From Kushneria sinocarnis (GTDB lineage Bacteria; Pseudomonadota; Gammaproteobacteria; Pseudomonadales; Halomonadaceae): a stretch of DNA of 64,000 nt. A program made the position numbers and the translations under genes. The notes below the pieces were generated by a model. That model had not been told where the DNA came from, did no database searches, and worked only from the letters and a program-made list of their open reading frames with translations. The stretch covers positions 62,001 to 126,000 of the forward strand of contig NZ_RBIN01000008.1 of assembly GCF_003633775.1 (NCBI RefSeq), written 5' to 3'. Below, in pieces: positions 1 to 64,000 of the stretch (within the stretch, counting starts at the first letter, position 1; each line of letters begins with the position of its first letter).

Positions 1-809
1 CCAATATGAGCAACCCCTTCTTCAGCGGTCTTACCCGTGCCATCACCATGATCGGCCAGCAGCACGGCTTCGAGGTGGTCATGTTCGACTCCTACGAGTC
101 GGAGGCTCAGGAGATGACCGCCATCGAGCGCATGATTCAGATGGGGGTATCAGCGGTCATCGTCTCGGTCATTTCCTCCAACTCCAACTACCAGCCGAAG
201 TGGCGTCAGGCGCTTGCAGAAGCGAACATCCCACTGATTCTGGTAGACCGGGAGATCGACACCGCGCCCTATGCCGGGGTCTACATCGATAATCTCGACT
301 GCGGTTACAAGGCGGGGGCATGGATGGCCCGGCAGCAGCCGGAGAGTGTGCTGGCCATTTCCGGCCTGCCCGGCTCCCGGGTCTCGATCGGCCGGACCTC
401 GGGCATTCGCGAAGCACTGGGAGAGATCCCGCTGGATGTGCGTTACGCCGACTTCAACATGGAGCTGGCCTATCACCGGATGCGCGCACGGCTCGGAGAG
501 GGCCCGCCGCCGAGCGGCGTGATCGGCCTCAACAACCAGATCACGCTGGGCATCATCCGGGCCTGTGTCGAAGCCGGTCTGCGACCGCTGCAGGACATCC
601 TGCTGTTCAGCATCGACGAGGTTCAGCACGCCGATATCTTCGGCCTGCCGATCCCCTGCCTGCGTCATGACATCGACGAAATCGCCTATCGCACCGTGGC
701 GCTCGCCCGCCAGGCGCTGGAGATGCCCCAGGCGGGCGGCTCACGGGTGGTGGTGCGCAGCACCCTGAAGGTGCCCGAAACGCACGCCCCGGCTAGGGGT
801 GCGGAGTGA
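1..809 (+). CDS. LacI-family transcriptional regulator, 3' part (5' truncated by window edge)
   Basis: Effector-binding portion of a LacI/GalR-type repressor. The reading frame is open to the first base of the window, and the first visible residues (N-M-S-N-P-F-F-S) match the 'P..SNPFF..' linker/core junction that follows the helix-turn-helix in this family. The Met there is therefore internal and the DNA-binding domain lies outside the window. About 268 residues of a periplasmic-binding-protein fold are visible, with the typical D-R hinge segment (LILVDREID) and a late F-S-I-D-E stretch. The ligand cannot be told from sequence; sugars or sugar acids are usual. The 3' end overlaps the convergent mscS-type gene by 17 bases. 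Confidence 0.85.
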   Translation, partial: NMSNPFFSGLTRAITMIGQQHGFEVVMFDSYESEAQEMTAIERMIQMGVSAVIVSVISSNSNYQPKWRQALAEANIPLILVDREIDTAPYAGVYIDNLDCGYKAGAWMARQQPESVLAISGLPGSRVSIGRTSGIREALGEIPLDVRYADFNMELAYHRMRARLGEGPPPSGVIGLNNQITLGIIRACVEAGLRPLQDILLFSIDEVQHADIFGLPIPCLRHDIDEIAYRTVALARQALEMPQAGGSRVVVRSTLKVPETHAPARGAE

Positions 810-3180
810 CCGGGGCATCGCCTGCCCCGCTGTCACCAGGGGCATCGGTGGCGCGTCCGTGGCGCTCCTCGATCCCGGCACGCTCGAGCTCTTCACTGCT
901 CAGCGTGGCGCCGGCGCGCAACCGATAGCGCGGACGTGCCGACGGCTGCGACGACGCCTCCGCTTCGGACCTCGCCGGACGCAGGGCTTCGGCATTCTCC
1001 AGCGTCACGCTCATGCGCGGCATGGCCAGATCAACGCCCGCGGCATCCATGCGCCGCTTGAGACGCAGGTTGAACTCGCGTGCCACGTCCCACTGCATCA
1101 CCGGTGCCGTGCGGAAACGCGCCCGCACGATGGCCGCGCCCTGATCGAAGCTCTCGATCCCCTGCAGCTCCAGCGCCGACCAGATCTTGAAGCGGAACAG
1201 CGCATCCTCGCGCATCTCATCGGCTACCGCCTGGATCATGCCGATGGCGTCATCGATCGGCATCGCATGCGGCACCCGGATACGGAACAGCGCATAGCCG
1301 AACTCCCGGGAGTAGTTCTGGACCGCCTTGATCTGGCTGAACGGCACCGCATGGACGATGCCGTCGAGATCACGCAACCGCACCGTGCGCAGACTGAGCT
1401 TCTCCACGGTACCGACATTGCCCCCCACATCGACGAAATCATCGATCGCCAAGGTATCCTCGACCAGGATGAAGATGCCGGTAATCAGATCCTGCACCAG
1501 CGTCTGGGCACCAAAGCCCACCGCCAGACCGATCACCCCGGCACCGGCGAGCAGCGGCGTGACATTCACGCCCAGATTGGCCAGCGCCACGATGGTGGCG
1601 ATCACCACGATGGTGGCAAAGACGATGTTGCGCAGCAGCGGCGTGATGGTCTCCGCCCGGGCCCGCCGGGCCCGGCCGCGCTGGGAGCGTGAGGTCGAGG
1701 TCATGGCGCGGTGGATGGCGGTGTCGGCAATGATCCAGACCAGCCACGCCACCAGCAGGGTCACCCCGACACTGATCAGGGAGAGGATGATCCGTTCGCC
1801 CAGCTGACCGCTGCTGGCATTGAGCAGCGAACCGCCCCAGATGCGTGCCGCCAGCTCGGCAAACACGATCCAGCTGGCCAGGTGCGCCAGCGCATAGCCG
1901 AAGCGGATCAGCCGCTTGCCGTAGCGGGTACGCCGCCGTTCGGGAGCGCGCTGCGAACTGCGATAGAGCAGCCCGCCAACGATCAGCATGACCACCAGCA
2001 GCCCGGCCGTCAGGATCGCACGGGCAAAATCGCTGCGAATGTCGCCGCTGTAGCTGACCACGGCAATCAGCGACGCGCCCACCACCAGCAGCGCCGGAAT
2101 GTGCCAGATGTTGCCGAGCACCAGCAGCAGCTCACTGACCAGACTCTGATCCCGGCGCAGGCGATAGGGGCGATTGCGGATCAGATGGCGCACCGGCCGC
2201 TTGAAGCGAATGATGAAGGCGCCGGCAATCAGAATGGCGCACAGTCCGATGAACTCGGAGAGAAAGCCGGCCAGGTCATCCCCCAGCGCACGGGTAATGA
2301 TCGCCGAGTTGGTGGCATCACCCAGCGCCCCCAGCGCGCCGATGGCAAACAGCGGCCAGCCCGCCTGACGCCGCAGGATCCGCAGCGCCACCCGGCGGTG
2401 CCCCCAGGTGAACATGGCAAACACCACTTCACAGACCGAGGCAAAGATCATGCCGCAGACGGTGGCATAGCCCAGCGTCAGCGCCAGCAGCATGCCGGGC
2501 GAGCTCTCGAGCCAGGAAGTAACCGCCAGCGTCAGCCCGAATGCCCCGCCCCAGGGCACGACGCGGCGCAGACAGTAGCGCAGCATGGTCAGGGCCGTGG
2601 GCTGATCGGTCAGCGTCAGCCGCAGCCCGTAGTGATGCAGCACCCGGCGCAGCAGGAAGTAGAACAGCGTGGCCATGCCGGCCCAGGCCAGCAGCGTCAG
2701 CGCGAAATCCCGCAGCCCCGACCACCACTGCCGGCCACTGCTGAAGTCGGCGCGCAGATCCTGCCAGGCCGCTGCCGCCCGGTCACGCCAGGTCGTCAGC
2801 AGGGCCTTGCCGTTGTCCTGCCCCTTGCCGGACTCCAGGCTCGAGGCCAGCGCCCCCAGCAGACCGCCGCCGGCCTCTTTCCCCTCGCCGGAGGCGGCTT
2901 CCCGGCTGGCCTGACGCAACTGTCTGAGCTGCTCGAGCAGCGCCGAACGCTGCTGTTCGCTTTCCAGCACGCCAATCACCTGATCCAGCGAGGCCTGCAG
3001 CTCCTTCGGCGAGGGCCCCTGCTGCTCCTGCGAACCGCCGCCGCTCATGCCGGGCAGCCCGGCCGCCTCGACCTGCAGCGGGGACACCAGACACAGCATG
3101 ACCAGCAGCATCCCCAGCCAGCGTGTCCACACGATTGCCGTTCTCATTTGCCGTTCGCTCACCGCATTGCATTCATTCAT
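793..3180 (-). CDS. Large MscS-family mechanosensitive channel (YbiO-like)
   Basis: Inner-membrane channel expected to open under hypo-osmotic stress and release solutes. The 795-residue product begins with a signal-peptide-like segment (a second Met at residue 12, position 3147, gives a cleaner one). A Gln/Glu-rich periplasmic helix region follows, then many transmembrane segments, and then the MscS pore-lining helix and beta domain near residues 540-640, where G-V-N-V-T-P-L-L-A-G-A-G and GFGAQTLVQDLITG are seen. This arrangement and length resemble E. coli YbiO (741 aa) more than short MscS. The last ~70 residues are a charged, low-complexity cytoplasmic tail. Neither candidate start has a strong Shine-Dalgarno sequence, so the exact start is uncertain. 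Confidence 0.88.
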   Translation of the reverse strand: MNECNAVSERQMRTAIVWTRWLGMLLVMLCLVSPLQVEAAGLPGMSGGGSQEQQGPSPKELQASLDQVIGVLESEQQRSALLEQLRQLRQASREAASGEGKEAGGGLLGALASSLESGKGQDNGKALLTTWRDRAAAAWQDLRADFSSGRQWWSGLRDFALTLLAWAGMATLFYFLLRRVLHHYGLRLTLTDQPTALTMLRYCLRRVVPWGGAFGLTLAVTSWLESSPGMLLALTLGYATVCGMIFASVCEVVFAMFTWGHRRVALRILRRQAGWPLFAIGALGALGDATNSAIITRALGDDLAGFLSEFIGLCAILIAGAFIIRFKRPVRHLIRNRPYRLRRDQSLVSELLLVLGNIWHIPALLVVGASLIAVVSYSGDIRSDFARAILTAGLLVVMLIVGGLLYRSSQRAPERRRTRYGKRLIRFGYALAHLASWIVFAELAARIWGGSLLNASSGQLGERIILSLISVGVTLLVAWLVWIIADTAIHRAMTSTSRSQRGRARRARAETITPLLRNIVFATIVVIATIVALANLGVNVTPLLAGAGVIGLAVGFGAQTLVQDLITGIFILVEDTLAIDDFVDVGGNVGTVEKLSLRTVRLRDLDGIVHAVPFSQIKAVQNYSREFGYALFRIRVPHAMPIDDAIGMIQAVADEMREDALFRFKIWSALELQGIESFDQGAAIVRARFRTAPVMQWDVAREFNLRLKRRMDAAGVDLAMPRMSVTLENAEALRPARSEAEASSQPSARPRYRLRAGATLSSEELERAGIEERHGRATDAPGDSGAGDAPVTPHP

Positions 3181-3415
3181 TACCCGGCATGCTCGCTGCC
3201 CCCTCCGGGCGCAGGCACTTCATGTTCCAGCAGGTGGCCCCTTCGACAGGTCAACGCGCGAAAAGACTCCTGCTGCGCACCGATTCTGCCTGAAGCAGCC
3301 GGCGCAGGGTACGAATTCAACGTAGAGATTGAAAAATCAGGCCGTTTGTCGCATCATTTCGCACCCTTGAAATACCCGGTTTGTCATTTTCGCAACGCCC
3401 GCGGAGCCAAACGCC

Positions 3416-3673
3416 ATGAAATCAGGCATTCATCCCAACTACCGTACGGTGATCTTTCACGACACCAACGCGGACACCTATTTCCAGATTCCGTCGACCA
3501 TCGAAACCGACGAGACCATCGAACGTGAAGGCCAGACCTTCCCGCTGGTCCGGCTGGATATTTCTTCGGCCTCGCATCCGTTCTATACGGGTCAGCAGCG
3601 TCAGATCAGCAGCGAAGGTCGTGCTGCCCAGTTCCGTCGGCGCTTCGGCAACTTCGGTCGCCGCCAGAGCTGA
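3416..3673 (+). CDS. rpmE2: 50S ribosomal protein L31 type B (zinc-free)
   Basis: Component of the large ribosomal subunit at the inter-subunit bridge. The 85-residue protein starts [10 protein letters not shown] and contains the type B hallmarks V-I-F-H-D and S-H-P-F-Y-T-G, ending in a basic R-R-R-F-G-N-F-G-R tail. It has no cysteines, so it is the C-minus form that does not bind zinc. In many proteobacteria this paralogue is induced by zinc starvation through Zur and replaces the zinc-binding L31. I could not recognise a convincing Zur palindrome in the ~235-base upstream gap. A GGAG sits about 10 bases before the ATG, and a terminator follows directly. Confidence 0.95.
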
Positions 3674-3710
3674 AGACCGCTCTACAGGTCGAGCGAAGGG
3701 TGTCGAACCG

Positions 3711-3763
3711 GCCGCTGCCGTGACGTCGGGGTTACTGCCCCGACGCCCGGTCTGCGGCTTTTT
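3711..3763 (+). terminator. Rho-independent terminator after rpmE2
   Basis: An inner perfect 8-bp stem (CGTCGGGG / CCCCGACG, 3724-3731 with 3738-3745) sits inside an outer GCCGC/GCGGC pairing (3711-3715 with 3754-3758). Five T residues follow at 3759-3763. It lies 38 bases after the rpmE2 stop, between convergent genes. Confidence 0.75.
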
Positions 3764-3784
3764 CGTGTCACGCACCGGCAATCT

Positions 3785-4843
3785 TCAGGCGCTCGACCGC
3801 TTTTGCCTACTCCGCCGTTTCAGCAGCCAGACCAGCAGCCCGACGACCGATACCAGCCACGCCAGCGAGGCCAGCGCACCGACGCCCAGGGCCAGCTCGT
3901 GCAGCAGTCCGAAGTGCTCGGTCGAGGCCAGCCGTCCGGTGGCCAGGGCATACATCGCCACCGGAAACACGCTCGCCCAGACGGTCGGCCTGAAATCCAG
4001 CGGCTCCCGCCTGACCAGATGCTTCCAGCCATCGAGCATCAGCAGTACCGGAATCAGCCAGCTGCTCCACCACCACAGGATCATCACCGCCGCCTCGAGC
4101 AGCATGGCCGCGCTCTGCCACATCGGTGCCCGAGGCAGCGCCGGCAGCAGCTGGGCGCCGGCCTCGACGCTGATGGCCGCCGAGCCCATCACCACCCAGT
4201 AGACGGGGTTGATGTCGCGCTCGTTGAGTTTCAGGAAGCTGACCCGATTGAAGAAGATGGTGATGAAGATGGCGTACCACATCACCCCGAATCCCCAGGC
4301 GCCGAACAGCAGCAGTGCTGCCAGCGAAGAGCTCCCCTGGTCGAACTGGAACAGCCGGGTAGCGAGAATCACCATCGACTGGGTAGCCACGATCCACAAC
4401 AGCCAGCCACCGTGCGTCACATCGGCCTGCTGCTCGTCGTTGCGAAAGGCCAGCACGCCGAAGCTGACGTAGCCCAGCACCAGCCATAGCACACCGGCCA
4501 CGATCAGCAGCAGGGTCGCCGTTGCCATCCAGCCGCGATAGCTGATCTCGACCCCGAATACGCAGCTGGCCGCGACCAGCGTGAAGAAGGTGAAGACCTG
4601 GCGGGGGTCGAGCAGATCACGGTACACCGCCCGCGGAAAACACAGCGCCCGGGCCAGCAGAAGCACCAGCAGCAGCGGATAGATGCCCCCGTTGAGCGCA
4701 TGGAAGAGCCCCGAGGCGGTTTTCATGTCTAACTGCCAGAAGGCGTTGGAGAGCGTCCCGGTGGCCATCGCCAGCGTGAACCAGGCCGGCGACATCTTGC
4801 GCAGCCAGCGTCCCGTATCACGCCCGGAGTCCTGATCGGTCAA
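3785..4843 (-). CDS. TDT-family (tellurite-resistance/dicarboxylate, SLAC1-like) transporter
   Basis: Integral inner-membrane protein of 352 residues with about ten hydrophobic helices, beginning with the family-typical stretch S-P-A-W-F-T-L-A-M-A-T-G near residue 18. Relatives (TehA, Mae1, SLAC1) are anion channels or exporters of C4-dicarboxylates, sulfite or tellurite-linked anions; the substrate here is unknown. The start is a TTG placed 5 bases after a strong AGGGAGG, preferred over any internal ATG. The C-terminus is strongly basic. It is followed on the same strand (upstream) by the broken ion-channel gene, with ~50 bases between coding regions. Confidence 0.85.
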   Translation of the reverse strand: MTDQDSGRDTGRWLRKMSPAWFTLAMATGTLSNAFWQLDMKTASGLFHALNGGIYPLLLVLLLARALCFPRAVYRDLLDPRQVFTFFTLVAASCVFGVEISYRGWMATATLLLIVAGVLWLVLGYVSFGVLAFRNDEQQADVTHGGWLLWIVATQSMVILATRLFQFDQGSSSLAALLLFGAWGFGVMWYAIFITIFFNRVSFLKLNERDINPVYWVVMGSAAISVEAGAQLLPALPRAPMWQSAAMLLEAAVMILWWWSSWLIPVLLMLDGWKHLVRREPLDFRPTVWASVFPVAMYALATGRLASTEHFGLLHELALGVGALASLAWLVSVVGLLVWLLKRRSRQKRSSA

Positions 4844-4891
4844 GTGAACCTCCCTGTCGACTGACCCTGCCCGACAACGGCCCCTCAGGCC

Positions 4892-5752
4892 TCACTCCCC
4901 GGGCGGGGAGGAGGGCTGCCTTGATGCCTCCGACGGGAACACCTCGGACGGGCCGGTATCGGCTGTGTGGTGGCGACCTCGCTCGCTGACCGAGGCGTGG
5001 TGCAGCTCTGACCTGAGCCCACGCACCTCCTCGGTCAGCTCCTCGACGCGGTGGTTGAGATGCCGGATCATTTCGCGGCTGGCACGATGCTGGCGGTCGT
5101 CGTCCTCGCTCTCCTCGCTGACGTAGAGCGAGCTGACATAGGCTGCGAAGCTGCCGAACAGCCCCACCCCGGCGATCATCAGAAAGACCGCGATGACGCG
5201 CCCGGCAGTAGTGACGGGATAGTAATCCCCGTAGCCTACCGTGGTGATGGTGACAAAGGCCCACCACAGGGCATCCCCAGCGGTCTCGATGGGGCTTTGC
5301 GGCGCCGGGCCCTCCACCAGCAGGATGGCAATGGCACCGAAGACCACCAGCAGCACGGTCATCGAGGCCACGCTGAAGAACATTCCTTCGGCGCGATTGC
5401 GGAACATCACGCCCATCACGCCATTGATCGAGCGTAGCGCCCGGATCAGCCGGAAGATCAGGATCACACGGAAGATACGCGCCGCCTGCAGGTGCCAGAG
5501 CACCGGAATACTGGCAATCAGGTCGATCCAGCCCCATTTCATGTATGCCATGCGGCTGGGTGCCCGGGCCAGGCGCAGACAGAAATCGATGAAGAAGAAG
5601 ATGCAGACAAAGGCGTCCAGGTAGTACAGCAGTCACGTCACTTCCGCCGGTAGTGCAAAGAAGGTTTCCGCAGCCAGCGCCCCCAGCACATACAGCGACA
5701 GGATGAAGAGGAACAGCTGAAAGGGTGTGACACGCTCGGGTGGTGTGGACAT
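4892..5752 (-). pseudogene. Voltage-gated K+ channel interrupted by an in-frame TGA
   Basis: Read without the stop, this is a 286-residue six-helix channel starting at ATG 5752 with GGAAG seven bases upstream. Codon 40 (bases 5635-5633) is TGA, falling between V-T and L-L-Y-Y-L-D-A-F-V-C at the S1-S2 boundary. Both sides stay in the same frame and carry family sequence. Downstream are an arginine-rich S4 (R-I-F-R-V-I-L-I-F-R-L-I-R-A-L-R) and the K+ selectivity filter T-V-G-Y-G-D, then a cytoplasmic coiled-coil-like tail. A single CGA-to-TGA or TGG-to-TGA change would explain it. A shorter 219-residue product from the ATG at 5551 would lack S1-S2 and keep S3-S6. It could be a true nonsense mutation or a sequencing error. 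Confidence 0.8.
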
Positions 5753-5807
5753 GATGTCTTCCGGCGACGACTCGGCGGGTACTACCGGACGGTGTTACCG
5801 TCCGATC

Positions 5808-5864
5808 CACGAAACCGCTACTCTTTCACGAAACCGCTATTCTTTCACGAAACCGCTACTCTAG
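5808..5864. repeat. Three tandem copies of a 19-bp repeat
   Basis: The unit CACGAAACCGCTACTCTTT starts at 5808, 5827 and 5846. The second copy has one change (C to T at unit position 14) and the third departs only in its last two bases. The array lies in the gap between the divergent K+ channel remnant and the small membrane-protein gene, upstream of both, so it could affect either promoter. Copy number may vary by slippage. Confidence 0.9.
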
Positions 5865-5944
5865 CTTAAAGGCCGGGGGTTGCCGAACCCGGTGGGTCAT
5901 TTGATGTCATAATGACCAGGCCATAATACTACGGAGCATTCGAC

Positions 5945-6265
5945 ATGGCAGATCCCCGCCACAACGCCGCCTGGCGCATGGCCGAACAACTTCGCACCCG
6001 TGCCCGGGGCTCCACCCGCAATACCGGCGGATTCAAGCTGCTCGTCACCTGGCTTGCCTTCGGCATGCTGCTGATCGTGGGTACCGTGTTTGCCCTGTGC
6101 TTTCTGCTGGTCGGCTGGGCGATGATGCCGCTGCTGCGCCATCGCATGAAGCGCCAGGCCGAACGCTTCGGGCAGACGCACGAAGGCCACTACACCACCC
6201 CGGAGGGTGACCGACGGGTCCTTGAAGGCGAGTATCACGTGCACACCCGGGCACCCCGCCGCTAG
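5945..6265 (+). CDS. Small membrane protein of unknown function
   Basis: A 106-residue protein I do not recognise as a named family. Residues 1-30 are polar and basic (R-T-R-A-R-G-S-T-R-N). A long hydrophobic stretch at about 30-62 is enough for one long or two short membrane helices, and a basic M-K-R-Q-A-E-R segment follows. The tail is hydrophilic and contains Y-T-T-P-E-G-D and E-G-E-Y-H-V. The start is supported by GGAG eight bases before the ATG. It stands alone between the tandem-repeat region and the flavin oxidoreductase. Its function cannot be inferred from context. Confidence 0.7.
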   Translation: MADPRHNAAWRMAEQLRTRARGSTRNTGGFKLLVTWLAFGMLLIVGTVFALCFLLVGWAMMPLLRHRMKRQAERFGQTHEGHYTTPEGDRRVLEGEYHVHTRAPRR

Positions 6266-6496
6266 GCGTCACCTCTCCGCGCTGACGGCTCATTCCCCGG
6301 GTAACGTCAGCCCGCTCCCCGCCACCCTTTCTTCAGTGCATGGCCCGTCGAATCGGCGCATGTCGATTCATCGGGCCCGACAGGCTTGAAAAGCGGCTTT
6401 CTGCCCTCAACTCCTGCATGATAATGAGGACGCTAATGACCGTCACGGAATCACCTCGTGCCACGGCCACGTCCGCCTACCGTATGGAGCCTTGCC

Positions 6497-7492
6497 ATGT
6501 CACGACTCAGCGATGTTCGCCTCTCGGTGCTCGATCTGGCGCCCGTGCGCCAGGGTGGCAGCATCAGCGAAACCTTCGCCAATACCGTCAGTCTCGCCCA
6601 GCACACCGAGGGCCTCAGCTATACCCGCTTCTGGCTGGCCGAACATCACAACGCCGCCGGTATTGCCAGCGCCGCCACGTCTCTGCTGATCGGTCACGTG
6701 GCCGGCGCCACCTCGACCATCCGCGTCGGTTCAGGCGGCATCATGCTGCCCAACCATGCGCCTCTGGTGGTTGCCGAACACTTCGGTACGCTGGCTACCC
6801 TCTACCCCGATCGCATCGATCTGGGCCTGGGACGCGCGCCGGGCACCGACGGCATGACGGTCCGTGCTCTCAAGCGCGACCCCATGAGCGGCGTCAGCGA
6901 CTTCCCCCAGCAGGTTGCCGAACTGCAGCGCTTTCTCGGCGACGGTCAGCCCGACCAGCAGGTACATGCCTGGCCCGGCGAGGGCACCCATGTGCCGATC
7001 TGGCTGCTCGGCTCCAGCGGTTACAGCGCCCAGCTGGCTGCGCAGATGGGGCTGCCGTTCGCCTTTGCCGGTCAGTTCGCGCCCGGTCACATGCTCGAGG
7101 CGCTGCGCCTCTATCGCGATCAGTTCCGGCCCTCGGCGGTGCTCGATCGACCCTATGTGATTACCGGCATCCCGATCGTCGCGGCCGACAGTGACGAACT
7201 GGCGCAGTATCACGCCACCACCCAGCAGCAGAAGTTCCTCGCGCTGGCCCGCGGCCAACGGATACAGCTGGCGCCACCGGTCGAGCAGATGGACTGGAGT
7301 GCCCGGGAGCAGGCCGCCGTGCAGCAGAATCTCGGTGCCTCCATCGTGGGCGGCCCCGAAACCGTGCGCGCCGAACTCGAGCGCTTCCTCGAGCTGACCG
7401 GTGCCGATGAGGTGATGGTCAACTCCGACTTCTATCACCACGAGGATCGGCTGCACAGCTACGAGATCCTGGCCAATCTCTGCCTGCGCTAG
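6497..7492 (+). CDS. LLM-class flavin-dependent oxidoreductase (YhbW-like)
   Basis: Luciferase-like monooxygenase-fold enzyme that would use reduced FMN; the physiological substrate of this subgroup is unknown. The 331-residue product matches E. coli YhbW in length and in long stretches: L-S-V-L-D-L-A-P near the start, F-W-L-A-E-H-H-N near 45, [13 protein letters not shown] near 80, and [11 protein letters not shown]. The ATG at 6497 is chosen because GGAG lies 8 bases upstream and because YhbW begins at the same point. It is monocistronic and ends before a bidirectional hairpin. Confidence 0.9.
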
Positions 7493-7510
7493 CACACGAC
7501 CACGGCACAC

Positions 7511-7538
7511 CAGCCGCCCGGCCGATGCCGGGCGGCTG
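7511..7538. terminator. GC-rich hairpin between convergent genes
   Basis: A perfect 12-bp stem (CAGCCGCCCGGC / GCCGGGCGGCTG) with a 4-base loop, between the stops of the YhbW-like gene (+) and the alpha/beta hydrolase (-). There is no T-run on either side, so it is a probable but not classical terminator. Confidence 0.5.
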
Positions 7539-7561
7539 TCATGCGCTTGCGGCAGGCGGGC

Positions 7562-8326
7562 TCACCCGATGAAAGTGCGCATCTCCTGCGCCAGCCGTTC
7601 GGGAATTTCCAGCGGCAGCAGGTGCCCGCACTGCTCGATGACACGCAGCTCGCCCTGCTCAAGATGCGGCATCACCAGCCGCTGCTGGACGTCGGGTGGC
7701 AGCGAGGGATCACGATCACCGACGATCACGCGGACCGGACAGTTCAGCCTGCCGACCGTGTCCGCATGATCCTCGGCATAAGTGGTGCGCGGCCAGCGGT
7801 ACCAGCCCTCGCGCGAGGCGCGCATGGCGTCATGCACGGCGTGTTCGAAGCCGGCTTCCGACAGCGGCTGGACCACTGCCCCGCGAATGAAGGCCTCGGC
7901 CTGTTCGCGGCTGAAGTCGAACGCGAGCTGAAACCGGCGCTCCTCGTCACTCACCGGCTGCGGCCCGGGGGGCGCCGGTGCCACCAGCACCAGTGATTCC
8001 AGCCACGCCGGCCGGCGAGCCGCCAGCAGCATGGCGGTACGGCCGGAAAAGGAGTGTCCTGCCAGCACCACGCGCTCCAGCCTCAGTTCGCGCACCGTCT
8101 CCTCGACCTGATCGGCCATCGCCACGCTGTCCAGAGCCTCGTTCAGGCCGGCATCGCCGAACCCCGGCATGTCGACGGCAATACAGCGGTAGTGGCTGGT
8201 CAGATGCGGCATGACCTCGGCCCAGTCGCGGTGCGAATTGCCGAAGAAGTGCATCAGCAGCAGGGTCGGTTCGCCCTGCCCTTCGTCGATCAGTGGCAGC
8301 ATTGTTTCATTCCATGTTCGTATCAT
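7562..8326 (-). CDS. Alpha/beta-fold hydrolase
   Basis: A 254-residue soluble hydrolase with the full catalytic triad visible. The nucleophile elbow G-H-S-F-S-G carries Ser92, the acid is Asp206 in V-G-D-R-D-P, and the base is His235 in C-G-H-L-L-P. An oxyanion-hole segment (H-F-F-G-N) is seen near residue 26. Esterase, haloperoxidase-like or dienelactone-type activity is possible; the sequence does not narrow the substrate. A second Met at residue 9 is an alternative start. It stands alone, separated from the downstream dehydrogenase gene by a terminator. Confidence 0.85.
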   Translation of the reverse strand: MIRTWNETMLPLIDEGQGEPTLLLMHFFGNSHRDWAEVMPHLTSHYRCIAVDMPGFGDAGLNEALDSVAMADQVEETVRELRLERVVLAGHSFSGRTAMLLAARRPAWLESLVLVAPAPPGPQPVSDEERRFQLAFDFSREQAEAFIRGAVVQPLSEAGFEHAVHDAMRASREGWYRWPRTTYAEDHADTVGRLNCPVRVIVGDRDPSLPPDVQQRLVMPHLEQGELRVIEQCGHLLPLEIPERLAQEMRTFIG

Positions 8327-8409
8327 TTCAGGAGTGTAGTGATCACGGCGGAATTGTCAGCGCTACCGCCACTTTTGATGACCCTTGAAGGCAAGCGTGC
8401 CCCATCGAA

Positions 8410-8436
8410 AAAACCGCCGTCAGGGACGGCGGTTTT
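8410..8436 (-). terminator. Rho-independent terminator after the aldehyde dehydrogenase gene
   Basis: A perfect 12-bp stem (AAAACCGCCGTC / GACGGCGGTTTT) with a 3-base loop. Read on the minus strand, it ends in six T residues and lies about 30 bases after the stop of the succinate-semialdehyde dehydrogenase gene. An A-run on the other side means it could also work in the plus direction. Confidence 0.85.
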
Positions 8437-8467
8437 CGACAGTTTGCGACCAACGGTCAAAAGCGAT

Positions 8468-9844
8468 TCATTGAGCAATCATCAGTGACTTGACGTTCAC
8501 GAATTCACGCATGCCAAAACCACCGTGCTCGCGGCCATAGCCACTGTCCTTCACCCCGCCAAATGGCAGATTGGGCTGAGCGATATAATACCCATTGACG
8601 CTGACCATGCCGGTATCGAAATGGTCACGCACCAGCTTGACCGCACGCGCCTCATCCTCCGAGAAGATACCGCCGCCAAGTCCATAGACAGAATCGTTGG
8701 CGATGGCAATGGCGTCCTCTTCATCGCTGGCCCGGATCAGCGCCGCCACGGGGCCGAACAGCTCGCCGTCATAGGCCGGCATCCCCGGTTTGACCTCTTC
8801 CAGCACGGTGGCAGGATAAAAGAACCCATCCGTGTCCGGCAGCTCGCCTCCGACCGTGCAGACGGCGCCATTGGCGATCGACTCCTTCACCTGCTCATGC
8901 AGATTATCGCGCAGATCCTTGCGTGCGATCGGGCCAAGCGCCGTGTCCTCGTGCATGGGATCGCCAAACGTGGCCTGTTTCATTTTCTCGACGAAAGCAT
9001 CACGAAACTGCTCATAAACGGCATCCACGACCACGAAACGCTTGGCAGCGACGCAGGTCTGACCGTTATTGTAGTTTCGCCCCATCACACAAGCGTTCAC
9101 CGCTTTTTCGATGTCGGCATCCTCCAGTACCAGGAAGGCATCGTTACTGCCGAGTTCCAGCACACTCTTCTTGAGATGCTCGCCAGCAGCCGCTGCCACC
9201 TTGCGACCGGTCGCTGCACTGCCCGTGAAGGTCACCCCACGAACCCGCTTGTGCGCCGTAACCCGGCTTGCCTGCTCATCGGCAATGAACAATACGCTGA
9301 ATACATGCTCCGGAAAGCCAGCCTCGCGGAAGATATCCGCCAGCGCCTCGGCGCAGCCCCAGACATTGGGCGCATGCTTCAACAGCACGGTATTGCCAGC
9401 CATGATGTTGGCAATGGCGTAGCGGATCACCTGGTAAAATGGGAAGTTCCATGGCTGAATACCGAAAATCACACCCATGGGCTGGTAGGTCACCAGGGCG
9501 CGGCCGCCCTCGAGGGCACGCGCCTCATCGGCCAGTACACCGGCGGCATTCTCGGCGCTATAGTCGCAGATCGCCTTGCACAGGTCGATTTCTCCCGGCC
9601 CCTGACTGATCGGCTTGCCCATCTCTTCGGTCATGAGCCTGGCCAGGCGATCCCGGTGCTCGACGAGCAATTCGCCTACCCGGCGCACCAGCTCGGCACG
9701 ATCATCGAATGAACGCTCCTTCCAGTCGAGAAACGCCTGGTGGCTCTGCTCGACAAGCTGATCGAGCTGCTGATCGGAAAGGGTTTCGAACTCACGAATG
9801 ACCCGGCCCGTGGCCGGATTGACGGTCTGAATGGTACTCGACAC
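8468..9844 (-). CDS. NAD(P)-dependent succinate-semialdehyde dehydrogenase (Sad/YneI type)
   Basis: Aldehyde dehydrogenase superfamily enzyme of 458 residues that most likely oxidises succinate semialdehyde to succinate (4-aminobutyrate and related catabolism). The catalytic Cys lies near residue 264 in N-N-G-Q-T-C-V-A-A-K-R, the general-base Glu near 230 in L-E-L-G-S-N-D, and the cofactor-loop segment F-T-G-S-A-A-T-G near 207. The non-GG motif after the Glu and the length match E. coli Sad (YneI) rather than GabD. The start is the GTG at 9844, five bases after AGGAG. No aminotransferase gene lies beside it, so the physiological substrate is inferred from family only. Confidence 0.85.
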   Translation of the reverse strand: MSSTIQTVNPATGRVIREFETLSDQQLDQLVEQSHQAFLDWKERSFDDRAELVRRVGELLVEHRDRLARLMTEEMGKPISQGPGEIDLCKAICDYSAENAAGVLADEARALEGGRALVTYQPMGVIFGIQPWNFPFYQVIRYAIANIMAGNTVLLKHAPNVWGCAEALADIFREAGFPEHVFSVLFIADEQASRVTAHKRVRGVTFTGSAATGRKVAAAAGEHLKKSVLELGSNDAFLVLEDADIEKAVNACVMGRNYNNGQTCVAAKRFVVVDAVYEQFRDAFVEKMKQATFGDPMHEDTALGPIARKDLRDNLHEQVKESIANGAVCTVGGELPDTDGFFYPATVLEEVKPGMPAYDGELFGPVAALIRASDEEDAIAIANDSVYGLGGGIFSEDEARAVKLVRDHFDTGMVSVNGYYIAQPNLPFGGVKDSGYGREHGGFGMREFVNVKSLMIAQ

Positions 9845-10065
9845 GGTTACTCCTCGGAAATGGTAATGCAATCACCATCAAGGATGGGTGCCACGTGCCG
9901 GATACGCCGTATTGATTTCTCTCGATGTATTGCCCGATCCTCCATTCATCGCTGACATGCTCCCGCAGTGCTTGCAAGGCGCGCCGATCATCAGCCGGGA
10001 AGCGAATGCAGGCCATCTTTCAGGCGAATCGATACCCTGCAACGCCCCGCCCCCCCCGAATGTAC

Positions 10066-10638
10066 TCAGGTCACACCGGCAGCGCCCAGCAGCGTCCAGC
10101 CACCGAGCATCATGAACAGCAGGGTGGCCGCCACGTGGATCGGGCGGGTGGGCAGGCGACTGGCAAAGCGGGCGCCCAGCCAGAGCACCGGCGTGTTGGC
10201 GACCATCATCCCCAGCGTGGAGCCCAGCGTGACCATCGGGAAATCGTGAAAGCGCGCCCCCAGCAGGATGGTGGCAAACTGCGTCTTGTCGCCCAGCTCG
10301 GCGAAGGTGAACAGCACGAAGGCCGAACCGAAGACGCCAAGCCGCAGCCGCTCCTCGGAAAGCTCGGGATCCTCGTCCGGCTTGAGCATCCACAACCCGA
10401 TGGCAATGAAGGCAAAGCCGGTCACGATATCGAGGGTATGGCGATCGATCAGCGTGGAGAGGGCACCGCCCAGCCAGGCCGACACGGCATGATTGAGAAC
10501 CGAGGAACCCAGAATGCCCCAGAAGATCGGCCAGGGGCGACGAAAGCGGATCGCCAGCAGCAGTGCCAGCAGCTGGGTCTTGTCCCCCAGTTCGGCAATG
10601 GCGACCGAGCCGAAGGAAACGAGCAGAGCCTGTACCAT
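10066..10638 (-). CDS. TMEM165/GDT1 (UPF0016) family transporter, probable Mn2+ exporter
   Basis: Inner-membrane protein of 190 residues and six helices arranged as two repeats. Each repeat carries the family signature E-L-G-D-K-T-Q (about residues 16-22 and 114-120), whose acidic residues bind the cation. Bacterial members (MneA/Gdt1-like) export manganese or exchange Ca2+/Mn2+ for protons. The gene directly follows a yybP-ykoY riboswitch, which senses Mn2+; this strongly supports a manganese role. The start is the ATG at 10638, five bases after GGGAG; a GTG lies one codon earlier. Confidence 0.92.
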   Translation of the reverse strand: MVQALLVSFGSVAIAELGDKTQLLALLLAIRFRRPWPIFWGILGSSVLNHAVSAWLGGALSTLIDRHTLDIVTGFAFIAIGLWMLKPDEDPELSEERLRLGVFGSAFVLFTFAELGDKTQFATILLGARFHDFPMVTLGSTLGMMVANTPVLWLGARFASRLPTRPIHVAATLLFMMLGGWTLLGAAGVT

Positions 10639-10658
10639 CACATCTCCCGGGTCGAATG

Positions 10659-10680
10659 CCCGCTCGCTTGATCGAGCGGG
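10659..10680 (-). promoter_or_regulatory. Hairpin between riboswitch aptamer and start codon (expression platform)
   Basis: An 8-bp perfect stem (CCCGCTCG / CGAGCGGG) lies between the aptamer and the GGGAG ribosome site of the TMEM165 gene. It has no T-run, so control of translation is more likely than termination. The CCCGGG overlapping the ribosome site (about 10646-10651) could also pair with the CCCGGG at the 3' end of the aptamer (about 10691-10696). Confidence 0.5.
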
Positions 10681-10689
10681 AGCGGTGTG

Positions 10690-10820
10690 CCCCGGGTCTC
10701 GTCAGGCCGCATCGCCGGGGCGATCCGGTCATACCGGCCACAACGCTGCCCACGGCGGCGTCGAAGATGTTGACGGGTATCTCCGGTCGGGCAGACCGGA
10801 GCGACTACTCCCCCACAGCG
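10690..10820 (-). promoter_or_regulatory. yybP-ykoY manganese riboswitch
   Basis: On the minus strand the leader contains the conserved aptamer elements in order. GGGGGAGTAG opens it, followed by a GC hairpin. Next come A-T-A-C-C-C-G-T-C-A-A-C-A-T, a second region of paired segments, and the closing GACGAGACC. These match the yybP-ykoY class as found before E. coli mntP and alx, which binds Mn2+ and raises expression of exporters. It sits ~50 bases before a TMEM165-type transporter, the expected target. The identification rests on motif recognition only; no covariance model was run. Confidence 0.85.
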
Positions 10821-11142
10821 CGAATCACCTTAGCGCACCGGCCCTCTCCCGGCAACCGCCGAACTCAGAATAACCTCTTCAAAAACAGGCAGTTAAGGAA
10901 AACTTTCTTCACCCGGGTGGAGAATGACAACCCCGGTTCAATGACATGACCCGGGGTCGGGCCCCACATCCGCTGTCCGGCACACCCCGATTGCGACGCC
11001 GGCTGCCGCAACCCGCGCGGCGCTGGCACCGGGGCGCATGTGACGCGACACTTTTAGCACGCTAAGCTGTCGAACACTGCATGGGCCAGGTGCTGCCCCA
11101 TTGCGCCGGTTTTCAACGCGACAGTTACAGGAATCCCTATTC

Positions 11143-12030
11143 ATGACAGGCCATAGCGAGCTCCCCCGCCCCCGGCAGCAGTCCACCGGGGCGCATCATC
11201 TTGCCGTTGGCGAGATCGTGGTCACTACCCTGCAGGACGCGCTGATGAGCGGCTCACTGGGTCTGATTCAGAATCTCGACGAAGATACGGCCTCCAGCCT
11301 GCATCGGCGCAGCCTGCGTCCCGACCCACCGCGGATCACGCTCAACGCCTATCTGCTCTGGCTGACAGATCGACTGGTGCTGGTAGATACCGGGTTCGGC
11401 GTGCTGGCCGGCGAGGAAGGCGGGCGCATGAGCGCCGCACTGGCGGAGATCGGCGTCCTCCCGGAAGCCATCGATGATGTACTGATCACTCATGTCCATC
11501 CCGATCACACCGGTGGACTGATCAATCACGATGACCAACCCGCCTTCCCCAATGCCACCGTGCATATCCCCGGCGGTGAACTGGATTTCTGGATGGGCAG
11601 GGAACCCGAAGGCATCAGTGAAGCCTTGCAGCAGCATTTTGCCGCCGCACGGCGCATTCTCGGTGCCATCGAAGCCCGCACCGAGCGTCTGGACGGAGAC
11701 GAGGTCATGCCCGGTATTACTCGCGTGCGGCTCCCGGGGCATACCCCCGACCACAGTGGCTACCGGATTGAATCCAACGGTGACTCCCTGCTGATCTGGG
11801 GCGATATCGTGCACCTGCCGCACATTCAGCTGGCCCGCCCGGAGGCCGGTGTGCTGTTCGATGTCGAGGGTGATCAGGCGCGCCGTACTCGTGAGACCCT
11901 GCTTGAAGAGGTCAGCGAGCAGCAGCAGCTGATTGCCGGCCATCATCTCGATTTCCCGGGCGTGGGTCATATCGTGCGTGATGGAGACGGCTACCGCTTT
12001 CTGCCGCATGTCTGGTCACCCGTGGTGTAA
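11143..12030 (+). CDS. MBL-fold metallo-hydrolase
   Basis: A 295-residue metallo-beta-lactamase-fold hydrolase with an intact binuclear metal site. T-H-V-H-P-D-H-T-G-G lies at about 116-125, a later G-H-T-P-D-H-S supplies the third-position His, an Asp is in W-G-D-I-V-H, and a final His is in A-G-H-H. No signal peptide is visible. Quorum-lactone, phosphodiester and other esters are all possible substrates for this group. The ATG at 11143 is preferred (AGGAA about 10 bases upstream) over an in-frame ATG at 11101. It is monocistronic and faces the D-amino-acid operon. Confidence 0.85.
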   Translation: MTGHSELPRPRQQSTGAHHLAVGEIVVTTLQDALMSGSLGLIQNLDEDTASSLHRRSLRPDPPRITLNAYLLWLTDRLVLVDTGFGVLAGEEGGRMSAALAEIGVLPEAIDDVLITHVHPDHTGGLINHDDQPAFPNATVHIPGGELDFWMGREPEGISEALQQHFAAARRILGAIEARTERLDGDEVMPGITRVRLPGHTPDHSGYRIESNGDSLLIWGDIVHLPHIQLARPEAGVLFDVEGDQARRTRETLLEEVSEQQQLIAGHHLDFPGVGHIVRDGDGYRFLPHVWSPVV

Positions 12031-12080
12031 CTTCAGCGGGGTAACCTCAGCGGTATCACTGCAGCCATGGCGCCCACAGG

Positions 12081-12109
12081 CCGGGGTCGGCTCAGACAAG
12101 CCGCCCCGG
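12081..12109. terminator. Hairpin between convergent MBL hydrolase and dat genes
   Basis: CCGGGGTCGGCT pairs with AGCCGCCCCGG (one bulged T) around a 6-base loop. It is followed on the plus strand by TCTTT. It could end transcription from either side. Confidence 0.4.
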
Positions 12110-12177
12110 TCTTTGCCAACGGGCGATCGCGGCTTGTCCGCTGTATCAGCAGGAGACGCGCCTCTGCGGGCCATATT

Positions 12178-13047
12178 TCAGATCGCGCGCCGGCGACTCT
12201 CTTCAATGAAGCGTTCACGCAGTCGGCTCATCGCCGGCAGCGGCCGGCCGTCGCCGATCGGCTGCCCATCGATCTCGACCACCGGGGTGACAAACGAGGT
12301 CGCCGAGGTCACGAAGGCAGCGCGGGCAGCCTGTGCCTCCTCGATGGTAAAACCGCGCTCCTCGACCCGCATGCCCTGCTCCTCGGCAAAGGCCATCACC
12401 GCACTGCGGGTAATCCCCGGCAGGATCGAGTGCGACAGCGCCCGGGTCACCAGGGTGTCATCATGATCGAGCAGCCAGGCGTTGCTGGAGGACCCCTCGG
12501 TGACCTGCCCTTCCTCGACCAGCCAGGCATCGTCGGCCCCGCGCCGCTTCGCTTCCATCTTTGCCATCGAAGGGTACAGCAGCTGCACCGTCTTGATGTC
12601 ACGGCGATTCCAGCGCAGATCGGGCAGCGAGACCACGCGCAGCCCATCGCGGGCCGCCGGGGCCTCGAGCAGCGCTTTCTGCTGGGTAAACAGTACCAGC
12701 GTGGCCGGCGTACCCGTGGCGGGATAGACAAAGTCGCGATCGGCGGCCCCGCGGGTCACCTGCAGATAGACCAGTCCCTGATCGACGCCATTACGCTGTA
12801 CCAGTTCACGATGAATGGCGAGCAGCTCGGACTCCGCCATGGCCAGGCTCATGCCGATTTCACCCAGCGAACGATGCAGCCGCGCCATGTGGCTCTCGAA
12901 GTCGACCAGCCGGCCATCCAGCACCGTGGTCACCTCATAGACCCCATCGGCGAACAGAAAGCCGCGATCGAAGACCGAGACATGCGCTTCATTTTCCGGC
13001 AGATAGTCGCCGTTGACATAGACGGTACGCAGGGAGTTATTGCTCAT
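12178..13047 (-). CDS. dat: D-amino-acid aminotransferase
   Basis: PLP-dependent class IV aminotransferase (289 aa) that moves the amino group of D-alanine, D-glutamate and other D-amino acids to 2-oxo acids. Visible features are the N-terminal V-Y-V-N-G and D-R-G-F-L-F-A-D-G-V-Y-E segments, the Schiff-base Lys at 152 in R-D-I-K-T-V-Q-L-L, and the late E-G-S-S-S-N phosphate/cofactor loop. The Y-E-V-T pattern after D-G is of the D-aminotransferase rather than the branched-chain (IlvE) type. It lies 35 bases downstream of dgcA on the same strand, giving a three-gene D-amino-acid unit. Confidence 0.88.
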   Translation of the reverse strand: MSNNSLRTVYVNGDYLPENEAHVSVFDRGFLFADGVYEVTTVLDGRLVDFESHMARLHRSLGEIGMSLAMAESELLAIHRELVQRNGVDQGLVYLQVTRGAADRDFVYPATGTPATLVLFTQQKALLEAPAARDGLRVVSLPDLRWNRRDIKTVQLLYPSMAKMEAKRRGADDAWLVEEGQVTEGSSSNAWLLDHDDTLVTRALSHSILPGITRSAVMAFAEEQGMRVEERGFTIEEAQAARAAFVTSATSFVTPVVEIDGQPIGDGRPLPAMSRLRERFIEESRRRAI

Positions 13048-13082
13048 CGCTGTTCCATGAAAGATCGCTCCACAAGCTCATG

Positions 13083-14069
13083 TCAGCCCCAAAGGGCCGT
13101 GTCGGCCGGATGAATACCCGTTTCATCGAACTGCATGCCGCCGGGCCGGTCCTCGGCCAGCAGCAGCGGTCCGTCAAGATCGACCACGCGGGCCCCCTGG
13201 GCGACCAGCAGCGCCGGCGCCATGGAAAGCGAAGACCCCACCATGCAGCCGACCATGATCGAATAGCCCACAGCGCGGGCGGCTTCGCGCAGCGCCAGTG
13301 CCTCGGTCAGGCCGCCGGTCTTGTCGAGCTTGATGTTGATCATGTCATAACGCCCGGCCAGCTGATCGAGAGAGGCCCGATCATGACAGGACTCATCGGC
13401 ACAGACCGGCAGCGTCCGCTCGAGCCAGGCCAGCGCGCTGTCGTCAGACGCGGGAAACGGCTGTTCGACCATCGCCACCCCGAGACGCGCCAGCACCGGT
13501 GCCAGGCGCTCGTAATCCGCCGTTGACCAGCCCTCGTTGGCATCGACGATGATGCGCGCCGAGGGAGCGCCCTCACGCACCGCTTCCAGCCGCTCCAGAT
13601 CGCCCTCGCCGCCCAGCTTGATCTTCAACAGCGGGCGATGGGCGTTGGCGCGCGCCTTCTCCCGCATCCTCGCCGGCTCGGCCAGCGACAGGGTGTAGGC
13701 GGTAATTTCCGGCTGCGGCTCTTCAAGCCCGGCCAGCTGCCAGACCGGCTTGCCGGTCCGTTTGGCAGCCAGATCCCAGAAGGCGCAATCCAGCGCATTG
13801 CGCGCCGCGCCGGGCGGCAGCCGGGTCTGCAACTGCTCGCGATCAAGCCCCTGCTCGATCTCACCGGCCAGACCGCGTACCGTCTCGATCACGCTGGCCA
13901 CCGTCTCGTGATAGCGGCTGTAGGGCACGCCCTCCCCATGGCCCTGGTGAGTGCCGTCATCCAGGGTAACGTGCACCACCCGCGCCTGGCTGCGCGACCC
14001 CCGGGAGATAGTGAAGACTTCCGCCAGCGGAAAGACTTCCTCGGTAACCGTGACACTTGGCCGGCTCAT
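13083..14069 (-). CDS. dgcA: N-acetyl-D-glutamate racemase / dipeptide-epimerase family
   Basis: Enolase-superfamily enzyme (328 aa), muconate-lactonizing subgroup. The acid/base lysines are in L-K-I-K-L-G-G (Lys149/Lys151) and N-I-K-L-D-K (Lys247). The metal ligands are Asp176 (D-A-N-E-G), Glu202 (E-Q-P) and Asp225 (A-D-E-S). These motifs fit L-Ala-D/L-Glu epimerases. The ATGA overlap with a DUF1611 gene upstream marks it as DgcA of the DgcN-DgcA route described in marine bacteria, where N-acetyl-D-glutamate is converted to N-acetyl-L-glutamate. A murein-peptide epimerase (YcjG-like) role is the main alternative. Confidence 0.85.
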   Translation of the reverse strand: MSRPSVTVTEEVFPLAEVFTISRGSRSQARVVHVTLDDGTHQGHGEGVPYSRYHETVASVIETVRGLAGEIEQGLDREQLQTRLPPGAARNALDCAFWDLAAKRTGKPVWQLAGLEEPQPEITAYTLSLAEPARMREKARANAHRPLLKIKLGGEGDLERLEAVREGAPSARIIVDANEGWSTADYERLAPVLARLGVAMVEQPFPASDDSALAWLERTLPVCADESCHDRASLDQLAGRYDMINIKLDKTGGLTEALALREAARAVGYSIMVGCMVGSSLSMAPALLVAQGARVVDLDGPLLLAEDRPGGMQFDETGIHPADTALWG

Positions 14070-15064
14070 GCGATCAGTGCCTCTGCCAGCCGCTCGGCAC
14101 CCTGCCGGAAGGGATCGACACAGGGTAGCCCGAGTGTCGTTTCGAGTCCGGCGAGATACTGTTCAGCTTCCTGCTCGTCCAGCCCTGCCGTATTGACCGA
14201 CACGCCAACGACCCGGCACGCCGGATTGACGATCTGCGCCATCGCCAGTGCCGTCCCGCGCAGCTGCTCGAGACTCGGCAGCGCATACTCGGGCAGGCCG
14301 CGCATGTGGGTACGGGTCGGCTCGTGACAGAGAATCAGCGCATCGGGCTGGCCACCGTGAATCAGCGCCAGCGTCACGCCCGAAAAGGAAGGATGGAACA
14401 GACTGCCCTGGCCCTCGATGATGTCCCAGTGATCGTCGTCACCGGCCGGCGTCAGCCACTCGATCGCGCCGGCCATGAAATCGGCCACCACGGCATCGAG
14501 CGGCACCCCCTCACCGGTGATCAGGATGCCGGTCTGGCCGGTGGCACGGAAGCTCGACTTCACGCCGCGCGCCTTCAGCGCGCTGTCCAGTGCCAGCGTG
14601 GTATACATCTTGCCCACCGAGCAGTCGGTACCCACTGCCAGACAGCGCTTTCCGGCCCGCGGCCTGCCATCGGCAATCGGATACTGCACCTGTGGCACCC
14701 GCACATCGATCAGCTGGCCACCGTATCGTTCGGCGGCCGCGACCAGGCGCGGCTCGTCACGCAGCAGGTTGTGCAGCCCGGAGGCGATATCCATGCCGGC
14801 GGCCAGCGCCTGCTCGAGCACTTCCAGCCACTTTTCGGAGATCACCCCGCCCCGGTTGGCCACGCCGATCACCAGCGTTTTCGCCCCCTGGGCCACGGCC
14901 TGGTCGATACCCAGCTCCGGCAGCCTCATGTCGGCCTGACAGCCCGCCAGCCGCAGCTGACCCAGGGCGTACTCCGGACGCCAATCTCGAATGCCCTGGG
15001 CCACCTTGGCAGCCAGAGGATCGGGCGCATCGCCCAGAAACAGCAGATAGGGGGTCTTCAGCAC
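14066..15064 (-). CDS. dgcN: D-glutamate N-acetyltransferase (DUF1611 family)
   Basis: DUF1611-family protein of 332 residues. The N-terminal half contains G-V-A-N-R-G-G, and the second half opens with a P-loop-like G-T-D-C-S-V-G-K followed by G-Q-T-G-I-L-I and E-G-Q-G-S-L-F-H-P. In marine bacteria, members called DgcN acetylate D-glutamate, feeding the racemase DgcA. The start is the GTG at 15064, ten bases after CAGGAGA, which gives the family's usual N-terminus. The 4-base overlap with dgcA implies translational coupling. Assignment to DgcN rests on family plus neighbour; other DUF1611 proteins are uncharacterised. Confidence 0.82.
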   Translation of the reverse strand: MLKTPYLLFLGDAPDPLAAKVAQGIRDWRPEYALGQLRLAGCQADMRLPELGIDQAVAQGAKTLVIGVANRGGVISEKWLEVLEQALAAGMDIASGLHNLLRDEPRLVAAAERYGGQLIDVRVPQVQYPIADGRPRAGKRCLAVGTDCSVGKMYTTLALDSALKARGVKSSFRATGQTGILITGEGVPLDAVVADFMAGAIEWLTPAGDDDHWDIIEGQGSLFHPSFSGVTLALIHGGQPDALILCHEPTRTHMRGLPEYALPSLEQLRGTALAMAQIVNPACRVVGVSVNTAGLDEQEAEQYLAGLETTLGLPCVDPFRQGAERLAEALIA

Positions 15065-15273
15065 GGCCGGTGGTCTCCTGTGGCAAATGGCAGTCACCCA
15101 AGTTCGTGTATCAGACGATAGCATGACCATCGCCCTCGATCAGCGCCTCTCCCCGTCGGCAGATGCACTGCCGCAACCCGGCCGGTAGAATGGGGCGCCT
15201 GCCGGCAGCGGCCGGCCTCCCCGAACCATCGTCCCGGTCCGCCCTTTACGCGGGCGACTGCCAGGAGTTCTGC

Positions 15274-16224
15274 ATGTCACGCGATACCGAAGCCGCTACC
15301 CCCTTCGTGGTGGCGGCGCTGTACAAGTTCGTTTCCCTGCCCGACTACCGGGCGCTGCGCGAGCCGCTGCTGGAAGTCATGCGCGCGCATGCGGTCAAGG
15401 GCACCCTGCTGCTCGCCGAGGAGGGCATCAATGGCACCGTGGCCGCCACGCGCGAGAACATCGATGCGCTGCTGGCGTGGCTGAAGGCCGATCCGCGATT
15501 GAGCGATCTCGAGCACAAGGAATCCCATGCCAGCGAGCGCCCCTTTCATCGCACCAAGGTCAAGCTCAAGCGCGAGATCGTCACCATGGGGGTGGAAGGC
15601 GTTGATCCCGGTCGCCTTGCCGGCACCTATGTCGAGCCGCAGGAGTGGAATGCCCTGATCGAGGACCCGGAAGTGCTGGTGCTCGATACCCGCAACGAGT
15701 ACGAGGTCGAGATCGGCTCCTTCGAGGGCGCGGTGGACCCGCACACGCAGTCGTTCCGGGAGTTTCCGGAGTATGTGAAGCAGCACTACGACCCTGCGCA
15801 GCACCGCCGGGTTGCCATGTTCTGCACCGGCGGCATCCGCTGCGAGAAGGCCTCGAGCTGGATGCTCGAGCAGGGCTTCGAGGAGGTCTACCACCTGAAG
15901 GGCGGTGTCCTGAAGTATCTGGAAGAGGTGCCCGAGGAGCAGTCGAAATGGCGCGGCGACTGCTTCGTGTTCGATGACCGGGTCACGGTGCGCCATGACC
16001 TGTCCGAGGGCGACTTCGACCAGTGCCACGCCTGCCGCCGGCCGATCTCGGTCGAGGATCGCCGGTCACCGGATTACGAGCCGGGCGTGAGCTGCCCGCA
16101 CTGCCGGGACAGCCTGCCGGAGAAGACCCGCGCCGCGGCCCGCGAGCGCCAGCGCCAGATCGAACTGGCCAGGGCCCGCGGCGAGCCGCACCCCATCGGC
16201 CGTGATCCGCGCGGCGGCGAGTAG
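15274..16224 (+). CDS. trhO: tRNA uridine(34) hydroxylase TrhO (rhodanese-domain)
   Basis: Oxygen-dependent enzyme that hydroxylates U34 in the wobble position of certain tRNAs, the first step to cmo5U/mcmo5U. The 316-residue protein (E. coli YceA is 350) has the N-terminal acylphosphatase-like domain with E-E-G-I-N-G-T-V, and a rhodanese domain with L-D-T-R-N-E-Y-E and the active loop [12 protein letters not shown] (Cys184, Cys190). The C-terminal region has two C-x-x-C pairs (C-H-A-C, C-P-H-C) that probably bind zinc. The ATG at 15274 has AGGAG 6 bases upstream. Confidence 0.93.
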
Positions 16225-16248
16225 CCGGCGGGCGCCGGCCTGCCGGTC

Positions 16249-19176
16249 TCAGTCGCCGGCGGGCTCGCTGTCGGCACCGAACAGCGCCTGCCAGTGGGCC
16301 GTGACCACATTGCGATGTTCGCGAAAGCGGCCGGCCTCCACCAGCGAGCCGGCCCGGGTCAGCGCCGCGCGGTGGGTCGCATTGCGATAGTCCAGCCACG
16401 CCGCGCGCAGCCGCTGGGTCTCTTCGGTGGAGAGCTGGCCGGCCGACTCGAGGGTCTCGAGGATGCGCATGTTGTCGGTAAAGGTCATCAGCTCCGGGAA
16501 GCGCTGGCTCAGCGCCAGCACCGAGTACTGGTTCATGAACTCGATATCGATCATGCCGCCCGGGTCCTGCTTGATGTGAAAGCGTCCGGCACGCCGCTCG
16601 CCGGCACTGCTGCCGAGGTGCTCGCGCATCCGGTGGCGCATGGCCAGCACTTCCTCGCGCAGCCTGTCGGGATCGCGCGGGCGGGAGAGGATCTCGCGCC
16701 GCACGCACTCGAAACGTTCGGCCAGCGCATGGCTGCCGGCGACCGCCCGTGCCCTGACCAGCGCCTGGTGCTCCCAAGTCCAGGCCTGATGACGCTGATA
16801 GTCGGCAAAGGCCTCCAGCGTCGACACCAGCAGCCCGGACGCGCCCGAGGGGCGCAGGCGCATGTCCACCTCGTAGAGCACGCCGGCCGGGGTGGTGGTG
16901 GTCAGCATGTGAATGATGCGCTGCCCCAGCCGGGTGAAGAAGACATTGTTGTCGATCTGCCGGGCGCCATCGGTCTGCCCGCGGGGCTCGGCATCATGCA
17001 AAAAGACCAGGTCGAGGTCGGAGCCGTAGCCCATTTCGATCCCGCCGAGCTTGCCGTAACCCACCACCAGAAAGTCGGCCACCTCATCGTTGCTGTCCGC
17101 TGCCGGCCGATCGGCCCGAGCCTGCGGGTAGCCGTACTTGCGGGTCAGATGGCGCCAGGCCAGGCGTACCACGGCCTGCAGCACCACCTCGGCGATCAGG
17201 GTGAGGTAGTCGCTGATGTGCATCAGGGTGCGCGTGCCGGCAATATCGGAGGCCGCCACGCTGAGTGCCTGGGCATGCCGGAAATGACGCAGCGCCTCCA
17301 TCTGCGCCTCCTCGTCATCCTCGGCCAGTCGCGCCAGCCGGCTGCGCAGCTCGTCATCGAGCTGATCGCGCTCGGCCGGCGAATAGAGGGTACGCGGATC
17401 CAGCAGCTCATCGAGCAGCATCGGGTGGCGCGCCAGCTGTTCGGCAATCCAGGCACTGGCGGCGCACAGATTGACGAACTGCGCCAGTGCCCCCGGATTC
17501 TCCCGCAGCAGCGACAGATAGGCGGTGCGTCGCAGCACGGCCTCGATCAGGGTCAGCACCCGCTCCAGTGTGACATCGGGATTGTCGACCTCGGCGACGG
17601 TGGAGAGCAGCGCCGGCATCAGCGCCTCCAGCCGCTCGAAACCGATCCGCTGCATGGTGGTCACCGCCCGCGACTCGCGCAGCCGGCGCAGCCGGCGCAG
17701 GGCGCCGCTGGCGTCGCTGAAACCGTGACGATCGAACAGCGCCAGCGCCTGCTCTTCATCCAGCGCCGACTGCCATAGCGCCCGCCAGTCGTTGAACGCC
17801 TCCTCTTCGCTGCTCTCGCTGGCGTCATCGGGCGCAATCACGCTGTCGAAGTGCTGACGGATCCTGTGGCGCACGCCCTCGAGCTGCTCGCAGAGTTCCG
17901 CCCAGCCGTCGGCTCCCAGCGCAAAGGCCAGCCGGCTGCGCTCCGGTTCGGTCTCGGGCAGGGTCTGGGTCTGACGGTCATGCAGCGCCTGCAGCGCGTG
18001 CTCGAGATCGCGCAGGAAGACGTAATCGGCTTCCAGCGATTCGGCGTCGCGCCTGCTCATCATGTCGAGGGTGACCAGCTGCCGCAGCGCCTGGCGCAGT
18101 GACGGTGTCTGCAGCTCGGTCATCTGACCGCCGCGGATCAGCTGAAAGGCCTGCACCACGAACTCCGCCTCGCGGATGCCGCCGGCACCCAGCTTGATGT
18201 CGTCCTCGCGGCCACGGCGGCGCACTTCCCGATTGATCAGGCCTTTCATCTCGCGCAGCGATTCGATCGCGCCGAAATCGATATAGCGGCGATAGACAAA
18301 GGGACGCAGCGTCTCGAGCAGCTGATGACCGGCGTCAAGATCACCGGCAATGGGGCGCGCCTTGAGCATGGCATAACGCTCCCACTCACGCCCCTGATCC
18401 TGATAGTAGTTGACCAGCGTATTGAAGCTGCCGACCAGCGGGCCGCCCTCGCCCAGCGGCCGCAACCGCATGTCGACACGAAAGACGAAGCCATCCTCGG
18501 TCACCGCGTCCAGCGCATTGATCAGCTTCTGCCCCAGCCGGGTGAAATACTCCTGATGATCCAGGCTGCGCCGGCCACCACTCGTCTCGCCGCCTTCGGG
18601 ATAGGCCAGGATGAGGTCGATATCCGAGGAGAGGTTGAGCTCCCCGGCCCCCAGCTTGCCCATGCCGAGCACCACCAGGCGCTGGGGGTGGCCCGCCTCA
18701 TCGTCGGCGGGATGCCCCCAGCGGGGCGCGTAGTACTGCTCGCACCACTGCAGCGCGCCCTCGACACAGACCTCGGCCAGCCGCGAGACCGCCGCTGCGG
18801 TCGACCAGCCATCGGCGCGGTCGTTGCGATCACGCCAGATGATGCCGACCATGCGCTCGCGCCGGAAACGGCGCAGCACGGCCTGCATCGCGGCCTCGTC
18901 TTCGGCATCGGCCAGCGCGCCGGCAAGCCACTCGCTCAGCCGGGCAGCGGAAGGCGCGCCCTCGAGCTCACCGCTCTCTTCCAGTCTGGCCAGCAGCGGG
19001 GCATCACGCCGCAGGGCTTCCCCTGCGAATACCGAGCCCGCCAGTACCGTAACCAGTTCACGCAGCCGATTTTCACCGAGTCCGGCGCACAGCGCTTCCT
19101 CCAGTTGCGAGAGCGTGTCACGCACCGGCGCCTGAAGGCTTGCGGGCAGGATGGCGAGCGCGGTCTCGAGCGACAT
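16249..19176 (-). CDS. glnE: Bifunctional glutamine synthetase adenylyltransferase/deadenylase
   Basis: Controls glutamine synthetase by attaching AMP to, or removing it from, the GS subunit tyrosine, in answer to PII and glutamine. The 975-residue protein carries both nucleotidyltransferase domains, each with a D-x-D site: G-A-G-E-L-N-L-S-S-D-I-D-L-I in the N-terminal (deadenylase) half, and K-L-G-G-I-E-M-G-Y-G-S-D-L-D-L in the C-terminal (adenylase) half. The linker and C-terminal helical regions match the family's usual length (E. coli 946). The ATG at 19176 follows GAGGAG by 8 bases; an upstream in-frame start at 19218 is less likely. It is monocistronic. Confidence 0.96.
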   Translation of the reverse strand: MSLETALAILPASLQAPVRDTLSQLEEALCAGLGENRLRELVTVLAGSVFAGEALRRDAPLLARLEESGELEGAPSAARLSEWLAGALADAEDEAAMQAVLRRFRRERMVGIIWRDRNDRADGWSTAAAVSRLAEVCVEGALQWCEQYYAPRWGHPADDEAGHPQRLVVLGMGKLGAGELNLSSDIDLILAYPEGGETSGGRRSLDHQEYFTRLGQKLINALDAVTEDGFVFRVDMRLRPLGEGGPLVGSFNTLVNYYQDQGREWERYAMLKARPIAGDLDAGHQLLETLRPFVYRRYIDFGAIESLREMKGLINREVRRRGREDDIKLGAGGIREAEFVVQAFQLIRGGQMTELQTPSLRQALRQLVTLDMMSRRDAESLEADYVFLRDLEHALQALHDRQTQTLPETEPERSRLAFALGADGWAELCEQLEGVRHRIRQHFDSVIAPDDASESSEEEAFNDWRALWQSALDEEQALALFDRHGFSDASGALRRLRRLRESRAVTTMQRIGFERLEALMPALLSTVAEVDNPDVTLERVLTLIEAVLRRTAYLSLLRENPGALAQFVNLCAASAWIAEQLARHPMLLDELLDPRTLYSPAERDQLDDELRSRLARLAEDDEEAQMEALRHFRHAQALSVAASDIAGTRTLMHISDYLTLIAEVVLQAVVRLAWRHLTRKYGYPQARADRPAADSNDEVADFLVVGYGKLGGIEMGYGSDLDLVFLHDAEPRGQTDGARQIDNNVFFTRLGQRIIHMLTTTTPAGVLYEVDMRLRPSGASGLLVSTLEAFADYQRHQAWTWEHQALVRARAVAGSHALAERFECVRREILSRPRDPDRLREEVLAMRHRMREHLGSSAGERRAGRFHIKQDPGGMIDIEFMNQYSVLALSQRFPELMTFTDNMRILETLESAGQLSTEETQRLRAAWLDYRNATHRAALTRAGSLVEAGRFREHRNVVTAHWQALFGADSEPAGD

Positions 19177-19344
19177 GCCAGCACTCCTCGAACAGTGATC
19201 GTTGATGAATAATGCCACCTGAAGCAGGGTTTATCATACGTCCGATCACTGGCCTGATGTCGCCTGCTGTTGCAGGCTGATGGTCTGGATCATACTGATG
19301 ATCGGTCAGCTCGACCTGCCATGACGACGATCGGGAGAGGCGCC

Positions 19345-20163
19345 ATGACCTCGGGTAACGTTACCCCGCTGAACCGCCACCACCATGCCGGGGCTGCCAG
19401 CACCTGCTTCGATGCCCACTGTCACATCATCGACCCGCGTTTCGGCCTGGTCGACAACCACGGCTATCGGCCCGAGCCCTTCACCATCGCGGACTATCAC
19501 CGGGCCACCCGGGGGCTGGGCATCATCGGCGGCGCGGTGGTCGCCGGCTCGTTTCAGGGCTACGACCAGCAGTGGCTGCGCACCACCCTGCAGGAGCTGG
19601 GGCCCGGTTTCGTGGGCGTGGCACAGCTGCCCTTCGAAACCACCGATGAAGAGATCCGCTCGCTGGCCGAGGCGGGCGTGCGCGCCCTGCGCTTCAATCT
19701 GCATCGCGGACCACCCACCGATTTCGGTCAGCTCGAAGCCATGGCCCAGCGCTGTTTCGAACTCGCCGGCTGGCATGTCGAACTCTACTGCGACGTGCGG
19801 GACCTCGCCCCGCACCAGACCCTGCTGTCACGGCTGCCGCGGGGGGTCATCGACCATCTCGGCCTTTCGCGCGAGGGGCTAGGGACGCTGCTGGCACTGG
19901 TGGAGGCGGGCTTCAAGGTCAAGGCCTCCGGCTTCGGTCGAACCGATCTCGATATCCCGGCGACCCTGGCCGCGGTGGCCGAGCGCAGTCCGCACGCCCT
20001 GATGTTCGGCACCGATCTGCCCTCGACCCGCGCCCCCCGCGCCTTTCATGCCGATGATATCGGCCTGATCCGCCACGCGCTGGGCCCCGAGGAGGCACGC
20101 CTGGCCCTGCGTGACAATGCGCTGGCGCTCTATCAGCCCGAGCAGGCACCCTCGACCGCCTGA
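19345..20163 (+). CDS. Amidohydrolase-family protein (PDC-lactonase-like)
   Basis: TIM-barrel metal-dependent hydrolase of 272 residues. F-D-A-H-C-H-I-I-D near residue 28 supplies the HxH motif after strand 1, and G-T-D-L-P-S-T-R near 222 supplies the late Asp. The layout resembles the 2-pyrone-4,6-dicarboxylate lactonase/amidohydrolase-2 group; the substrate is not evident. The ATG at 19345 is chosen for its GGGAGAGG ribosome site; longer in-frame starts at 19270 and 19321 lack one. No aromatic-degradation genes are close by. Confidence 0.82.
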   Translation: MTSGNVTPLNRHHHAGAASTCFDAHCHIIDPRFGLVDNHGYRPEPFTIADYHRATRGLGIIGGAVVAGSFQGYDQQWLRTTLQELGPGFVGVAQLPFETTDEEIRSLAEAGVRALRFNLHRGPPTDFGQLEAMAQRCFELAGWHVELYCDVRDLAPHQTLLSRLPRGVIDHLGLSREGLGTLLALVEAGFKVKASGFGRTDLDIPATLAAVAERSPHALMFGTDLPSTRAPRAFHADDIGLIRHALGPEEARLALRDNALALYQPEQAPSTA

Positions 20164-20253
20164 CAGGTTGTCGACAGCAGCCGGAGGCGTAAAAGCAGAC
20201 CCGGCCTCGGCGTGTTATGCTGCGGACTTTCAGGGAGTCCGGCAACGCTGAAC

Positions 20254-21357
20254 ATGGATCGTCTACAATTCTCCCTGCTCGGGATCCGACGCTGGCTGAT
20301 ACTGATCCTGGCCTGCACCACGGCCAGCCTGCTGCTGCAGTACATCCACATGCCGGCCGGTGCCTTCATCGGCCCCATGGCAGTCGCCATTGCCTTCGGC
20401 GTGGGGGGCACCCGGCTGAGGCTGCCGCGCACCCTGTTCAAGTGCGGCCAGGGCGTGGTGGGCTGCCTGATCGCCCAGACCATGACCCTGCCGATATTGT
20501 TGACGATCCTGCAGGGCTGGCCGGTCATGCTGCTGGCCATCGCGATCACCCTGCTGCTGAGCCTGCTGGTGGGCATCGCGCTGGTGCGCTATGGCGGTCT
20601 GCCCGGCAGCACCGCGGCCTGGGGCACCACCCCGGGGGCGGCGGCCGCCATGGTGGCCATGGCCGAGGATGCCAACGCCGATCCACGGATCGTGGCCGCG
20701 ATGCAGTATGTCCGGGTCATCTGCGTGATCCTGGTGGGTGCACTGGTCAGCCACTGGCTGGGGGCCGGCGGTGGCGATCACCATCGCGGCACGCCGATGC
20801 CCTGGACGCTTTCCGGCGTGGGCGGCTTCAGCGTCTCGCTGGCGGTGATCGCCCTCGGCGTATGGGTCGTCGATCGTCTGCTGCCGGCCGGCGCGCTGCT
20901 GGGGCCGATGCTGCTCGGCACGCTGTTGCACGTGACCCAGCTGCTGCCGATGACCCTGCCGGGCCCGGTGCTGCAGATCGCCTACGCCCTGATCGGGGTC
21001 TATGTCGGGCTGCGCTTCGATCGCCAGACGGTGCGCAATGTCACGCACGCCTTCAAGTGGATGCTGCTCGCCTCGCTGAGCCTGATCGCCATGTGCGCCC
21101 TCTCGGCCGCCGCCCTGTTCTCCCTGCTCGGTACCGATTTCGTCAGTGCCTATCTGGCGACCAGTCCGGGTGGGCTGGATGCGATGACCATCATCGCCCT
21201 GGATACCCATGCCGATATCGGCATCGTGGCGGCACTGCAGACCCTGCGCCTGTTCACGGTCATCCTGGTCGGGCCGGCCATGGCGCGCTTCATTACCCGC
21301 TTTGCCAGACCCTCGCAGCCATCGTCCGCGGCTGATGACTCCCCGCCTTCCCGATGA
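20254..21357 (+). CDS. AbrB-family (duplicated) membrane protein, COG3180 type
   Basis: Integral membrane protein of about 367 residues with ten or more helices in two similar halves. Each half carries a G-A-x-x-G-P-M motif (G-A-F-I-G-P-M near 36 and G-A-L-L-G-P-M near 215), followed by a conserved P-G-x-x-x-A/D-A-M segment (T-P-G-A-A-A-A-M and S-P-G-G-L-D-A-M). Such proteins are often named 'ammonia monooxygenase' or 'AbrB regulator', but they look like transporters. The ATG at 20254 is preferred over a GTG at 20212; no strong ribosome site is present, so the start is uncertain. Confidence 0.8.
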   Translation: MDRLQFSLLGIRRWLILILACTTASLLLQYIHMPAGAFIGPMAVAIAFGVGGTRLRLPRTLFKCGQGVVGCLIAQTMTLPILLTILQGWPVMLLAIAITLLLSLLVGIALVRYGGLPGSTAAWGTTPGAAAAMVAMAEDANADPRIVAAMQYVRVICVILVGALVSHWLGAGGGDHHRGTPMPWTLSGVGGFSVSLAVIALGVWVVDRLLPAGALLGPMLLGTLLHVTQLLPMTLPGPVLQIAYALIGVYVGLRFDRQTVRNVTHAFKWMLLASLSLIAMCALSAAALFSLLGTDFVSAYLATSPGGLDAMTIIALDTHADIGIVAALQTLRLFTVILVGPAMARFITRFARPSQPSSAADDSPPSR

Positions 21358-21441
21358 ACCGGATGCAGTCGGGCGGACACCGGCAGGCAGGACAGCAGGC
21401 GTACCGGTACGCTATGCTGACGCCTGTCGAATCACCTGCCG

Positions 21442-21885
21442 ATGGTTGCTTCCATGACGGATCGTATCCATGTTGTCGCCGGCTGCCTGCTCGATGCCGA
21501 CCGGCGGTTGCTGATCGTGCGCAAGCACGCCACCGATGTCTTCATGCTGCCCGGTGGCAAGCCGGAGAGCGGTGAGACACCGATGGCCACGCTCCTGCGG
21601 GAGTGGCAGGAGGAACTCGGCGGCGAGCTGGCCGAGCCGCATCTGGTACTGCTGGGCCGGTTCAGCGCCCCCGCCGCCCATGAACCCGACACCGTGGTGG
21701 ATGCCGACGTGTTCGAGATCGACCACGCCATCCTGGACCTGATGACGCCGGTAGCCGGCGGCGAGATCGAAGCGGTGGACTGGCTGGCGCTGGATGACAC
21801 TGACGCTTCGCACCAGCTGGCACCGCTCCTGCGCGATGCCATCCTGCCGGCACTGAGAGAACGTCACGACATCGGAAGCGACTGA
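21442..21885 (+). CDS. Nudix hydrolase
   Basis: Nucleoside-diphosphate-linked hydrolase of 147 residues with a complete Nudix box: Gly39, Glu45, Arg53-Glu54, Glu57-Glu58 and Gly60 in the Gx5Ex7REUxEExGU pattern. The substrate (NDP-sugar, dNTP or dinucleotide) cannot be told. It lies 3 bases upstream of a second, degenerate Nudix-fold gene on the same strand. A Met at residue 5 (21454) is an alternative start. Confidence 0.9.
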   Translation: MVASMTDRIHVVAGCLLDADRRLLIVRKHATDVFMLPGGKPESGETPMATLLREWQEELGGELAEPHLVLLGRFSAPAAHEPDTVVDADVFEIDHAILDLMTPVAGGEIEAVDWLALDDTDASHQLAPLLRDAILPALRERHDIGSD

Positions 21886-21888
21886 ATC

Positions 21889-22347
21889 ATGCGTACCATC
21901 CGACGCTCCATTGCGACGGCCTTCATCAACGAACGCCACGAGCTGCTGGTCATCCAGCCCCAGGCGCAGGGTCGCTTCACCCTGCCGCGAGTCGCCCATG
22001 AGGATGAGCGCGATCCGCTCGACATCGTCGCCGGCCTCTCGCGCACCATCCTCGGTACCACGATCGATACCCGGGAGGCGATGTGGATCGGTCGCTTCTC
22101 CGATCTCGACGATGATCAGCCCGAACTGCTCGAGGTCGCCGAGGTGTACGTGGTGCCGGTGACCGAGGCCAGCGTGGACGTGCGCGCCTCGGGCCTGCCG
22201 CCCGCCTGGGCGGCCATCAATGCCCGGCCCCCGGCCGACACGCTGAATTCGCTGGTCGAGATCCAGATCCTGCCGGCACTGGCCAGCGTGCTCGGCCATG
22301 GCGCTCCGCGCCCGGAAGACGAGCCACAGCCACCCGCCGGCGAGTGA
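21889..22347 (+). CDS. Degenerate Nudix-fold protein (Nudix box lost)
   Basis: A 152-residue protein whose first ~75 residues align without gaps to the neighbouring Nudix hydrolase, including the L-P...G and I-G-R-F-S landmarks. Every catalytic position of the Nudix box is replaced: Gly to Val35, Glu to Arg41, Arg-Glu to Gly49-Leu50, Glu-Glu to Thr53-Ile54; only the last Gly (56) remains. It should not hydrolyse Nudix substrates by the normal mechanism and could be a binding or regulatory partner. It starts 3 bases after the active paralogue ends, so the two are almost certainly co-expressed. The tail is Pro/Glu-rich. Confidence 0.75.
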   Translation: MRTIRRSIATAFINERHELLVIQPQAQGRFTLPRVAHEDERDPLDIVAGLSRTILGTTIDTREAMWIGRFSDLDDDQPELLEVAEVYVVPVTEASVDVRASGLPPAWAAINARPPADTLNSLVEIQILPALASVLGHGAPRPEDEPQPPAGE

Positions 22348-22366
22348 GCTGAACGGGCGCCTCGCC

Positions 22367-23557
22367 CTATCGGCCCAGCCCGCAGCGATGCGCGACCCGC
22401 GGTGCGGCCAGCAGCAGCGGCGCCACCAGCAGCAGCCCCACCGCCGCCATCGCAAGCGCCGGTGACAGCAGCGAGTTGACCAGCAGGGTCGACAGCGCCG
22501 CACCTCCGCTGAGCTGGAACAGGCCGATCAGCGCCGCTGCCGTTCCGGCCCGGTCGGCAAACGGCTCCAGCGCCAGACTGACCGTCGCCCCCAGTGCCAG
22601 CGAGAAGCCGATGGTCAGCACCGCGACCGGCGCCATGAAGGCGAGCGCGCTGACCGCCAGCCACTGATCGGCCAGCAGCTGCATCACGCCCGATACCACC
22701 ATGACCGCCACCCCCAGCTGCACCGTGGCCAGCCGCCCGTAGCGGCGGATCACCACCGGCGCCGTCAGAAAACTCAACACGTTGAGCAGGGCATTGCCAC
22801 CGAACCAGGCACTGAAGCCCAGCTGGCTGTACCCCAGCCGCTCGACCAGCACTACCGGCGCCGAGGTCACGTAGACAAAGACCATCGACATCCCTGCCAG
22901 GGCAATCAGTGCGCACCACCAGAAACGCAGGCTGCGCAGCATCGGCGCATAGCGGGCACGCCGGTAGAGCGGCTCCCGGCTGCGCTGCTGCGTATCCAGC
23001 GTTTCGGGAAAGCCCGCCAGGCTGGCGACACCGACCAGCAGGCCGAACAGCACCATGAACAGGAAATTGCTGCGCCACCCCAGCGAGGTGGCCAGCACCC
23101 CGCCCAGCGCCGGCGCCAGCGCGGGGATCGCGCACAGCGCACCGTTGAGATAGCTGTAGAGATGGGCACCCCGCTCCGGGGTAAAGCGATCGCGCACGGC
23201 CGCAAAGGCCACCACGGTAGTGCTGCAGGCGCCCAGCCCCTGCAGTACCCGGGCGGCATAGAGCAGCGCAAGGTTCTCGAGCATCATCCCCAGCCCCGCC
23301 CCCAGCACAAAGGCCAGCAGTCCTCCCAGCGCCACCGGGCGCCGGCCGAAGCGGTCGGAGAGCGGCCCGATCAGTACCTGCCCCACGCCTACCGTGAACA
23401 AGAACAGGGTTACCGTGATCTGCAGGGCGGCCATGGAATACCCCAGCGAGCGGGCCATGTCCGGCAGCGAGGGGAGATAGATATCGACGCCGATGGGCGT
23501 CATCATCACGAAGGCGATCAGCAGCGTGATCAGGATACGGGTGCGTTGCGGCGACAC
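22367..23557 (-). CDS. Bcr/CflA-type MFS multidrug exporter
   Basis: Twelve-helix major facilitator (~396 aa) of the drug:H+ antiporter group. Near residue 25 is D-I-Y-L-P-S-L-P, typical of Bcr/CflA. The loop 2-3 signature G-P-L-S-D-R-F-G-R-R-P-V follows near 67, and R-V-L-Q-G-L-G-A motif C-like sequence near 104. Substrates of relatives include bicyclomycin, chloramphenicol and sulfonamides. The GTG at 23557 lies five bases after GGAG and is favoured; an ATG at 23572 is the alternative. It is convergent with the Nudix pair. Confidence 0.88.
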   Translation of the reverse strand: MSPQRTRILITLLIAFVMMTPIGVDIYLPSLPDMARSLGYSMAALQITVTLFLFTVGVGQVLIGPLSDRFGRRPVALGGLLAFVLGAGLGMMLENLALLYAARVLQGLGACSTTVVAFAAVRDRFTPERGAHLYSYLNGALCAIPALAPALGGVLATSLGWRSNFLFMVLFGLLVGVASLAGFPETLDTQQRSREPLYRRARYAPMLRSLRFWWCALIALAGMSMVFVYVTSAPVVLVERLGYSQLGFSAWFGGNALLNVLSFLTAPVVIRRYGRLATVQLGVAVMVVSGVMQLLADQWLAVSALAFMAPVAVLTIGFSLALGATVSLALEPFADRAGTAAALIGLFQLSGGAALSTLLVNSLLSPALAMAAVGLLLVAPLLLAAPRVAHRCGLGR

Positions 23558-23687
23558 GAGGACTCCGGCCATCACGGAACGGAACCGGCCAGCATAGCAG
23601 CTCCGGCAGCACGCTCATGAAGGGTGGACAGGACAGGCAACAGGCGGGAGAAGCTCCGGACCCGCCAGCGCCCGGAGCGCAGGGACA

Positions 23688-24071
23688 TCATGCGTGCAGC
23701 GGCAGCCCCAGCCGCGACAGCAGCAGTCCGCCCCATACCAGAAAGGCGAACAGTACCGCCAGAAAAACGGCCGCCGAGCCCAGATCCTTGGCGCGTCCGG
23801 AGAGCACATGATGCTCGACGCCGATACGATCGACAATCGCCTCGATGGCGGAATTGAGCAGCTCGACGATCATTACCAGCAGTGCACTGCCCAGCAGCAG
23901 CAGCCACTCCAGCAGTGAACGCCCCAGCCAGAAGGTGGTGGGCAGCAGTACCAGTGCCAGCACCAGCTCCTGGCGAAAGGCCGCTTCATTGCGCCAGGCC
24001 GCACCCAGCCCCTTGAGCGAATAGCGAGTCGAGTACAACAATCGCCTGAAGCCGGAATGACCGGGTTTCAT
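23688..24071 (-). CDS. dgkA: Diacylglycerol kinase
   Basis: Small inner-membrane kinase (127 aa, three helices) that phosphorylates diacylglycerol from membrane-derived oligosaccharide or lipid A-modifying reactions back to phosphatidic acid. The conserved segment E-L-L-N-S-A-I-E-A-I-V-D-R and the later L-S-G-R-A-K-D-L-G-S-A-A-V match E. coli DgkA, including the catalytic and metal-binding Glu residues. The start is the ATG at 24071. No partner gene adjoins it. Confidence 0.95.
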   Translation of the reverse strand: MKPGHSGFRRLLYSTRYSLKGLGAAWRNEAAFRQELVLALVLLPTTFWLGRSLLEWLLLLGSALLVMIVELLNSAIEAIVDRIGVEHHVLSGRAKDLGSAAVFLAVLFAFLVWGGLLLSRLGLPLHA

Positions 24072-24209
24072 CGCACGTTCCTGTTGTCAGGCGCTTGTCC
24101 TGCGATTCCGGGAGTCTCCCGCCCGAAACCGATGAGATTCGAACAGACTATCATCCTAGCAAAGCCCGGCACTCCGAAACCACGCGCCGCCACGCTCTTT
24201 ATCCCCATT

Positions 24210-24782
24210 TCAGCCCCGGCGCTCATGAGACCCGGCCGGCGCGGCCGTTTCATCAAGCGTCAGCTGCAGCAGGGCCAGATCCAGCCAGCGACCGAACTTG
24301 CAGCCGATCTGCGGCATCAGCCCCACCTGACGAAAGCCCATTCGCTCGTGCAGCCGGATCGAACCCCGGTTGCCCGCCTCGATGCCACCCACCATGGCGT
24401 GATGGCCCTGTGCCCGGGCACGCTCGATCAGCATCTCCATCAGCTGCCTGCCGATCCCCTGGCCATGCTGCTCGGCATGCACATAGACACTGTGTTCAAC
24501 GCTGTGACGGTAGCCGTCATGCGGGCGGAAGGGACCAAAGGTGGCATAGCCCAGCACGCGGTCATCTGCCGGCCGCACGGCGACCAGTACCGGAAAGCCG
24601 GCCCCGGTGCGCTGCTGCCACCAGTCGAGCCGATCGGCCAGGTCGACGGGGCGTTCATTCCAGATGGCAGTGGTGTGTTCGACTGCCTGATTGTAGATCT
24701 CCAGAATGCCGGCCAGATCGGCTTCGGCGGCATCGCGCAGCACGAGTCCGGTTGCATCGGCGGATGAGCAGGTCTGAGACAT
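24210..24782 (-). CDS. GNAT N-acetyltransferase (phosphinothricin-acetyltransferase-like)
   Basis: Acetyl-CoA-dependent transferase (190 aa). It opens with V-L-R-D-A-A-E-A-D-L-A-G-I-L-E-I-Y-N, contains S-V-Y-V-H-A-E-Q-H-G-Q-G-I-G (acetyl-CoA loop, Q/R-x-x-G-x-G/A type), and ends with H-E-R-M-G-F-R-Q-V-G. These segments are typical of the Pat/Bar/MddA group that acetylates phosphinothricin, methionine sulfone or sulfoximine. The ATG at 24782 is chosen; upstream in-frame sequence is not family-like. It is divergent from the MBL hydrolase that follows. Confidence 0.85.
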   Translation of the reverse strand: MSQTCSSADATGLVLRDAAEADLAGILEIYNQAVEHTTAIWNERPVDLADRLDWWQQRTGAGFPVLVAVRPADDRVLGYATFGPFRPHDGYRHSVEHSVYVHAEQHGQGIGRQLMEMLIERARAQGHHAMVGGIEAGNRGSIRLHERMGFRQVGLMPQIGCKFGRWLDLALLQLTLDETAAPAGSHERRG

Positions 24783-24913
24783 GAAAGCGTCCACGAACGA
24801 ATTGAATCGGATACATGATCTGTATTGTCGACAGAAGCGGCCCGCCGCACCATACTTCAAGGGCAGATTCGTTCATGTCACTGCATACCGCGGTCGGTCA
24901 CGGAGGACCTGTC

Positions 24914-25735
24914 ATGGTATTCAATCCGCTGCACGATACTCACCTGCCCATGACGTCGCTCAAGAGCGGCGACGGCCATGAAGTCATCAGCGACGTCTAC
25001 TGCCTGCCGGACAGAATCGTCAATGTCTATCTGGTCGGCGCTCCCGGCAGCCGGGAGTGGGTGCTGATCGATGCCGGCATGCCCGGCAGCGAGGAGCGCA
25101 TCCGCCATGCGGCCGAAGAGCGCTTCGGCGCCGATACGCCGCCCCGCGCCATCGTACTGACCCATGGCCACTTCGACCATGTCGGTGCTGCCGTCGAACT
25201 CGCCGAACACTGGGATGTACCGGTCTACGCGCATGCCCGGGAACTTCCCTACCTGACCGGTCGGGAGTCCTACCCCGGCCCCTGGACGGATGTCGGCGGC
25301 GGGCTGATCAGCCGGCTGGCACGCTTCTTTCCCGATCAGCCCGTGGATCTTGGCGAGCGGGTACGGTCCCTGCCGGAAGATGGCAGCATCCCCCCGCTGC
25401 CGGAGTGGCAGTGGGTGCCGACCCCGGGCCACACGCCGGGGCACGTATCACTGTTCCGCCCCGCGGATCGCGCCCTGATCGCCGGTGATGCCTTCGTTAC
25501 CGTTCAGCAGGAGTCGCTCTACAAGGTCTTCACCCAGCATCGCGAGCTCAGCGGCCCGCCACGCTACTTCACCGTTGACTGGGATGCCGCCCGGGCCTCG
25601 GTCGGGCGGCTGGCAGCCCTGGGGCCTTCGGTGGCCATGACCGGACACGGCATGGCCATGGCGGGCGATGAGCTCAACCAGCGCCTCAACGACCTCTATC
25701 TGCGCTTCGATGAGCTGGCCGTGCCACGGCACTGA
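24914..25735 (+). CDS. MBL-fold metallo-hydrolase (second copy type)
   Basis: A 273-residue metallo-beta-lactamase-fold protein. The metal motif L-T-H-G-H-F-D-H-V-G lies near residue 80, then G-H-T-P-G-H, an Asp in A-G-D-A-F, and a final G-H-G. It resembles glyoxalase II-like/beta-lactamase-like hydrolases of unknown substrate and is not close to the MBL protein at 11.1-12.0 kb. The ATG at 24914 follows CGGAGGAC by 6-7 bases; an in-frame ATG at 24815 would add a non-family N-terminus. Confidence 0.85.
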   Translation: MVFNPLHDTHLPMTSLKSGDGHEVISDVYCLPDRIVNVYLVGAPGSREWVLIDAGMPGSEERIRHAAEERFGADTPPRAIVLTHGHFDHVGAAVELAEHWDVPVYAHARELPYLTGRESYPGPWTDVGGGLISRLARFFPDQPVDLGERVRSLPEDGSIPPLPEWQWVPTPGHTPGHVSLFRPADRALIAGDAFVTVQQESLYKVFTQHRELSGPPRYFTVDWDAARASVGRLAALGPSVAMTGHGMAMAGDELNQRLNDLYLRFDELAVPRH

Positions 25736-25747
25736 GCACGGCCATTA

Positions 25748-25777
25748 CCGGCCGGTGGCGCCATCACCACCGGCCGG
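25748..25777. terminator. Hairpin between convergent MBL hydrolase and dacB
   Basis: A perfect 11-bp stem (CCGGCCGGTGG / CCACCGGCCGG) with an 8-base loop, placed exactly in the 44-base gap between two convergent stop codons. There is no T-run, so the termination function is inferred from position. Confidence 0.5.
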
Positions 25778-25779
25778 CC

Positions 25780-27297
25780 TCAGTGATTCGCAATCATCGG
25801 CGTGAGATCCTCGGAGACCGCCTCGAGCGTCTTGCGCCAGTTCAGATAGGGCGTTGCCGCCCGGCCGTTGAGCATGACCGCAAAGGCCCCCCAGCGGCCG
25901 GATTCGGTGCGGAAGTAGCCGGCGATGGCGCGCACCGGGACCGGCTCGTTGAGCGTGCCGGTCTTGACCATGACATGGCTCTGGAAGAGATCGCTGCCAC
26001 GGCGAATGAAGTGCATCGGGCCGTTATCCGGCACCTGCATGCCGGCCACGAACAGCGGAAACAGCGTCGGCCGGCGATACATCGTCGACAGCAGGGCCAC
26101 CAGACCGTGCGCACTGGTACTGCTCTCCGGCGTCAGGCCGCTGCCGGACGCCAGGCGGACCGGGCCGTGATCGGGGACTTCACGGCTCACGAACGCCTCG
26201 AGGGCCGCCCGGGCGTCGGTCAGCTCGGCCGGCTGCCGGTTCGCCAGATCGAGCGCCAGCATATCCGCCATGAAGTTGTTGGAGTAGTTGAGCATGCGCA
26301 GCAGCAGTTCCTGCAGCGGCTTGCCATCGACCGAGGCCAGGGGCCGGGCCCCATCCGCCGGTGGCGTATTGGTCACTGCCACGCCACCCTGCAGGGTGAT
26401 ATCCGCTTCCTGCAGCCGCTGCTGCAGGGTGGCGGCACTCTGCAGGGCCGGTTGGGATCCGGAACGGTAGACATTGCGCGGCCAGGTATCGCGATTGATC
26501 CGGCCGGAGAGCACCAGGGTATCCCGGCCATCCGTGGTGGTGCGCTCGGCGCTGATGCCGGTACTGCCACTGGCGACGGTCTTCACGTTGTTGACGACCC
26601 GGGGCAGCGGCCTGGCGCTGAAGCAGCCGCTGACCCGGGCATCGGCTCCGGCGGCCTCCCCCGGCATCACCCGCACGCACCAGGTGGCGAAATCCACGCC
26701 GGCCGAACTGAGGCGGGCATCATAGGCGTGACGCGAGCGCTCCCGCGCCCGACAGCGATCGGTGGTCACGCATTCAACCGGACCGAAACGCCACTGGCTG
26801 ATCAAAAGCCGCCCGCTGATGTGCTCGATCCCGCGCTGACGCAGCTGCTGCACCAGGCTCCAGTAATCCTCGCTGGTCAGCCCCGGGTCGCCGGCGCCCT
26901 CCAGCACCAGGTCGCCCTGTAGCGTGTGACCGCTGACGCTGCCATTGGTCAGCAGACGGGTGGTAAAGCGTTTCTGCGGCCCCCAGCGATCCAGCGCCGC
27001 GGCCGCCGTATAGAGCTTCGATACCGAGGCCGGGGTCAGCTGATTGGTCGGCGTCAGGCTGCCCAGCGTCTCGTCGCTGTCCAGCAGCCGGGCTTCGGCA
27101 CTGACCCGGAAGCCCTCGTGCGCCAGCTCGGCCGTGGCCGGAAAACCTGCCGCACGGGTCATGCTCGTGACCCCCATCAGGGCCGCCAGGGCACTCCAGC
27201 GCAGCAACCGCCGCCCTCGCGGGGAAATGGTCAGGTGTCGTGTCAGCCTGACCGCGTGTTCATGCAGCGCGTGAGCGCCGGGAAGAGATGACCACAT
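25780..27297 (-). CDS. dacB: D-alanyl-D-alanine carboxypeptidase/endopeptidase (PBP4)
   Basis: Periplasmic low-molecular-mass class C penicillin-binding protein that trims and opens peptidoglycan cross-links. The 505-residue protein starts with a basic n-region and a hydrophobic signal segment ending around T-R-A-A-G (residue 51). The active-site motifs are S-V-S-K (91-94), S-N-N (339-341) and K-T-G (445-447), with the long insertion between SxxK and SxN that defines the PBP4 class. The N-terminus before the signal is unusually long, and no ribosome site is seen at the ATG, so a later start is possible. Confidence 0.92.
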   Translation of the reverse strand: MWSSLPGAHALHEHAVRLTRHLTISPRGRRLLRWSALAALMGVTSMTRAAGFPATAELAHEGFRVSAEARLLDSDETLGSLTPTNQLTPASVSKLYTAAAALDRWGPQKRFTTRLLTNGSVSGHTLQGDLVLEGAGDPGLTSEDYWSLVQQLRQRGIEHISGRLLISQWRFGPVECVTTDRCRARERSRHAYDARLSSAGVDFATWCVRVMPGEAAGADARVSGCFSARPLPRVVNNVKTVASGSTGISAERTTTDGRDTLVLSGRINRDTWPRNVYRSGSQPALQSAATLQQRLQEADITLQGGVAVTNTPPADGARPLASVDGKPLQELLLRMLNYSNNFMADMLALDLANRQPAELTDARAALEAFVSREVPDHGPVRLASGSGLTPESSTSAHGLVALLSTMYRRPTLFPLFVAGMQVPDNGPMHFIRRGSDLFQSHVMVKTGTLNEPVPVRAIAGYFRTESGRWGAFAVMLNGRAATPYLNWRKTLEAVSEDLTPMIANH

Positions 27298-27375
27298 GAA
27301 TAAGGAAACCCGAACGGCGAAACTTCAAACGAAAACATGTACGGCACTACCGCACGTAAAAAAACGTGTCCCAGC

Positions 27376-27714
27376 TTAATGGGCATGCATGCCGGAAAAC
27401 AATTGCAGCACCGTGACGCCGGCAATGATCAGGCCGATACCGATGAAGGTCGGCAGATCCGGGCGCTCCCCGAACACCACCATCGCCACCAGCAGGGTCA
27501 GCACCATGCCGAGCCCCGCCCAGATGGCATAGGCCACGCCCACCGGCAGGGTCTTCAGCACCAGCGAGAGCAGATACATGGCCAGCCCGTACCCGCCCAG
27601 GGTCACCAGGCTCGGGCCCAGCCGGGTAAAGGAGGCCGAGGCCTTGAGCGCATTGGTGGCGATCACTTCGGCCACGATGGCCACCGCCAGATAGCCGTAG
27701 GGCAACCAGTTCAC
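27376..27714 (-). CDS. SMR-family exporter (EmrE-like)
   Basis: Four-helix small multidrug resistance protein (112 aa). The substrate/proton-binding Glu lies in A-E-V-I-A-T near residue 15, helix 2-3 signatures are present, and G-V-A-Y-A-I-W-A-G-L-G near 60 is typical of EmrE-type exporters of quaternary cations rather than Gdx guanidinium exporters. The GTG start overlaps the stop of the upstream methyltransferase gene as GTGA, so translation is probably coupled. Confidence 0.9.
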   Translation of the reverse strand: MNWLPYGYLAVAIVAEVIATNALKASASFTRLGPSLVTLGGYGLAMYLLSLVLKTLPVGVAYAIWAGLGMVLTLLVAMVVFGERPDLPTFIGIGLIIAGVTVLQLFSGMHAH

Positions 27715-28412
27715 GTGTCCTCCCTGCCATAGGGTCGTTCGCGCCGGGGTAACCGGCAGACCAGCCGCCAGAGCGACTGGCCGCTCTGCTGGTACTTGCG
27801 CTCGAACGGTGTCAGCGGTGCCGGCGGCTGCCAGTGCTCTACCGCGGATGCCATGCCGCAGACCTGCTCGATGGCCAGCGCGAACTCTTCGACATAGATA
27901 CGCCAGTTGGAGCGCAGCTCGAACTCGCCCCCCAGCGCCAGCAGTGTGGGCAGAATCGGATGACCCTGCCAGCGCCGCTTGAGCTGGGAGGCCTTGGGCC
28001 AGGGGTTGGGATAGAGCAGATAGTGCTGCTGCGGCTGCCAGCCGGCGGCCAGCGCCAGCCGCCAGAAATCGACCAGATCGGCACGCAGCAGCATCGCATT
28101 TTCCGGTGTTTCCCCCCAGCTGCGCGACAGATCACGTCCCAGCCGCTCGGCGCTGCGATCAACGCCGATCACGGCGTGATCCGGCCGGTGGCGCGCCAGC
28201 TCACGGGTCGACAGTCCGACGCCGCAGCCGGCATCGATCACCAGGGGACCGGGATGACCGGCCCGCCACTGCTGCGCCCGCTCGAAGGCTCGGCGGGTAT
28301 GGTCGGCGATCGGCCGCTGCCAGGGGCTTTGCAGGGCGCGCTCGATACGTCTGGCAAGATCCTCGTGGGGCCGCTGCTGGGCGGTACGAACGGGCGTGGA
28401 ATTGGCGTGCAT
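27711..28412 (-). CDS. TrmB-like SAM-dependent methyltransferase
   Basis: Class I methyltransferase of 233 residues. The SAM-binding motif I is V-I-D-A-G-C-G-V-G-L-S near residue 60. The TrmB-like segment Y-P-N-P-W-P-K lies near 145, where canonical tRNA (guanine46-N7) methyltransferases have F-x-D-P-W-P-K; here the Asp is Asn. It may be a diverged TrmB paralogue rather than the housekeeping enzyme, and the target is unknown. The ATG at 28412 is preferred over an in-frame start at 28457. It lies upstream of and overlaps the SMR exporter gene. Confidence 0.75.
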   Translation of the reverse strand: MHANSTPVRTAQQRPHEDLARRIERALQSPWQRPIADHTRRAFERAQQWRAGHPGPLVIDAGCGVGLSTRELARHRPDHAVIGVDRSAERLGRDLSRSWGETPENAMLLRADLVDFWRLALAAGWQPQQHYLLYPNPWPKASQLKRRWQGHPILPTLLALGGEFELRSNWRIYVEEFALAIEQVCGMASAVEHWQPPAPLTPFERKYQQSGQSLWRLVCRLPRRERPYGREDT

Positions 28413-28521
28413 GACACATCCATTGCGGGCGCGAAACGAAACGGGGGCGCCGGGCACGGGAGCTTCGCAAGCCCGGCATGACGGCCCGCCGAAGGGAATG
28501 GTATCATTTCCCGATTACAAG

Positions 28522-28546
28522 GGCGGGCTCTGCGGGCCGCCTTTTT
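28522..28546 (+). terminator. Hairpin plus T5 in the fabY leader (possible attenuator)
   Basis: GGCGG (28522-28526) pairs with CCGCC (28537-28541), followed by TTTTT (28542-28546), 30 bases before the fabY start. The stem is short. It could end a short leader transcript or be chance in GC-rich DNA. Confidence 0.35.
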
Positions 28547-28575
28547 CATTCCCCTGTATGAGCGAGGGACGCGAC

Positions 28576-30477
28576 TTGTCACAGCTACCGGTGATCGTCG
28601 GCATGGGCGGCGTCAATGCTGCCGGCAGAACCTCGGGGCATCAATCCTTCCGTCGTACGGTAATCGATGCCCTGCCCGAGTCTTCGCGTCACCAGACTCT
28701 GCTGGGGCTGACTTCGCTGATGCAGCTGGCCCGGCGCTCGCCGGACTGGGTCAACGCCGATGGTTCGGCCACCGATGCCGAGACCCTGCTCGCCCGGCAC
28801 CAGCAGCATGTGCTGGATCACACCCTGATTCGCCGGCTCGAGGACGAACGTTACAACGAGGCCGGCATTCCCGCCAACCGCGCCGCCCGGCTCGAGCTGG
28901 GCGAACCGGCCACCGTGACGCTGCGCCGGCGTCAGCTGCCCGAGCGCCCACCGCAGCACTGGCAGATCCGGGAGCTGGACAAGCGTCACGCCGAGGTTAC
29001 CCTGCCAGCCGGCGAACTCGAGGTGCTGCTGCCGGATCGCCGCGAAGCACTGGTGCGCTGCGCCGGTCAGCTGCCGAGCGGCTTCGATCCCACTTCGCTC
29101 TATCACAGCGTGCACCACCCGCGCGGCCTGTCGATGGCGATCTTCGGCGCTTCCGACTGCCTCGGCCAGAGCGGTTTCGACTGGCAGTCACTGGCCGATC
29201 GGGTCGACCCCGACGAGGTGGCCGTCTACGCCGGCAACTCGATCGGCCAGCTCGACAACGAGGGCTGGGGCGGCCTGCTGCAGAGCTATCTCTCCGGCAG
29301 TCGCGTGACCTCCAAGCAGATGCCGCTGGGCTACGGTCAGATGCCGGCCGATTTCCTCAACGCCTATGTGCTCGGCAACGTCGGTGCCACCGGGGCGATG
29401 CAGGGGGCCTGCGCCAGCTTCCTGTACAACCTGCGGCTCGGGGTCGATGACATCCGGGCCGGCCGGCGGCGGGTCGTGCTGGTCGGCTCCTCCGATGCCC
29501 CCATTACCCCCGAGATCATCGAGGGCTTCCGGGCAATGAGCGCACTGGCCGATGATGCCAGCCTCAAGGCGCTGGACGCACTCGAGGTGCTGACCGACGC
29601 CGACTATCAGCGCGCCTGCCGCCCCTTTGCGCGCAACTGCGGCTTTACCATTGCCGAATCCGCCCAGTTTCTGATGCTGATGGATGACAGCCTGGCGCTG
29701 GAGACCGGCGCCGACATCCTGGGCGCGGTCCCCGAGGTTTTCGTCAATGCCGACGGCAACAAGCGCTCGATCTCCGCGCCCGGCATCGGCAACTACATCA
29801 CGCTGGCCAAGAGCGTCGCGCTGATGCGCGACATGCTGGGCGACGAGGCGGTACAGCAGCGCAGTCACGTGCACGCCCACGGTACCAGCACGCCCAAGAA
29901 TCGCACCACCGAATCCCATGTGCTGGATGCCGTAGCCCGCGCCAACGGCATCGACGCCTGGCCGGTAGTCGCGATCAAGGCCTATCTCGGCCACTCCCAG
30001 GGCGCCGCCGGCGGCGATCAGCTGATGAGCGCGCTGGGCAGCTTCGCCCATGGCCTGCTGCCCGGCATCTTCACGCTGGATGCGGTGGCCGAGGATGTCC
30101 ACGCCGAGCGCCTGGAGTTCTTACGCGAACACCGCCAGCACAAATCCGACATCTCGTTTGTCAATGCCAAGGGCTTCGGTGGCAACAATGCCACGGCGCC
30201 GGTCATCTCGCCGGAGGTCACCGAGCGCCTGCTGCGCCAGCGCCACGGCGAGGCCGCCATGCAGCGCTGGCGCCAGGCACGTGAAGCGGTACGCGACCGT
30301 CAGGCGGCCTACGAATCGCGGGCCCAGAGCGGCGATTTCAATCCGATCTATCATTTCGGCAAGGATGTCCTCGAGGGCCCCGAGCTTCGGGTACACGCCG
30401 ACCGGATCGAGATCCCCGGTTATGCCAGACCGGTTTCGCTGAAGGTCAGCAATCCCTTTGGCCGGCTCGACTCCTGA
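28576..30477 (+). CDS. fabY: Beta-ketoacyl-ACP synthase FabY (fatty-acid initiation)
   Basis: Condensing enzyme that, in Pseudomonas aeruginosa, starts fatty-acid synthesis from acetyl-CoA and malonyl-ACP in place of FabH. The 633-residue product matches FabY length. The nucleophile Cys is in G-A-C-A-S-F near residue 285, with His residues in H-A-H-G-T-S-T-P-K and K-A-Y-L-G-H-S-Q-G-A-A-G-G. I place the start at TTG 28576: it follows GAGGGA by 6 bases and gives M-S-Q-L-P-V-I-V-G, as in Pseudomonas FabY. An in-frame ATG at 28558 has no ribosome site. Confidence 0.9.
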   Translation: MSQLPVIVGMGGVNAAGRTSGHQSFRRTVIDALPESSRHQTLLGLTSLMQLARRSPDWVNADGSATDAETLLARHQQHVLDHTLIRRLEDERYNEAGIPANRAARLELGEPATVTLRRRQLPERPPQHWQIRELDKRHAEVTLPAGELEVLLPDRREALVRCAGQLPSGFDPTSLYHSVHHPRGLSMAIFGASDCLGQSGFDWQSLADRVDPDEVAVYAGNSIGQLDNEGWGGLLQSYLSGSRVTSKQMPLGYGQMPADFLNAYVLGNVGATGAMQGACASFLYNLRLGVDDIRAGRRRVVLVGSSDAPITPEIIEGFRAMSALADDASLKALDALEVLTDADYQRACRPFARNCGFTIAESAQFLMLMDDSLALETGADILGAVPEVFVNADGNKRSISAPGIGNYITLAKSVALMRDMLGDEAVQQRSHVHAHGTSTPKNRTTESHVLDAVARANGIDAWPVVAIKAYLGHSQGAAGGDQLMSALGSFAHGLLPGIFTLDAVAEDVHAERLEFLREHRQHKSDISFVNAKGFGGNNATAPVISPEVTERLLRQRHGEAAMQRWRQAREAVRDRQAAYESRAQSGDFNPIYHFGKDVLEGPELRVHADRIEIPGYARPVSLKVSNPFGRLDS

Positions 30478-30551
30478 CGCCGGCTGCCGTGCCGACCGGC
30501 AGGCCGGCACCTGCGGAGGATGACTATCATGGGCGCCGCCTCCTGCGCTAG

Positions 30552-31409
<858 letters not shown>

Positions 31410-31440
31410 TTTCCGTCCGACCACCGGACAGCTTCTGTCA

Positions 31441-31465
31441 ACAGGGCGCCGCAAGGGCGCCCTGT
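31441..31465. terminator. Hairpin between yfhL-type ferredoxin and outer-membrane protein genes
   Basis: A perfect 10-bp stem (ACAGGGCGCC / GGCGCCCTGT) with a 5-base loop, between the convergent stops at 31409 and 31482. Only short T stretches follow on the plus strand. Confidence 0.6.
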
Positions 31466-31481
31466 TGCTTTCGCGGGGACT

Positions 31482-32888
31482 TCAGAAGGAGTAGGTCGCC
31501 AGCACCTCGAACAGCTGCGAGGTGTGATCATGGCCGAAGGTCTGCTCGGCGCCATCCTCCGGAAAGGCCACGGCATAGACCCCCGACAGCGAGAAGCGGT
31601 CGGTCACGGTCCAGTCGGCGTAGAGATCGAGCTCCTTGGCAAAGTCGCTGTCGGTGATGTTGCCGGAGCCGCTGCTGGTCGAGGCCGCGCTGGCATTGTG
31701 ATAGCGGAAGTTGTAGCCGATCACGCCGGTTTCCAGCGAGTCGGTCGGCTGGATCGAGGCCTTGAGCATGTCGGCATCGAGGTTGCTGTTGAACAGCATG
31801 TACTCACCGACGATCTCGCCCATGAACCAGTTGCCCCAGCCGCTGACGAAGTCGTAGAAGACCGTATCGTAGTTGCTGCTGAATTCGGCGTGACGGTAGG
31901 CCAGTTCGGGCGTCCAGCGGACCCGGCTGAAGCGGTAGGTCACCTGGGCATACCAGGCATCATCGCTGATTCCGTTGTCGTCGTTGTCCTCGTAGACGTA
32001 CTGACCGCCGATCGACAGGTCCGGAATGGCGGCAAACGGCTTGCCCTTGGCCCGCAGGTTATAGATGTCGGTACCGTCCAGCGCGGTGTTGTCGCTGTTG
32101 TAGGTGTGCATCACCGCCGCACCGAACTTGGCGCGATCGCCCAGCCGGTAGCTGGCGTTGACGCCGTTCATGCTGGTTTCGGTATCCGGCCCGTTGCGCA
32201 CGTACTGATCCTCCTTGAGGTGGAACAGATCGCCGTGCCAGCCGTGGGTATCCAGTGAGACCACGGCCGAGTTGTGAAAGCCCTGGCTGGCGCCGATGTA
32301 GTAGCCGCCATACTTGCCGGTATCGAGAAAGCCGTCACCGACCAGAAAGCCCTCGCCGAACTCGAACTGCTGGCGGCCGAACGAGACGGTCAGGGCATCC
32401 TCGCCGAGCGACTCGGCAAACAGCCCGCCACTACGCCAGCCGGCATAGGCCCGGTCGATGCGGGCATCCTCGGGGTGATCCGGGGTGGCCCCGCTGGCAT
32501 CACCGTAGGCATTGCCACGGGTCATGTTGCCCACGGCCGTTACCCCGGCAAAGGCCGTACCGGCATTCGGCAGATCCACCTCCCCGGTCAGGGTCGGCAT
32601 CGCCGTCGCTTCCCACCAGGCGGGATGACGGCTGGCAGGCGTGCCACCGATGCTTTCGGAGGCACCGAAATTGGCATTGCGAGTGGCCGCGCCAAAGCCA
32701 TAGAGGGTCAGCCCGCCATTGAGACGTACCCCACTCTGTTTGTTGTTGTAGAGCTCGATATCGGCACTCGGCACTTGAATACCCGGAGAGAGATAATCGA
32801 CATCGGTCACAGCGGCCTGAGCCGGCACGGCCAGCAGCAGCCCCCCCAGCGAGGCCCCCAGACCGGCGTAAAACCTTGCATGAGGCAT
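31482..32888 (-). CDS. Outer-membrane beta-barrel protein (alginate-export/porin-like)
   Basis: Exported 468-residue protein. A signal peptide ends near A-V-P-A-Q-A-A. Alternating hydrophobic/polar strands run to the end, and the chain finishes in Y-S-F, the terminal Phe expected for Bam-inserted barrels. Segments such as V-S-F-G-R-Q-Q-F-E-F-G-E-G-F and L-A-Y-R-H-A-E-F resemble large AlgE/OprD-like specific channels, but I cannot assign a substrate. The ATG at 32888 follows AAGGAA by 7 bases. Confidence 0.82.
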   Translation of the reverse strand: MPHARFYAGLGASLGGLLLAVPAQAAVTDVDYLSPGIQVPSADIELYNNKQSGVRLNGGLTLYGFGAATRNANFGASESIGGTPASRHPAWWEATAMPTLTGEVDLPNAGTAFAGVTAVGNMTRGNAYGDASGATPDHPEDARIDRAYAGWRSGGLFAESLGEDALTVSFGRQQFEFGEGFLVGDGFLDTGKYGGYYIGASQGFHNSAVVSLDTHGWHGDLFHLKEDQYVRNGPDTETSMNGVNASYRLGDRAKFGAAVMHTYNSDNTALDGTDIYNLRAKGKPFAAIPDLSIGGQYVYEDNDDNGISDDAWYAQVTYRFSRVRWTPELAYRHAEFSSNYDTVFYDFVSGWGNWFMGEIVGEYMLFNSNLDADMLKASIQPTDSLETGVIGYNFRYHNASAASTSSGSGNITDSDFAKELDLYADWTVTDRFSLSGVYAVAFPEDGAEQTFGHDHTSQLFEVLATYSF

Positions 32889-33121
32889 GTTTCTGTTCCT
32901 TCTGGTTGTCGGATTCGGACAGCGGGAGCGATCGTTGTCGGTTATCCTGCCCCCTGCCCCGGGTTCCCTGAACGACCCGCAAGGCGGCATATTCGTGTAC
33001 GCCGTTTCTGAATTATCGCTACCTTAACAAAGTAGTTCAGGAATCAAAGGGGTTGCAGGACAGACGCCGGCTCGCCACCATCGCCCCTCGCCGTGATTGC
33101 CCGCCCCCGTCAGGAGTCTTC

Positions 33122-34450
33122 GTGAGTACTACGCCCGCGGCGTCCCGCCAGCGTTTCGGTGAAATCCGCCGGCTGGCCTGGCCGATCATCATCTCCAACA
33201 TCAGCGTGCCCCTGCTGGGGCTGGTGGATACCGCCGTGGTCGGCCACCTGCCGGACGCTCGCTACCTCGCGGCGGTGACCCTGGGGGCCACCCTGTTCAG
33301 CTTCCTGTTCTGGGGCTTCGGCTTCCTGCGCATGGGCACTACCGGCCTCGCCGCCCAGGCCTACGGCGCCGATGACGATCAGGCCCTGCGCAACCTGCTC
33401 GGCCAGTCGCTGGTCATTGCCCTCGGCCTGGGGGCAGCGCTGATCGTGCTCTCCGAACCACTGATCGATGCGGGCCTCTGGCTGCTTCACGGCGAGCCCG
33501 ACACCCGGGCACTGGCCGAGGGTTATGCCCATATCCGCATTCTTGCCGCCCCCGCGGTGCTGATCAATTACGCCATCATCGGCTGGTTCCTGGGCCAGCA
33601 GAACAGCCGGGTCACCCTGATCCTGATGCTGACCACCAATGGCCTCAATATCGTGCTGGATCTATTGTTCGTGCTCGGCTTCGGCATGACCAGCAACGGT
33701 GTGGCCACGGCTTCGGCACTGGCCGAGTACGCCACCCTGGGCGTGGGCATCATGCTGGTCCGGCAGCGTCTGGGCCGGCTGTCCGGGGGGTTCGATGCGC
33801 GTCCGCTGAAGCAGCTGAGCGCCTATGCCACGCTCTTTCGCGTCAACCGTCATCTATTTGTGCGCACCCTCTGCCTGCTGTTCGCGATGGCCTTCTTTAC
33901 CTCGCAGGGCGCACGCCTCGGGGACACCCCGCTGGCCGCCAATGCCGTGCTGATGCAGCTGGTGATGATGACCTCCTACGGTCTGGACGGCTTCGCCAAT
34001 GCCGCCGAAGCACTCACCGGACGGGCTGCCGGCCGGCATGACTGGCAGGATTTTGCGATCACGGTACGCGCCTGCCTGCTGCTGTCGCTGCTCACGGCCG
34101 GCGGCGCCTCCCTGATCTTCGCCCTGTGGGGCAGCGATCTGATCGCGCTGCTGACCGATCTTGCCTCGGTGCGCAATTTCGCCGACCGCTATCTCGGCTG
34201 GATCATCCTCATGCCGCTGGTCGCCGTCTGGAGCTACCTGTTCGATGGCGTGTTCATCGGTGCCACCGCAACCCGCCCCATGCGGGATACCCTGATCCTG
34301 GCCGTGGCCTTCTATCTGCCGACCTGGTGGCTGACCCAGCCCCTCGGCAATCACGGTCTCTGGCTCGCCTTCACCCTGTTCACGCTGGTGCGCTCGGCGG
34401 GGCTCGGCGGCGTCTATCTTTATCGCCGGCGTCATGACTGGCGGGAGTAG
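33122..34450 (+). CDS. MATE-family efflux transporter (DinF-like)
   Basis: Twelve-helix multidrug and toxic-compound exporter (442 aa) driven by Na+ or H+. The N-terminal motif S-V-P-L-L-G-L-V-D-T-A-V-V-G-H and the following F-L-R-M-G-T-T-G-L-A-A-Q-A fit the DinF subgroup. The GTG at 33122 is selected because AGGAG lies 5 bases upstream and the product then starts just before the first helix. It is divergent from the outer-membrane barrel gene. Confidence 0.9.
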   Translation: MSTTPAASRQRFGEIRRLAWPIIISNISVPLLGLVDTAVVGHLPDARYLAAVTLGATLFSFLFWGFGFLRMGTTGLAAQAYGADDDQALRNLLGQSLVIALGLGAALIVLSEPLIDAGLWLLHGEPDTRALAEGYAHIRILAAPAVLINYAIIGWFLGQQNSRVTLILMLTTNGLNIVLDLLFVLGFGMTSNGVATASALAEYATLGVGIMLVRQRLGRLSGGFDARPLKQLSAYATLFRVNRHLFVRTLCLLFAMAFFTSQGARLGDTPLAANAVLMQLVMMTSYGLDGFANAAEALTGRAAGRHDWQDFAITVRACLLLSLLTAGGASLIFALWGSDLIALLTDLASVRNFADRYLGWIILMPLVAVWSYLFDGVFIGATATRPMRDTLILAVAFYLPTWWLTQPLGNHGLWLAFTLFTLVRSAGLGGVYLYRRRHDWRE

Positions 34451-34551
34451 CCCCGGCACCCTGCCCCGGCCGACCCGCCGACAAAAGCACGAGCTGATGG
34501 TCCGTCAGGCCCTTTCTCTCGCTCCGGTCGTGGCAGCCGGTTCATTATCAT

Positions 34552-37467
34552 GTGCCCTCAAGCCCTTCCCGATCCGTCGCTGACATGACTTCACTTCCTG
34601 CCGTTCTGCGCCATGCCCTCGCCGGTCGAGCCGGCAGCCTGCTGGGCGCGCTGACAGTGGCCCTGCTGCTTTTGAGCCTGCTGCCGGAGAGGGCGCTGTT
34701 TGCCTCGCTGAGGGCCTATCTCGGCTTTCATACCCTGGTCGAGCTGGTCTGCATCATCGTCGCACTGCTGGTGCCGCTGTCGATCTTCAACGGCTATCGT
34801 CAGCCTGTGCCCGGGCCCTATGTCGTCATGGGCACCCTGTTCGCCCTCTCGGGGCTCGGCGACGTGCTGCATGTACTGACCATGGAGGGCATGCCCGGCC
34901 TGTTCCGGGCGGGCTCGCTGAATCAGAGCATCTACTTCTGGCTGATCGCACGGCTGTTTGCCATCAGCGGTCTGCTGGCGCTCGGGGCAATGCCGTTGCG
35001 GGAGTGGGGCCCCGCACGCGTGCGGCTTGTCGTCACCTGTCTGACCCTGGTCGGCCTGGTGCTGCTGTACGGCGGCTTCCGGCCGCCGGGCCATCTCCCG
35101 GCGCTGTTCGTGCCCGGGCAGGGGCTGACCCCGCTCAAGGTCGAAGCCGAGTGGGGGCTGGCCCTGCTCAGCCTGTGCGCGGGGGCGGCCCTGCTGCAGG
35201 GCCGGGCGCCGGGCGACCGCAATACGCGCCGGTTACTGGCAGTGGCAGCCTGGATCACGGCCCTGGCGGAAATCTGCTTCACGCTCTACAGCACCGCCAC
35301 CGATGAGTTCAATGTCATCGGTCATGTCTACAAGGCGATCTCCTATACCCTGGTGTTCCGGGCGGTATTTCTGGCCCGGATCCGGGCTCCCTATCAGGCA
35401 CTGGAGGAAGCACGGCACGCCCTGGCCGATCAGGAGCAGCGCTGGCAGCTGGCCCTGACCGGCTCCGCTACCGGCGTCTGGGACCAGTCCCCCCAGCAGG
35501 GACTGATCCATACCTCGCGGGAGTTCGCCCGGCTGCTCGGCTATGAGACGCAGGGCCTGCCCCACCAGCTCACCCGGTTTCGCGAACTGGTTCATCCCGA
35601 TGATCGCGAACGTGTCCGACGCAGCCTGCAGGATCATCTGGCGGGTCGTACCGATCACTGGCGTTCGGAGCATCGCCTGCTCGACAGCCGGGGGGAGTGG
35701 CGCTGGCTGCTGGTCAACGGCCGGATCATGGCCACCGACACCGCCGGCCACGCTACCCGGGTCGTCGGGGCCGCCATCGACATCCAGGCCGGCAAGGAGC
35801 GGGAACAGGAGCTCGGCAACGTCCGCAGCCGACTTCAGGCCATCTTCGACATGGCGCCCATGGGGCTGGTGGTGTTCGATGAGCAGGGCCGACTCGAACA
35901 GCACAACACGGCCCTGCAGCGTCTGCTCGGCGAAGCCTCGGATCAGGCCCCACAGGAGATCTGGCAACTGGTGGGCAACGACCAGCGCCCGGCCATCCGG
36001 CGCCACTGGCAGCGCTGGCAGGCGGCCGTGGCTGATGGCGACACCACCCCCTTCAGACACGAGATCAGCCTGGCCGGTCACCACCCCGCGCCACTCTGGA
36101 CCCGCTGGCTGATCACCCCGCTACCCGATGGGCACCATCTCGGGGTCATCGAGGACATCAGCAATCAGCGTCAGGCCATCACCCTGCTGCAGGAGAACGC
36201 CGAGCTCTATCGCAGCACCTTTGAAAGCGGCAACGCCATCAAGCTTTTGATCGACCCCGACAACAATCGGATCGTGGACGCCAACCCGGCCGCGGTCGAG
36301 TATTACGACTACCCCCTGGCAACCCTGCGCCGGCTGCACCTCGACGAGCTGGTCATGACGCCGCTCGAGGTGATCCGTGAACGCATCCAGCGTTCGCTGG
36401 AGCACGGCGGCAGCCACTTCGAATCCCGGCATCTCGGCCGAGACGGCCAAATCCGTGAAGTGGAAGTCTTCACGGCTCCGATCACGCTGGGCGGACGCCG
36501 GCTGATCTACGAGATGGTGCATGACATCAGCGCCCGCAAGCAGGCCGAGAACGAGCTTCACCTGCTCAATCAGCGTCTGGCGCGTTACGGTGAAAACCGC
36601 CGCCATCTCAACCAGCTGAGCGCCCGGCTTTACGGCCTGACCGATCCCTCCGACCTGCCGGCCCTGCTCGAGCAGGAACTGCCGGGCTGTTTTCCCGAAG
36701 TCTGCGGCGAACTGGCACTGCGCTTCGAGGAGCTCGAAGGTGAAGCCCATCGCATCCACTGGGGAAGCGCCGGCTGCGAACAGCACGTCTTTCATCATGA
36801 AGAACGACTGGAGAGCGCCGCCGGCGCCATCGGCAAGCTGACCCTGCGCGGTACTCCGGAGGATGACGAGGATCGCGCGCGCCTGGAGCGCATGGCCAGC
36901 GATGCCGCACGGGCCATGACACTGGCCGTGATCAATCTGCGGCTGCGCCAGCAGCTGACCCGGGACGCCTATCGGGATGCGCTGACCGGGCTTTACAACC
37001 GCCGCCATCTGGAAGCCGAACTGCCCGGTCTTTTGAGCCGCGCCACAAGCGAGCAGCCGCTCTCGCTGGTGCTGCTGGATCTGGACCACTTCAAGCAGCT
37101 CAACGACACCTGGGGGCACGACATCGGTGATGAGGTACTGCGCGCGATCGCCCGCCTGATGGAAGGCATGCTGCGCACCAGCGATATTGCCTGTCGCTAT
37201 GGCGGCGAGGAGTTTGTGGTGGCCATGCCCGGCGCCAGCGCTGCCGTCGCCGAGCGGCGCCTGGGCATGATTCTCGAACGGTTTCGCGACTGGCGGCTGA
37301 CAGTGGCCGGGGGCGTGATCGAACAGCGCAGCTTTTCGGCCGGGCTGGTCGAAGCGCCGCATCAGGGCAGCAACATGACCCAGCTGCTGGAACAGGCCGA
37401 TCGCGCCCTCTACCGCGCCAAGCGCGCCGGCCGTGCCCGGATCGTCGTGGCAGCCGAGACTGACTGA
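34552..37467 (+). CDS. Membrane sensor diguanylate cyclase (MASE3-PAS-PAS-PAS-GGDEF)
   Basis: Would make the second messenger c-di-GMP in response to membrane or ligand signals. Order of domains in 971 residues: a seven-helix MASE3-type membrane module (about 10-280), PAS domains near 295-415, 425-530 and 550-660, a GAF-like region near 690-795, and a C-terminal GGDEF domain. The active site reads G-G-E-E-F (about 884). The inhibitory site R-T-S-D stands five residues before it, so both catalysis and product feedback look intact. There is no EAL domain. Start uncertain: GTG 34552 or ATG 34585. Confidence 0.88.
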   Translation: MPSSPSRSVADMTSLPAVLRHALAGRAGSLLGALTVALLLLSLLPERALFASLRAYLGFHTLVELVCIIVALLVPLSIFNGYRQPVPGPYVVMGTLFALSGLGDVLHVLTMEGMPGLFRAGSLNQSIYFWLIARLFAISGLLALGAMPLREWGPARVRLVVTCLTLVGLVLLYGGFRPPGHLPALFVPGQGLTPLKVEAEWGLALLSLCAGAALLQGRAPGDRNTRRLLAVAAWITALAEICFTLYSTATDEFNVIGHVYKAISYTLVFRAVFLARIRAPYQALEEARHALADQEQRWQLALTGSATGVWDQSPQQGLIHTSREFARLLGYETQGLPHQLTRFRELVHPDDRERVRRSLQDHLAGRTDHWRSEHRLLDSRGEWRWLLVNGRIMATDTAGHATRVVGAAIDIQAGKEREQELGNVRSRLQAIFDMAPMGLVVFDEQGRLEQHNTALQRLLGEASDQAPQEIWQLVGNDQRPAIRRHWQRWQAAVADGDTTPFRHEISLAGHHPAPLWTRWLITPLPDGHHLGVIEDISNQRQAITLLQENAELYRSTFESGNAIKLLIDPDNNRIVDANPAAVEYYDYPLATLRRLHLDELVMTPLEVIRERIQRSLEHGGSHFESRHLGRDGQIREVEVFTAPITLGGRRLIYEMVHDISARKQAENELHLLNQRLARYGENRRHLNQLSARLYGLTDPSDLPALLEQELPGCFPEVCGELALRFEELEGEAHRIHWGSAGCEQHVFHHEERLESAAGAIGKLTLRGTPEDDEDRARLERMASDAARAMTLAVINLRLRQQLTRDAYRDALTGLYNRRHLEAELPGLLSRATSEQPLSLVLLDLDHFKQLNDTWGHDIGDEVLRAIARLMEGMLRTSDIACRYGGEEFVVAMPGASAAVAERRLGMILERFRDWRLTVAGGVIEQRSFSAGLVEAPHQGSNMTQLLEQADRALYRAKRAGRARIVVAAETD

Positions 37468-37486
37468 CAGGACGCCGCCGAAAGAC

Positions 37487-37524
37487 GGCCGTCATGGCCG
37501 CCACCCCGCTCGGCCACGACGGCC
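37487..37524. terminator. Long hairpin between convergent GGDEF and small acidic protein genes
   Basis: GGCCGTCATGGCCG pairs with CGGCCACGACGGCC at 13 of 14 positions around a 10-base loop, 20 bases after the cyclase stop. It has no T-run, and its position suggests a bidirectional terminator. Confidence 0.5.
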
Positions 37525-37547
37525 CGTGCACACGGCACTGAAGCCGC

Positions 37548-37853
37548 TCAGTTCCTGTCGGGCGTAAAGTCGGGCGGGTCACTGGCAGGGAAGGTCTCCC
37601 GGGCAGCTTCATCGACCCGACCCGAGCCGTTGCCCATATCAATGGCGGGATCCACATCCTCGATCCGTGCCTGGCGGTCGATCGCCTGATCGGCCACCAG
37701 CCCCTCATCCTCTTCACGTACCAGCTTGCGCGGCACCCAGCGATGCTTGCCGGCCCCGGTCTCGATCTTGACGTAGTGCTCGTTGGCACTGATCACCCGT
37801 CCGAGCGTTTCGCCTTCGGGAGTGCGCATGGCACTGTCCGTGCGAATATCCAT
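37548..37853 (-). CDS. Small acidic conserved protein, PRC-barrel/DUF2171-like
   Basis: A 101-residue soluble, acidic protein. The first half (G-E-T-L-G-R-V-I-S, then Y-V-K-I-E-T) looks like a short PRC-barrel/DUF2171 beta domain. The second half contains D-P-A-I-D-M-G and ends in the E-T-F-P-A-S-D-P-P-D-F motif that recurs in small proteobacterial proteins of unknown function. The ATG is 6 bases after GGAGG. No partner is suggested by its position. Confidence 0.7.
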   Translation of the reverse strand: MDIRTDSAMRTPEGETLGRVISANEHYVKIETGAGKHRWVPRKLVREEDEGLVADQAIDRQARIEDVDPAIDMGNGSGRVDEAARETFPASDPPDFTPDRN

Positions 37854-37929
37854 GAAAGCCTCCTGCTTTCCCGGTTCGACAACAAACAGTGTAGTTCAAC
37901 CATCGATTTGCCAAAAAATCGAGGCAGGC

Positions 37930-38111
37930 CCTTCGATCGGTTCGATCAATAATCCGGAAGCCTATTGGACATTGGTCTTACTAGAGCAATCTCACACTCA
38001 CTTGAAACCGTTTATTTACAGCTATATACGGAAAAACCATCCATCATGCGGCGATAGTGGCATTGCCTGTAATGATCGAATCAATCATTTTTATATTGTT
38101 CCGATCAATAT
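37930..38111 (+). promoter_or_regulatory. AT-rich control region with GATC-type inverted repeats before kdgT
   Basis: The ~308-base gap before kdgT is much richer in AT than the surrounding DNA. It holds an inverted repeat AATGAT-N7-ATCATT (38071-38089), the 9-mer CCGATCAAT (38101-38109) and GATCGGTTCGATCAAT (37935-37950). The segment TGATCGAATCAATCATTTT (38073-38091) recurs with two changes before the kinase gene at 43.7 kb. I read these as binding sites for a shared regulator. No clear sigma-70 promoter was identified. Confidence 0.5.
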
Positions 38112-38161
38112 CAATGACCAGCGCAATACCGGTTTGACGATCACAGTCAGGAGGTTCAGTC

Positions 38162-39289
38162 ATGCGCCTGCTAGCCAATGTCGAGAAGGTCCCTGGCGGC
38201 CTGATGGTAATACCACTGCTGCTGGGTGCCACACTCAATACAGTGGACCAGCAGCACCTCCCCTGGGTGACATCATCTCTGCAGTGGCTCGGCGCCGGTC
38301 AGACCGGTGACGGGCACTATGAGTTTCTGCGCATTGGCGGTTTCTCGCAGGAGCTTTTCAAGGATGGTGCGCTGGTATTGATCGCGCTGTTCCTGTTCTG
38401 CTCCGGCAGTCAGATGAATCTGCGAGTAGGGGGCCATGCGCTCAAGAAAGGTGTGCTGCTGGTTGCCGCCAAGTATCTGACCGGTCTGGCAGTCGGGATC
38501 ACCCTGGGATGGCTGTTCGGACCCTTCAATGGTCTGCTGGGACTGTCAACGGTGGCCATCATAGCCGCCATGACCAACGGCAATGGAGGTATGTATGCTG
38601 CATTGACCAGTCAGTACGGAAACCGTTCTGATACTGGCGCCGTTGCCATCCTGTCACTCAACGATGGCCCCTTCTTCACCCTGATGTCACTGGGTCTGCT
38701 GGGCTCCCAGTTTCCAGTCATCGCTTTCATTGCCGTACTGCTGCCGATCGCACTGGGCATGCTACTGGGCAATCTCGACGAAGATATTCGCAACTTCCTC
38801 AAGCCCGGCGAGATTCTACCGGTTCCCTTTTTCGCCTTTGCGCTTGGCGCCAACATGAACCTGGCGGCCTTCTTCAACCCGGAGGTCGTGGGCGCCGGAT
38901 TGCTGCTTGGGGTAATGACCACGGTACTGACCGGGGGGATCGGCATCCTGGTCTTTCGGCTGTTCCGTGAACGCAGCGTAATCGCACCAATTTCGGAGGC
39001 AACTACTGCCGGCAATGCTGCTGGTACACCGGCCGCCATCGCAGCGGCTGCTTCGGTAGCTGCCGGTTCCGGCATGATGAGCGCTGCAGAGGCGCAGCAG
39101 TATCAGGATCTGGTGTCCATTGCGACGTCGCAGATTTCCATTTCGACCCTGACCACTGCGCTGCTGGGGCCAGCTGCCGTCATGCTGGTGGATCGCTGGC
39201 AGCGCCGCCGCGGGATCGATGGTACCGTCGAGCGCGATGCCACAAACGCTTCGGAGGAGGCGCCCCGCCCCACCGCGGACAGCGCCTGA
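38162..39289 (+). CDS. kdgT: 2-keto-3-deoxygluconate permease-family transporter
   Basis: Inner-membrane sugar-acid:H+ symporter of 375 residues and about ten helices. Signatures include K-V-P-G-G-L-M-V-I-P-L-L-L-G near residue 9, A-A-M-T-N-G-N-G-G-M-Y near 135 and a Gly/Ala-rich segment near 280-310. KdgT homologues import 2-keto-3-deoxygluconate; in this context the real substrate may be another aldonic acid. A strong AGGAGG precedes the ATG. It is the first gene of the run with larA, larE, larB and larC, so it probably supplies the LarA substrate. Confidence 0.9.
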   Translation: MRLLANVEKVPGGLMVIPLLLGATLNTVDQQHLPWVTSSLQWLGAGQTGDGHYEFLRIGGFSQELFKDGALVLIALFLFCSGSQMNLRVGGHALKKGVLLVAAKYLTGLAVGITLGWLFGPFNGLLGLSTVAIIAAMTNGNGGMYAALTSQYGNRSDTGAVAILSLNDGPFFTLMSLGLLGSQFPVIAFIAVLLPIALGMLLGNLDEDIRNFLKPGEILPVPFFAFALGANMNLAAFFNPEVVGAGLLLGVMTTVLTGGIGILVFRLFRERSVIAPISEATTAGNAAGTPAAIAAAASVAAGSGMMSAAEAQQYQDLVSIATSQISISTLTTALLGPAAVMLVDRWQRRRGIDGTVERDATNASEEAPRPTADSA

Positions 39290-39368
39290 ACGGCCCGGCG
39301 TCAATCATGCAGGCTATGCTGAACGAAGCGGCCACCGAGCCGGCCGCTTCAATCCGGCAGGAGACAAC

Positions 39369-40631
39369 ATGCAGACATCACTGCTCTACGGTCGGGGCGA
39401 ACTCCCCCTCGACCTGCCCGAGGACACCTTCGTGGTCGAGCCACCGGTCCAGCACGCCCTCGCAGCGCCCGAGGACGCCATTCGCGCCGCGCTCGACGCG
39501 CCCATCGACACGCCAGCGCTGAAGGAGATGGTGCGGGCCGAGGATCGGGTCGCCATCGTCATCAGCGACATCACCCGCCCGACGCCCAATCATCTGCTGG
39601 TGCCACTGCTGATCGACACGCTCGCTCATGTCCCGCATGACCATTTCGTCATCATCAATGGCACCGGCACCCACCGCGATCAGACCGAAGACGAGCTGCG
39701 CGGCATGCTGGGCGACTGGGTGGTCGATCACATCGAGATCATCAACAACCACTGCGACAATTACGACGAGCTGATCAACGTCGGCGACAACAGCTTCGGC
39801 TGCCCCTCCTGGCTCAATCGCCGCTATGTCGAGGCCGACTTTCGCATCGTCACCGGCTTCATCGAGCCGCACTTCTTTGCCGGGTTCTCCGGCGGGCCCA
39901 AGGGGATCATGCCGGGCATTGCCGGGCTCGAGACCATCATGACCTTCCATAACGCCCGCATGATCGGCGATCCGCGCTCGACCTGGGGCAACATGGCGGA
40001 CAATCCGCTGCAGGCGATGACCCGCGAGATCAATGCGCTCTGCCCACCGCACTTCATGCTCAATGTCACCCTCAATCGCGACAAGGCGATCACGAAGGTC
40101 TTCGCCGGCGACATGACCGAGGCCCACCGCCGCGGCTGTGAACATGAACTCGAACACGCCATGGTGCGCTGTGACGAACGCTTCGATGTCGTGATCACCG
40201 GCAACTCCGGCTATCCGCTCGATCAGAACCTCTATCAGGCGGTCAAGGGCATGAGCGCGGCGCACAAGATCGTGCGCGAGGGCGGCACCATCATCATGGC
40301 GGCAGAGTGCTCGGATGGCATTCCCGAGCACGGCAAGTTCGCCGAAATTCTGACCATGGCCGATACCCCGCAGGCCCTGCTCGAGATGATCGAGGACCCG
40401 GAGTTTGCCATGCTCGATCAGTGGCAGGTCCAGAAGCAGGCGGTCATCCAGAGCTTTGCCAACGTGATGCTCTACTCCACCCTGAGCGACGACCATACGC
40501 GCCGGGCCCTGCTGGAGCCGACGCACGACATCGAAGCCACCCTCGCCACGCTGCAAAAGCGTTATGGTAACGGCATGCGAGTCGCGGTCATGCCGCTGGG
40601 GCCGCTGACCGTTCCCTATGTGGATGAATGA
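39369..40631 (+). CDS. larA: LarA-family nickel-pincer-dependent hydroxyacid racemase/epimerase
   Basis: Member of the DUF2088/LarA superfamily (420 aa), which inverts the alpha-hydroxy carbon by hydride transfer on a nickel-pincer nucleotide. All functional positions are seen: Asp67 and Arg70 (D-I-T-R-P-T-P), His102 (G-T-G-T-H-R), His168 and cofactor-binding Lys178 (P-H-F-F-A-G-F-S-G-G-P-K), His194 (nickel ligand), Gln290 and Lys293. The founding enzyme is lactate racemase; relatives act on malate, hydroxyglutarate or gluconate. Being between a KdgT permease and the pincer-cofactor genes, with an acid-sugar kinase locus next door, suggests a sugar-acid 2-epimerase rather than lactate racemase. 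Confidence 0.88.
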   Translation: MQTSLLYGRGELPLDLPEDTFVVEPPVQHALAAPEDAIRAALDAPIDTPALKEMVRAEDRVAIVISDITRPTPNHLLVPLLIDTLAHVPHDHFVIINGTGTHRDQTEDELRGMLGDWVVDHIEIINNHCDNYDELINVGDNSFGCPSWLNRRYVEADFRIVTGFIEPHFFAGFSGGPKGIMPGIAGLETIMTFHNARMIGDPRSTWGNMADNPLQAMTREINALCPPHFMLNVTLNRDKAITKVFAGDMTEAHRRGCEHELEHAMVRCDERFDVVITGNSGYPLDQNLYQAVKGMSAAHKIVREGGTIIMAAECSDGIPEHGKFAEILTMADTPQALLEMIEDPEFAMLDQWQVQKQAVIQSFANVMLYSTLSDDHTRRALLEPTHDIEATLATLQKRYGNGMRVAVMPLGPLTVPYVDE

Positions 40632-40664
40632 TCACCGGATGCGCACAATCCCGGAAGGATTTTC

Positions 40665-41591
40665 ATGAGCGATGTGAGCTTTAGCAATCGGATCGAACAT
40701 GTCTCGGTCGACCCACCCGCTGGCCCGAGCGGACCACAGCTGACCCATGACGTCAGCGAGGGCACGGCGCTGGAGGCCAGGCTCGAGCAGCTGCGCGCAG
40801 TATTGCGTGAAATGGGCGATGTCGTGGTGGCCTTCTCCGGCGGTGTCGACAGCACCTTTCTACTGGCCGTGGCGCTGGACACGCTGGGCAGGGAACATGT
40901 ACTGGCGGTAACTGCCGACTCCGAATCCTACCCCTATGAGGAGCTCGATGCTGCCCGCGAGCTGGCGCGGCAGCTGAACGCACCACATCGGGTGATCCGG
41001 ACCTCGGAGCTCGACATCCCGGGCTACGCCGACAATGACGCCAGTCGCTGCTACTACTGCAAGTCCGGGCTGTTCACTCATCTGGCACCGGTCATGGTCG
41101 AAGCCGGCCTGCACAATATCGTGTTCGGCCTGATTGCCGACGATATCGGCGAGCATCGCCCCGGCACCATCGCCGCGCGTGAACACGGCGTGCGCGGGCC
41201 GCTGCACGAGGTCGGGCTCTACAAGGCCGAGATTCGCGAACTCTCGCAGGCCATGGGCCTGCCCACCTGGAACAAGCCCTCGCTGGCCTGTCTCTCTTCC
41301 CGGGTGGCCTATGGCGAACGGATCACGCTGGAAAAGCTCGAGCGTATCGCCGAAGCCGAGCGCCGGGTACGTGCCCTGGGCATCGGGCAGCTGCGGGTAC
41401 GCCACCATGGCGAACTCGCCCGTATCGAAGTCGCACCCGCCGACATGCCCCGCCTGCTCGAACATCATGACCGGCTGGTCAGCGAGCTCACCGAACTGGG
41501 TTATCACTGGGTCACGCTCGATCTTGCCGGCTATCGCAGTGGCAGCATGACCCGCATGCTCGAGCCCGACACACGGACCACCCATGAGTGA
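40665..41591 (+). CDS. larE: LarE, sulfur transferase for nickel-pincer cofactor synthesis
   Basis: ATP-dependent PP-loop enzyme (308 aa) that adenylylates and adds sulfur to the dicarboxylated pyridinium nucleotide made by LarB. The ATP motif S-G-G-V-D-S is at 58-63. The sulfur-donor Cys is Cys209 in [10 protein letters not shown]-x-x-C pair (Cys129, Cys132) is also present, giving the three-cysteine set described for [4Fe-4S]-using LarE homologues, in contrast to the single sacrificial Cys of Lactiplantibacillus. It carries ~30 extra residues at the N-terminus. It overlaps larB by 8 bases. Confidence 0.92.
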
Positions 41592-42324
41592 ACACAGCGA
41601 CAACGAGCGCATCGCCGATCTCGGCTTTGCCCGCGTCGACCATGACCGCGAGGCACGCAACGGTGTCCCTGAAGTCATCTTCGGCGAAGGCAAGCGGGCC
41701 GAACAGATCAGCGCCATCGTGACCTGCCTGCGCGAGCGTCACCGGCGCGCGCTGGTTACCCGGCTCGATGCCGAGCGCGCCGAATGCGTGCTGCGTGATC
41801 ATCCCGGGGGCACCTATGACCCTGCCAGCCGGCTGCTGCGCTGGGGAGAGGCCCCCGGGCGCCTGCCGGGTCGGGTCGCCGTGATCTGCGCCGGCACCTC
41901 CGATCTGCCGGTCGCCGAGGAAGCGGCCCAGACGCTGGAGTGGCTGGGTGTGGAAGTGGCCCGGCTCAGTGACGTCGGCGTGGCCGGGCTCGACCGGCTG
42001 CTCGCCCATCGCACCGCGATCGCCCGCGCCGACGTGCTGATCGTGGTCGCCGGCATGGAAGGCGCCCTGCCCAGTGTGGTCACCGGGCTGGTACGCAATC
42101 CGGTGATTGCCGTCCCCACCTCGGTGGGTTACGGCGCCAGCCTGCAGGGCGTCACCGCCCTGCTCGGCATGCTCTCGGCCTGTGCCACCGGCATGAGCGT
42201 GGTCAACATCGACAACGGCTTTGGCGCCGCCTGGCAGGCCGCCAGCATTCTCGGCCTGGTGGCACACGGCGTGAACCCGGCACCGGTCGACTTCTCCCAC
42301 AACGCGGACGCCCCGGGGTCATGA
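41584..42324 (+). CDS. larB: LarB, nicotinic acid adenine dinucleotide carboxylase/hydrolase
   Basis: First enzyme of the nickel-pincer pathway: it carboxylates the pyridinium ring of NaAD and splits off AMP. The 246-residue protein has the PurE-like C-terminal domain, with [16 protein letters not shown] near 97 and [10 protein letters not shown] near 178, both typical of LarB. It overlaps larE by 8 bases and larC by 4, so the three are translationally coupled. Confidence 0.95.
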
Positions 42325-43562
42325 ACCGACTGCATATCGACTGTACCTTTGGCATCGCCGGCGACATGCTGCTGGCGGCGCTGATCGATCTGGGCGCCGA
42401 TATCGGGAGCATTCAATGCGACCTGCAGCGCCTGCCGCTGGATGACTTCGAACTGGCCTGCGAACGGGTCGACCGCTGCGGCATCAGCGCCCGACTGCTG
42501 CACATCCAGCCGGGCAATCATGGGCACGAACACGCTCATCATCACGCTCATGCCCATGACCACCCCCACCGCCGCGCCGGCGACATCCTCGCCATGCTCG
42601 CAACCGCCGACCTGCCATCACGGGTACGGCAGCGGGCGCAGGCACTGTTTACCGCCATTGCCGAAGCCGAAGGACGCATCCACGGCATCGACCCGGCCGA
42701 GGTGCACCTGCACGAGGTCGGGGCAATGGATTCGATCATCGACATCCTCGGCGTCTGCCTGGCGCTGGAGCAGCTCGACATCGACATCCTCACGGCCTCC
42801 CCGGTCCCGGTCGGTCATGGCGTGGTCAGTATGGCCCATGGCCGCTTCCCGATTCCGGCGCCGGCCACCCTGGAGCTGCTGCGCCATGTTCCGCTGTCGG
42901 CTTTCGACGCTCCCGGCGAGCTGACCACCCCCACCGGCGCCGCCTTTCTGCAGGTGCTGGTCGGGCAGTTCGGCACACTGCCGGCGGCCACCCCGCTGCG
43001 GATCGGCTATGGCGCCGGCCGTCGCGACTTCGATCACCCCAATGTGCTGCGTGCGGTACTGTTCGAGCAGCAACCCGTCGAGCAACAACCCGCTGCGCCT
43101 GCCCGCGAATCGATCACGGTACTGGAGTGCCAGCTCGATGATGCCACCGGCGAGCAGCTGGGCCATGCGCTGTCACTGCTGCTGGAGGCCGGCGCACTGG
43201 ACGTGTTCCATACACCGGTCACCATGAAGAAGTCCCGCCCCGGCACGCTGGTCACCGTCCTTGCCCGCCCGTCCGATGTCGCAGGACTGGAAGGGCTGCT
43301 GCTGAGACATACCCCCACCTTCGGTGTGCGCCGGCATGAATGTGCACGACTGGCGCTCGAGCGGCATACCGAGACGGTGACCACGCCGCTGGGCGAAGCC
43401 CGGATCAAGATTGGTCTGCTCGATGGCCATGAACTGCACGTCGCCCCCGAATTCGACGACATACATCGCCTCGCGTGTCAGCACAGCCGCTCATTCGAGG
43501 AGGTGAGGAGGCTGATCCTCGAAGCCCGACGGCCCGATTCCCCTCCGGATGCAGACGCATGA
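42321..43562 (+). CDS. larC: LarC, nickel insertion protein of pincer cofactor synthesis
   Basis: CTP-dependent nickel insertase (413 aa) that completes the pincer cofactor. It opens with C-T-F-G-I-A-G-D-M near residue 8 and contains a His-rich tract at about 67-83, a probable nickel-holding segment. E-V-H-L-H-E-V-G-A-M-D-S-I-I-D near 127 and M-K-K-S-R-P-G near 299 are family landmarks. The gene is one uninterrupted frame; in Lactiplantibacillus the same product needs a programmed frameshift between larC1 and larC2. It starts in a 4-base overlap with larB. No nickel transporter gene is nearby. Confidence 0.94.
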   Translation: MNRLHIDCTFGIAGDMLLAALIDLGADIGSIQCDLQRLPLDDFELACERVDRCGISARLLHIQPGNHGHEHAHHHAHAHDHPHRRAGDILAMLATADLPSRVRQRAQALFTAIAEAEGRIHGIDPAEVHLHEVGAMDSIIDILGVCLALEQLDIDILTASPVPVGHGVVSMAHGRFPIPAPATLELLRHVPLSAFDAPGELTTPTGAAFLQVLVGQFGTLPAATPLRIGYGAGRRDFDHPNVLRAVLFEQQPVEQQPAAPARESITVLECQLDDATGEQLGHALSLLLEAGALDVFHTPVTMKKSRPGTLVTVLARPSDVAGLEGLLLRHTPTFGVRRHECARLALERHTETVTTPLGEARIKIGLLDGHELHVAPEFDDIHRLACQHSRSFEEVRRLILEARRPDSPPDADA

Positions 43563-43572
43563 ACCAGGACAC

Positions 43573-43725
43573 AAATGATCAAAACAATCAAAAATGACCG
43601 ATCCCAAAATATCCTGAAAAGCTCCGGTTAACAAAGGTTCCGAAGTATTTCCAGGCGATCACCCTGCGATGGTCTACTTGCCAATATTGATCAATTCAAT
43701 CATTTTATGATCAATCATTGATCGG
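43573..43725 (+). promoter_or_regulatory. AT-rich control region with palindromic operator before the acid-sugar kinase gene
   Basis: A perfect 15-bp palindrome GATCAATCATTGATC (43709-43723) ends 11 bases before the kinase start. Upstream lie ATTGATCAAT (43686-43695) and TGATCAATTCAATCATTTT (43688-43706), which matches the pre-kdgT segment. CATTGATCGG (43716-43725) contains the reverse of the CCGATCAAT seen there. A further GATC cluster is at 43576-43593. The placement next to the start codon fits repression. Confidence 0.55.
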
Positions 43726-43734
43726 ACACTTGCC

Positions 43735-45108
43735 ATGTCGACCGCTACTCCTGCGCCCCGGAGCAACCGAACTGCTTCGCCGCCGTCCACCACTTCACTG
43801 CTGATCCTGGCCGACGACCTGACCGGCACGGCAGACAGCGCAGTCGGCTGTGCCAGCCGGGGACTGCGCACCCTGATCTCGCTCTCGCCCGATGCGGGGG
43901 CAGCGGCCGACGTGGTCGCCATCGATACCGACAGCCGCCGCCTGTCACCCGATGAAGCGGCTCAGCGCTGTGTCGACGGTTGGCAGCAGTGGCAGGGAGG
44001 CTATCGCCATCTGTTCAAGAAGCTCGACTCCACCCTGCGCGGCAATGTGGCCGCTGAAATTGCCGCACTGGTACCGCTGGCCGGTATGGCGATTGTCGCT
44101 CCGGCCTTCCCCGCCACCGGGCGCACCACACGCAACGGTCATCAGTGGCTGCACGATCAGCCGGTGGAAGAGAGTGAAATATGGCGCAACGAAGGGCTCG
44201 CCGGGCGCGCCGATCTGGTCGCCATGCTGCAGGCCGTCGGGCTGAGAACGGTTCATCTTGATCTGGAGCAGCTGCGTCACACCATTCAAGAGCTCGCCCG
44301 ACAGCTGCAGGCGTTCCGGCAGCAGGGCTATCAGGCCGTGATCTGCGATGGTGAAAATGATGGTGATCTGGCCCGGCTCGCGAGCGCTTCAGCTGCCCTG
44401 ACGGGGGTCTTCCATGTAGGATCGGCCGGACTGGGCCGGCACCTGCCGGAAGCATTCGGTCTGATGGGCAGCGCCGAGCCCCCCACGCAACCCCTGCCGG
44501 ATCGCCAGCGGCCTGACACGCATCGGCCGATGCTGAGCGTCGTTGGCAGCATGACCGAGGTTTCCCTGCAGCAGGCGCAACAGCTGAAGCAACGGGCCAG
44601 CAGCCGGCTGCGCGTTTTCGAACTCACCCCCGATCAGCTGCGCCGCACACCTGATGACGCCATCCGCAACGCGACGGGGCACGCCCTGGGCGAGGCCCTC
44701 GCACAGGGACTCGATGTACTGGTGACCATCGCCTGCAGCAGTGATCGCAATCCGGCCGAGGGGCCACTGCTGGCGAGGCATCTCGGCGAGCTGCTGGCGC
44801 CAACGCTTTCCCGGGTCGGCACACTCTTCGTAACCGGCGGAGAGACCGCCCGCGCCCTGCTGACCAGCGCCGGGATCGACACGCTGCAGTTGATCGAGGA
44901 GCCCGATACCGGCATGGCCGGGCTGCTGACCGAACTCGAGGGCGCGCCGCTGCGCGTCATCACCAAGGCCGGCGGCTTCGGTGATGAAACCGCACTGGCC
45001 CGACTCTGGCAGCGCTATCGCGGCAGCGCGGCTGCTTCCACCCCGGACGAACATGGCTTCAGTCAGCAGGGACCCGGCACGATGACACGCAACGAGGAAG
45101 AGACATGA
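43735..45108 (+). CDS. Four-carbon acid-sugar kinase (DUF1537; DtnK/OtnK-like)
   Basis: ATP-dependent kinase of 457 residues. The DUF1537 N-terminal substrate domain contains L-A-D-D-L-T-G-T-A-D (25-34) and K-K-L-D-S-T-L-R-G-N (95-104). The C-terminal nucleotide-binding domain contains F-V-T-G-G-E-T-A-R near 370 and K-A-G-G-F-G-D-E near 417. Characterised members phosphorylate D-threonate, D-erythronate or 2-oxo-tetronate at O4. The ATGA overlap with a pdxA2-type gene points to the D-threonate kinase (DtnK) branch. It is the first gene of a second operon facing away from larC. Confidence 0.9.
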   Translation: MSTATPAPRSNRTASPPSTTSLLILADDLTGTADSAVGCASRGLRTLISLSPDAGAAADVVAIDTDSRRLSPDEAAQRCVDGWQQWQGGYRHLFKKLDSTLRGNVAAEIAALVPLAGMAIVAPAFPATGRTTRNGHQWLHDQPVEESEIWRNEGLAGRADLVAMLQAVGLRTVHLDLEQLRHTIQELARQLQAFRQQGYQAVICDGENDGDLARLASASAALTGVFHVGSAGLGRHLPEAFGLMGSAEPPTQPLPDRQRPDTHRPMLSVVGSMTEVSLQQAQQLKQRASSRLRVFELTPDQLRRTPDDAIRNATGHALGEALAQGLDVLVTIACSSDRNPAEGPLLARHLGELLAPTLSRVGTLFVTGGETARALLTSAGIDTLQLIEEPDTGMAGLLTELEGAPLRVITKAGGFGDETALARLWQRYRGSAAASTPDEHGFSQQGPGTMTRNEEET

Positions 45109-46112
45109 GCGAGCGACCCGTAGTCGGCATTACCATGGGCGACGCCGCCGGCGTTGGCCCGGAAATCATTATCAAGAGCCTCGCACACGCCTCGGTTCAC
45201 GATCTCTGCCGTCCGCTGGTGATCGGCGATGCCGGCCGTCTCGGAGAGGCCGCGCATCGGCTGGAGAGCCCGCTGGAGGTACGAGCCATTACCCGGCCCG
45301 ATGAGGCCCGGTTCGACCCGGGCACCGTCGACTGCATCGATCTCGGTCTGATCCCCGCCGATCTGGCCTGGGGGGAAGTCTCGCCCATCGCCGGTGACGC
45401 CGCCTATCAGTATATTGCCCGTACCGTCGAGCTGACCCGGGCCGGCGAGCTCGATGCCATCTGCACCGCGCCGCTCAACAAGGCGGCACTGCATGCCGGC
45501 GGGCATATCTTTCCGGGACATACCGAACTGCTGGCTCACCTGACCGGCATCGATGAAGTCTCGATGATGCTGGTCACCCCGAAGATGAAGGTGATTCACG
45601 TCACCACTCACATGGGCCTGCTCGATGCCATCGCTCGCATCGAACCCGGCCTGGTCCAGCGCACCATCGAGCGTGCCCATGCCACCCTGACGCGCGCCGG
45701 CATCGAGCGTCCACGCATCGCGGTGTGCGGCATCAATCCGCATGCCGGGGAGAACGGCCTGTTCGGCCATGGCGAAGAGGAAGAGAAGATCGTTCCCGCC
45801 ATCAATATCCTGCGTGCCCGCGGCTGGGACGTCGAAGGGCCTCTGCCGGCGGACACTCTCTTCTTCCGCGCCGGGCGCGGTGACTTCGACTGCGTGGTCG
45901 CCATGTATCACGACCAGGGACATGGCCCGGTCAAGGTCATGGGGCTTGAAGCCGGCGTCAACGTCACCGTCGGCCTGCCGGTCATTCGTACCTCGGTCGA
46001 CCACGGCACCGCCTTTGATATCGCAGGCCAGGGCCTTGCCGATGAACGCAGCATGCTCGAAGCGCTGCGCCAGGCCGTGGAACTGGCCACCCGGTATGCC
46101 GATACGGCCTGA
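45105..46112 (+). CDS. PdxA2-type 4-phospho-sugar-acid dehydrogenase (PdxA family)
   Basis: NAD-dependent oxidative decarboxylase, 335 aa, close to PdxA in sequence: G-I-T-M-G-D-A-A-G-V-G-P-E at the start, T-A-P-L-N-K-A-A-L near 123, F-P-G-H-T-E near 135 (metal His), I-N-P-H-A-G-E-N-G near 207, and M-Y-H-D-Q-G-H-G-P-V-K near 266. Classic PdxA serves vitamin B6 synthesis. PdxA2 beside a DUF1537 kinase instead converts D-threonate or D-erythronate 4-phosphate to dihydroxyacetone phosphate and CO2. The 4-base overlap with the kinase favours the catabolic role. Confidence 0.88.
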   Translation: MSERPVVGITMGDAAGVGPEIIIKSLAHASVHDLCRPLVIGDAGRLGEAAHRLESPLEVRAITRPDEARFDPGTVDCIDLGLIPADLAWGEVSPIAGDAAYQYIARTVELTRAGELDAICTAPLNKAALHAGGHIFPGHTELLAHLTGIDEVSMMLVTPKMKVIHVTTHMGLLDAIARIEPGLVQRTIERAHATLTRAGIERPRIAVCGINPHAGENGLFGHGEEEEKIVPAINILRARGWDVEGPLPADTLFFRAGRGDFDCVVAMYHDQGHGPVKVMGLEAGVNVTVGLPVIRTSVDHGTAFDIAGQGLADERSMLEALRQAVELATRYADTA

Positions 46113-46160
46113 GCCCCGCCCGAACCGCATGTCCGACACCACACGAAAGGAGCTGCCATC

Positions 46161-47066
46161 ATGGAAAGAATCGGATTCATCGGTCTGGGCCTGATGGGTG
46201 AAGGCATGGCCCGCAATCTGCTCGGTGCCGGCTATCCGCTGACCGTCATGGGTCACCGCAACCGCCGTCCCGTCGAGGAACTCACCGCCCTGGGCGCCGA
46301 GGAAGTCAGCTCCCCGGCCGAAATGGCCGCCCGATGCGATATCGTCTTTCTCTGCCTGCCCGGCGCCCCGCAGATCGAGCGGATCGTGACCGGTGATGAC
46401 GGTCTTCAGACCGGGGCACGTCAGGCCGGCGGACGCGATCTGATCATCGTGGACTGCTCGACCTCACAGCCCACCCTGACCCGAGAGCTCGCCCGATCGC
46501 TGGCCGAGGACGGCATTACCTTCATCGATGCGCCGCTGGGGGGCATTCCGGCTCAGGCCCAGAGCGGGGAACTGCAGGCCATCGTGGGCGCCGACGACGC
46601 CACGCTCGCTCGGCTCGAACCGGTTATCTCGACTTGGGCGGCACGCATCATTCATGTCGGGCCTACCGGGGCCGGCCATACCATGAAGCTGCTCAACAAC
46701 TTCCTTGCCATGGGCTATGGCGCCATCTTCTCCGAAGCACTCGCCATTGGCGCCCGGGCGGGTATCACCCCCCAGGTGTTCGATAGCGTGATCCGGGGGT
46801 CACGCATGGACAGCGGCTTCTACCGCACCTTCTTTCAGTACGTGCTCGAACGCGATCGCAACGCCCATCCCTTTGCGCTGACCAACGCGCACAAGGACAC
46901 CCGCTATCTGGTCGAGCTGGCGGAAAGCCTGCAGATGGAGGCCGGTGTTGCCCGGGCAGTCCGCGATCTCTATGCCCAGGCCGAAGCCGATGGGGAAGGC
47001 GAGCGCTATGTGCCGGAACTTTCCGATATTGTCGCTGCTCGCCACGGCATTTCCCTGGGTCAGTGA
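46161..47066 (+). CDS. Beta-hydroxyacid dehydrogenase (3-hydroxyisobutyrate/LtnD-type family)
   Basis: NAD(P)-dependent dehydrogenase (301 aa) with the Rossmann motif G-L-G-L-M-G-E-G-M-A-R near residue 8, D-C-S-T-S-Q-P near 95, the substrate loop D-A-P-L-G-G near 119 and the catalytic Lys in G-A-G-H-T-M-K-L-L-N-N near 176. Relatives include tartronate semialdehyde reductase, 3-hydroxyisobutyrate dehydrogenase and L-threonate/D-erythronate C2-dehydrogenases. In this operon a sugar-acid dehydrogenase role is likely. AAGGAG precedes the ATG. It lies 48 bases after the pdxA-family gene. Confidence 0.87.
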   Translation: MERIGFIGLGLMGEGMARNLLGAGYPLTVMGHRNRRPVEELTALGAEEVSSPAEMAARCDIVFLCLPGAPQIERIVTGDDGLQTGARQAGGRDLIIVDCSTSQPTLTRELARSLAEDGITFIDAPLGGIPAQAQSGELQAIVGADDATLARLEPVISTWAARIIHVGPTGAGHTMKLLNNFLAMGYGAIFSEALAIGARAGITPQVFDSVIRGSRMDSGFYRTFFQYVLERDRNAHPFALTNAHKDTRYLVELAESLQMEAGVARAVRDLYAQAEADGEGERYVPELSDIVAARHGISLGQ

Positions 47067-47132
47067 TCGACACACTGCAGCGAACAACATGCCACAATCG
47101 GTCACGACTCGGGGTTGTTGCGGGAGAAGAAG

Positions 47133-47909
47133 ATGAAGGTTGCCCGACGCCGTCAGGCCATGCTCGATGCCGTGCTTGCCGGCATGACCGAAGTGGAAGC
47201 CCTGTGTGCCCACTTCGGGGTCTCGGAAGCCACGGTGCGACGCGATCTGGGCGCGCTGGCCGAACAGGGGCTGGTCGTGCGTACCTACGGGGGCGCCACG
47301 GCGCGCCTCGGCCCTCGCGAACCCGAACTCACCCTGGAGCAGCGTCGCGAGCGTCAGGGGGACATCAAGGCCCGACTGGCCCAGCTGGCGCTGGAGCAGG
47401 TGCATGATGGCGAAACCCTGCTGCTCGATGGCGGCACCACCACCGCGGCACTGGCCGACTGCCTGCGGGCCAGACGCGGCCTGCATGTGCTGACCAACAA
47501 CCTCACTGCACTCGCCGCGCTCGGTGACCTGCCGGAAGGACACGTCACCGTGCTCGGCGGCGATCTGCGCGTGCCGAGCATGACCACCCATGGCCGTCTG
47601 GCCCACGCTGCGCTGGGGCGGGTCAGCGTGGATCGGGTATTCATGAGCGCCGATGGCGTCGTGGCCGGGATGGGGCTGTGTGAAGCCAGTCCCGAGCAGG
47701 CCTGGCTGAAGGAGGCGATGATCCAGCGCGCAGCCAGGCTCCACGTCATGGCCGATGCCACCAAGCTCGGGCGGGCCAGCCAGCAGCACTGGACCCCGCT
47801 GCCGCGGCGCTGGAGCCTGATTACCGATGCCGATGATGACACCCTGCTGGACACCTTTCGTGCCCAGGGGGCCGAGATCTGCAACGGCCTGCCCGCCACC
47901 GGGCCCTGA
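47133..47909 (+). CDS. DeoR/GlpR-family transcriptional regulator
   Basis: Repressor-type regulator of 258 residues. The N-terminal winged helix has A-L-C-A-H-F-G-V-S-E-A-T-V-R-R-D-L near residue 25 and the family R-T-Y-G-G-A wing near 55. The C-terminal sugar-phosphate-sensing domain has L-D-G-G-T-T-T near 105. DeoR proteins usually sense a phosphorylated intermediate of the operon they sit in. Here that would be a sugar-acid phosphate, and the GATC palindromes at 43.7 and 38.1 kb are candidate targets. The ATG at 47133 follows GGGAG by 7-8 bases. Confidence 0.9.
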   Translation: MKVARRRQAMLDAVLAGMTEVEALCAHFGVSEATVRRDLGALAEQGLVVRTYGGATARLGPREPELTLEQRRERQGDIKARLAQLALEQVHDGETLLLDGGTTTAALADCLRARRGLHVLTNNLTALAALGDLPEGHVTVLGGDLRVPSMTTHGRLAHAALGRVSVDRVFMSADGVVAGMGLCEASPEQAWLKEAMIQRAARLHVMADATKLGRASQQHWTPLPRRWSLITDADDDTLLDTFRAQGAEICNGLPATGP

Positions 47910-48039
47910 AGTACCGTGATTTGCCGCCGTGCTCCCCGGTCATGGCGAGCCAAGCCTAACCTGGGTAATGGCCAACGCCCGCCCGGGCTGGGACAGTAGT
48001 GGTCATGAATCGACAATGACCGTCACGGAGGCCGGTTTC

Positions 48040-48552
48040 ATGGATGAACGGGAACTCAATCGTGTCGTGGAGTTCATGACCGAGCAGCAGCTGGTCATGG
48101 CCACGGCGGAATCCTGCACGGCAGGTCTGATCGTCTCGGAGCTGGTCAGCATACCGGGCACCGGCCAGCTGCTGGATTCCGGGCTGGTGGTGTACTCGCC
48201 CGAGGCCAAGCAGCGCTATCTGGATATCGACGATAGCCTCTTCGAGCAGTACTCGCTGACCAGCGAGGTGATCGCCCGCGCCATGGCCCAGGGCGCCCTG
48301 AACAATACCCATGCGACCGTCACGCTGGCCAATACCGGCGTGGCCGGCCCGGCGGCGGGAGATGATGGTACGCCGGTGGGTACGGTCTGCTTCGCCTGGG
48401 GCTTTCGCTTCGATTCGGGCGATATCGTGCTCTCCGAAACCCGCCGTTTCGACGGCGATCGCAATGAGGTGCGCATGGCAGCAGCCCACTACGCCCTCAA
48501 TCGCATCAGCGACTACCATCGGCAGGCCAGTCAGTCCTCGCAGGCCTCCTGA
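48040..48552 (+). CDS. pncC: CinA-family nicotinamide-nucleotide amidohydrolase
   Basis: Deamidates NMN to nicotinate mononucleotide in the NAD salvage cycle. The 170-residue single-domain protein corresponds to the CinA C-terminal domain. It contains M-A-T-A-E-S-C-T-A-G with the catalytic Ser near residue 23 and A-N-T-G-V-A-G-P near 97. GGAG lies about 9 bases before the ATG. It lies 39 bases before nadE, so the two form an NAD-metabolism pair. Confidence 0.9.
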   Translation: MDERELNRVVEFMTEQQLVMATAESCTAGLIVSELVSIPGTGQLLDSGLVVYSPEAKQRYLDIDDSLFEQYSLTSEVIARAMAQGALNNTHATVTLANTGVAGPAAGDDGTPVGTVCFAWGFRFDSGDIVLSETRRFDGDRNEVRMAAAHYALNRISDYHRQASQSSQAS

Positions 48553-48591
48553 GTCGCCGTTACATTTCTGCAGGAAGGGAGTCATCAGGCA

Positions 48592-49422
48592 ATGAGCACC
48601 GCGACCACCTCGCAGCAATCGCAAATCATCGAAGCCCTCGGCGTCGAAGGCAGCTTCGAAGCCGAGCAGGCCATCGAGCAGCGCATCGAGTTCCTCTGCC
48701 ACCAGCTCCGGGACAATGGCCTGAGTGCCCTGGTACTGGGCATCAGCGGCGGTCTGGACTCCTCCACGGCCGGGCGTCTGTGTCAGCTTGCCGTGGAGCG
48801 CCTGCGCGAGCAGAGCTACCCGGCCACCTTTTACGCACTGCGCCTGCCCTATGGCGAACAGGCCGATGAAAGCGACGCCCGACACGCGCTGCAATTCATT
48901 CGTCCCGACCGGGAACTGGGCATCAATGTAAAGCCTGCCAGCGACGCCCAGCTCGATACGCTGAAACAGGGGGGGCTCGAGTTCCGTGACGCGTATCACG
49001 AGGATTTCGTGCTCGGCAACATCAAGGCGCGTCAGCGCATGATCGCCCAGTACGCCGTAGCCGGCACCCACGACGGTCTGGTGGTGGGTACCGATCATCC
49101 CGCCGAGGCGGTGATGGGCTTTTTCACCAAGTTCGGTGACGGCGCCTGCGATATCACCCCGCTGGGCGGACTCAACAAGCGCCGCATCCGCGCCGTGGCC
49201 GATGCCCTGGGGGCCGACGAGTCGATCTCCGGCAAGACCCCGACCGCCGATCTGGAGTCACTGACGCCGCAGCGCTCCGACGAGGACGCCTTCGGTATCA
49301 GCTACGATGACATCGACGACTATCTGGAAGGCCGGTCGGTCAGCGAGCATGTCGAGCGCACCATTGTCGAGGCGTATCGCAAGACGGCACACAAGCGCGA
49401 ACTGCCTCGCGCCCCGGAATGA
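48592..49422 (+). CDS. nadE: Ammonia-dependent NAD+ synthase
   Basis: Final step of NAD synthesis: amidation of NaAD with ATP and ammonia. At 276 residues it matches E. coli NadE (275) and lacks the glutaminase domain of longer forms. The PP-loop is S-G-G-L-D-S-S near residue 52, with G-T-D-H-P-A-E near 165 and P-T-A-D-L-E near 218. NaAD is also the LarB substrate, so the pincer pathway upstream draws on the same pool. It is probably co-transcribed with pncC. Confidence 0.96.
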   Translation: MSTATTSQQSQIIEALGVEGSFEAEQAIEQRIEFLCHQLRDNGLSALVLGISGGLDSSTAGRLCQLAVERLREQSYPATFYALRLPYGEQADESDARHALQFIRPDRELGINVKPASDAQLDTLKQGGLEFRDAYHEDFVLGNIKARQRMIAQYAVAGTHDGLVVGTDHPAEAVMGFFTKFGDGACDITPLGGLNKRRIRAVADALGADESISGKTPTADLESLTPQRSDEDAFGISYDDIDDYLEGRSVSEHVERTIVEAYRKTAHKRELPRAPE

Positions 49423-49486
49423 ACGCAACTGCTTGACGCCACGGTCGTGAGCCTCTGAGATACTGCGAGCAATCAAGGAGGCTGAC

Positions 49487-50548
49487 ATGACCGAACAACC
49501 AGGCGACGCCCGTCGCGAGACCCCCGGCAGATGGCAGACGCAGCGTGCCGATCGGTCATTGCCCCGCTGGCGCGAGCTGTTCTATATCGGCTGGGACAGT
49601 GCCATCGTGGCCCTGGTGTCGCTGAGTCTGGCACTGATCCTGCTCGATACCCTCTATGTGCTGACGCCACTGCCGGCGCTGCTGCAGTCCCTCTCACCCC
49701 AGCTGCACCAGGCCGGCGAGTGGCTGCACCGGCACTTCACCACCATCGATCTCTGGTTCGTTGCCATTCTGGCGTTCGATGTACTGGCCAGCTGGGCGCT
49801 GGCCATCCTCGAGCGCCGCTATTACCGCTGGTTCTACTACCCCTTCATTCACTGGTACGACGTGCTGGGCTGCCTGCCGGTCGGTGGCTTTCGCATGCTG
49901 CGTATTCTGCGTGTGATCGGACTGATGGTCCGGCTGCAGCGCATGGGCATCATTGATGTGACGCGCTGGCGCATCTTTCTGTTTTTCAATCACTACTATC
50001 AGATCCTGCTGGAGGAGCTCTCCGATCGCGTGGCGCTCAAGCTGCTGGGCAACCTGCAGGAGGAGATCCGCGAGAGCAACCGCCTGCCCGAAAAGGTGGT
50101 CGAACGGGTACTGCGGCCACGCAAGCAGCAGCTGATCGACGATATCGCCCAGCGGGTCAACACCATCGTCAGCGAAGGCTACGGGCACAATCGCGACCAT
50201 GTGGAGACCTGGGTGACCGGGCTGATTCACCGCGCCGTCACCGAGAACCCCGGCATGCGCCGGCTGTCCCGCATGCCGATGGGAGCCAGCGTGGTCGAGG
50301 CACTCGACGAGACGCTGGCCGATGTGGTCAGCCGCCTGATCCGCGAAGCGGTAATCGGCATGCGCTCGCCGGAATTCCGGGAGCTGGCCGGCGAGCTGGC
50401 CGACAGCGGTTTCGATGTCATGACCCGGATCGGGCGCGATGACAGCCACTCGCTCGAGGAAGCCATGGTCGAGGTGCTGGAGATCATCAAGGAGGAGGTG
50501 GCCACGCAGCGCTGGAAGGAAGAGCCCGGCCAGCCCCCTGCCGGATAG
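49487..50548 (+). CDS. Voltage-sensor-like membrane protein without a pore domain
   Basis: A 353-residue protein with four predicted helices (about 35-60, 86-109, 116-133, 136-158). The fourth is preceded by W-Y-D-V-L-G-C-L-P and carries Arg136, 139, 142, 149 and 152, the pattern of an S4 voltage sensor; helix 2 holds an Asp (98). No S5-S6 and no T-x-G-Y-G-D filter follow. Instead a ~190-residue helical, charged cytoplasmic region runs to the end. It may be a sensor, a proton-permeable VSD or an adaptor; function unknown. A strong AAGGAGG precedes the ATG. Confidence 0.7.
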   Translation: MTEQPGDARRETPGRWQTQRADRSLPRWRELFYIGWDSAIVALVSLSLALILLDTLYVLTPLPALLQSLSPQLHQAGEWLHRHFTTIDLWFVAILAFDVLASWALAILERRYYRWFYYPFIHWYDVLGCLPVGGFRMLRILRVIGLMVRLQRMGIIDVTRWRIFLFFNHYYQILLEELSDRVALKLLGNLQEEIRESNRLPEKVVERVLRPRKQQLIDDIAQRVNTIVSEGYGHNRDHVETWVTGLIHRAVTENPGMRRLSRMPMGASVVEALDETLADVVSRLIREAVIGMRSPEFRELAGELADSGFDVMTRIGRDDSHSLEEAMVEVLEIIKEEVATQRWKEEPGQPPAG

Positions 50549-50556
50549 ACCACGGC

Positions 50557-51921
50557 TCAGGAGGAAGCCGGCGTACGCCAGCGGATCAGCAGCGGGCAGC
50601 CCAGCGCCACGATGGCGATGCCCAGCAGCCCGCCACTGCCGGCATGCTGCAGGCTCGAATATACCAGTCCGGCACAGACCAGGCAGAACAACAGGGGAAC
50701 CAGCGGATAACCGGGCACCCGGAAGGGGCGCGGATGCGCCGGCTCGCTCCGGCGCAGCACGATCAGGGCAATTCCGACCATCATCAGAAAGAACCAGAAC
50801 ACCGGGGCGGTATAATCCACCATGGCCTGAAAGCCGTCCCGGCTGGCGCTGCCGATCAGTACCAGCAGCAGGGCCATGACCGCCTGAACGATCAGGCCGC
50901 GGGCAGGATGGTCTCCCCGGGCATTCCATCTTCCCAGATAGCGCAGGAGTGGCAGATCACGCCCCAGGGCATAGTAGACCCGGGCGCCGGTAAACAGGGT
51001 GGCGTTGAGCGTGGACAGGCTCGCCACCAGGATCACCGGGGTCAGGATCATCGCACCTCCCTCGCCCATGGCCCGGCGCATCATCTCGTCGGCGACGGCC
51101 TCGCTGCTGCGCAGGTCCTCCAGCCCCAGCACACTCAGATAGGCCAGATTGATCGCCCCGTAGAGCAGCACCAGGATCAGCGTACCGAGCAGCAGCACCC
51201 GGACCATGCTGCGTCCGGGGTCGCGCATGTCGGCAGAGAGATAGGCGGCTTCGTTCCAGCCTCCGAAGGTCAGCAGCACGAACACCATCGCCATTCCCAG
51301 TGCCGGGAATTCCAGCTCCGGCAGCGCGGGACGTACGGTCCCGACCGGCAGCGACGCGGCCAGCCCGCCATGATGCCAGCCGGCCAGAATCACCATCAGA
51401 CACGCCATCAGGGTCAGCAGGGTCAGCCAGCGCTGGGCGAGCCCGCCCTGCCGGGTACCGCGCAGATGCAGCAGCGTGAGCAGCGCGATGGCGAGCGCCG
51501 CATACCAGCCTGCGCCATGCTCGCCCAGCGGCAGCAGGCGCGTGGCGTAGTCACCGAAGACAAAGGCGACCGCAGCAATGGCCCCCGTCTGGATGACCAC
51601 GCCCCGCGCCCAGCCGAACAGCGTGGCCATCCGGCGGCCGAAGGCCCGGGAAAGAAAGTGATACTCGCCCCCGGCATGCGGATAACTCGATGCCAGCTCG
51701 GCATAGCACATGGCCCCCAGCAGGGTGATGATACCGCCGATCAGCCAGCTTGCCAGGAACAGCCATTCACTGCCCGCATACGCCGCCACCAGCGGCGGGG
51801 TTCGAAAGATGCCGACCCCGATGACCACCCCCACCATGATGGCAATGCCATCCCGCACGCGCAGGGCACCACGGGGGCCCGCTCCCTGCGCCGGCGGCTC
51901 GGCTGCCTCAGGTGTTGTCAC
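50557..51921 (-). CDS. APC-superfamily amino-acid permease
   Basis: Twelve-helix permease of 454 residues. The first helix has G-V-V-I-G-V-G-I-F-R-T-P (the G-x-G substrate loop), and C-Y-A-E-L-A-S-S-Y-P-H-A-G-G-E-Y follows near residue 73, both typical of the LAT/AdiC-like branch. The substrate may be a neutral amino acid or an exchange of amino acids. It uses a GTG start that overlaps the end of the methyltransferase gene by 14 bases, so it is the second gene of that unit. It is convergent with the voltage-sensor-like gene. Confidence 0.87.
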   Translation of the reverse strand: MTTPEAAEPPAQGAGPRGALRVRDGIAIMVGVVIGVGIFRTPPLVAAYAGSEWLFLASWLIGGIITLLGAMCYAELASSYPHAGGEYHFLSRAFGRRMATLFGWARGVVIQTGAIAAVAFVFGDYATRLLPLGEHGAGWYAALAIALLTLLHLRGTRQGGLAQRWLTLLTLMACLMVILAGWHHGGLAASLPVGTVRPALPELEFPALGMAMVFVLLTFGGWNEAAYLSADMRDPGRSMVRVLLLGTLILVLLYGAINLAYLSVLGLEDLRSSEAVADEMMRRAMGEGGAMILTPVILVASLSTLNATLFTGARVYYALGRDLPLLRYLGRWNARGDHPARGLIVQAVMALLLVLIGSASRDGFQAMVDYTAPVFWFFLMMVGIALIVLRRSEPAHPRPFRVPGYPLVPLLFCLVCAGLVYSSLQHAGSGGLLGIAIVALGCPLLIRWRTPASS

Positions 51922-52801
51922 GGCTTGCCTGCCACGCCTGTGCGGGCTGCACCGGCGATGCGCCCGTCATGGCCGGCACCGGTTCGGCGGCACGCATGCG
52001 ATCCCCCTCGACCCGGCCGTGAAAACGCATCGGTGTGCCGCCATCGTCCAGGGTAAAGGCAATACGATCGCCCCGCAGTTCAGCCTCGGTCAGCGTGACC
52101 TGGCGACCGTCGATTCTGGCGCCCCCCTGAAGCCGCTGGAAACGCTGGCTGAACTCGAGTGCAATATCGCGGCCCTGATGAGTGAGCTGCCAGCGTCCGG
52201 CCACATCCGCCGGCACGATCCACAGGTAGATATCCCGGCCGGTGGTGGTATCGTGCACATCCGGCTGCCAGTCATCCATGTCGAAGGCGTGCGAGACCAC
52301 CCGGCTGCCGGGCTGCATGTCATGCAGGATCTTCGGACGCAGATCACGATTGACCGAAGGCAGCAGATAGAGCGTCAGGACATCGGCTTCGGCGATCGGC
52401 GTTTCAAACAGGTCCTGGCGGCGGAATTCGACCTGCTCCGCAACGCCCACCCTTTCGGCCCTCATGCGCCCTTCACGAATCCGATCCGGATCGATATCCA
52501 CGCCCAGCACCCGGTCGGCACCGTGCTCGGCGGCCGCCACCGCAATGCGGCCATCGCCGGACCCCAGGTCAATGACATAGTCCGCCGCCTCGACTTCGCC
52601 GAGCGCCATCATCCGCTCCACGACCACCTCGGGCGTCGGCACGAAGGGGACATCCAGCTCGACCGGCTGGATCATCTCCCCGGCGCCCTGTCCGTCCTCT
52701 TCCGGCAGCCGGGGCTCGCCATGGGCCTGCGAAAGGAGTCCGCCGGCCAGCAGAATGGTACCGATCAGCGCATGCCACCGCGGGGAACGCCCGATGATCA
52801 T
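51908..52801 (-). CDS. SAM-dependent methyltransferase with apparent signal peptide
   Basis: A 297-residue protein. Residues 1-28 look like a cleavable signal (basic start, hydrophobic G-T-I-L-L-A-G-G-L-L, then S-Q-A-H-G). V-P-F-V-P-T-P and the SAM motif V-I-D-L-G-S-G-D-G-R-I follow near 80, with V-D-I-D-P near 102. The C-terminal third is an extra beta-rich region with no recognisable motif. SAM is not known to be available in the periplasm, so the segment may instead be a membrane anchor. The ATG at 52801 is chosen (GGGAG about 10 bases upstream). It overlaps the permease gene by 14 bases. Confidence 0.8.
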   Translation of the reverse strand: MIIGRSPRWHALIGTILLAGGLLSQAHGEPRLPEEDGQGAGEMIQPVELDVPFVPTPEVVVERMMALGEVEAADYVIDLGSGDGRIAVAAAEHGADRVLGVDIDPDRIREGRMRAERVGVAEQVEFRRQDLFETPIAEADVLTLYLLPSVNRDLRPKILHDMQPGSRVVSHAFDMDDWQPDVHDTTTGRDIYLWIVPADVAGRWQLTHQGRDIALEFSQRFQRLQGGARIDGRQVTLTEAELRGDRIAFTLDDGGTPMRFHGRVEGDRMRAAEPVPAMTGASPVQPAQAWQASRDNT

Positions 52802-52959
52802 AGCCTCTTCTCCCGTAATTCCGATCACTCGACGCTGCCGGCACTGCCACCCCGGCAGACAGGTTCGCCGGCTACCGATTCAAGAGTGGTTAACCCGGGG
52901 GAATCCGGCCACGACCGAAGGCCGTGTTTAAGGCCCGCCCAGGACCGGGCAGGCAAAAT

Positions 52960-53817
52960 TCAGTTTCGCTTATGAAGGCCGAAATAGCGGATCAGCAGCC
53001 GCTCACGCAGCGCGCCGGGCAGCCATCGTGCCGCCAGCGCGACCGCGACACCGCCCTGACCGGCCCGGATCAGCCGGGGCCGGCGTCTGCGGGCCACGGC
53101 CGCCACCAGCTGCCGGGCGAGCCGGTCAGCCGGCGTGGGCTTCAGGCGCTCCGAGGAGATGGCCCGCCGGTCGATGGCCTCCTGCCAGGGCTGCCAGGGC
53201 GAGTCCGGCTGCAGCCGGGCATGAAATTCGGAGAGCGCCCGCTGGCCGAAACTCGACGCCACGGCGCCGGGCCGTACCAGGATGACATCGATGCCCAGCG
53301 GATCGAGCTCCATGCGCATGGCCTCGGTCAGCCGGTGCAGCGCGGCCTTGGAAGCGCAGTAGGCGCCGGCAAAGGGCGAGGTGAGCAGCCCGGCCACACT
53401 GCCGATGTTGATCACGCAGCCCTGCCGGGCGCTCAGCAGCGGCAGACAGGCGCGTGTCAGGGCCACCGGGGCGAGCACATTGGTTTCGAACTGGGCACGC
53501 AGGCGATCGCGCTCGAAATCCAGTACCGGCCCCATGGCGCCGTAACCGGCGTTGTTGATCAGCACATCCAGACCGGTCAGCTGCGTTCGAAGGGAGTCGA
53601 CGGCCGCGTCGATGGCGCTGTCGTCGTTGACGTCGAGCCGGATCGGCGTCCAGCCGGAAGCCGCCAGCCGGGTCAGATCCTCTTCCCGTCGGGCGCCGGC
53701 AAGGACCCGGTAGCCTGCTGCATCGAAGGCGCGGCACAGCGCCTGCCCGATACCGCTGGAGCAGCCGGTGATCAGTACGGTGGGCTGTCGGCTCGGCTCG
53801 GTAGGCGCGGTCGACAT
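52960..53817 (-). CDS. Short-chain dehydrogenase/reductase
   Basis: Classical SDR (285 aa). The cofactor motif T-G-C-S-S-G-I-G is near residue 17, N-N-A-G near 89, the catalytic Ser in I-G-S-V-A-G near 138, and Y-C-A-S-K near 151. The C-terminus is basic and may associate with membrane. NADPH preference is suggested by the A-R-R-E after beta strand 2. The substrate is unknown. It has GGGAGG about 11 bases before its ATG. Confidence 0.87.
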   Translation of the reverse strand: MSTAPTEPSRQPTVLITGCSSGIGQALCRAFDAAGYRVLAGARREEDLTRLAASGWTPIRLDVNDDSAIDAAVDSLRTQLTGLDVLINNAGYGAMGPVLDFERDRLRAQFETNVLAPVALTRACLPLLSARQGCVINIGSVAGLLTSPFAGAYCASKAALHRLTEAMRMELDPLGIDVILVRPGAVASSFGQRALSEFHARLQPDSPWQPWQEAIDRRAISSERLKPTPADRLARQLVAAVARRRRPRLIRAGQGGVAVALAARWLPGALRERLLIRYFGLHKRN

Positions 53818-54154
53818 GGGTTTTTGTCCTCCCTGGGCGGTGTCATGACAACAGTCCGAGCGAACGCACGCTACCGGGAAGCTGCGCCATGCGCAGTGCG
53901 TGTCGGCCGGACATCGCCTTTCTTTAATGTTTCAGGCCGCTTGCCGCGCCGTCGGCCGGTCGTTGTCATGCGGCATCATGAAATTGCATGTATTTTTGCC
54001 GATATGGCCATTCGGAACGCCACAGGGAACCGGCGCTGGACAGATACCCGGGCATGGAGTAGCCGTTACGCAAGCCCGTGAAGCAGTACAGGATAGCAGA
54101 GCTGCCTTCACGACCCACCCGATCTCAGCTCGTGCAAAACCCGAAAGGAATATC
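53818..54154. other. 337-base intergenic region, no gene recognised
   Basis: This gap separates the divergent SDR and EAL-HDOD genes and must hold both promoters. I looked for a c-di-GMP (GEMM) riboswitch because of the downstream gene and did not find a convincing one. No ORF, repeat or tRNA stands out. Confidence 0.5.
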
Positions 54155-55378
54155 ATGACTGACGCCATTCGCCAGGGTGTGCTCTACGCTCGTCAGCCCA
54201 TCTACAACCGCAGACTCGAACTGGCCGGTTTCGAACTGCTGTTTCGTCCGATTGACAGCTCCGCACCAACACTGAGCGAACTTGATGGCGATCGCGCCAC
54301 CAGTCAGGTGCTGCTCAACGCCTTCACCGCCACCGATATCGGCGAAGTATGTGAAGGGCAGCCGGCCTTCGTCAATTTCACGGCCGAAACCCTGAGCCAC
54401 CACATCCCGTTCGATCCGGCCACCATTGTCATCGAAGTGCTGGAGACCGTGACCCCCAGCGACAGCACCCTTGCCGCCCTCCAGACCCTGCATCAGCGCG
54501 GCTATACCATCGCGCTGGATGACTATGTCCTGACCGACAGCAACCACCCCTTCCTGCCCTGGGCGGATATCGTCAAGCTCGAATATCCGGCCTATGACGC
54601 CGGCACCCTCCGGGCGACCGTCGCGCAACTTCACCGCTACAACCCGAAGCTGCGGGTGCTGGCCGAAAAGATCGAAAGTCATCAGGAGTTCCAGCACTGC
54701 CGTGACGCCGGCTGCGACCTCTTCCAGGGCTATTTCCTGGCCCGTCCGGAAGCGGTGCATGGCAGCATCATGCCGATCAACCGGCTCAGCGCACTGAGCG
54801 TCCTGGCGGAACTCAACCGCCCACGGCTGGGCATACACGAGATGAGCCGGCTGATTCGCAATGATCCCTTCCTGAGCCTGCGGCTGCTGCGCCTGGCCCA
54901 GTCCGCCCTCTACCAGCGGAGCCAACCGATCACCTCGCTGGAGGGCGCGGTCATGTCACTCGGCCTGAACCGCATCCGGGGGCTGGCCAGCCTGCTGGTC
55001 CTCTCCCAGCTCGACGACAAGCCCCATGCCCTGCAGCGGCTGGCCATCCTGCGGGGCCATTTCTGCCAGCGGCTCACCGAGCATCTTCCCGGGCTTGCCG
55101 AAATGGGCTTTACCACCGGACTGTTCTCCTGCCTCGACAGCCTGTTCGATCAGCCACTGGACGACATCATCGCCCAGGTCCCCCTGCATGAGGAGATCCG
55201 GGCCGCCCTGCTCACCAGAGAAGGCCCCCTGGGTCTGGTGCTGGAAACGGCGCTTTTGTTCGAGCAGGACCGCTGGGCCGCCATCGACTGGCCGCGACTC
55301 GACACCCTCAATCTCGACGCCATCGCCGTCGCCGAAGCCTATGACAGCGCCATCGCATTGATGCACAACGCGACCTGA
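54155..55378 (+). CDS. EAL-HDOD signalling protein (YuxH-like, EAL degenerate)
   Basis: Two-domain regulator of 407 residues: a ~200-residue EAL-like domain and a C-terminal HDOD domain (about 195-390). The EAL motif reads E-L-L, and the metal/catalytic loop D-D-F-G-T-G is D-D-Y-V-L-T. A-E-x-V-E-T is A-E-K-I-E-S. c-di-GMP hydrolysis is therefore unlikely, while Q-G-Y is kept. Such proteins act by binding or protein contact. The HDOD part has M-S-R-L-I-R-N-D-P-F-L-S-L. The ATG at 54155 follows AAGGAA by 5 bases. Confidence 0.87.
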   Translation: MTDAIRQGVLYARQPIYNRRLELAGFELLFRPIDSSAPTLSELDGDRATSQVLLNAFTATDIGEVCEGQPAFVNFTAETLSHHIPFDPATIVIEVLETVTPSDSTLAALQTLHQRGYTIALDDYVLTDSNHPFLPWADIVKLEYPAYDAGTLRATVAQLHRYNPKLRVLAEKIESHQEFQHCRDAGCDLFQGYFLARPEAVHGSIMPINRLSALSVLAELNRPRLGIHEMSRLIRNDPFLSLRLLRLAQSALYQRSQPITSLEGAVMSLGLNRIRGLASLLVLSQLDDKPHALQRLAILRGHFCQRLTEHLPGLAEMGFTTGLFSCLDSLFDQPLDDIIAQVPLHEEIRAALLTREGPLGLVLETALLFEQDRWAAIDWPRLDTLNLDAIAVAEAYDSAIALMHNAT

Positions 55379-55484
55379 TCCCGCCGAAAGCGTAATTTTT
55401 TGTATCACCGGCGATAAAAAAACGGCGTTTACCTGTCTTTGTCCGTGAAGGTTTCGAGCAATATGGGCAACGGGAAGGCTTTCC

Positions 55485-56516
55485 ATGCTGATTTCGGTAC
55501 AGGCATTACGGGCACTGGCGGCATGGATGGTGGTCTGTCATCACGTCATGCAGGTCTTTTTCGGCTTCGATGCCAGTACGTGGCTGGGATACATGCTGTC
55601 GACCCGCGGTCAGATGGGCGTGGATATCTTTTTCATCATCAGTGGTTTTGTCATCTACATCACCACCCAGGGCCGCGACATCGGCAGTGGCCGGTTTCTC
55701 TGGAGCCGCCTGGCACGGGTGGCGCCGGCCTACTGGCTCTGCACCCTGATCACCGCGGTCATGATCTGGCTCGGCCACGATCTGATGCCGGTCTATGGCG
55801 TCGACTGGCAATCGCTGCTGATGTCGCTGGCCTTCATACCCCATGAAAACCCGGCCGATTTCGGCTACTACCCGGTGCTGCCGGTAGGCTGGACCCTCAA
55901 CTTCGAGATGCTCTTCTACAGTCTGTTTGCGCTGGCCTGCACCCTGCCGTCACGCTTTCGCGCCATCACCGTTACCCTGCTGGTGGTGGTGGTATGCCCG
56001 GTACTCGCGCTCAATACGCCATTGAGCAGCTTCTACGCCAACCCGGTCATCTACGAGTTCCTGCTCGGCATCGGCGTGGGCATCCTGTACCGCAGGGGCT
56101 GGCTGAACCCGACCGGACACTACTGGCCGGCCCTGCTGGCCGCCCTGGCGGCAATGGCCACCATGCTCTGCTTTGCCGATCGCCATCCGTGGCGGCTGCT
56201 GGTCTGGGGCGCGCCGGCCGCGGTGCTGGTGGCCGCGCTGATCCGGCTGGAACCGCTGTTCCGCGGTCAGCACTGGCTCAGAAAGCTGGGCGATCAGTCC
56301 TATTCGGTCTATCTGATCCACATCATCGTGCTGTGGACCGGCCACCGGGTGCTTTACGAACACTACGACTGGGATCTGCTGGCAACCCTGGTGCCCTGCA
56401 TCGCCCTGATCGGCCTGCTCTCCTGGGCCAGCTTCGAGTGGATCGAGACCCGCCTGTCACGCTGGCTGAAACGGCAGTTGCCGGTGGCGCGGCTCAGCCG
56501 CAGTCAAAGCCGCTAA
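55485..56516 (+). CDS. Acyltransferase-3 family (OafA/NodX-like) membrane O-acyltransferase
   Basis: Ten-helix membrane enzyme (343 aa) that transfers acyl, usually acetyl, groups to surface polysaccharide or other periplasmic acceptors. It begins with S-V-Q-A-L-R-A-L-A-A-W-M-V-V-C-H-H, carrying the conserved R and H, then M-G-V-D-I-F-F-I-I-S-G-F-V-I-Y near 44 and S-Y-S-V-Y-L-I-H near 273. No glycosyltransferase or O-antigen genes are adjacent. Its 3' end overlaps the convergent lipoprotein gene by 23 bases. Confidence 0.9.
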   Translation: MLISVQALRALAAWMVVCHHVMQVFFGFDASTWLGYMLSTRGQMGVDIFFIISGFVIYITTQGRDIGSGRFLWSRLARVAPAYWLCTLITAVMIWLGHDLMPVYGVDWQSLLMSLAFIPHENPADFGYYPVLPVGWTLNFEMLFYSLFALACTLPSRFRAITVTLLVVVVCPVLALNTPLSSFYANPVIYEFLLGIGVGILYRRGWLNPTGHYWPALLAALAAMATMLCFADRHPWRLLVWGAPAAVLVAALIRLEPLFRGQHWLRKLGDQSYSVYLIHIIVLWTGHRVLYEHYDWDLLATLVPCIALIGLLSWASFEWIETRLSRWLKRQLPVARLSRSQSR

Positions 56517-56883
56517 TCTGCTGGTTGTCATCGACTCGGATGTCCAGACGCTGCGGATTGAAATCCATGGTGACCATGGTGTGAGGGCCGACCACCCGAT
56601 ACTGCTCGGCTCCGGAGCGGTCGACGATCTGCTGGCGCACGCCCGGTTCCAGCGACCGGCCGGCCAGTTCCTCCAGCCGATCGGCACCGCAGGTGGTCGG
56701 ATCGGCCTGCTGCGGCAGGGTACCGGCAGGGACCGGAGCGCCCTGGCGGGCGGCATCACCGGTCTGTTGCGAGCGATCATTGCCGCCCCCGAACCAGCTG
56801 CAGCCGGTCAGCAGGGTCATCATTCCCAGTACAAGAATCCGGCTCCGCGCTGCATTGCCGATGCCGGCAGCATCACCCGCCAT
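56494..56883 (-). CDS. I78-family peptidase-inhibitor-like lipoprotein
   Basis: A 129-residue lipoprotein precursor. A hydrophobic segment ends in the lipobox L-L-T-G-C (Cys about 28), followed by a polar linker, then the I78 inhibitor-like domain: G-A-D-R-L-E-E-L-A-G, V-R-Q-Q-I, Y-R-V-V-G-P-H-T-M-V-T-M-D-F-N and I-S-G-F-D-C. Proteins of this type resemble the Aspergillus elastase inhibitor and may protect the envelope from serine proteases. The N-terminus is long for a lipoprotein, so an internal start is possible. Confidence 0.82.
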   Translation of the reverse strand: MAGDAAGIGNAARSRILVLGMMTLLTGCSWFGGGNDRSQQTGDAARQGAPVPAGTLPQQADPTTCGADRLEELAGRSLEPGVRQQIVDRSGAEQYRVVGPHTMVTMDFNPQRLDIRVDDNQQISGFDCG

Positions 56884-56954
56884 GGTGGTCTCCCGCTATT
56901 GATGCGCCATTGCGGGACGCATTCTGCGCCCTTGACGGCGATCACGGCAACGTT

Positions 56955-58625
56955 TCAGGGATCCCGTGGCAGCGCCGGCGTAGCCGCCGCCACCGGCAGG
57001 TTTGGCAGCAGCTGCTCCAGTGCGCCGGCCAGCTCGAACAGCTGGCGCTCATCGAAATCGCGGCCGAGCAGCGATACGCCCACCGGGATCCGGCTGTCGA
57101 GCGTGCCCATCGGCAGGGTAATCTCCGGAAATCCGGTCGCCGTGGCAATATACCCCAGCGCAAAGGGGTGCTGGCTATCACAGTCATATCCCTGCACCGA
57201 CACCCCTTCGCGCGGCGGCGCCGCACACGCCTCGGTGGGAAAGATCAGTGCATCGAGCCTGTTTTCCTGCATGAAACCGCGAAGACGGTCGCGCAGTTTC
57301 GGCAGCCGGTGGGTCAGCACATCCAGATAGCGGGGCGAGCCTGCCATGCTCTCCTCCAGCCGCTCCTTCATGCCGCGGATGCGACTGATCGAGATGGGCG
57401 GTTCCTGCGAAGCACTGCCCGGCTGCTGCTGCCGGCGGTGATTGATGCGCTCGCAGCGCGCCAGCAGCTGCCTGAGATCATGAGGCTGGTGCTCTCCGAA
57501 CTGGCGCAGATAACGCTCCAGCTGTGGCTCGAACTCGGCCTCGTGGACCGGCGCCACCACGCTCGGCCAGAGATCGTAATAGATTTCCCCCAGCCGCACA
57601 TCGACCAGCCGGGCACCTGCATCCTCCATCTCGTGCAAGGCGCGGCCGAACCGCTGCTCGATGGCCGGATCGCCATGATCACGCTGTCGGATCACCCCGA
57701 TCCGGGCCTGCTGCAACTGCTCTTGCGGAGATGGCGTCGCTCCCTCGCGGGGGCCTGTGAAGCGGGGAGGATGCTGCTGATTGACATTAGTGGCATCGTC
57801 GGCCTTGTCGGTGCCACTCATGGCTTCCAGCACCCAGGCCGCACCGGTGACGCTGCGGGTCAGCGGGGCCGGGGTATCGAAGGACAGCGCCAGCGGAATG
57901 ACGCCATCGCGGGAGACCCGGCCCAGCGTGGGCCGCGCGGCCACCAGGCCGGCGGCATGCGCCGGTCCCCGGGCCGAGCCTTCGGTATCAGTGCCCACGG
58001 CAAAGGCCGCGAAATTGGCCGCCACCGCCGCCGCCGGGCCACTGCTGGAGCCGAGCACGCTGTAATCGGGATTGCGCGGATTGCGCGATACCCCGCCCAG
58101 CGAACTGTAACCGGGCTGACCGTAACTGGCGGCGAACTCGGTCATGTTGGCCTTGCCCAGCACGATGGCCCCGGCGTTCTGCAACCGTCTGACGAGGGTA
58201 GCGCTGTCTTCGGGCATGGCCGATTTCAGCGCCATCGAACCACCGGTGGTGGGGTGGCCGATGACATCGATATTGTCCTTGACCACGAACGGGATACCGT
58301 AGAGGGGGCCATGCGCCTGCTGATCGCGGCGCGCATCCAGCCGCCGGGCGCGCTCGAGCGCCTGTCGGTTGTGCTGGTGCAGGATGGCATTGATGTGCGG
58401 CCCCTGATCGTCATAGGCCCGCATGCGGCGCTGATAGAAGCGTACCAGCTCGGCCGAGCTGATCGCCCCGCTGTCCAGTGCTGCCTTCAGCTCGGGCAGG
58501 GTGGCGTTCAGCGGATCGAACCCCGAACCGGCCGCCACCGGGCCGGCATGCAGGAAACCGATGCTCGCCAGAACCATGAGCACTCCCCCCGGCAGTGCCC
58601 ATCGACGCAGTCGCGCCAGTCGCAT
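56955..58625 (-). CDS. Exported amidase (amidase-signature family)
   Basis: Amidase-signature hydrolase of 556 residues with a signal peptide (hydrophobic L-M-V-L-A-S-I-G-F-L, cleavage near V-A-A-G). The Ser-cisSer-Lys machinery is visible: the Lys in F-V-V-K-D-N near residue 113, the Gly/Ser-rich L-G-S-S-S-G-P-A-A-A near 193, and the nucleophile Ser in T-D-T-E-G-S near 215. The G-G-S of most members is E-G-S here. The substrate is unknown; length and export resemble envelope-located amidases rather than GatA. Confidence 0.88.
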   Translation of the reverse strand: MRLARLRRWALPGGVLMVLASIGFLHAGPVAAGSGFDPLNATLPELKAALDSGAISSAELVRFYQRRMRAYDDQGPHINAILHQHNRQALERARRLDARRDQQAHGPLYGIPFVVKDNIDVIGHPTTGGSMALKSAMPEDSATLVRRLQNAGAIVLGKANMTEFAASYGQPGYSSLGGVSRNPRNPDYSVLGSSSGPAAAVAANFAAFAVGTDTEGSARGPAHAAGLVAARPTLGRVSRDGVIPLALSFDTPAPLTRSVTGAAWVLEAMSGTDKADDATNVNQQHPPRFTGPREGATPSPQEQLQQARIGVIRQRDHGDPAIEQRFGRALHEMEDAGARLVDVRLGEIYYDLWPSVVAPVHEAEFEPQLERYLRQFGEHQPHDLRQLLARCERINHRRQQQPGSASQEPPISISRIRGMKERLEESMAGSPRYLDVLTHRLPKLRDRLRGFMQENRLDALIFPTEACAAPPREGVSVQGYDCDSQHPFALGYIATATGFPEITLPMGTLDSRIPVGVSLLGRDFDERQLFELAGALEQLLPNLPVAAATPALPRDP

Positions 58626-58792
58626 ACGACCCTCCCCCGGGGTATGGCATGCGTGTATGTGCCAGAGATATCGACGCTGTCACTCGGTTATCCGGCGATA
58701 TCGATGCCCAGGGTAACGAAAGGCACACTCTGATGCCAACCGGGGGGTGCCGGCAGGCGCGTGATGGCGCAATCGGCACAGCAGGAAGGTCG

Positions 58793-59107
58793 TCAGCCCG
58801 CCTCAAGGGTCTGCAGCAGATCGGGCAGGGCCGATTCGAGCCGCAGCGCCGGACTGCGACCACCACGCGGGGCGGTGGTCAGCCAGCCGGCCGCGGACAG
58901 GGCTGCGGCGCTGCGTCGAACCAGCGCATGCTCGATTTCAAAACGGCGCGCCAGCCGACCGGTATCCACGCCCGTTCGGCGCCCGTCGCCCGCATCCTGC
59001 TGCGCCTCGATCACGGCAGCGAGCAGCACCGCTTCCAGTGGCTGCAGCGCCGGCCGGGCTGCCAGAATCCGCCCGACCAGCGCCTCGAAGGCGGCCTCGT
59101 CTGCCAT
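58793..59107 (-). CDS. Small helical protein coupled to the YdeP-like oxidoreductase
   Basis: A 104-residue protein, Ala/Arg/Leu-rich, that I do not recognise. The pattern of helices with R-L-A-R-R-F-E-I-E-H-A-L-V-R-R-S-A-A-A-L near 50-70, followed by G-W-L-T-T-A-P-R-G-G-R-S, looks like a winged helix-turn-helix with its wing. Its ATG overlaps the stop of the molybdopterin oxidoreductase gene as TGATG, so it is translated with it. It might be a regulator or maturation helper for that enzyme. Confidence 0.65.
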   Translation of the reverse strand: MADEAAFEALVGRILAARPALQPLEAVLLAAVIEAQQDAGDGRRTGVDTGRLARRFEIEHALVRRSAAALSAAGWLTTAPRGGRSPALRLESALPDLLQTLEAG

Positions 59108-61389
59108 CAGGCCAGCCGTGCGCTCTTCTCCAGCCGAATCGCGACCGACTTGGAGGTCGGCGTATTGCTCTTCAGACCGACACTGTCGAGCGGAATCAGC
59201 GGGTTGGTTTCGGGATAGTAGGCTGCCGCACAGCCGGCCGGGGTATCATACTCCACCACCCGGAAGCCGTTGGCACGCCGCTCGCGGCCGTCCGCGGCAT
59301 CGCCGATCAGGTCAACCCAGTCATTCTTCGCCAGCCCCAGGCGGGCCATGTCGGCACTGCTCAGAAAGACCACCCGCCGCGTGCCTTCGACCCCCCGGTA
59401 GCGGTCGTTGTAACCGTAGACGGTGGTGTTGTACTGATCGTGACTGCGCAGCGTCTGCAGCGTGACCCAGCCTTCGCGATCGCGCAGCTGCTGATGCATG
59501 ATCGCCTCGGGCAGAGGCGCATCCGAGAACTCGGCGCACCCACTGGCGGTGGGAAACTCCCGCCGGGCGCCCGGATTGCCCAGCCAGAAGCCACGCGGCT
59601 GACGGACCCGGTTGTTGAAGTCGGCAAATCCCGGAATCACGGCGGCGATCTGCTCGCGAATGCGGTCGTAATCCTCGGCCAGCGACAGCCAGTCGACCAC
59701 TTCGCTGCCCACGGCGCGATGAGCGATATTGGTCAGAATGGTAATCTCCGGGCGCAGATCCGGTGACGCCGGCTCGTGGATGCCGGCCGAACCGTGCACC
59801 ATGCTCATTGAATCCTCGACCGTGATCAGCTGCGGCGCCCCATCGGCGCGACGGTCGATCTCGACCCGGCCCACGCACGGCAGGATCAGCGCATCGCTGC
59901 CGGTCACCAGATGGCTGCGGTTGAGCTTGGTGCTGATGTGCACGGTCAGGTTGCAGCTGGAGAGCGCTTCTTCACAGACTTCGGAGTCCGAGGTGGCGCG
60001 GGCGAAATTGCCCCCCAGTCCGATGAACACCTTCGCCCTGCCAGCGCGCATGGCACGGATGGCGTTGACGGTATCGACACCATGCTCACGCGGCATGGGG
60101 ACGCCGTAGTAGGCCTCCAGCGCATCCAGCAGCGCCGGCTTGGGACGCTCGAAGATGCCCATGGTGCGATCACCCTGCACATTGGAGTGACCGCGTACCG
60201 GACAGGTGCCGGCGCCGGGCTTGCCGATGTTGCCGCGCAGCAGCAGGAAGTTGACGATCTCGCGGATCATCACCACCGAGTGCTGATGCTGGGTAATGCC
60301 CATCGCCCAGCAGCAGATGGTGGCATTGGAGCGGATGTAGACCTCGGCGGCCTGGGTGATCTCTTCCCGGCTCAGGCCGGACTGATCCTCGATCGCCTCC
60401 CATGACGTGGCCTCGACCGCCTGCTGCCAGCCCTCGAACCCGTGGGTATACTGCGCGATGAAGTCGTGATCGATGATGTTGCCGTCGCGCGCTTCCCGTT
60501 CGAACACCACCTTGGCCATGCCGCGAATGGCGGCCATGTCCCCGCCCAGATGGGGCCGGAAGTAGAGCGAACTGATGCGATGGCTGCCGCCGCGCAGCAT
60601 TTCGAGCTTTTTCTGCGGATCGGCGAAGCGCTCCAGCCCGCGTTCGCGCAGGGTATTGAAGGCGACGATCTCGCAGCCGCGCTCGGCCGCTTCGCGCAGC
60701 GTGCCCAGCATGCGCGGATGGTTGGTGCCCGGGTTCTGACCGAAGGTAAAGATGGCCTCGGCCCGCTCGAAGTCATCCAGCAGCACGCTGCCCTTGCCGA
60801 TCCCCAGTGACTCGCTCAGCGCGGTGCCGCTGGCCTCATGACACATGTTGGAGCAGTCCGGCAGGTTGTTGGTGCCGTACAGCCGGGCCAGCAGCTGAAA
60901 GACATAGGCCGACTCGTTGGCGGCCTTGCCGGAGGTATAGAACAGGGCCTGATCGGGATGATCGAGGGCCTTCAGATGTTCGGCGACCAGCGCATAGGCG
61001 TCCTCCCAGCTGACCGGCTCATAGTGGTCGGTCCGGGCGTTGTAGCGCATCGGCGAGGTCAGCCGGCCCTGATCCTCGAGACGGTAGTCGTCCCACTGTT
61101 TCATCTCGGCGACGCTGTAGCGCTCGAAGAACTTCGGCGTCACCCGCTTGGCGGTGGCCTCCCAGGTGACCGCCTTGACCCCGTTCTCGCAGAACTCGAA
61201 CGAGGAGCCGTGCTCGGGATCCCCCCAGGCACAGCCGGGACAGTCGAACCCATCGGGCTGATTCATCTTCAGCAGCGAGCGCACATTGGCAAGCGGTGCC
61301 CGGCTGTGCCGGATGTGCTGGCCGACCGCGCGCAGTGCCCCCCAGCCGGCAGCCGGGTGGGTATATTGAAAGATGCGTTCCCTGGACAT
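59107..61389 (-). CDS. FdhF/YdeP-family molybdopterin oxidoreductase
   Basis: Molybdopterin-guanine-dinucleotide enzyme of 760 residues, almost the same length as E. coli YdeP (759). Sequence landmarks include the N-terminal D-C-P-G-C-A-W-G, N-E-S-A-Y-V-F-Q-L-L near 160, C-S-N-M-C-H-E-A-S-G near 180, F-G-Q-N-P-G-T-N-H-P-R-M near 215 and G-H-S-N-V-Q-G-D-R near 400. The family is labelled formate-dehydrogenase-like, but YdeP's substrate is not established; it has been linked to acid resistance. fdhD immediately upstream supplies the sulfur for the cofactor. Confidence 0.9.
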   Translation of the reverse strand: MSRERIFQYTHPAAGWGALRAVGQHIRHSRAPLANVRSLLKMNQPDGFDCPGCAWGDPEHGSSFEFCENGVKAVTWEATAKRVTPKFFERYSVAEMKQWDDYRLEDQGRLTSPMRYNARTDHYEPVSWEDAYALVAEHLKALDHPDQALFYTSGKAANESAYVFQLLARLYGTNNLPDCSNMCHEASGTALSESLGIGKGSVLLDDFERAEAIFTFGQNPGTNHPRMLGTLREAAERGCEIVAFNTLRERGLERFADPQKKLEMLRGGSHRISSLYFRPHLGGDMAAIRGMAKVVFEREARDGNIIDHDFIAQYTHGFEGWQQAVEATSWEAIEDQSGLSREEITQAAEVYIRSNATICCWAMGITQHQHSVVMIREIVNFLLLRGNIGKPGAGTCPVRGHSNVQGDRTMGIFERPKPALLDALEAYYGVPMPREHGVDTVNAIRAMRAGRAKVFIGLGGNFARATSDSEVCEEALSSCNLTVHISTKLNRSHLVTGSDALILPCVGRVEIDRRADGAPQLITVEDSMSMVHGSAGIHEPASPDLRPEITILTNIAHRAVGSEVVDWLSLAEDYDRIREQIAAVIPGFADFNNRVRQPRGFWLGNPGARREFPTASGCAEFSDAPLPEAIMHQQLRDREGWVTLQTLRSHDQYNTTVYGYNDRYRGVEGTRRVVFLSSADMARLGLAKNDWVDLIGDAADGRERRANGFRVVEYDTPAGCAAAYYPETNPLIPLDSVGLKSNTPTSKSVAIRLEKSARLA

Positions 61390-61426
61390 GTAACGTTACT
61401 CCGGTGAATCAGGCAGGCCGCCCGGG

Positions 61427-62221
61427 TCAGTGGTTGCCGCTGAGCAGGGTCAGGCGACGCCCCCGATGGCAGCAGATCAGGTTGAGCGCACACAGTCGGG
61501 CGATCTCCACCGCCAGGTTGGAAGGCAGCGACAGTGTGGCCAGAGTGGGTATATCGGCACGAACCGCCTTTTGCACCAGCTCCAGGCTGCAACGGCTTGA
61601 AATCAGTACCAGTGCCGGCCGCCGCCCCTCCCTCAGGCCGGCGCCGATGAGCTTGTCGAGCGCGTTGTGACGGCCGATGTCACGCCCGGTGCCGAGACGT
61701 GCGCCGTGCTCGTCCAGCGCCAGCGCCATGTGCATGCCGGGGCTGGCCAGCTCCTCGAGCCATTCGAGGGCAGCGTTGAGCCGGGGCACCGACGGGGGCG
61801 GCGTGGGCGGCAGCCGCCTGAGCCCCTCCAGCATCTGCGCCTCCTCGGCGCTGCCACAGCGGCCGCAACTCGAGGCCGAAGCCGTCACCCGACGGCGATC
61901 GGCGGCCAGCTGCTCGATGTGAGCCGGCACGGCCAGGCGGACTCGTACGCCGTGGCGGAGTCGATCCACGGTGATATCGCGCACCTGGGCGGTACGGGTG
62001 ATCAGGCCTTCACTCCAGGCAAAGCCGAGTGCCCAGTGCTCGAGCGCTTCCGGCGTGGCAAGCACCGAAGCGAAGGCGGTGTCATTGAAGGACAGCGTGA
62101 CCGGCTGTTCAACCGGCCCGGCCAGGGTATCGCTGGGGGTGGCGGTGGCATCCTCGAGCTCGGCGGGACGTTCATCGGCTCGTGATGCGGAGGCAACCTG
62201 CGAACGGGTGCAGGCAGTCAT
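61427..62221 (-). CDS. fdhD: Formate dehydrogenase accessory sulfurtransferase FdhD
   Basis: Transfers sulfur from IscS to the molybdenum cofactor of formate-dehydrogenase-type enzymes. The 264-residue protein carries C-G-R-C-G with Cys119 and Cys122, the sulfur-carrying pair, and D-I-G-R-H-N-A-L-D-K near 180. The ATG at 62221 follows GGAGGT by 5 bases; an in-frame start 33 bases upstream is weaker. It lies 37 bases before the YdeP-like gene, giving a unit fdhD-ydeP-like-small protein. Confidence 0.93.
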   Translation of the reverse strand: MTACTRSQVASASRADERPAELEDATATPSDTLAGPVEQPVTLSFNDTAFASVLATPEALEHWALGFAWSEGLITRTAQVRDITVDRLRHGVRVRLAVPAHIEQLAADRRRVTASASSCGRCGSAEEAQMLEGLRRLPPTPPPSVPRLNAALEWLEELASPGMHMALALDEHGARLGTGRDIGRHNALDKLIGAGLREGRRPALVLISSRCSLELVQKAVRADIPTLATLSLPSNLAVEIARLCALNLICCHRGRRLTLLSGNH

Positions 62222-62356
62222 TGTGACCTCCCTCCGGGTTCTCGACCGCGGCATACGGGTCGAACCGGGTCATGGTGCAACATGGCGTTACATCATACCC
62301 GAGTCATCATCAGCCTGCTAATCGGTTAGCCATATCGTCTAATGAAAGAACCTGCA

Positions 62357-63022
62357 TCAGGCCGGCAGACGCTGTGCCTGGAGCCAGTCACGCGCCTCCG
62401 ACAGCGACTCGCAGACCCGGGTGGCAGCACTGAAGTCATGATCGCTGCTGTAGGCGTTGGGAATCGCCAGCACCTCGAGACCCGCCGCTGCAGCAGACAT
62501 CACCCCGTGATGGGTATCCTCCAGCGCCACGGCCTGCGCGGCACTCAGCTGCATCTGCTCGAGCCCGCTCAGATAGCTTTCCGGATGCGGCTTGGAGTGG
62601 GTGACCTCGTTGCGGGTCACGATCGCCTCGAACCAGTGGGCCAGATCATGATGCTCGAGCGTCGGCATCAGCTCCTCGCGACCGCTTCCGGTAATCAGTG
62701 CCAGTCGCAGTCCCTGCTCACGTGCCCAGCCGAGGATCTCCGTGGCATGCGCCATCAGCGCAATGGGCTGCTCGCTGAAGCGCTGGCGGGTCAGCGATAC
62801 CTTGGCCTGGATCAGCGTCTCGTCGGGGACCGTCAGACCGTGATCCTCGCGTACCATGGCGACACAGGTCGGCACCGGATTGCCCGAGTAGCGCCGCTTG
62901 TACTCCGCGTCACTGATTTCGACCCCGTACGGCGCCAGTATCTCGTTCCAGACGAGATGGTGCGCCCGTTCGGAATCCGCCAGTGTGCCATCGAAATCGA
63001 ACAGCAGCCCTTCAAGCGCCAT
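62357..63022 (-). CDS. HAD-family phosphatase (beta-phosphoglucomutase-like)
   Basis: Haloacid-dehalogenase phosphatase of 221 residues. Nucleophile Asp9 and Asp11 are in F-D-F-D-G-T-L-A-D-S, the Ser/Thr motif is I-T-G-S-G near 113, Lys is in H-S-K-P-H-P-E near 141, and the acidic motif A-L-E-D-T-H-H-G near 165. The helical cap between motifs I and II marks the subfamily that includes YqaB-type fructose-1-phosphatases and beta-phosphoglucomutases. The ATG at 63022 follows AGGAGAG; longer in-frame starts read through non-family sequence. Confidence 0.88.
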   Translation of the reverse strand: MALEGLLFDFDGTLADSERAHHLVWNEILAPYGVEISDAEYKRRYSGNPVPTCVAMVREDHGLTVPDETLIQAKVSLTRQRFSEQPIALMAHATEILGWAREQGLRLALITGSGREELMPTLEHHDLAHWFEAIVTRNEVTHSKPHPESYLSGLEQMQLSAAQAVALEDTHHGVMSAAAAGLEVLAIPNAYSSDHDFSAATRVCESLSEARDWLQAQRLPA

Positions 63023-63118
63023 GGCTCTCTCCTCTCCCTGCGCCAGCATGAATCCGCGACCATAGCATACCCGCCAATCGCCGGGGTCATGCCCTGCCGC
63101 ATCAGCGCACCTTTTGCT

Positions 63119-63141
63119 AGAATGAGAGTAGTTTTCATTTG
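63119..63141 (+). promoter_or_regulatory. Fur-box-like palindrome before fhuF
   Basis: GAATGAGAGTAGTTTTCATTTG contains the inverted arms AATGA and TCATT spaced as in a Fur box, with the typical A/T-rich centre. It is about 35 bases before the fhuF start, where a repressor would block transcription. It fits iron-starvation induction. Confidence 0.6.
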
Positions 63142-63172
63142 TCATCGAGTCCGACGCGACTCCGGGAGACTC

Positions 63173-63943
63173 ATGTTCGCCGCCTACTATCCCGAACGCT
63201 TCAGCGGCTACCGGGAAGCGCTGGTGCTGCGCAGTGAACTGCGGGCCTCGTCAGCTCCGGACAGGGTGATCGCCGGATCCGATCTGCTCGAACCGGACGT
63301 TCTCCAGCCACTGCTGGACCGCTTCGCCGGGGACCAGGGACTGAGCGATCCCCGGGCGATCGCCACCCAGTGGTCGAAACACTACCTGAGCCGGCTGCTC
63401 ATCAGCGTGGTCATCATCGAACTGCGCCTCGACCGCCATCTGCCCACGGCTCTCGATGAGCTCGATATCGCCTTCGACGAACGCGGCATCGCCACTGCCT
63501 TCGGCCTGACCCACGCCGGCACGCAGAGTCTCGACAACGGCTGTGCCCGCTTCTGCAGCCTGATCTCTGCGCACATGACGCCGCTGATTGCCAGCCTCGC
63601 GCGTCAGGTGCGGCTTTCCCCCCGGGTGCTCTGGAGCAATGCGGCCGGATATTTCGAGTTCGTGGTGGGGGCCCTGGCGGAGTGCGATGACATCAGCGAG
63701 TGGCAGCTGAGTGGCGCGCGCGAAGTGCTCAAGCGACGCTGGCTGCCCGACCGTCAGCGCAACCCCTTCTATCAGCCGGTCGAGTACGTCGATACCGTGG
63801 ACAACGCCGGTCAACCGGATATCTGGCGCTGCCGCCGCATGTGCTGCATGCGCTATCTGGATGAGTCACTCGGCGAATGCGGCAACTGCCCGCGCCTCAA
63901 GCCCCGTCGTGGCACGGAGGAGCGTCAGGCCGCCACGACCTGA
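63173..63943 (+). CDS. fhuF: Ferric-siderophore reductase FhuF
   Basis: Cytoplasmic [2Fe-2S] protein that reduces iron in imported hydroxamate siderophores. The 256-residue chain ends in the unusual FhuF cluster motif C-C-M-R-Y-L-D-E-S-L-G-E-C-G-N-C-P (Cys224, Cys225, Cys236, Cys239), i.e. C-C-x10-C-x2-C. The ATG at 63173 is preferred because the open frame upstream runs antisense to the HAD gene and is not family-like; GGGAG lies about 6 bases before it. A Fur-like site precedes it. Confidence 0.93.
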   Translation: MFAAYYPERFSGYREALVLRSELRASSAPDRVIAGSDLLEPDVLQPLLDRFAGDQGLSDPRAIATQWSKHYLSRLLISVVIIELRLDRHLPTALDELDIAFDERGIATAFGLTHAGTQSLDNGCARFCSLISAHMTPLIASLARQVRLSPRVLWSNAAGYFEFVVGALAECDDISEWQLSGAREVLKRRWLPDRQRNPFYQPVEYVDTVDNAGQPDIWRCRRMCCMRYLDESLGECGNCPRLKPRRGTEERQAATT

Positions 63944-63955
63944 CGCCCGCGCCGG

Positions 63956-64000
63956 CTACGGGTCCCGGGCTTCGAGCGGACGCCACTCCACCGGCCCCGG
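63956..64000 (-). CDS. Possible 3' end of a minus-strand gene (cut by window edge)
   Basis: Read on the minus strand from the window end, 14 codons (P-G-P-V-E-W-R-P-L-E-A-R-D-P) run to a TAG at 63958-63956. The codons are of normal type for this genome and the stop is convergent with fhuF. It is too short to identify. Confidence 0.3.
   Translation of the reverse strand, partial: PGPVEWRPLEARDP

Follow-up and report, generated by a model that had tools for sequence, protein, structure and literature searches.

Which acid does a LarA-type nickel-pincer enzyme act on when its gene lies among genes of sugar-acid catabolism? The question is raised by a locus of the salt-loving bacterium Kushneria sinocarnis, where nine genes, all open and all on the + strand, lie in the analysed window (the whole stretch of 64,000 nucleotides) at the positions that a preliminary description had given them. 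Reading frames and family searches confirmed the gene set claimed there, i.e. kdgT (PF03812), larA (PF09861 and PF21113), larE (TIGR00268), larB (NF033503), larC (TIGR00299 and NF052512), a DUF1537 kinase (PF07005 and PF17042), a PdxA2-type dehydrogenase (PF04166), a GarR-like beta-hydroxyacid dehydrogenase (PF03446 and PF14833) and deoR (PF08220 and PF00455). For larA, ATG 39369 is the best start, and most of 80 relatives align across residues 1-420; deoR probably starts at ATG 47133 rather than TTG 47115, the halomonad relatives beginning MKVA.

Table 1. Genes and operator-like sites of the Kushneria locus (positions in the window).
Feature	Position	Strand	Basis or remark
operator-like palindrome CGATCGGTTCGATCA	37934..37948	.	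228 bp upstream of kdgT
operator-like palindrome TGATCGAATCAATCA	38073..38087	.	89 bp upstream of kdgT
kdgT, KdgT-family sugar-acid permease, 375 aa	38162..39289	+	PF03812, 282.7 bits
larA, nickel-pincer 2-hydroxyacid racemase/epimerase, 420 aa	39369..40631	+	NF033504, 527.8 bits, and residues; frame open back to 39219
larE, sulfur insertase	40665..41591	+	TIGR00268, 342 bits; cysteines C129, C132, C209
larB, cofactor synthesis, function from family	41584..42324	+	NF033503, 282.8 bits
larC, nickel insertion	42321..43562	+	TIGR00299 and NF052512
weaker operator-like site TGATCAAAACAATCA, 3 mismatches	43576..43590	.	
operator-like palindrome TGATCAATTCAATCA	43688..43702	.	47 bp upstream of kinase
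DUF1537 four-carbon acid sugar kinase, nearest D-threonate kinase	43735..45108	+	PF07005, PF17042; NF047819, 186.8 bits, below cut-off
pdxA2-type 4-phospho-acid dehydrogenase, presumed catabolic	45105..46112	+	TIGR00557; PDB 4jqp, 557 bits
beta-hydroxyacid dehydrogenase, nearest tartronate semialdehyde reductase (GarR)	46161..47066	+	NF008592, 175.6 bits, cut-off 397 missed; PDB 1vpd best
deoR-type regulator, presumed reader of the operator-like sites	47115..47909	+	PF08220, PF00455

Alignment to L. plantarum LarA bore out the claim that every catalytic and cofactor residue is kept (D72, R75, H108, H174, K184, H200, Y294, Q295, K298 and D356), and the residues of the nickel-pincer superfamily (His108/His174, Arg75, Lys184, His200 and Lys298 in L. 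plantarum numbering) are present in Kushneria LarA and in the 80 loci. The preliminary description took clustering with lactate or malate racemases as a refutation of its claim, and for lactate this clustering was found: its score exceeds the cut-off of 460 bits of NF033504, the equivalog model of the lactate racemase group, while the scores for malate are below the cut-offs. As a malate racemase it was rejected (NF052593, 362.1 bits versus a cut-off of 500; position 359 is Q, not K). The lactate racemase group is marked by F, F, W and E/Q at positions 175, 176, 358 and 359 (PMC11770544), a signature that Kushneria LarA matches as F175-F176-W358-Q359, and the same pocket was found in 80/80 loci examined. 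Judged by its residues, so small a pocket points to lactate or glycerate as substrate, and with its two phenylalanines it should handle a tetronate poorly. LarAH43, described with Q at the last specificity position, is reported to act on glycerate at ~1.1e5 per M per s and on 4-deoxy-D-threonate/erythronate at ~1.7e2 per M per s (PMC11770544). Our LarA tree took in two characterised sequences, read from PDB alignments; LarAH43 was not placeable in it.

All the cofactor genes, larB, larC and larE, are present in the Kushneria genome according to the family models. The three LarE cysteines follow the CxxC-C pattern described for the [4Fe-4S] type (PMC9283937), and LarC has its LarC1 and LarC2 domains in one open frame, with a His-rich stretch within residues 61-87. 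The permease is of the subtype usual beside LarA of this clade: it is 59-78% identical to KdgT in 52/59 KdgT-bearing non-halomonad larA loci (38-41% in the remaining 7, whose KdgT is of another subtype). Its identity to the KdgT that accompanies the kinase on two Burkholderiales plasmids is 41%. For the kinase, the best model is D-threonate kinase, far under its cut-off of 450 bits; likewise, PdxA passed the general pdxA model and missed the cut-off for D-threonate-4-phosphate dehydrogenase (341.5 versus 583). A catabolic role is presumed for the locus pdxA2; another pdxA of the genome sits in a surA-pdxA-ksgA arrangement. The locus protein groups with Burkholderiales in the PdxA tree, in which the count of the group 'plas' wrongly includes L178; the other groups are unaffected. 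L178 is a third PdxA of the Kushneria genome.

The next relatives of Kushneria LarA are from Bacillales (65-70% identity), usually in a CdaR/glycerate kinase-kdgT-larA operon. Glycerate kinase and a CdaR-type regulator were each found in 61/71 non-halomonad larA loci, and in 54/71 the glycerate kinase gene immediately precedes kdgT in the same orientation; in the same survey it was linked in 0/9 halomonad loci, and the Kushneria locus is without it, so this neighbour was out of sight of the preliminary description. Two plasmids have related arrangements, kdgT-larA-larC-larE-larB-glycerate kinase in Rhodovastum (LarA 35% identity) and larA-larC-larE-larB-glycerate kinase in Rhizobium, while 3/5 plasmid LarA loci that were opened had no glycerate kinase nearby. 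The operons of the Bacillales relatives suggest that LarA is a glycerate racemase. DUF1537 is nevertheless frequent among larA genomes: across 348 genomes of one Bacillales order it occurs in 26/28 with larA versus 114/320 others (Fisher 1.9e-9), and within single genera one-sided Fisher values were 0.024 (n = 10 genomes) and 0.0038 (n = 18), all of which ignore shared ancestry. In 15/28 of these larA genomes DUF1537 neighbours larA within 35 kb. The argument that glycerate-kinase-type genomes lack DUF1537, and that this speaks against tetronates, was reversed by the counts, since 40/45 searched genomes with glycerate-kinase-linked LarA, of any completeness, have DUF1537 and 5/45 gave no match.

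Linkage of larA to a D-threonate-type kinase and dehydrogenase in other genomes, for which the preliminary description had proposed a survey, is real. The DUF1537-PdxA genes lie downstream of the larA cassette in 11/13 larA-bearing Halomonadaceae genomes, the two parts share sites even where unlinked, and the genes co-occur in Bacillales; the larA-kinase linkage is far beyond chance. A kinase orthologue is present in all 13, and among the Halomonadaceae LarA of this clade was found only in genomes holding the kinase. The DUF1537-PdxA route can do without LarA, because the kinase orthologue occurs without LarA of this clade in 16/29 Halomonadaceae genomes. In one genome (G172) the kinase beside larA matches from residue 121 onward only and may be broken. 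A second LarA-like family was rejected as the epimerase of LarA-free modules, as it is present in only 2/14 LarA-free kinase loci (L151 and L160). The single PF02595 glycerate kinase gene of the Kushneria genome lies ~35 kb from the larA locus, on our reading among betaine-synthesis genes; no MOFRL-type glycerate kinase (PF05161) was found in this genome.

The operator-like sites, written TGATCGAATCGATCA, tie the two parts of the locus together. Upstream of kdgT a site (≤ 2 mismatches, within 350 bp) is present in 13/13 larA-bearing Halomonadaceae genomes, and, where no aldolase gene precedes the kinase, one is present upstream of the kinase in 11/11 larA-bearing genomes. In the 2/13 in which DUF1537-PdxA is 240-254 kb from larA, both parts keep the site. 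The DeoR-type regulator, whose gene comes after larC in genomes G122 and G123, is presumed to bind and read these sites. The pattern alone is not specific, with at least 5 to 18 distinct matches per genome and further sites inside genes, so only sites before kdgT, the kinase or the aldolase were used. The idea that the regulon extends past kdgT and the kinase was rejected: the further sites opened lie inside a gene that reads as rpoD (three Kushneria-type genomes), inside predicted frames (G172 C23, G175 C25 and G000 C1) and, near the larA locus, in the gap that separates a transporter-like gene from a second deoR-like gene (G172 C12:474582). No site with ≤ 2 mismatches was found in the 20 kb surrounding the Kushneria glycerate kinase, and no exact match in the 8 kb surrounding that of G122 and G123.

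An ordinary lactate racemase located here by chance would account for the NF033504 'nickel-dependent lactate racemase' score, but no lactate permease or lactate dehydrogenase is among the nine locus genes, and the genes conserved beside larA encode a sugar-acid permease, a glycerate kinase and the DUF1537 kinase; we consider this very improbable. The preliminary description had named gluconate 2-epimerisation as the main alternative, and a KdgT-family permease does adjoin larA. However, the four specificity positions of D-gluconate 2-epimerases (GntE) usually read E-V-A-H (PMC11770544), which the F, F, W, Q of Kushneria LarA does not match, the hexonate model gave 25.9 bits versus a cut-off of 500, and there is no hexonate gene among the nine; mannonate dehydratase, said earlier to be missing, is indeed absent from them. 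A hexonate (gluconate/mannonate) 2-epimerase is thus disfavoured to the point of being scarcely credible.

It is conceivable, but on balance unlikely, that LarA is strictly a glycerate racemase confined to L- and D-glycerate, the halomonad co-regulation with DUF1537-PdxA reflecting a mixed sugar-acid diet without a common intermediate. The F-F-W-Q pocket, the glycerate kinase linkage in Bacillales and, at 35% LarA identity, on the two alphaproteobacterial plasmids, and the 5/45 genomes without a DUF1537 match agree with it. On the other hand, the shared halomonad sites connect larA with the DUF1537 kinase and not with glycerate kinase, halomonad LarA was found only in kinase-holding genomes (13/13), and Bacillales larA genomes are DUF1537-enriched. 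A strict tetronate 2-epimerase, inverting C2 of erythronate or threonate to feed the kinase and PdxA2 as the preliminary description had it, appears to us quite improbable. Adjacency, shared sites and co-occurrence favour it, as do the report that KdgT, D-threonate kinase and 4-phospho-D-threonate dehydrogenase form a working D-threonate route (PMC10079672) and the slow 4-deoxy-tetronate epimerisation reported for LAR-type enzymes (PMC11770544). But LarA belongs to the lactate racemase group, glycerate kinase is what most often neighbours LarA of this clade, whose pocket is unchanged, and LarA of this clade also occurs in those 5/45 genomes without a DUF1537 match. Of the earlier claim, the coupling to a D-threonate-type route therefore stands, whereas group, small pocket and commonest neighbour speak against the C2 inversion of a tetronate as the main reaction of LarA; it may be a second activity.

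Glycerate is the best-supported main substrate, because lactate racemase group membership, the F-F-W-Q pocket and the commonest neighbour of the clade converge on it. We would put at about even the chance that LarA, as a racemase/epimerase, inverts C2 of short 2,3-dihydroxy acids, with glycerate as its first substrate and D-erythronate/D-threonate plausibly as its second. From gene set, residues, linkage, shared sites and clade, all read from sequence, we predict both substrates, the regulator binding and the direction of flux as follows. The kdgT-larA-larEBC genes would form an uptake-and-inversion cassette for such acids: KdgT would import the acid, LarE, LarB and LarC would build the nickel-pincer cofactor, and LarA would flip C2 by reversible hydride transfer via a 2-oxo intermediate, a mechanism taken from the family. 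The main task of the clade would be to convert L-glycerate to D-glycerate for glycerate kinase. The DeoR-type regulator would, in Kushneria and Salinicola, wire the cassette into the DUF1537-PdxA route, where LarA would most likely also interconvert D-erythronate and D-threonate, the latter passing via the kinase to dihydroxyacetone phosphate. More tentatively, and with some doubt, we suggest that one nickel-pincer enzyme serves two chain lengths, racemising glycerate for glycerate kinase and, as a nickel-dependent tetronate 2-epimerase, turning D-erythronate into D-threonate for the DUF1537-PdxA2 route, and that the kdgT-larA cassette has spread between Bacillales and Halomonadaceae. Literature searches found no nickel-dependent tetronate 2-epimerase.

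Several enzymes of the LarA superfamily have in vitro activities without a placed physiological role, and the physiological significance of the lactate/glycerate activities is stated as still to be determined (PMC11770544). C2 racemisation of this type, known in vitro, is here given a likely pathway, and the whole clade gains a testable one, in glycerate-kinase operons in Bacillales and in a regulon shared with D-threonate-type catabolism in Halomonadaceae. If true, sugar-acid catabolism would here have an entry step that depends on nickel, by which one stereospecific kinase could serve both C2 epimers of an acid.

Among known systems, LarAH43 of Enterocloster asparagiformis is of the same LAR group by signature, with Q reported at the position of T359 and a slight preference for glycerate over lactate in vitro (PMC11770544); it is likened to Kushneria LarA by description, its F, F and W being taken from the usual pattern of the group. 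L. plantarum LarA (PDB 5huq) and Isosphaera pallida LarA/Sar (PDB 9eid) align over nearly their full length and have the catalytic and cofactor residues in common with Kushneria LarA. They differ from it in Thr at 359 (L. plantarum) and Leu-Met in the loop (Sar). D-threonate catabolism proceeds via DtnK-PdxA2. The kinase and PdxA2-type genes of the Kushneria locus are shared with the D-threonate catabolism in which R. eutropha KdgT takes part (PMC10079672). The Kushneria locus has two additions, the GarR-like dehydrogenase and the cassette of the nickel racemase. Finally, GntE2, the D-gluconate 2-epimerase of Thermotoga maritima (PMC7583248), shares the cofactor and, in sugar-acid metabolism, performs a C2 inversion of the same kind, but its signature residues differ from those of Kushneria LarA and its substrate is longer.

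An open-frame check and family searches recovered, each in its place as an open frame, all nine genes that the preliminary description had assigned to the locus, and alignment bore out its claim of an intact LarA, every catalytic and cofactor residue being kept. In LarE, three cysteines follow the CxxC-C pattern known from [4Fe-4S] sulfur insertases (PMC9283937), suggesting that one LarE cysteine sulfur need not be spent per cofactor molecule, and LarC has both domains within one open frame. The 3.5 Mb host genome (Halomonadaceae; among the named organisms surveyed, closest to Kushneria indalinina and Salinicola species) contains a single PF09861 match and three pdxA genes, one of them in a surA-pdxA-ksgA arrangement (neighbours named by reading of the sequences); its second DUF1537 kinase lies in a probable 3-oxo-tetronate locus that also encodes a KdgT paralogue, a class II aldolase and a DeoR regulator. 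LarB uses NaAD, the substrate of NAD synthetase; an NAD synthetase-like gene also lies 3' of deoR in a LarA-free genome (L148), so that its position beside the window locus is probably a coincidence. An open frame antisense to larA, seen likewise in six of the best 80 of 176 larA loci, is most likely a codon-bias by-product of the 65% GC window.

Features located in the window and in surveyed loci (L) or genomes (G)
Feature	Position	Strand	Remark
PncC/CinA-type amidohydrolase and NAD synthetase	window 47929-49422		3' of deoR; names by ORF reading
Open frame antisense to larA, 392 aa	window 39378-40556	minus	
Probable 3-oxo-tetronate locus, second DUF1537 kinase	L105; G000 C1:232000-250000		names by ORF reading
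Second LarA-like family member	L169:9263-10537		
Second LarA-like family member	L170:5713-7035		
Second LarA-like family member	L017:4438-5682		
Second LarA-like family member	L176:2-1267		
Weakly NicO-like gene cluster	L012, L014, L016, L017, L028, L029, L033, L042, L048 and others		

The window LarA passed the NCBIfam lactate-racemase equivalog (527.8, cut-off 460) and scored 362.1 and 310.6 bits with the malate racemase models, under their cut-offs of 500 and 462. Its four substrate-pocket positions (175, 176, 358 and 359 in L. plantarum LarA numbering) hold F, F, W and Q; the signatures given in PMC11770544 are F, F, W, E/Q for lactate racemases and E, V, A, H for gluconate epimerases. The same paper attributes the glycerate preference of LarAH43, the Enterocloster asparagiformis enzyme, to Q359, and its Table 2 lists kcat/KM values of ∼1.1e5 with glycerate, 8.3e4 with lactate and 1.7e2 with 4-deoxy-D-threonate/erythronate. 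According to PMC11851776, the pocket of L. plantarum LarA is smaller, owing to its two Phe residues, than that of the I. pallida enzyme, which has Leu-Met instead and likewise has the Gln. These residues favour a small acid (glycerate, lactate) over a tetronate as the predicted substrate of the window LarA, and may be compatible with a slow tetronate reaction.

One scan of genome contigs gave 176 stretches encoding a LarA relative, of which the best 80 were analysed; these comprise nine Salinicola/Kushneria loci at 84–86% and 71 others at 65–70%, Bacillota wherever the tree names them, with some species repeated. Pocket and catalytic residues are identical across all of these best 80 of 176. 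The fetched flanks (at most 10 kb per side) hold a glycerate kinase in 61 of the 71 non-halomonad loci, a CdaR-type regulator in 61 and KdgT in 59; the glycerate kinase lies immediately 5' of kdgT on the same strand in 54, and larE is near larA in 42. DUF1537 and PdxA occur together in 10 of these 71, always with glycerate kinase, DUF1537 without PdxA in one, and PdxA without DUF1537 in four (L016, L017, L024 and L057), where a DUF1537 gene lies ∼11 kb from larA. The nine halomonad loci among the best 80 all have DUF1537, PdxA and the GarR-like dehydrogenase (deoR in seven), and none (0/9) has a glycerate kinase near larA in the fetched DNA. LarA matches were found in 15 plasmid records; of the five opened, a Rhodovastum plasmid reads kdgT-larA-larC-larE-larB-glycerate kinase and a Rhizobium plasmid larA-larC-larE-larB-glycerate kinase, and three lack a glycerate kinase nearby. 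Sixteen of the best 80 loci also hold a gene cluster whose representative weakly matches the NicO nickel transporter (24.8 bits, cut-off 27.7), which would fit the nickel need of LarA.

Among 275 Halomonadaceae genomes, 13 encode a window-type LarA and 29, including all 13, an orthologue of the kinase (E 3.5e-75 or better; next match 7.7e-31). Glycerate kinase is present in 206, again including all 13, and thus cannot discriminate within the family. In 11 of the 13, kinase and pdxA lie downstream of larA in the same direction, 3' of an aldolase gene in two (L002, L006); the L006 genome, G172, matches the kinase only from residue 121 on. The other two genomes, G122 and G123, read kdgT-larA-larE-larB-larC-deoR, with kinase-pdxA 240 and 254 kb off and no GarR-like dehydrogenase in the larA and kinase regions opened. 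We opened 14 of the 16 LarA-free kinase genomes: all 14 loci pair the kinase with PdxA, 13 have the dehydrogenase, and seven, plus one with a fragment, a sialidase-like gene. A DHDPS-type aldolase gene was seen in 13 of these 14 loci (L148-L163) versus only two of the 13 larA-bearing genomes at the loci inspected. In two of them (L151 and L160, from G205 and G215), larE-larB-larC adjoin the DUF1537, PdxA and dehydrogenase genes, with neither kdgT nor larA there, which we read as cofactor genes locally outliving their enzyme; these genes, and a pair of short kdgT-like fragments in G150 (13 and 35 residues), may be what is left of the cassette. A distant second family of LarA-like proteins, with weak PF09861 similarity (one member scored) and without the Y-Q-V-K stretch in the alignment, is encoded next to PdxA in Rubrobacter, the archaeon Halarchaeum and some Bacillales, where DUF1537 is adjacent or nearby; it also occurs near the kinase module in G172, G205 and G215.

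The palindrome TGATCGAATCGATCA lies upstream of both kdgT and the kinase. Allowing up to three mismatches, the window holds 10 matches at seven places; four of these places fall in the two promoters and three elsewhere. Shuffles averaged 1.79 matches. Surveyed at ≤ 350 bp upstream and ≤ 2 mismatches, a site precedes kdgT in all 14 rows (13 genomes, G172 counted twice) and the kinase in all 11 larA-bearing genomes without a preceding aldolase gene, including G122 and G123; under the same limits, the two with the aldolase have none at kinase or aldolase. Of the 14 LarA-free loci, nine carry a site before aldolase or kinase and five carry none. The reversed control pattern gave no match in 14 genomes; the palindrome itself has 5–18 distinct matches per genome among the matches listed, most opened ones within predicted coding sequence. 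Our reading is that DeoR would control both the kdgT-larA part and the kinase part through these candidate operators.

Coupling to DUF1537 extends to the Bacillales. Among 348 genomes drawn from one Bacillales order (that of G647), 28 carry a member of the LarA clade (E ≤ 1e-120), 140 a DUF1537 gene and 26 both, that is, DUF1537 in 26 of 28 larA genomes versus 114 of 320 others (Fisher 1.9e-9, ancestry ignored), all DUF1537 subfamilies being counted together. The two genes lie ≤ 35 kb apart in at least 15 of the 28 and ≤ 15 kb apart in at least 12, with G817 counted as not near. Fifty glycerate-kinase-linked loci lack DUF1537 in the fetched DNA; in 45 of them the genome was searched, yielding a DUF1537 gene in 40 and no match in five. 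Glycerate kinase and DUF1537 are thus not alternatives, and a tetronate-type kinase is a frequent LarA companion in Bacillales too. The sole bacillal kinase scored (L035) is nearest D-threonate kinase, at 272.6 bits, under the cut-off of 450.

In the LarA tree, which has long outgroup branches, all 13 halomonad rows fall together (99/100). Their clade is joined, with weak support (92/59), to the Staphylococcus rows within an otherwise Bacillales set, and the DUF1537-linked Bacillales rows are scattered, needing nine changes of which at least six are forced. In the PdxA tree, halomonad proteins with or without LarA beside them join three Burkholderiales plasmid proteins and PDB 4jqp (100/100), apart from Bacillales PdxA. 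Window KdgT shares 59–78% identity with KdgT from 52 of the 59 non-halomonad larA loci that have one, and 38–41% with the other seven; its identity to the KdgT proteins compared from kinase-linked loci, paralogues and Rhodovastum is 40–48%. The simplest account of these comparisons is that kdgT-larA mostly moved together and became linked to DUF1537-PdxA on more than one occasion. Alternatively, the two parts may descend from an old joint operon, with later losses.

D-Glycerate is 2R, L-glycerate 2S, D-threonate 2S,3R and D-erythronate 2R,3R, and PdxA2 oxidizes C3 with loss of C1, turning D-threonate 4-phosphate into dihydroxyacetone phosphate. Inversion at C2 would thus convert L-glycerate to D-glycerate, for glycerate kinase, and D-erythronate to D-threonate, entering the DUF1537 route. 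The predicted glycerate step is backed by gene context and pocket, the tetronate step by context and shared candidate operator sites only. The preliminary description was right in coupling larA to a tetronate-type kinase and dehydrogenase, as linkage in 11 of 13 larA-bearing halomonads, the shared sites and the Bacillales co-occurrence indicate; its choice of a tetronate as the main LarA substrate is probably wrong, given the F, F, W, Q pocket, the lactate-racemase equivalog and the glycerate kinase context. The locus is real, conserved and informative. Our literature search returned one paper and its preprint mentioning L-glycerate together with the nickel-pincer cofactor. It returned no paper on 'glycerate racemase' by that name, no tetronate, erythronate or threonate epimerase, no tetronate with LarA, nothing linking glycerate kinase with lactate racemase, and, among the 10 listed of 16 papers that pair two of glycerate kinase, LarA and the KdgT-type permease, none on this topic as judged from titles and abstract openings, the gene-context supplement of PMC7583248, which may list glycerate kinase for one group, lying outside the search. 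Glycerate racemisation as an activity is already published (PMC11770544, PMC11851776). DUF1537 members include D-threonate and D-erythronate kinases (review PMC10971088), and E. coli equipped with KdgT, D-threonate kinase and 4-phospho-D-threonate dehydrogenase is reported to grow on D-threonate (PMC10079672).
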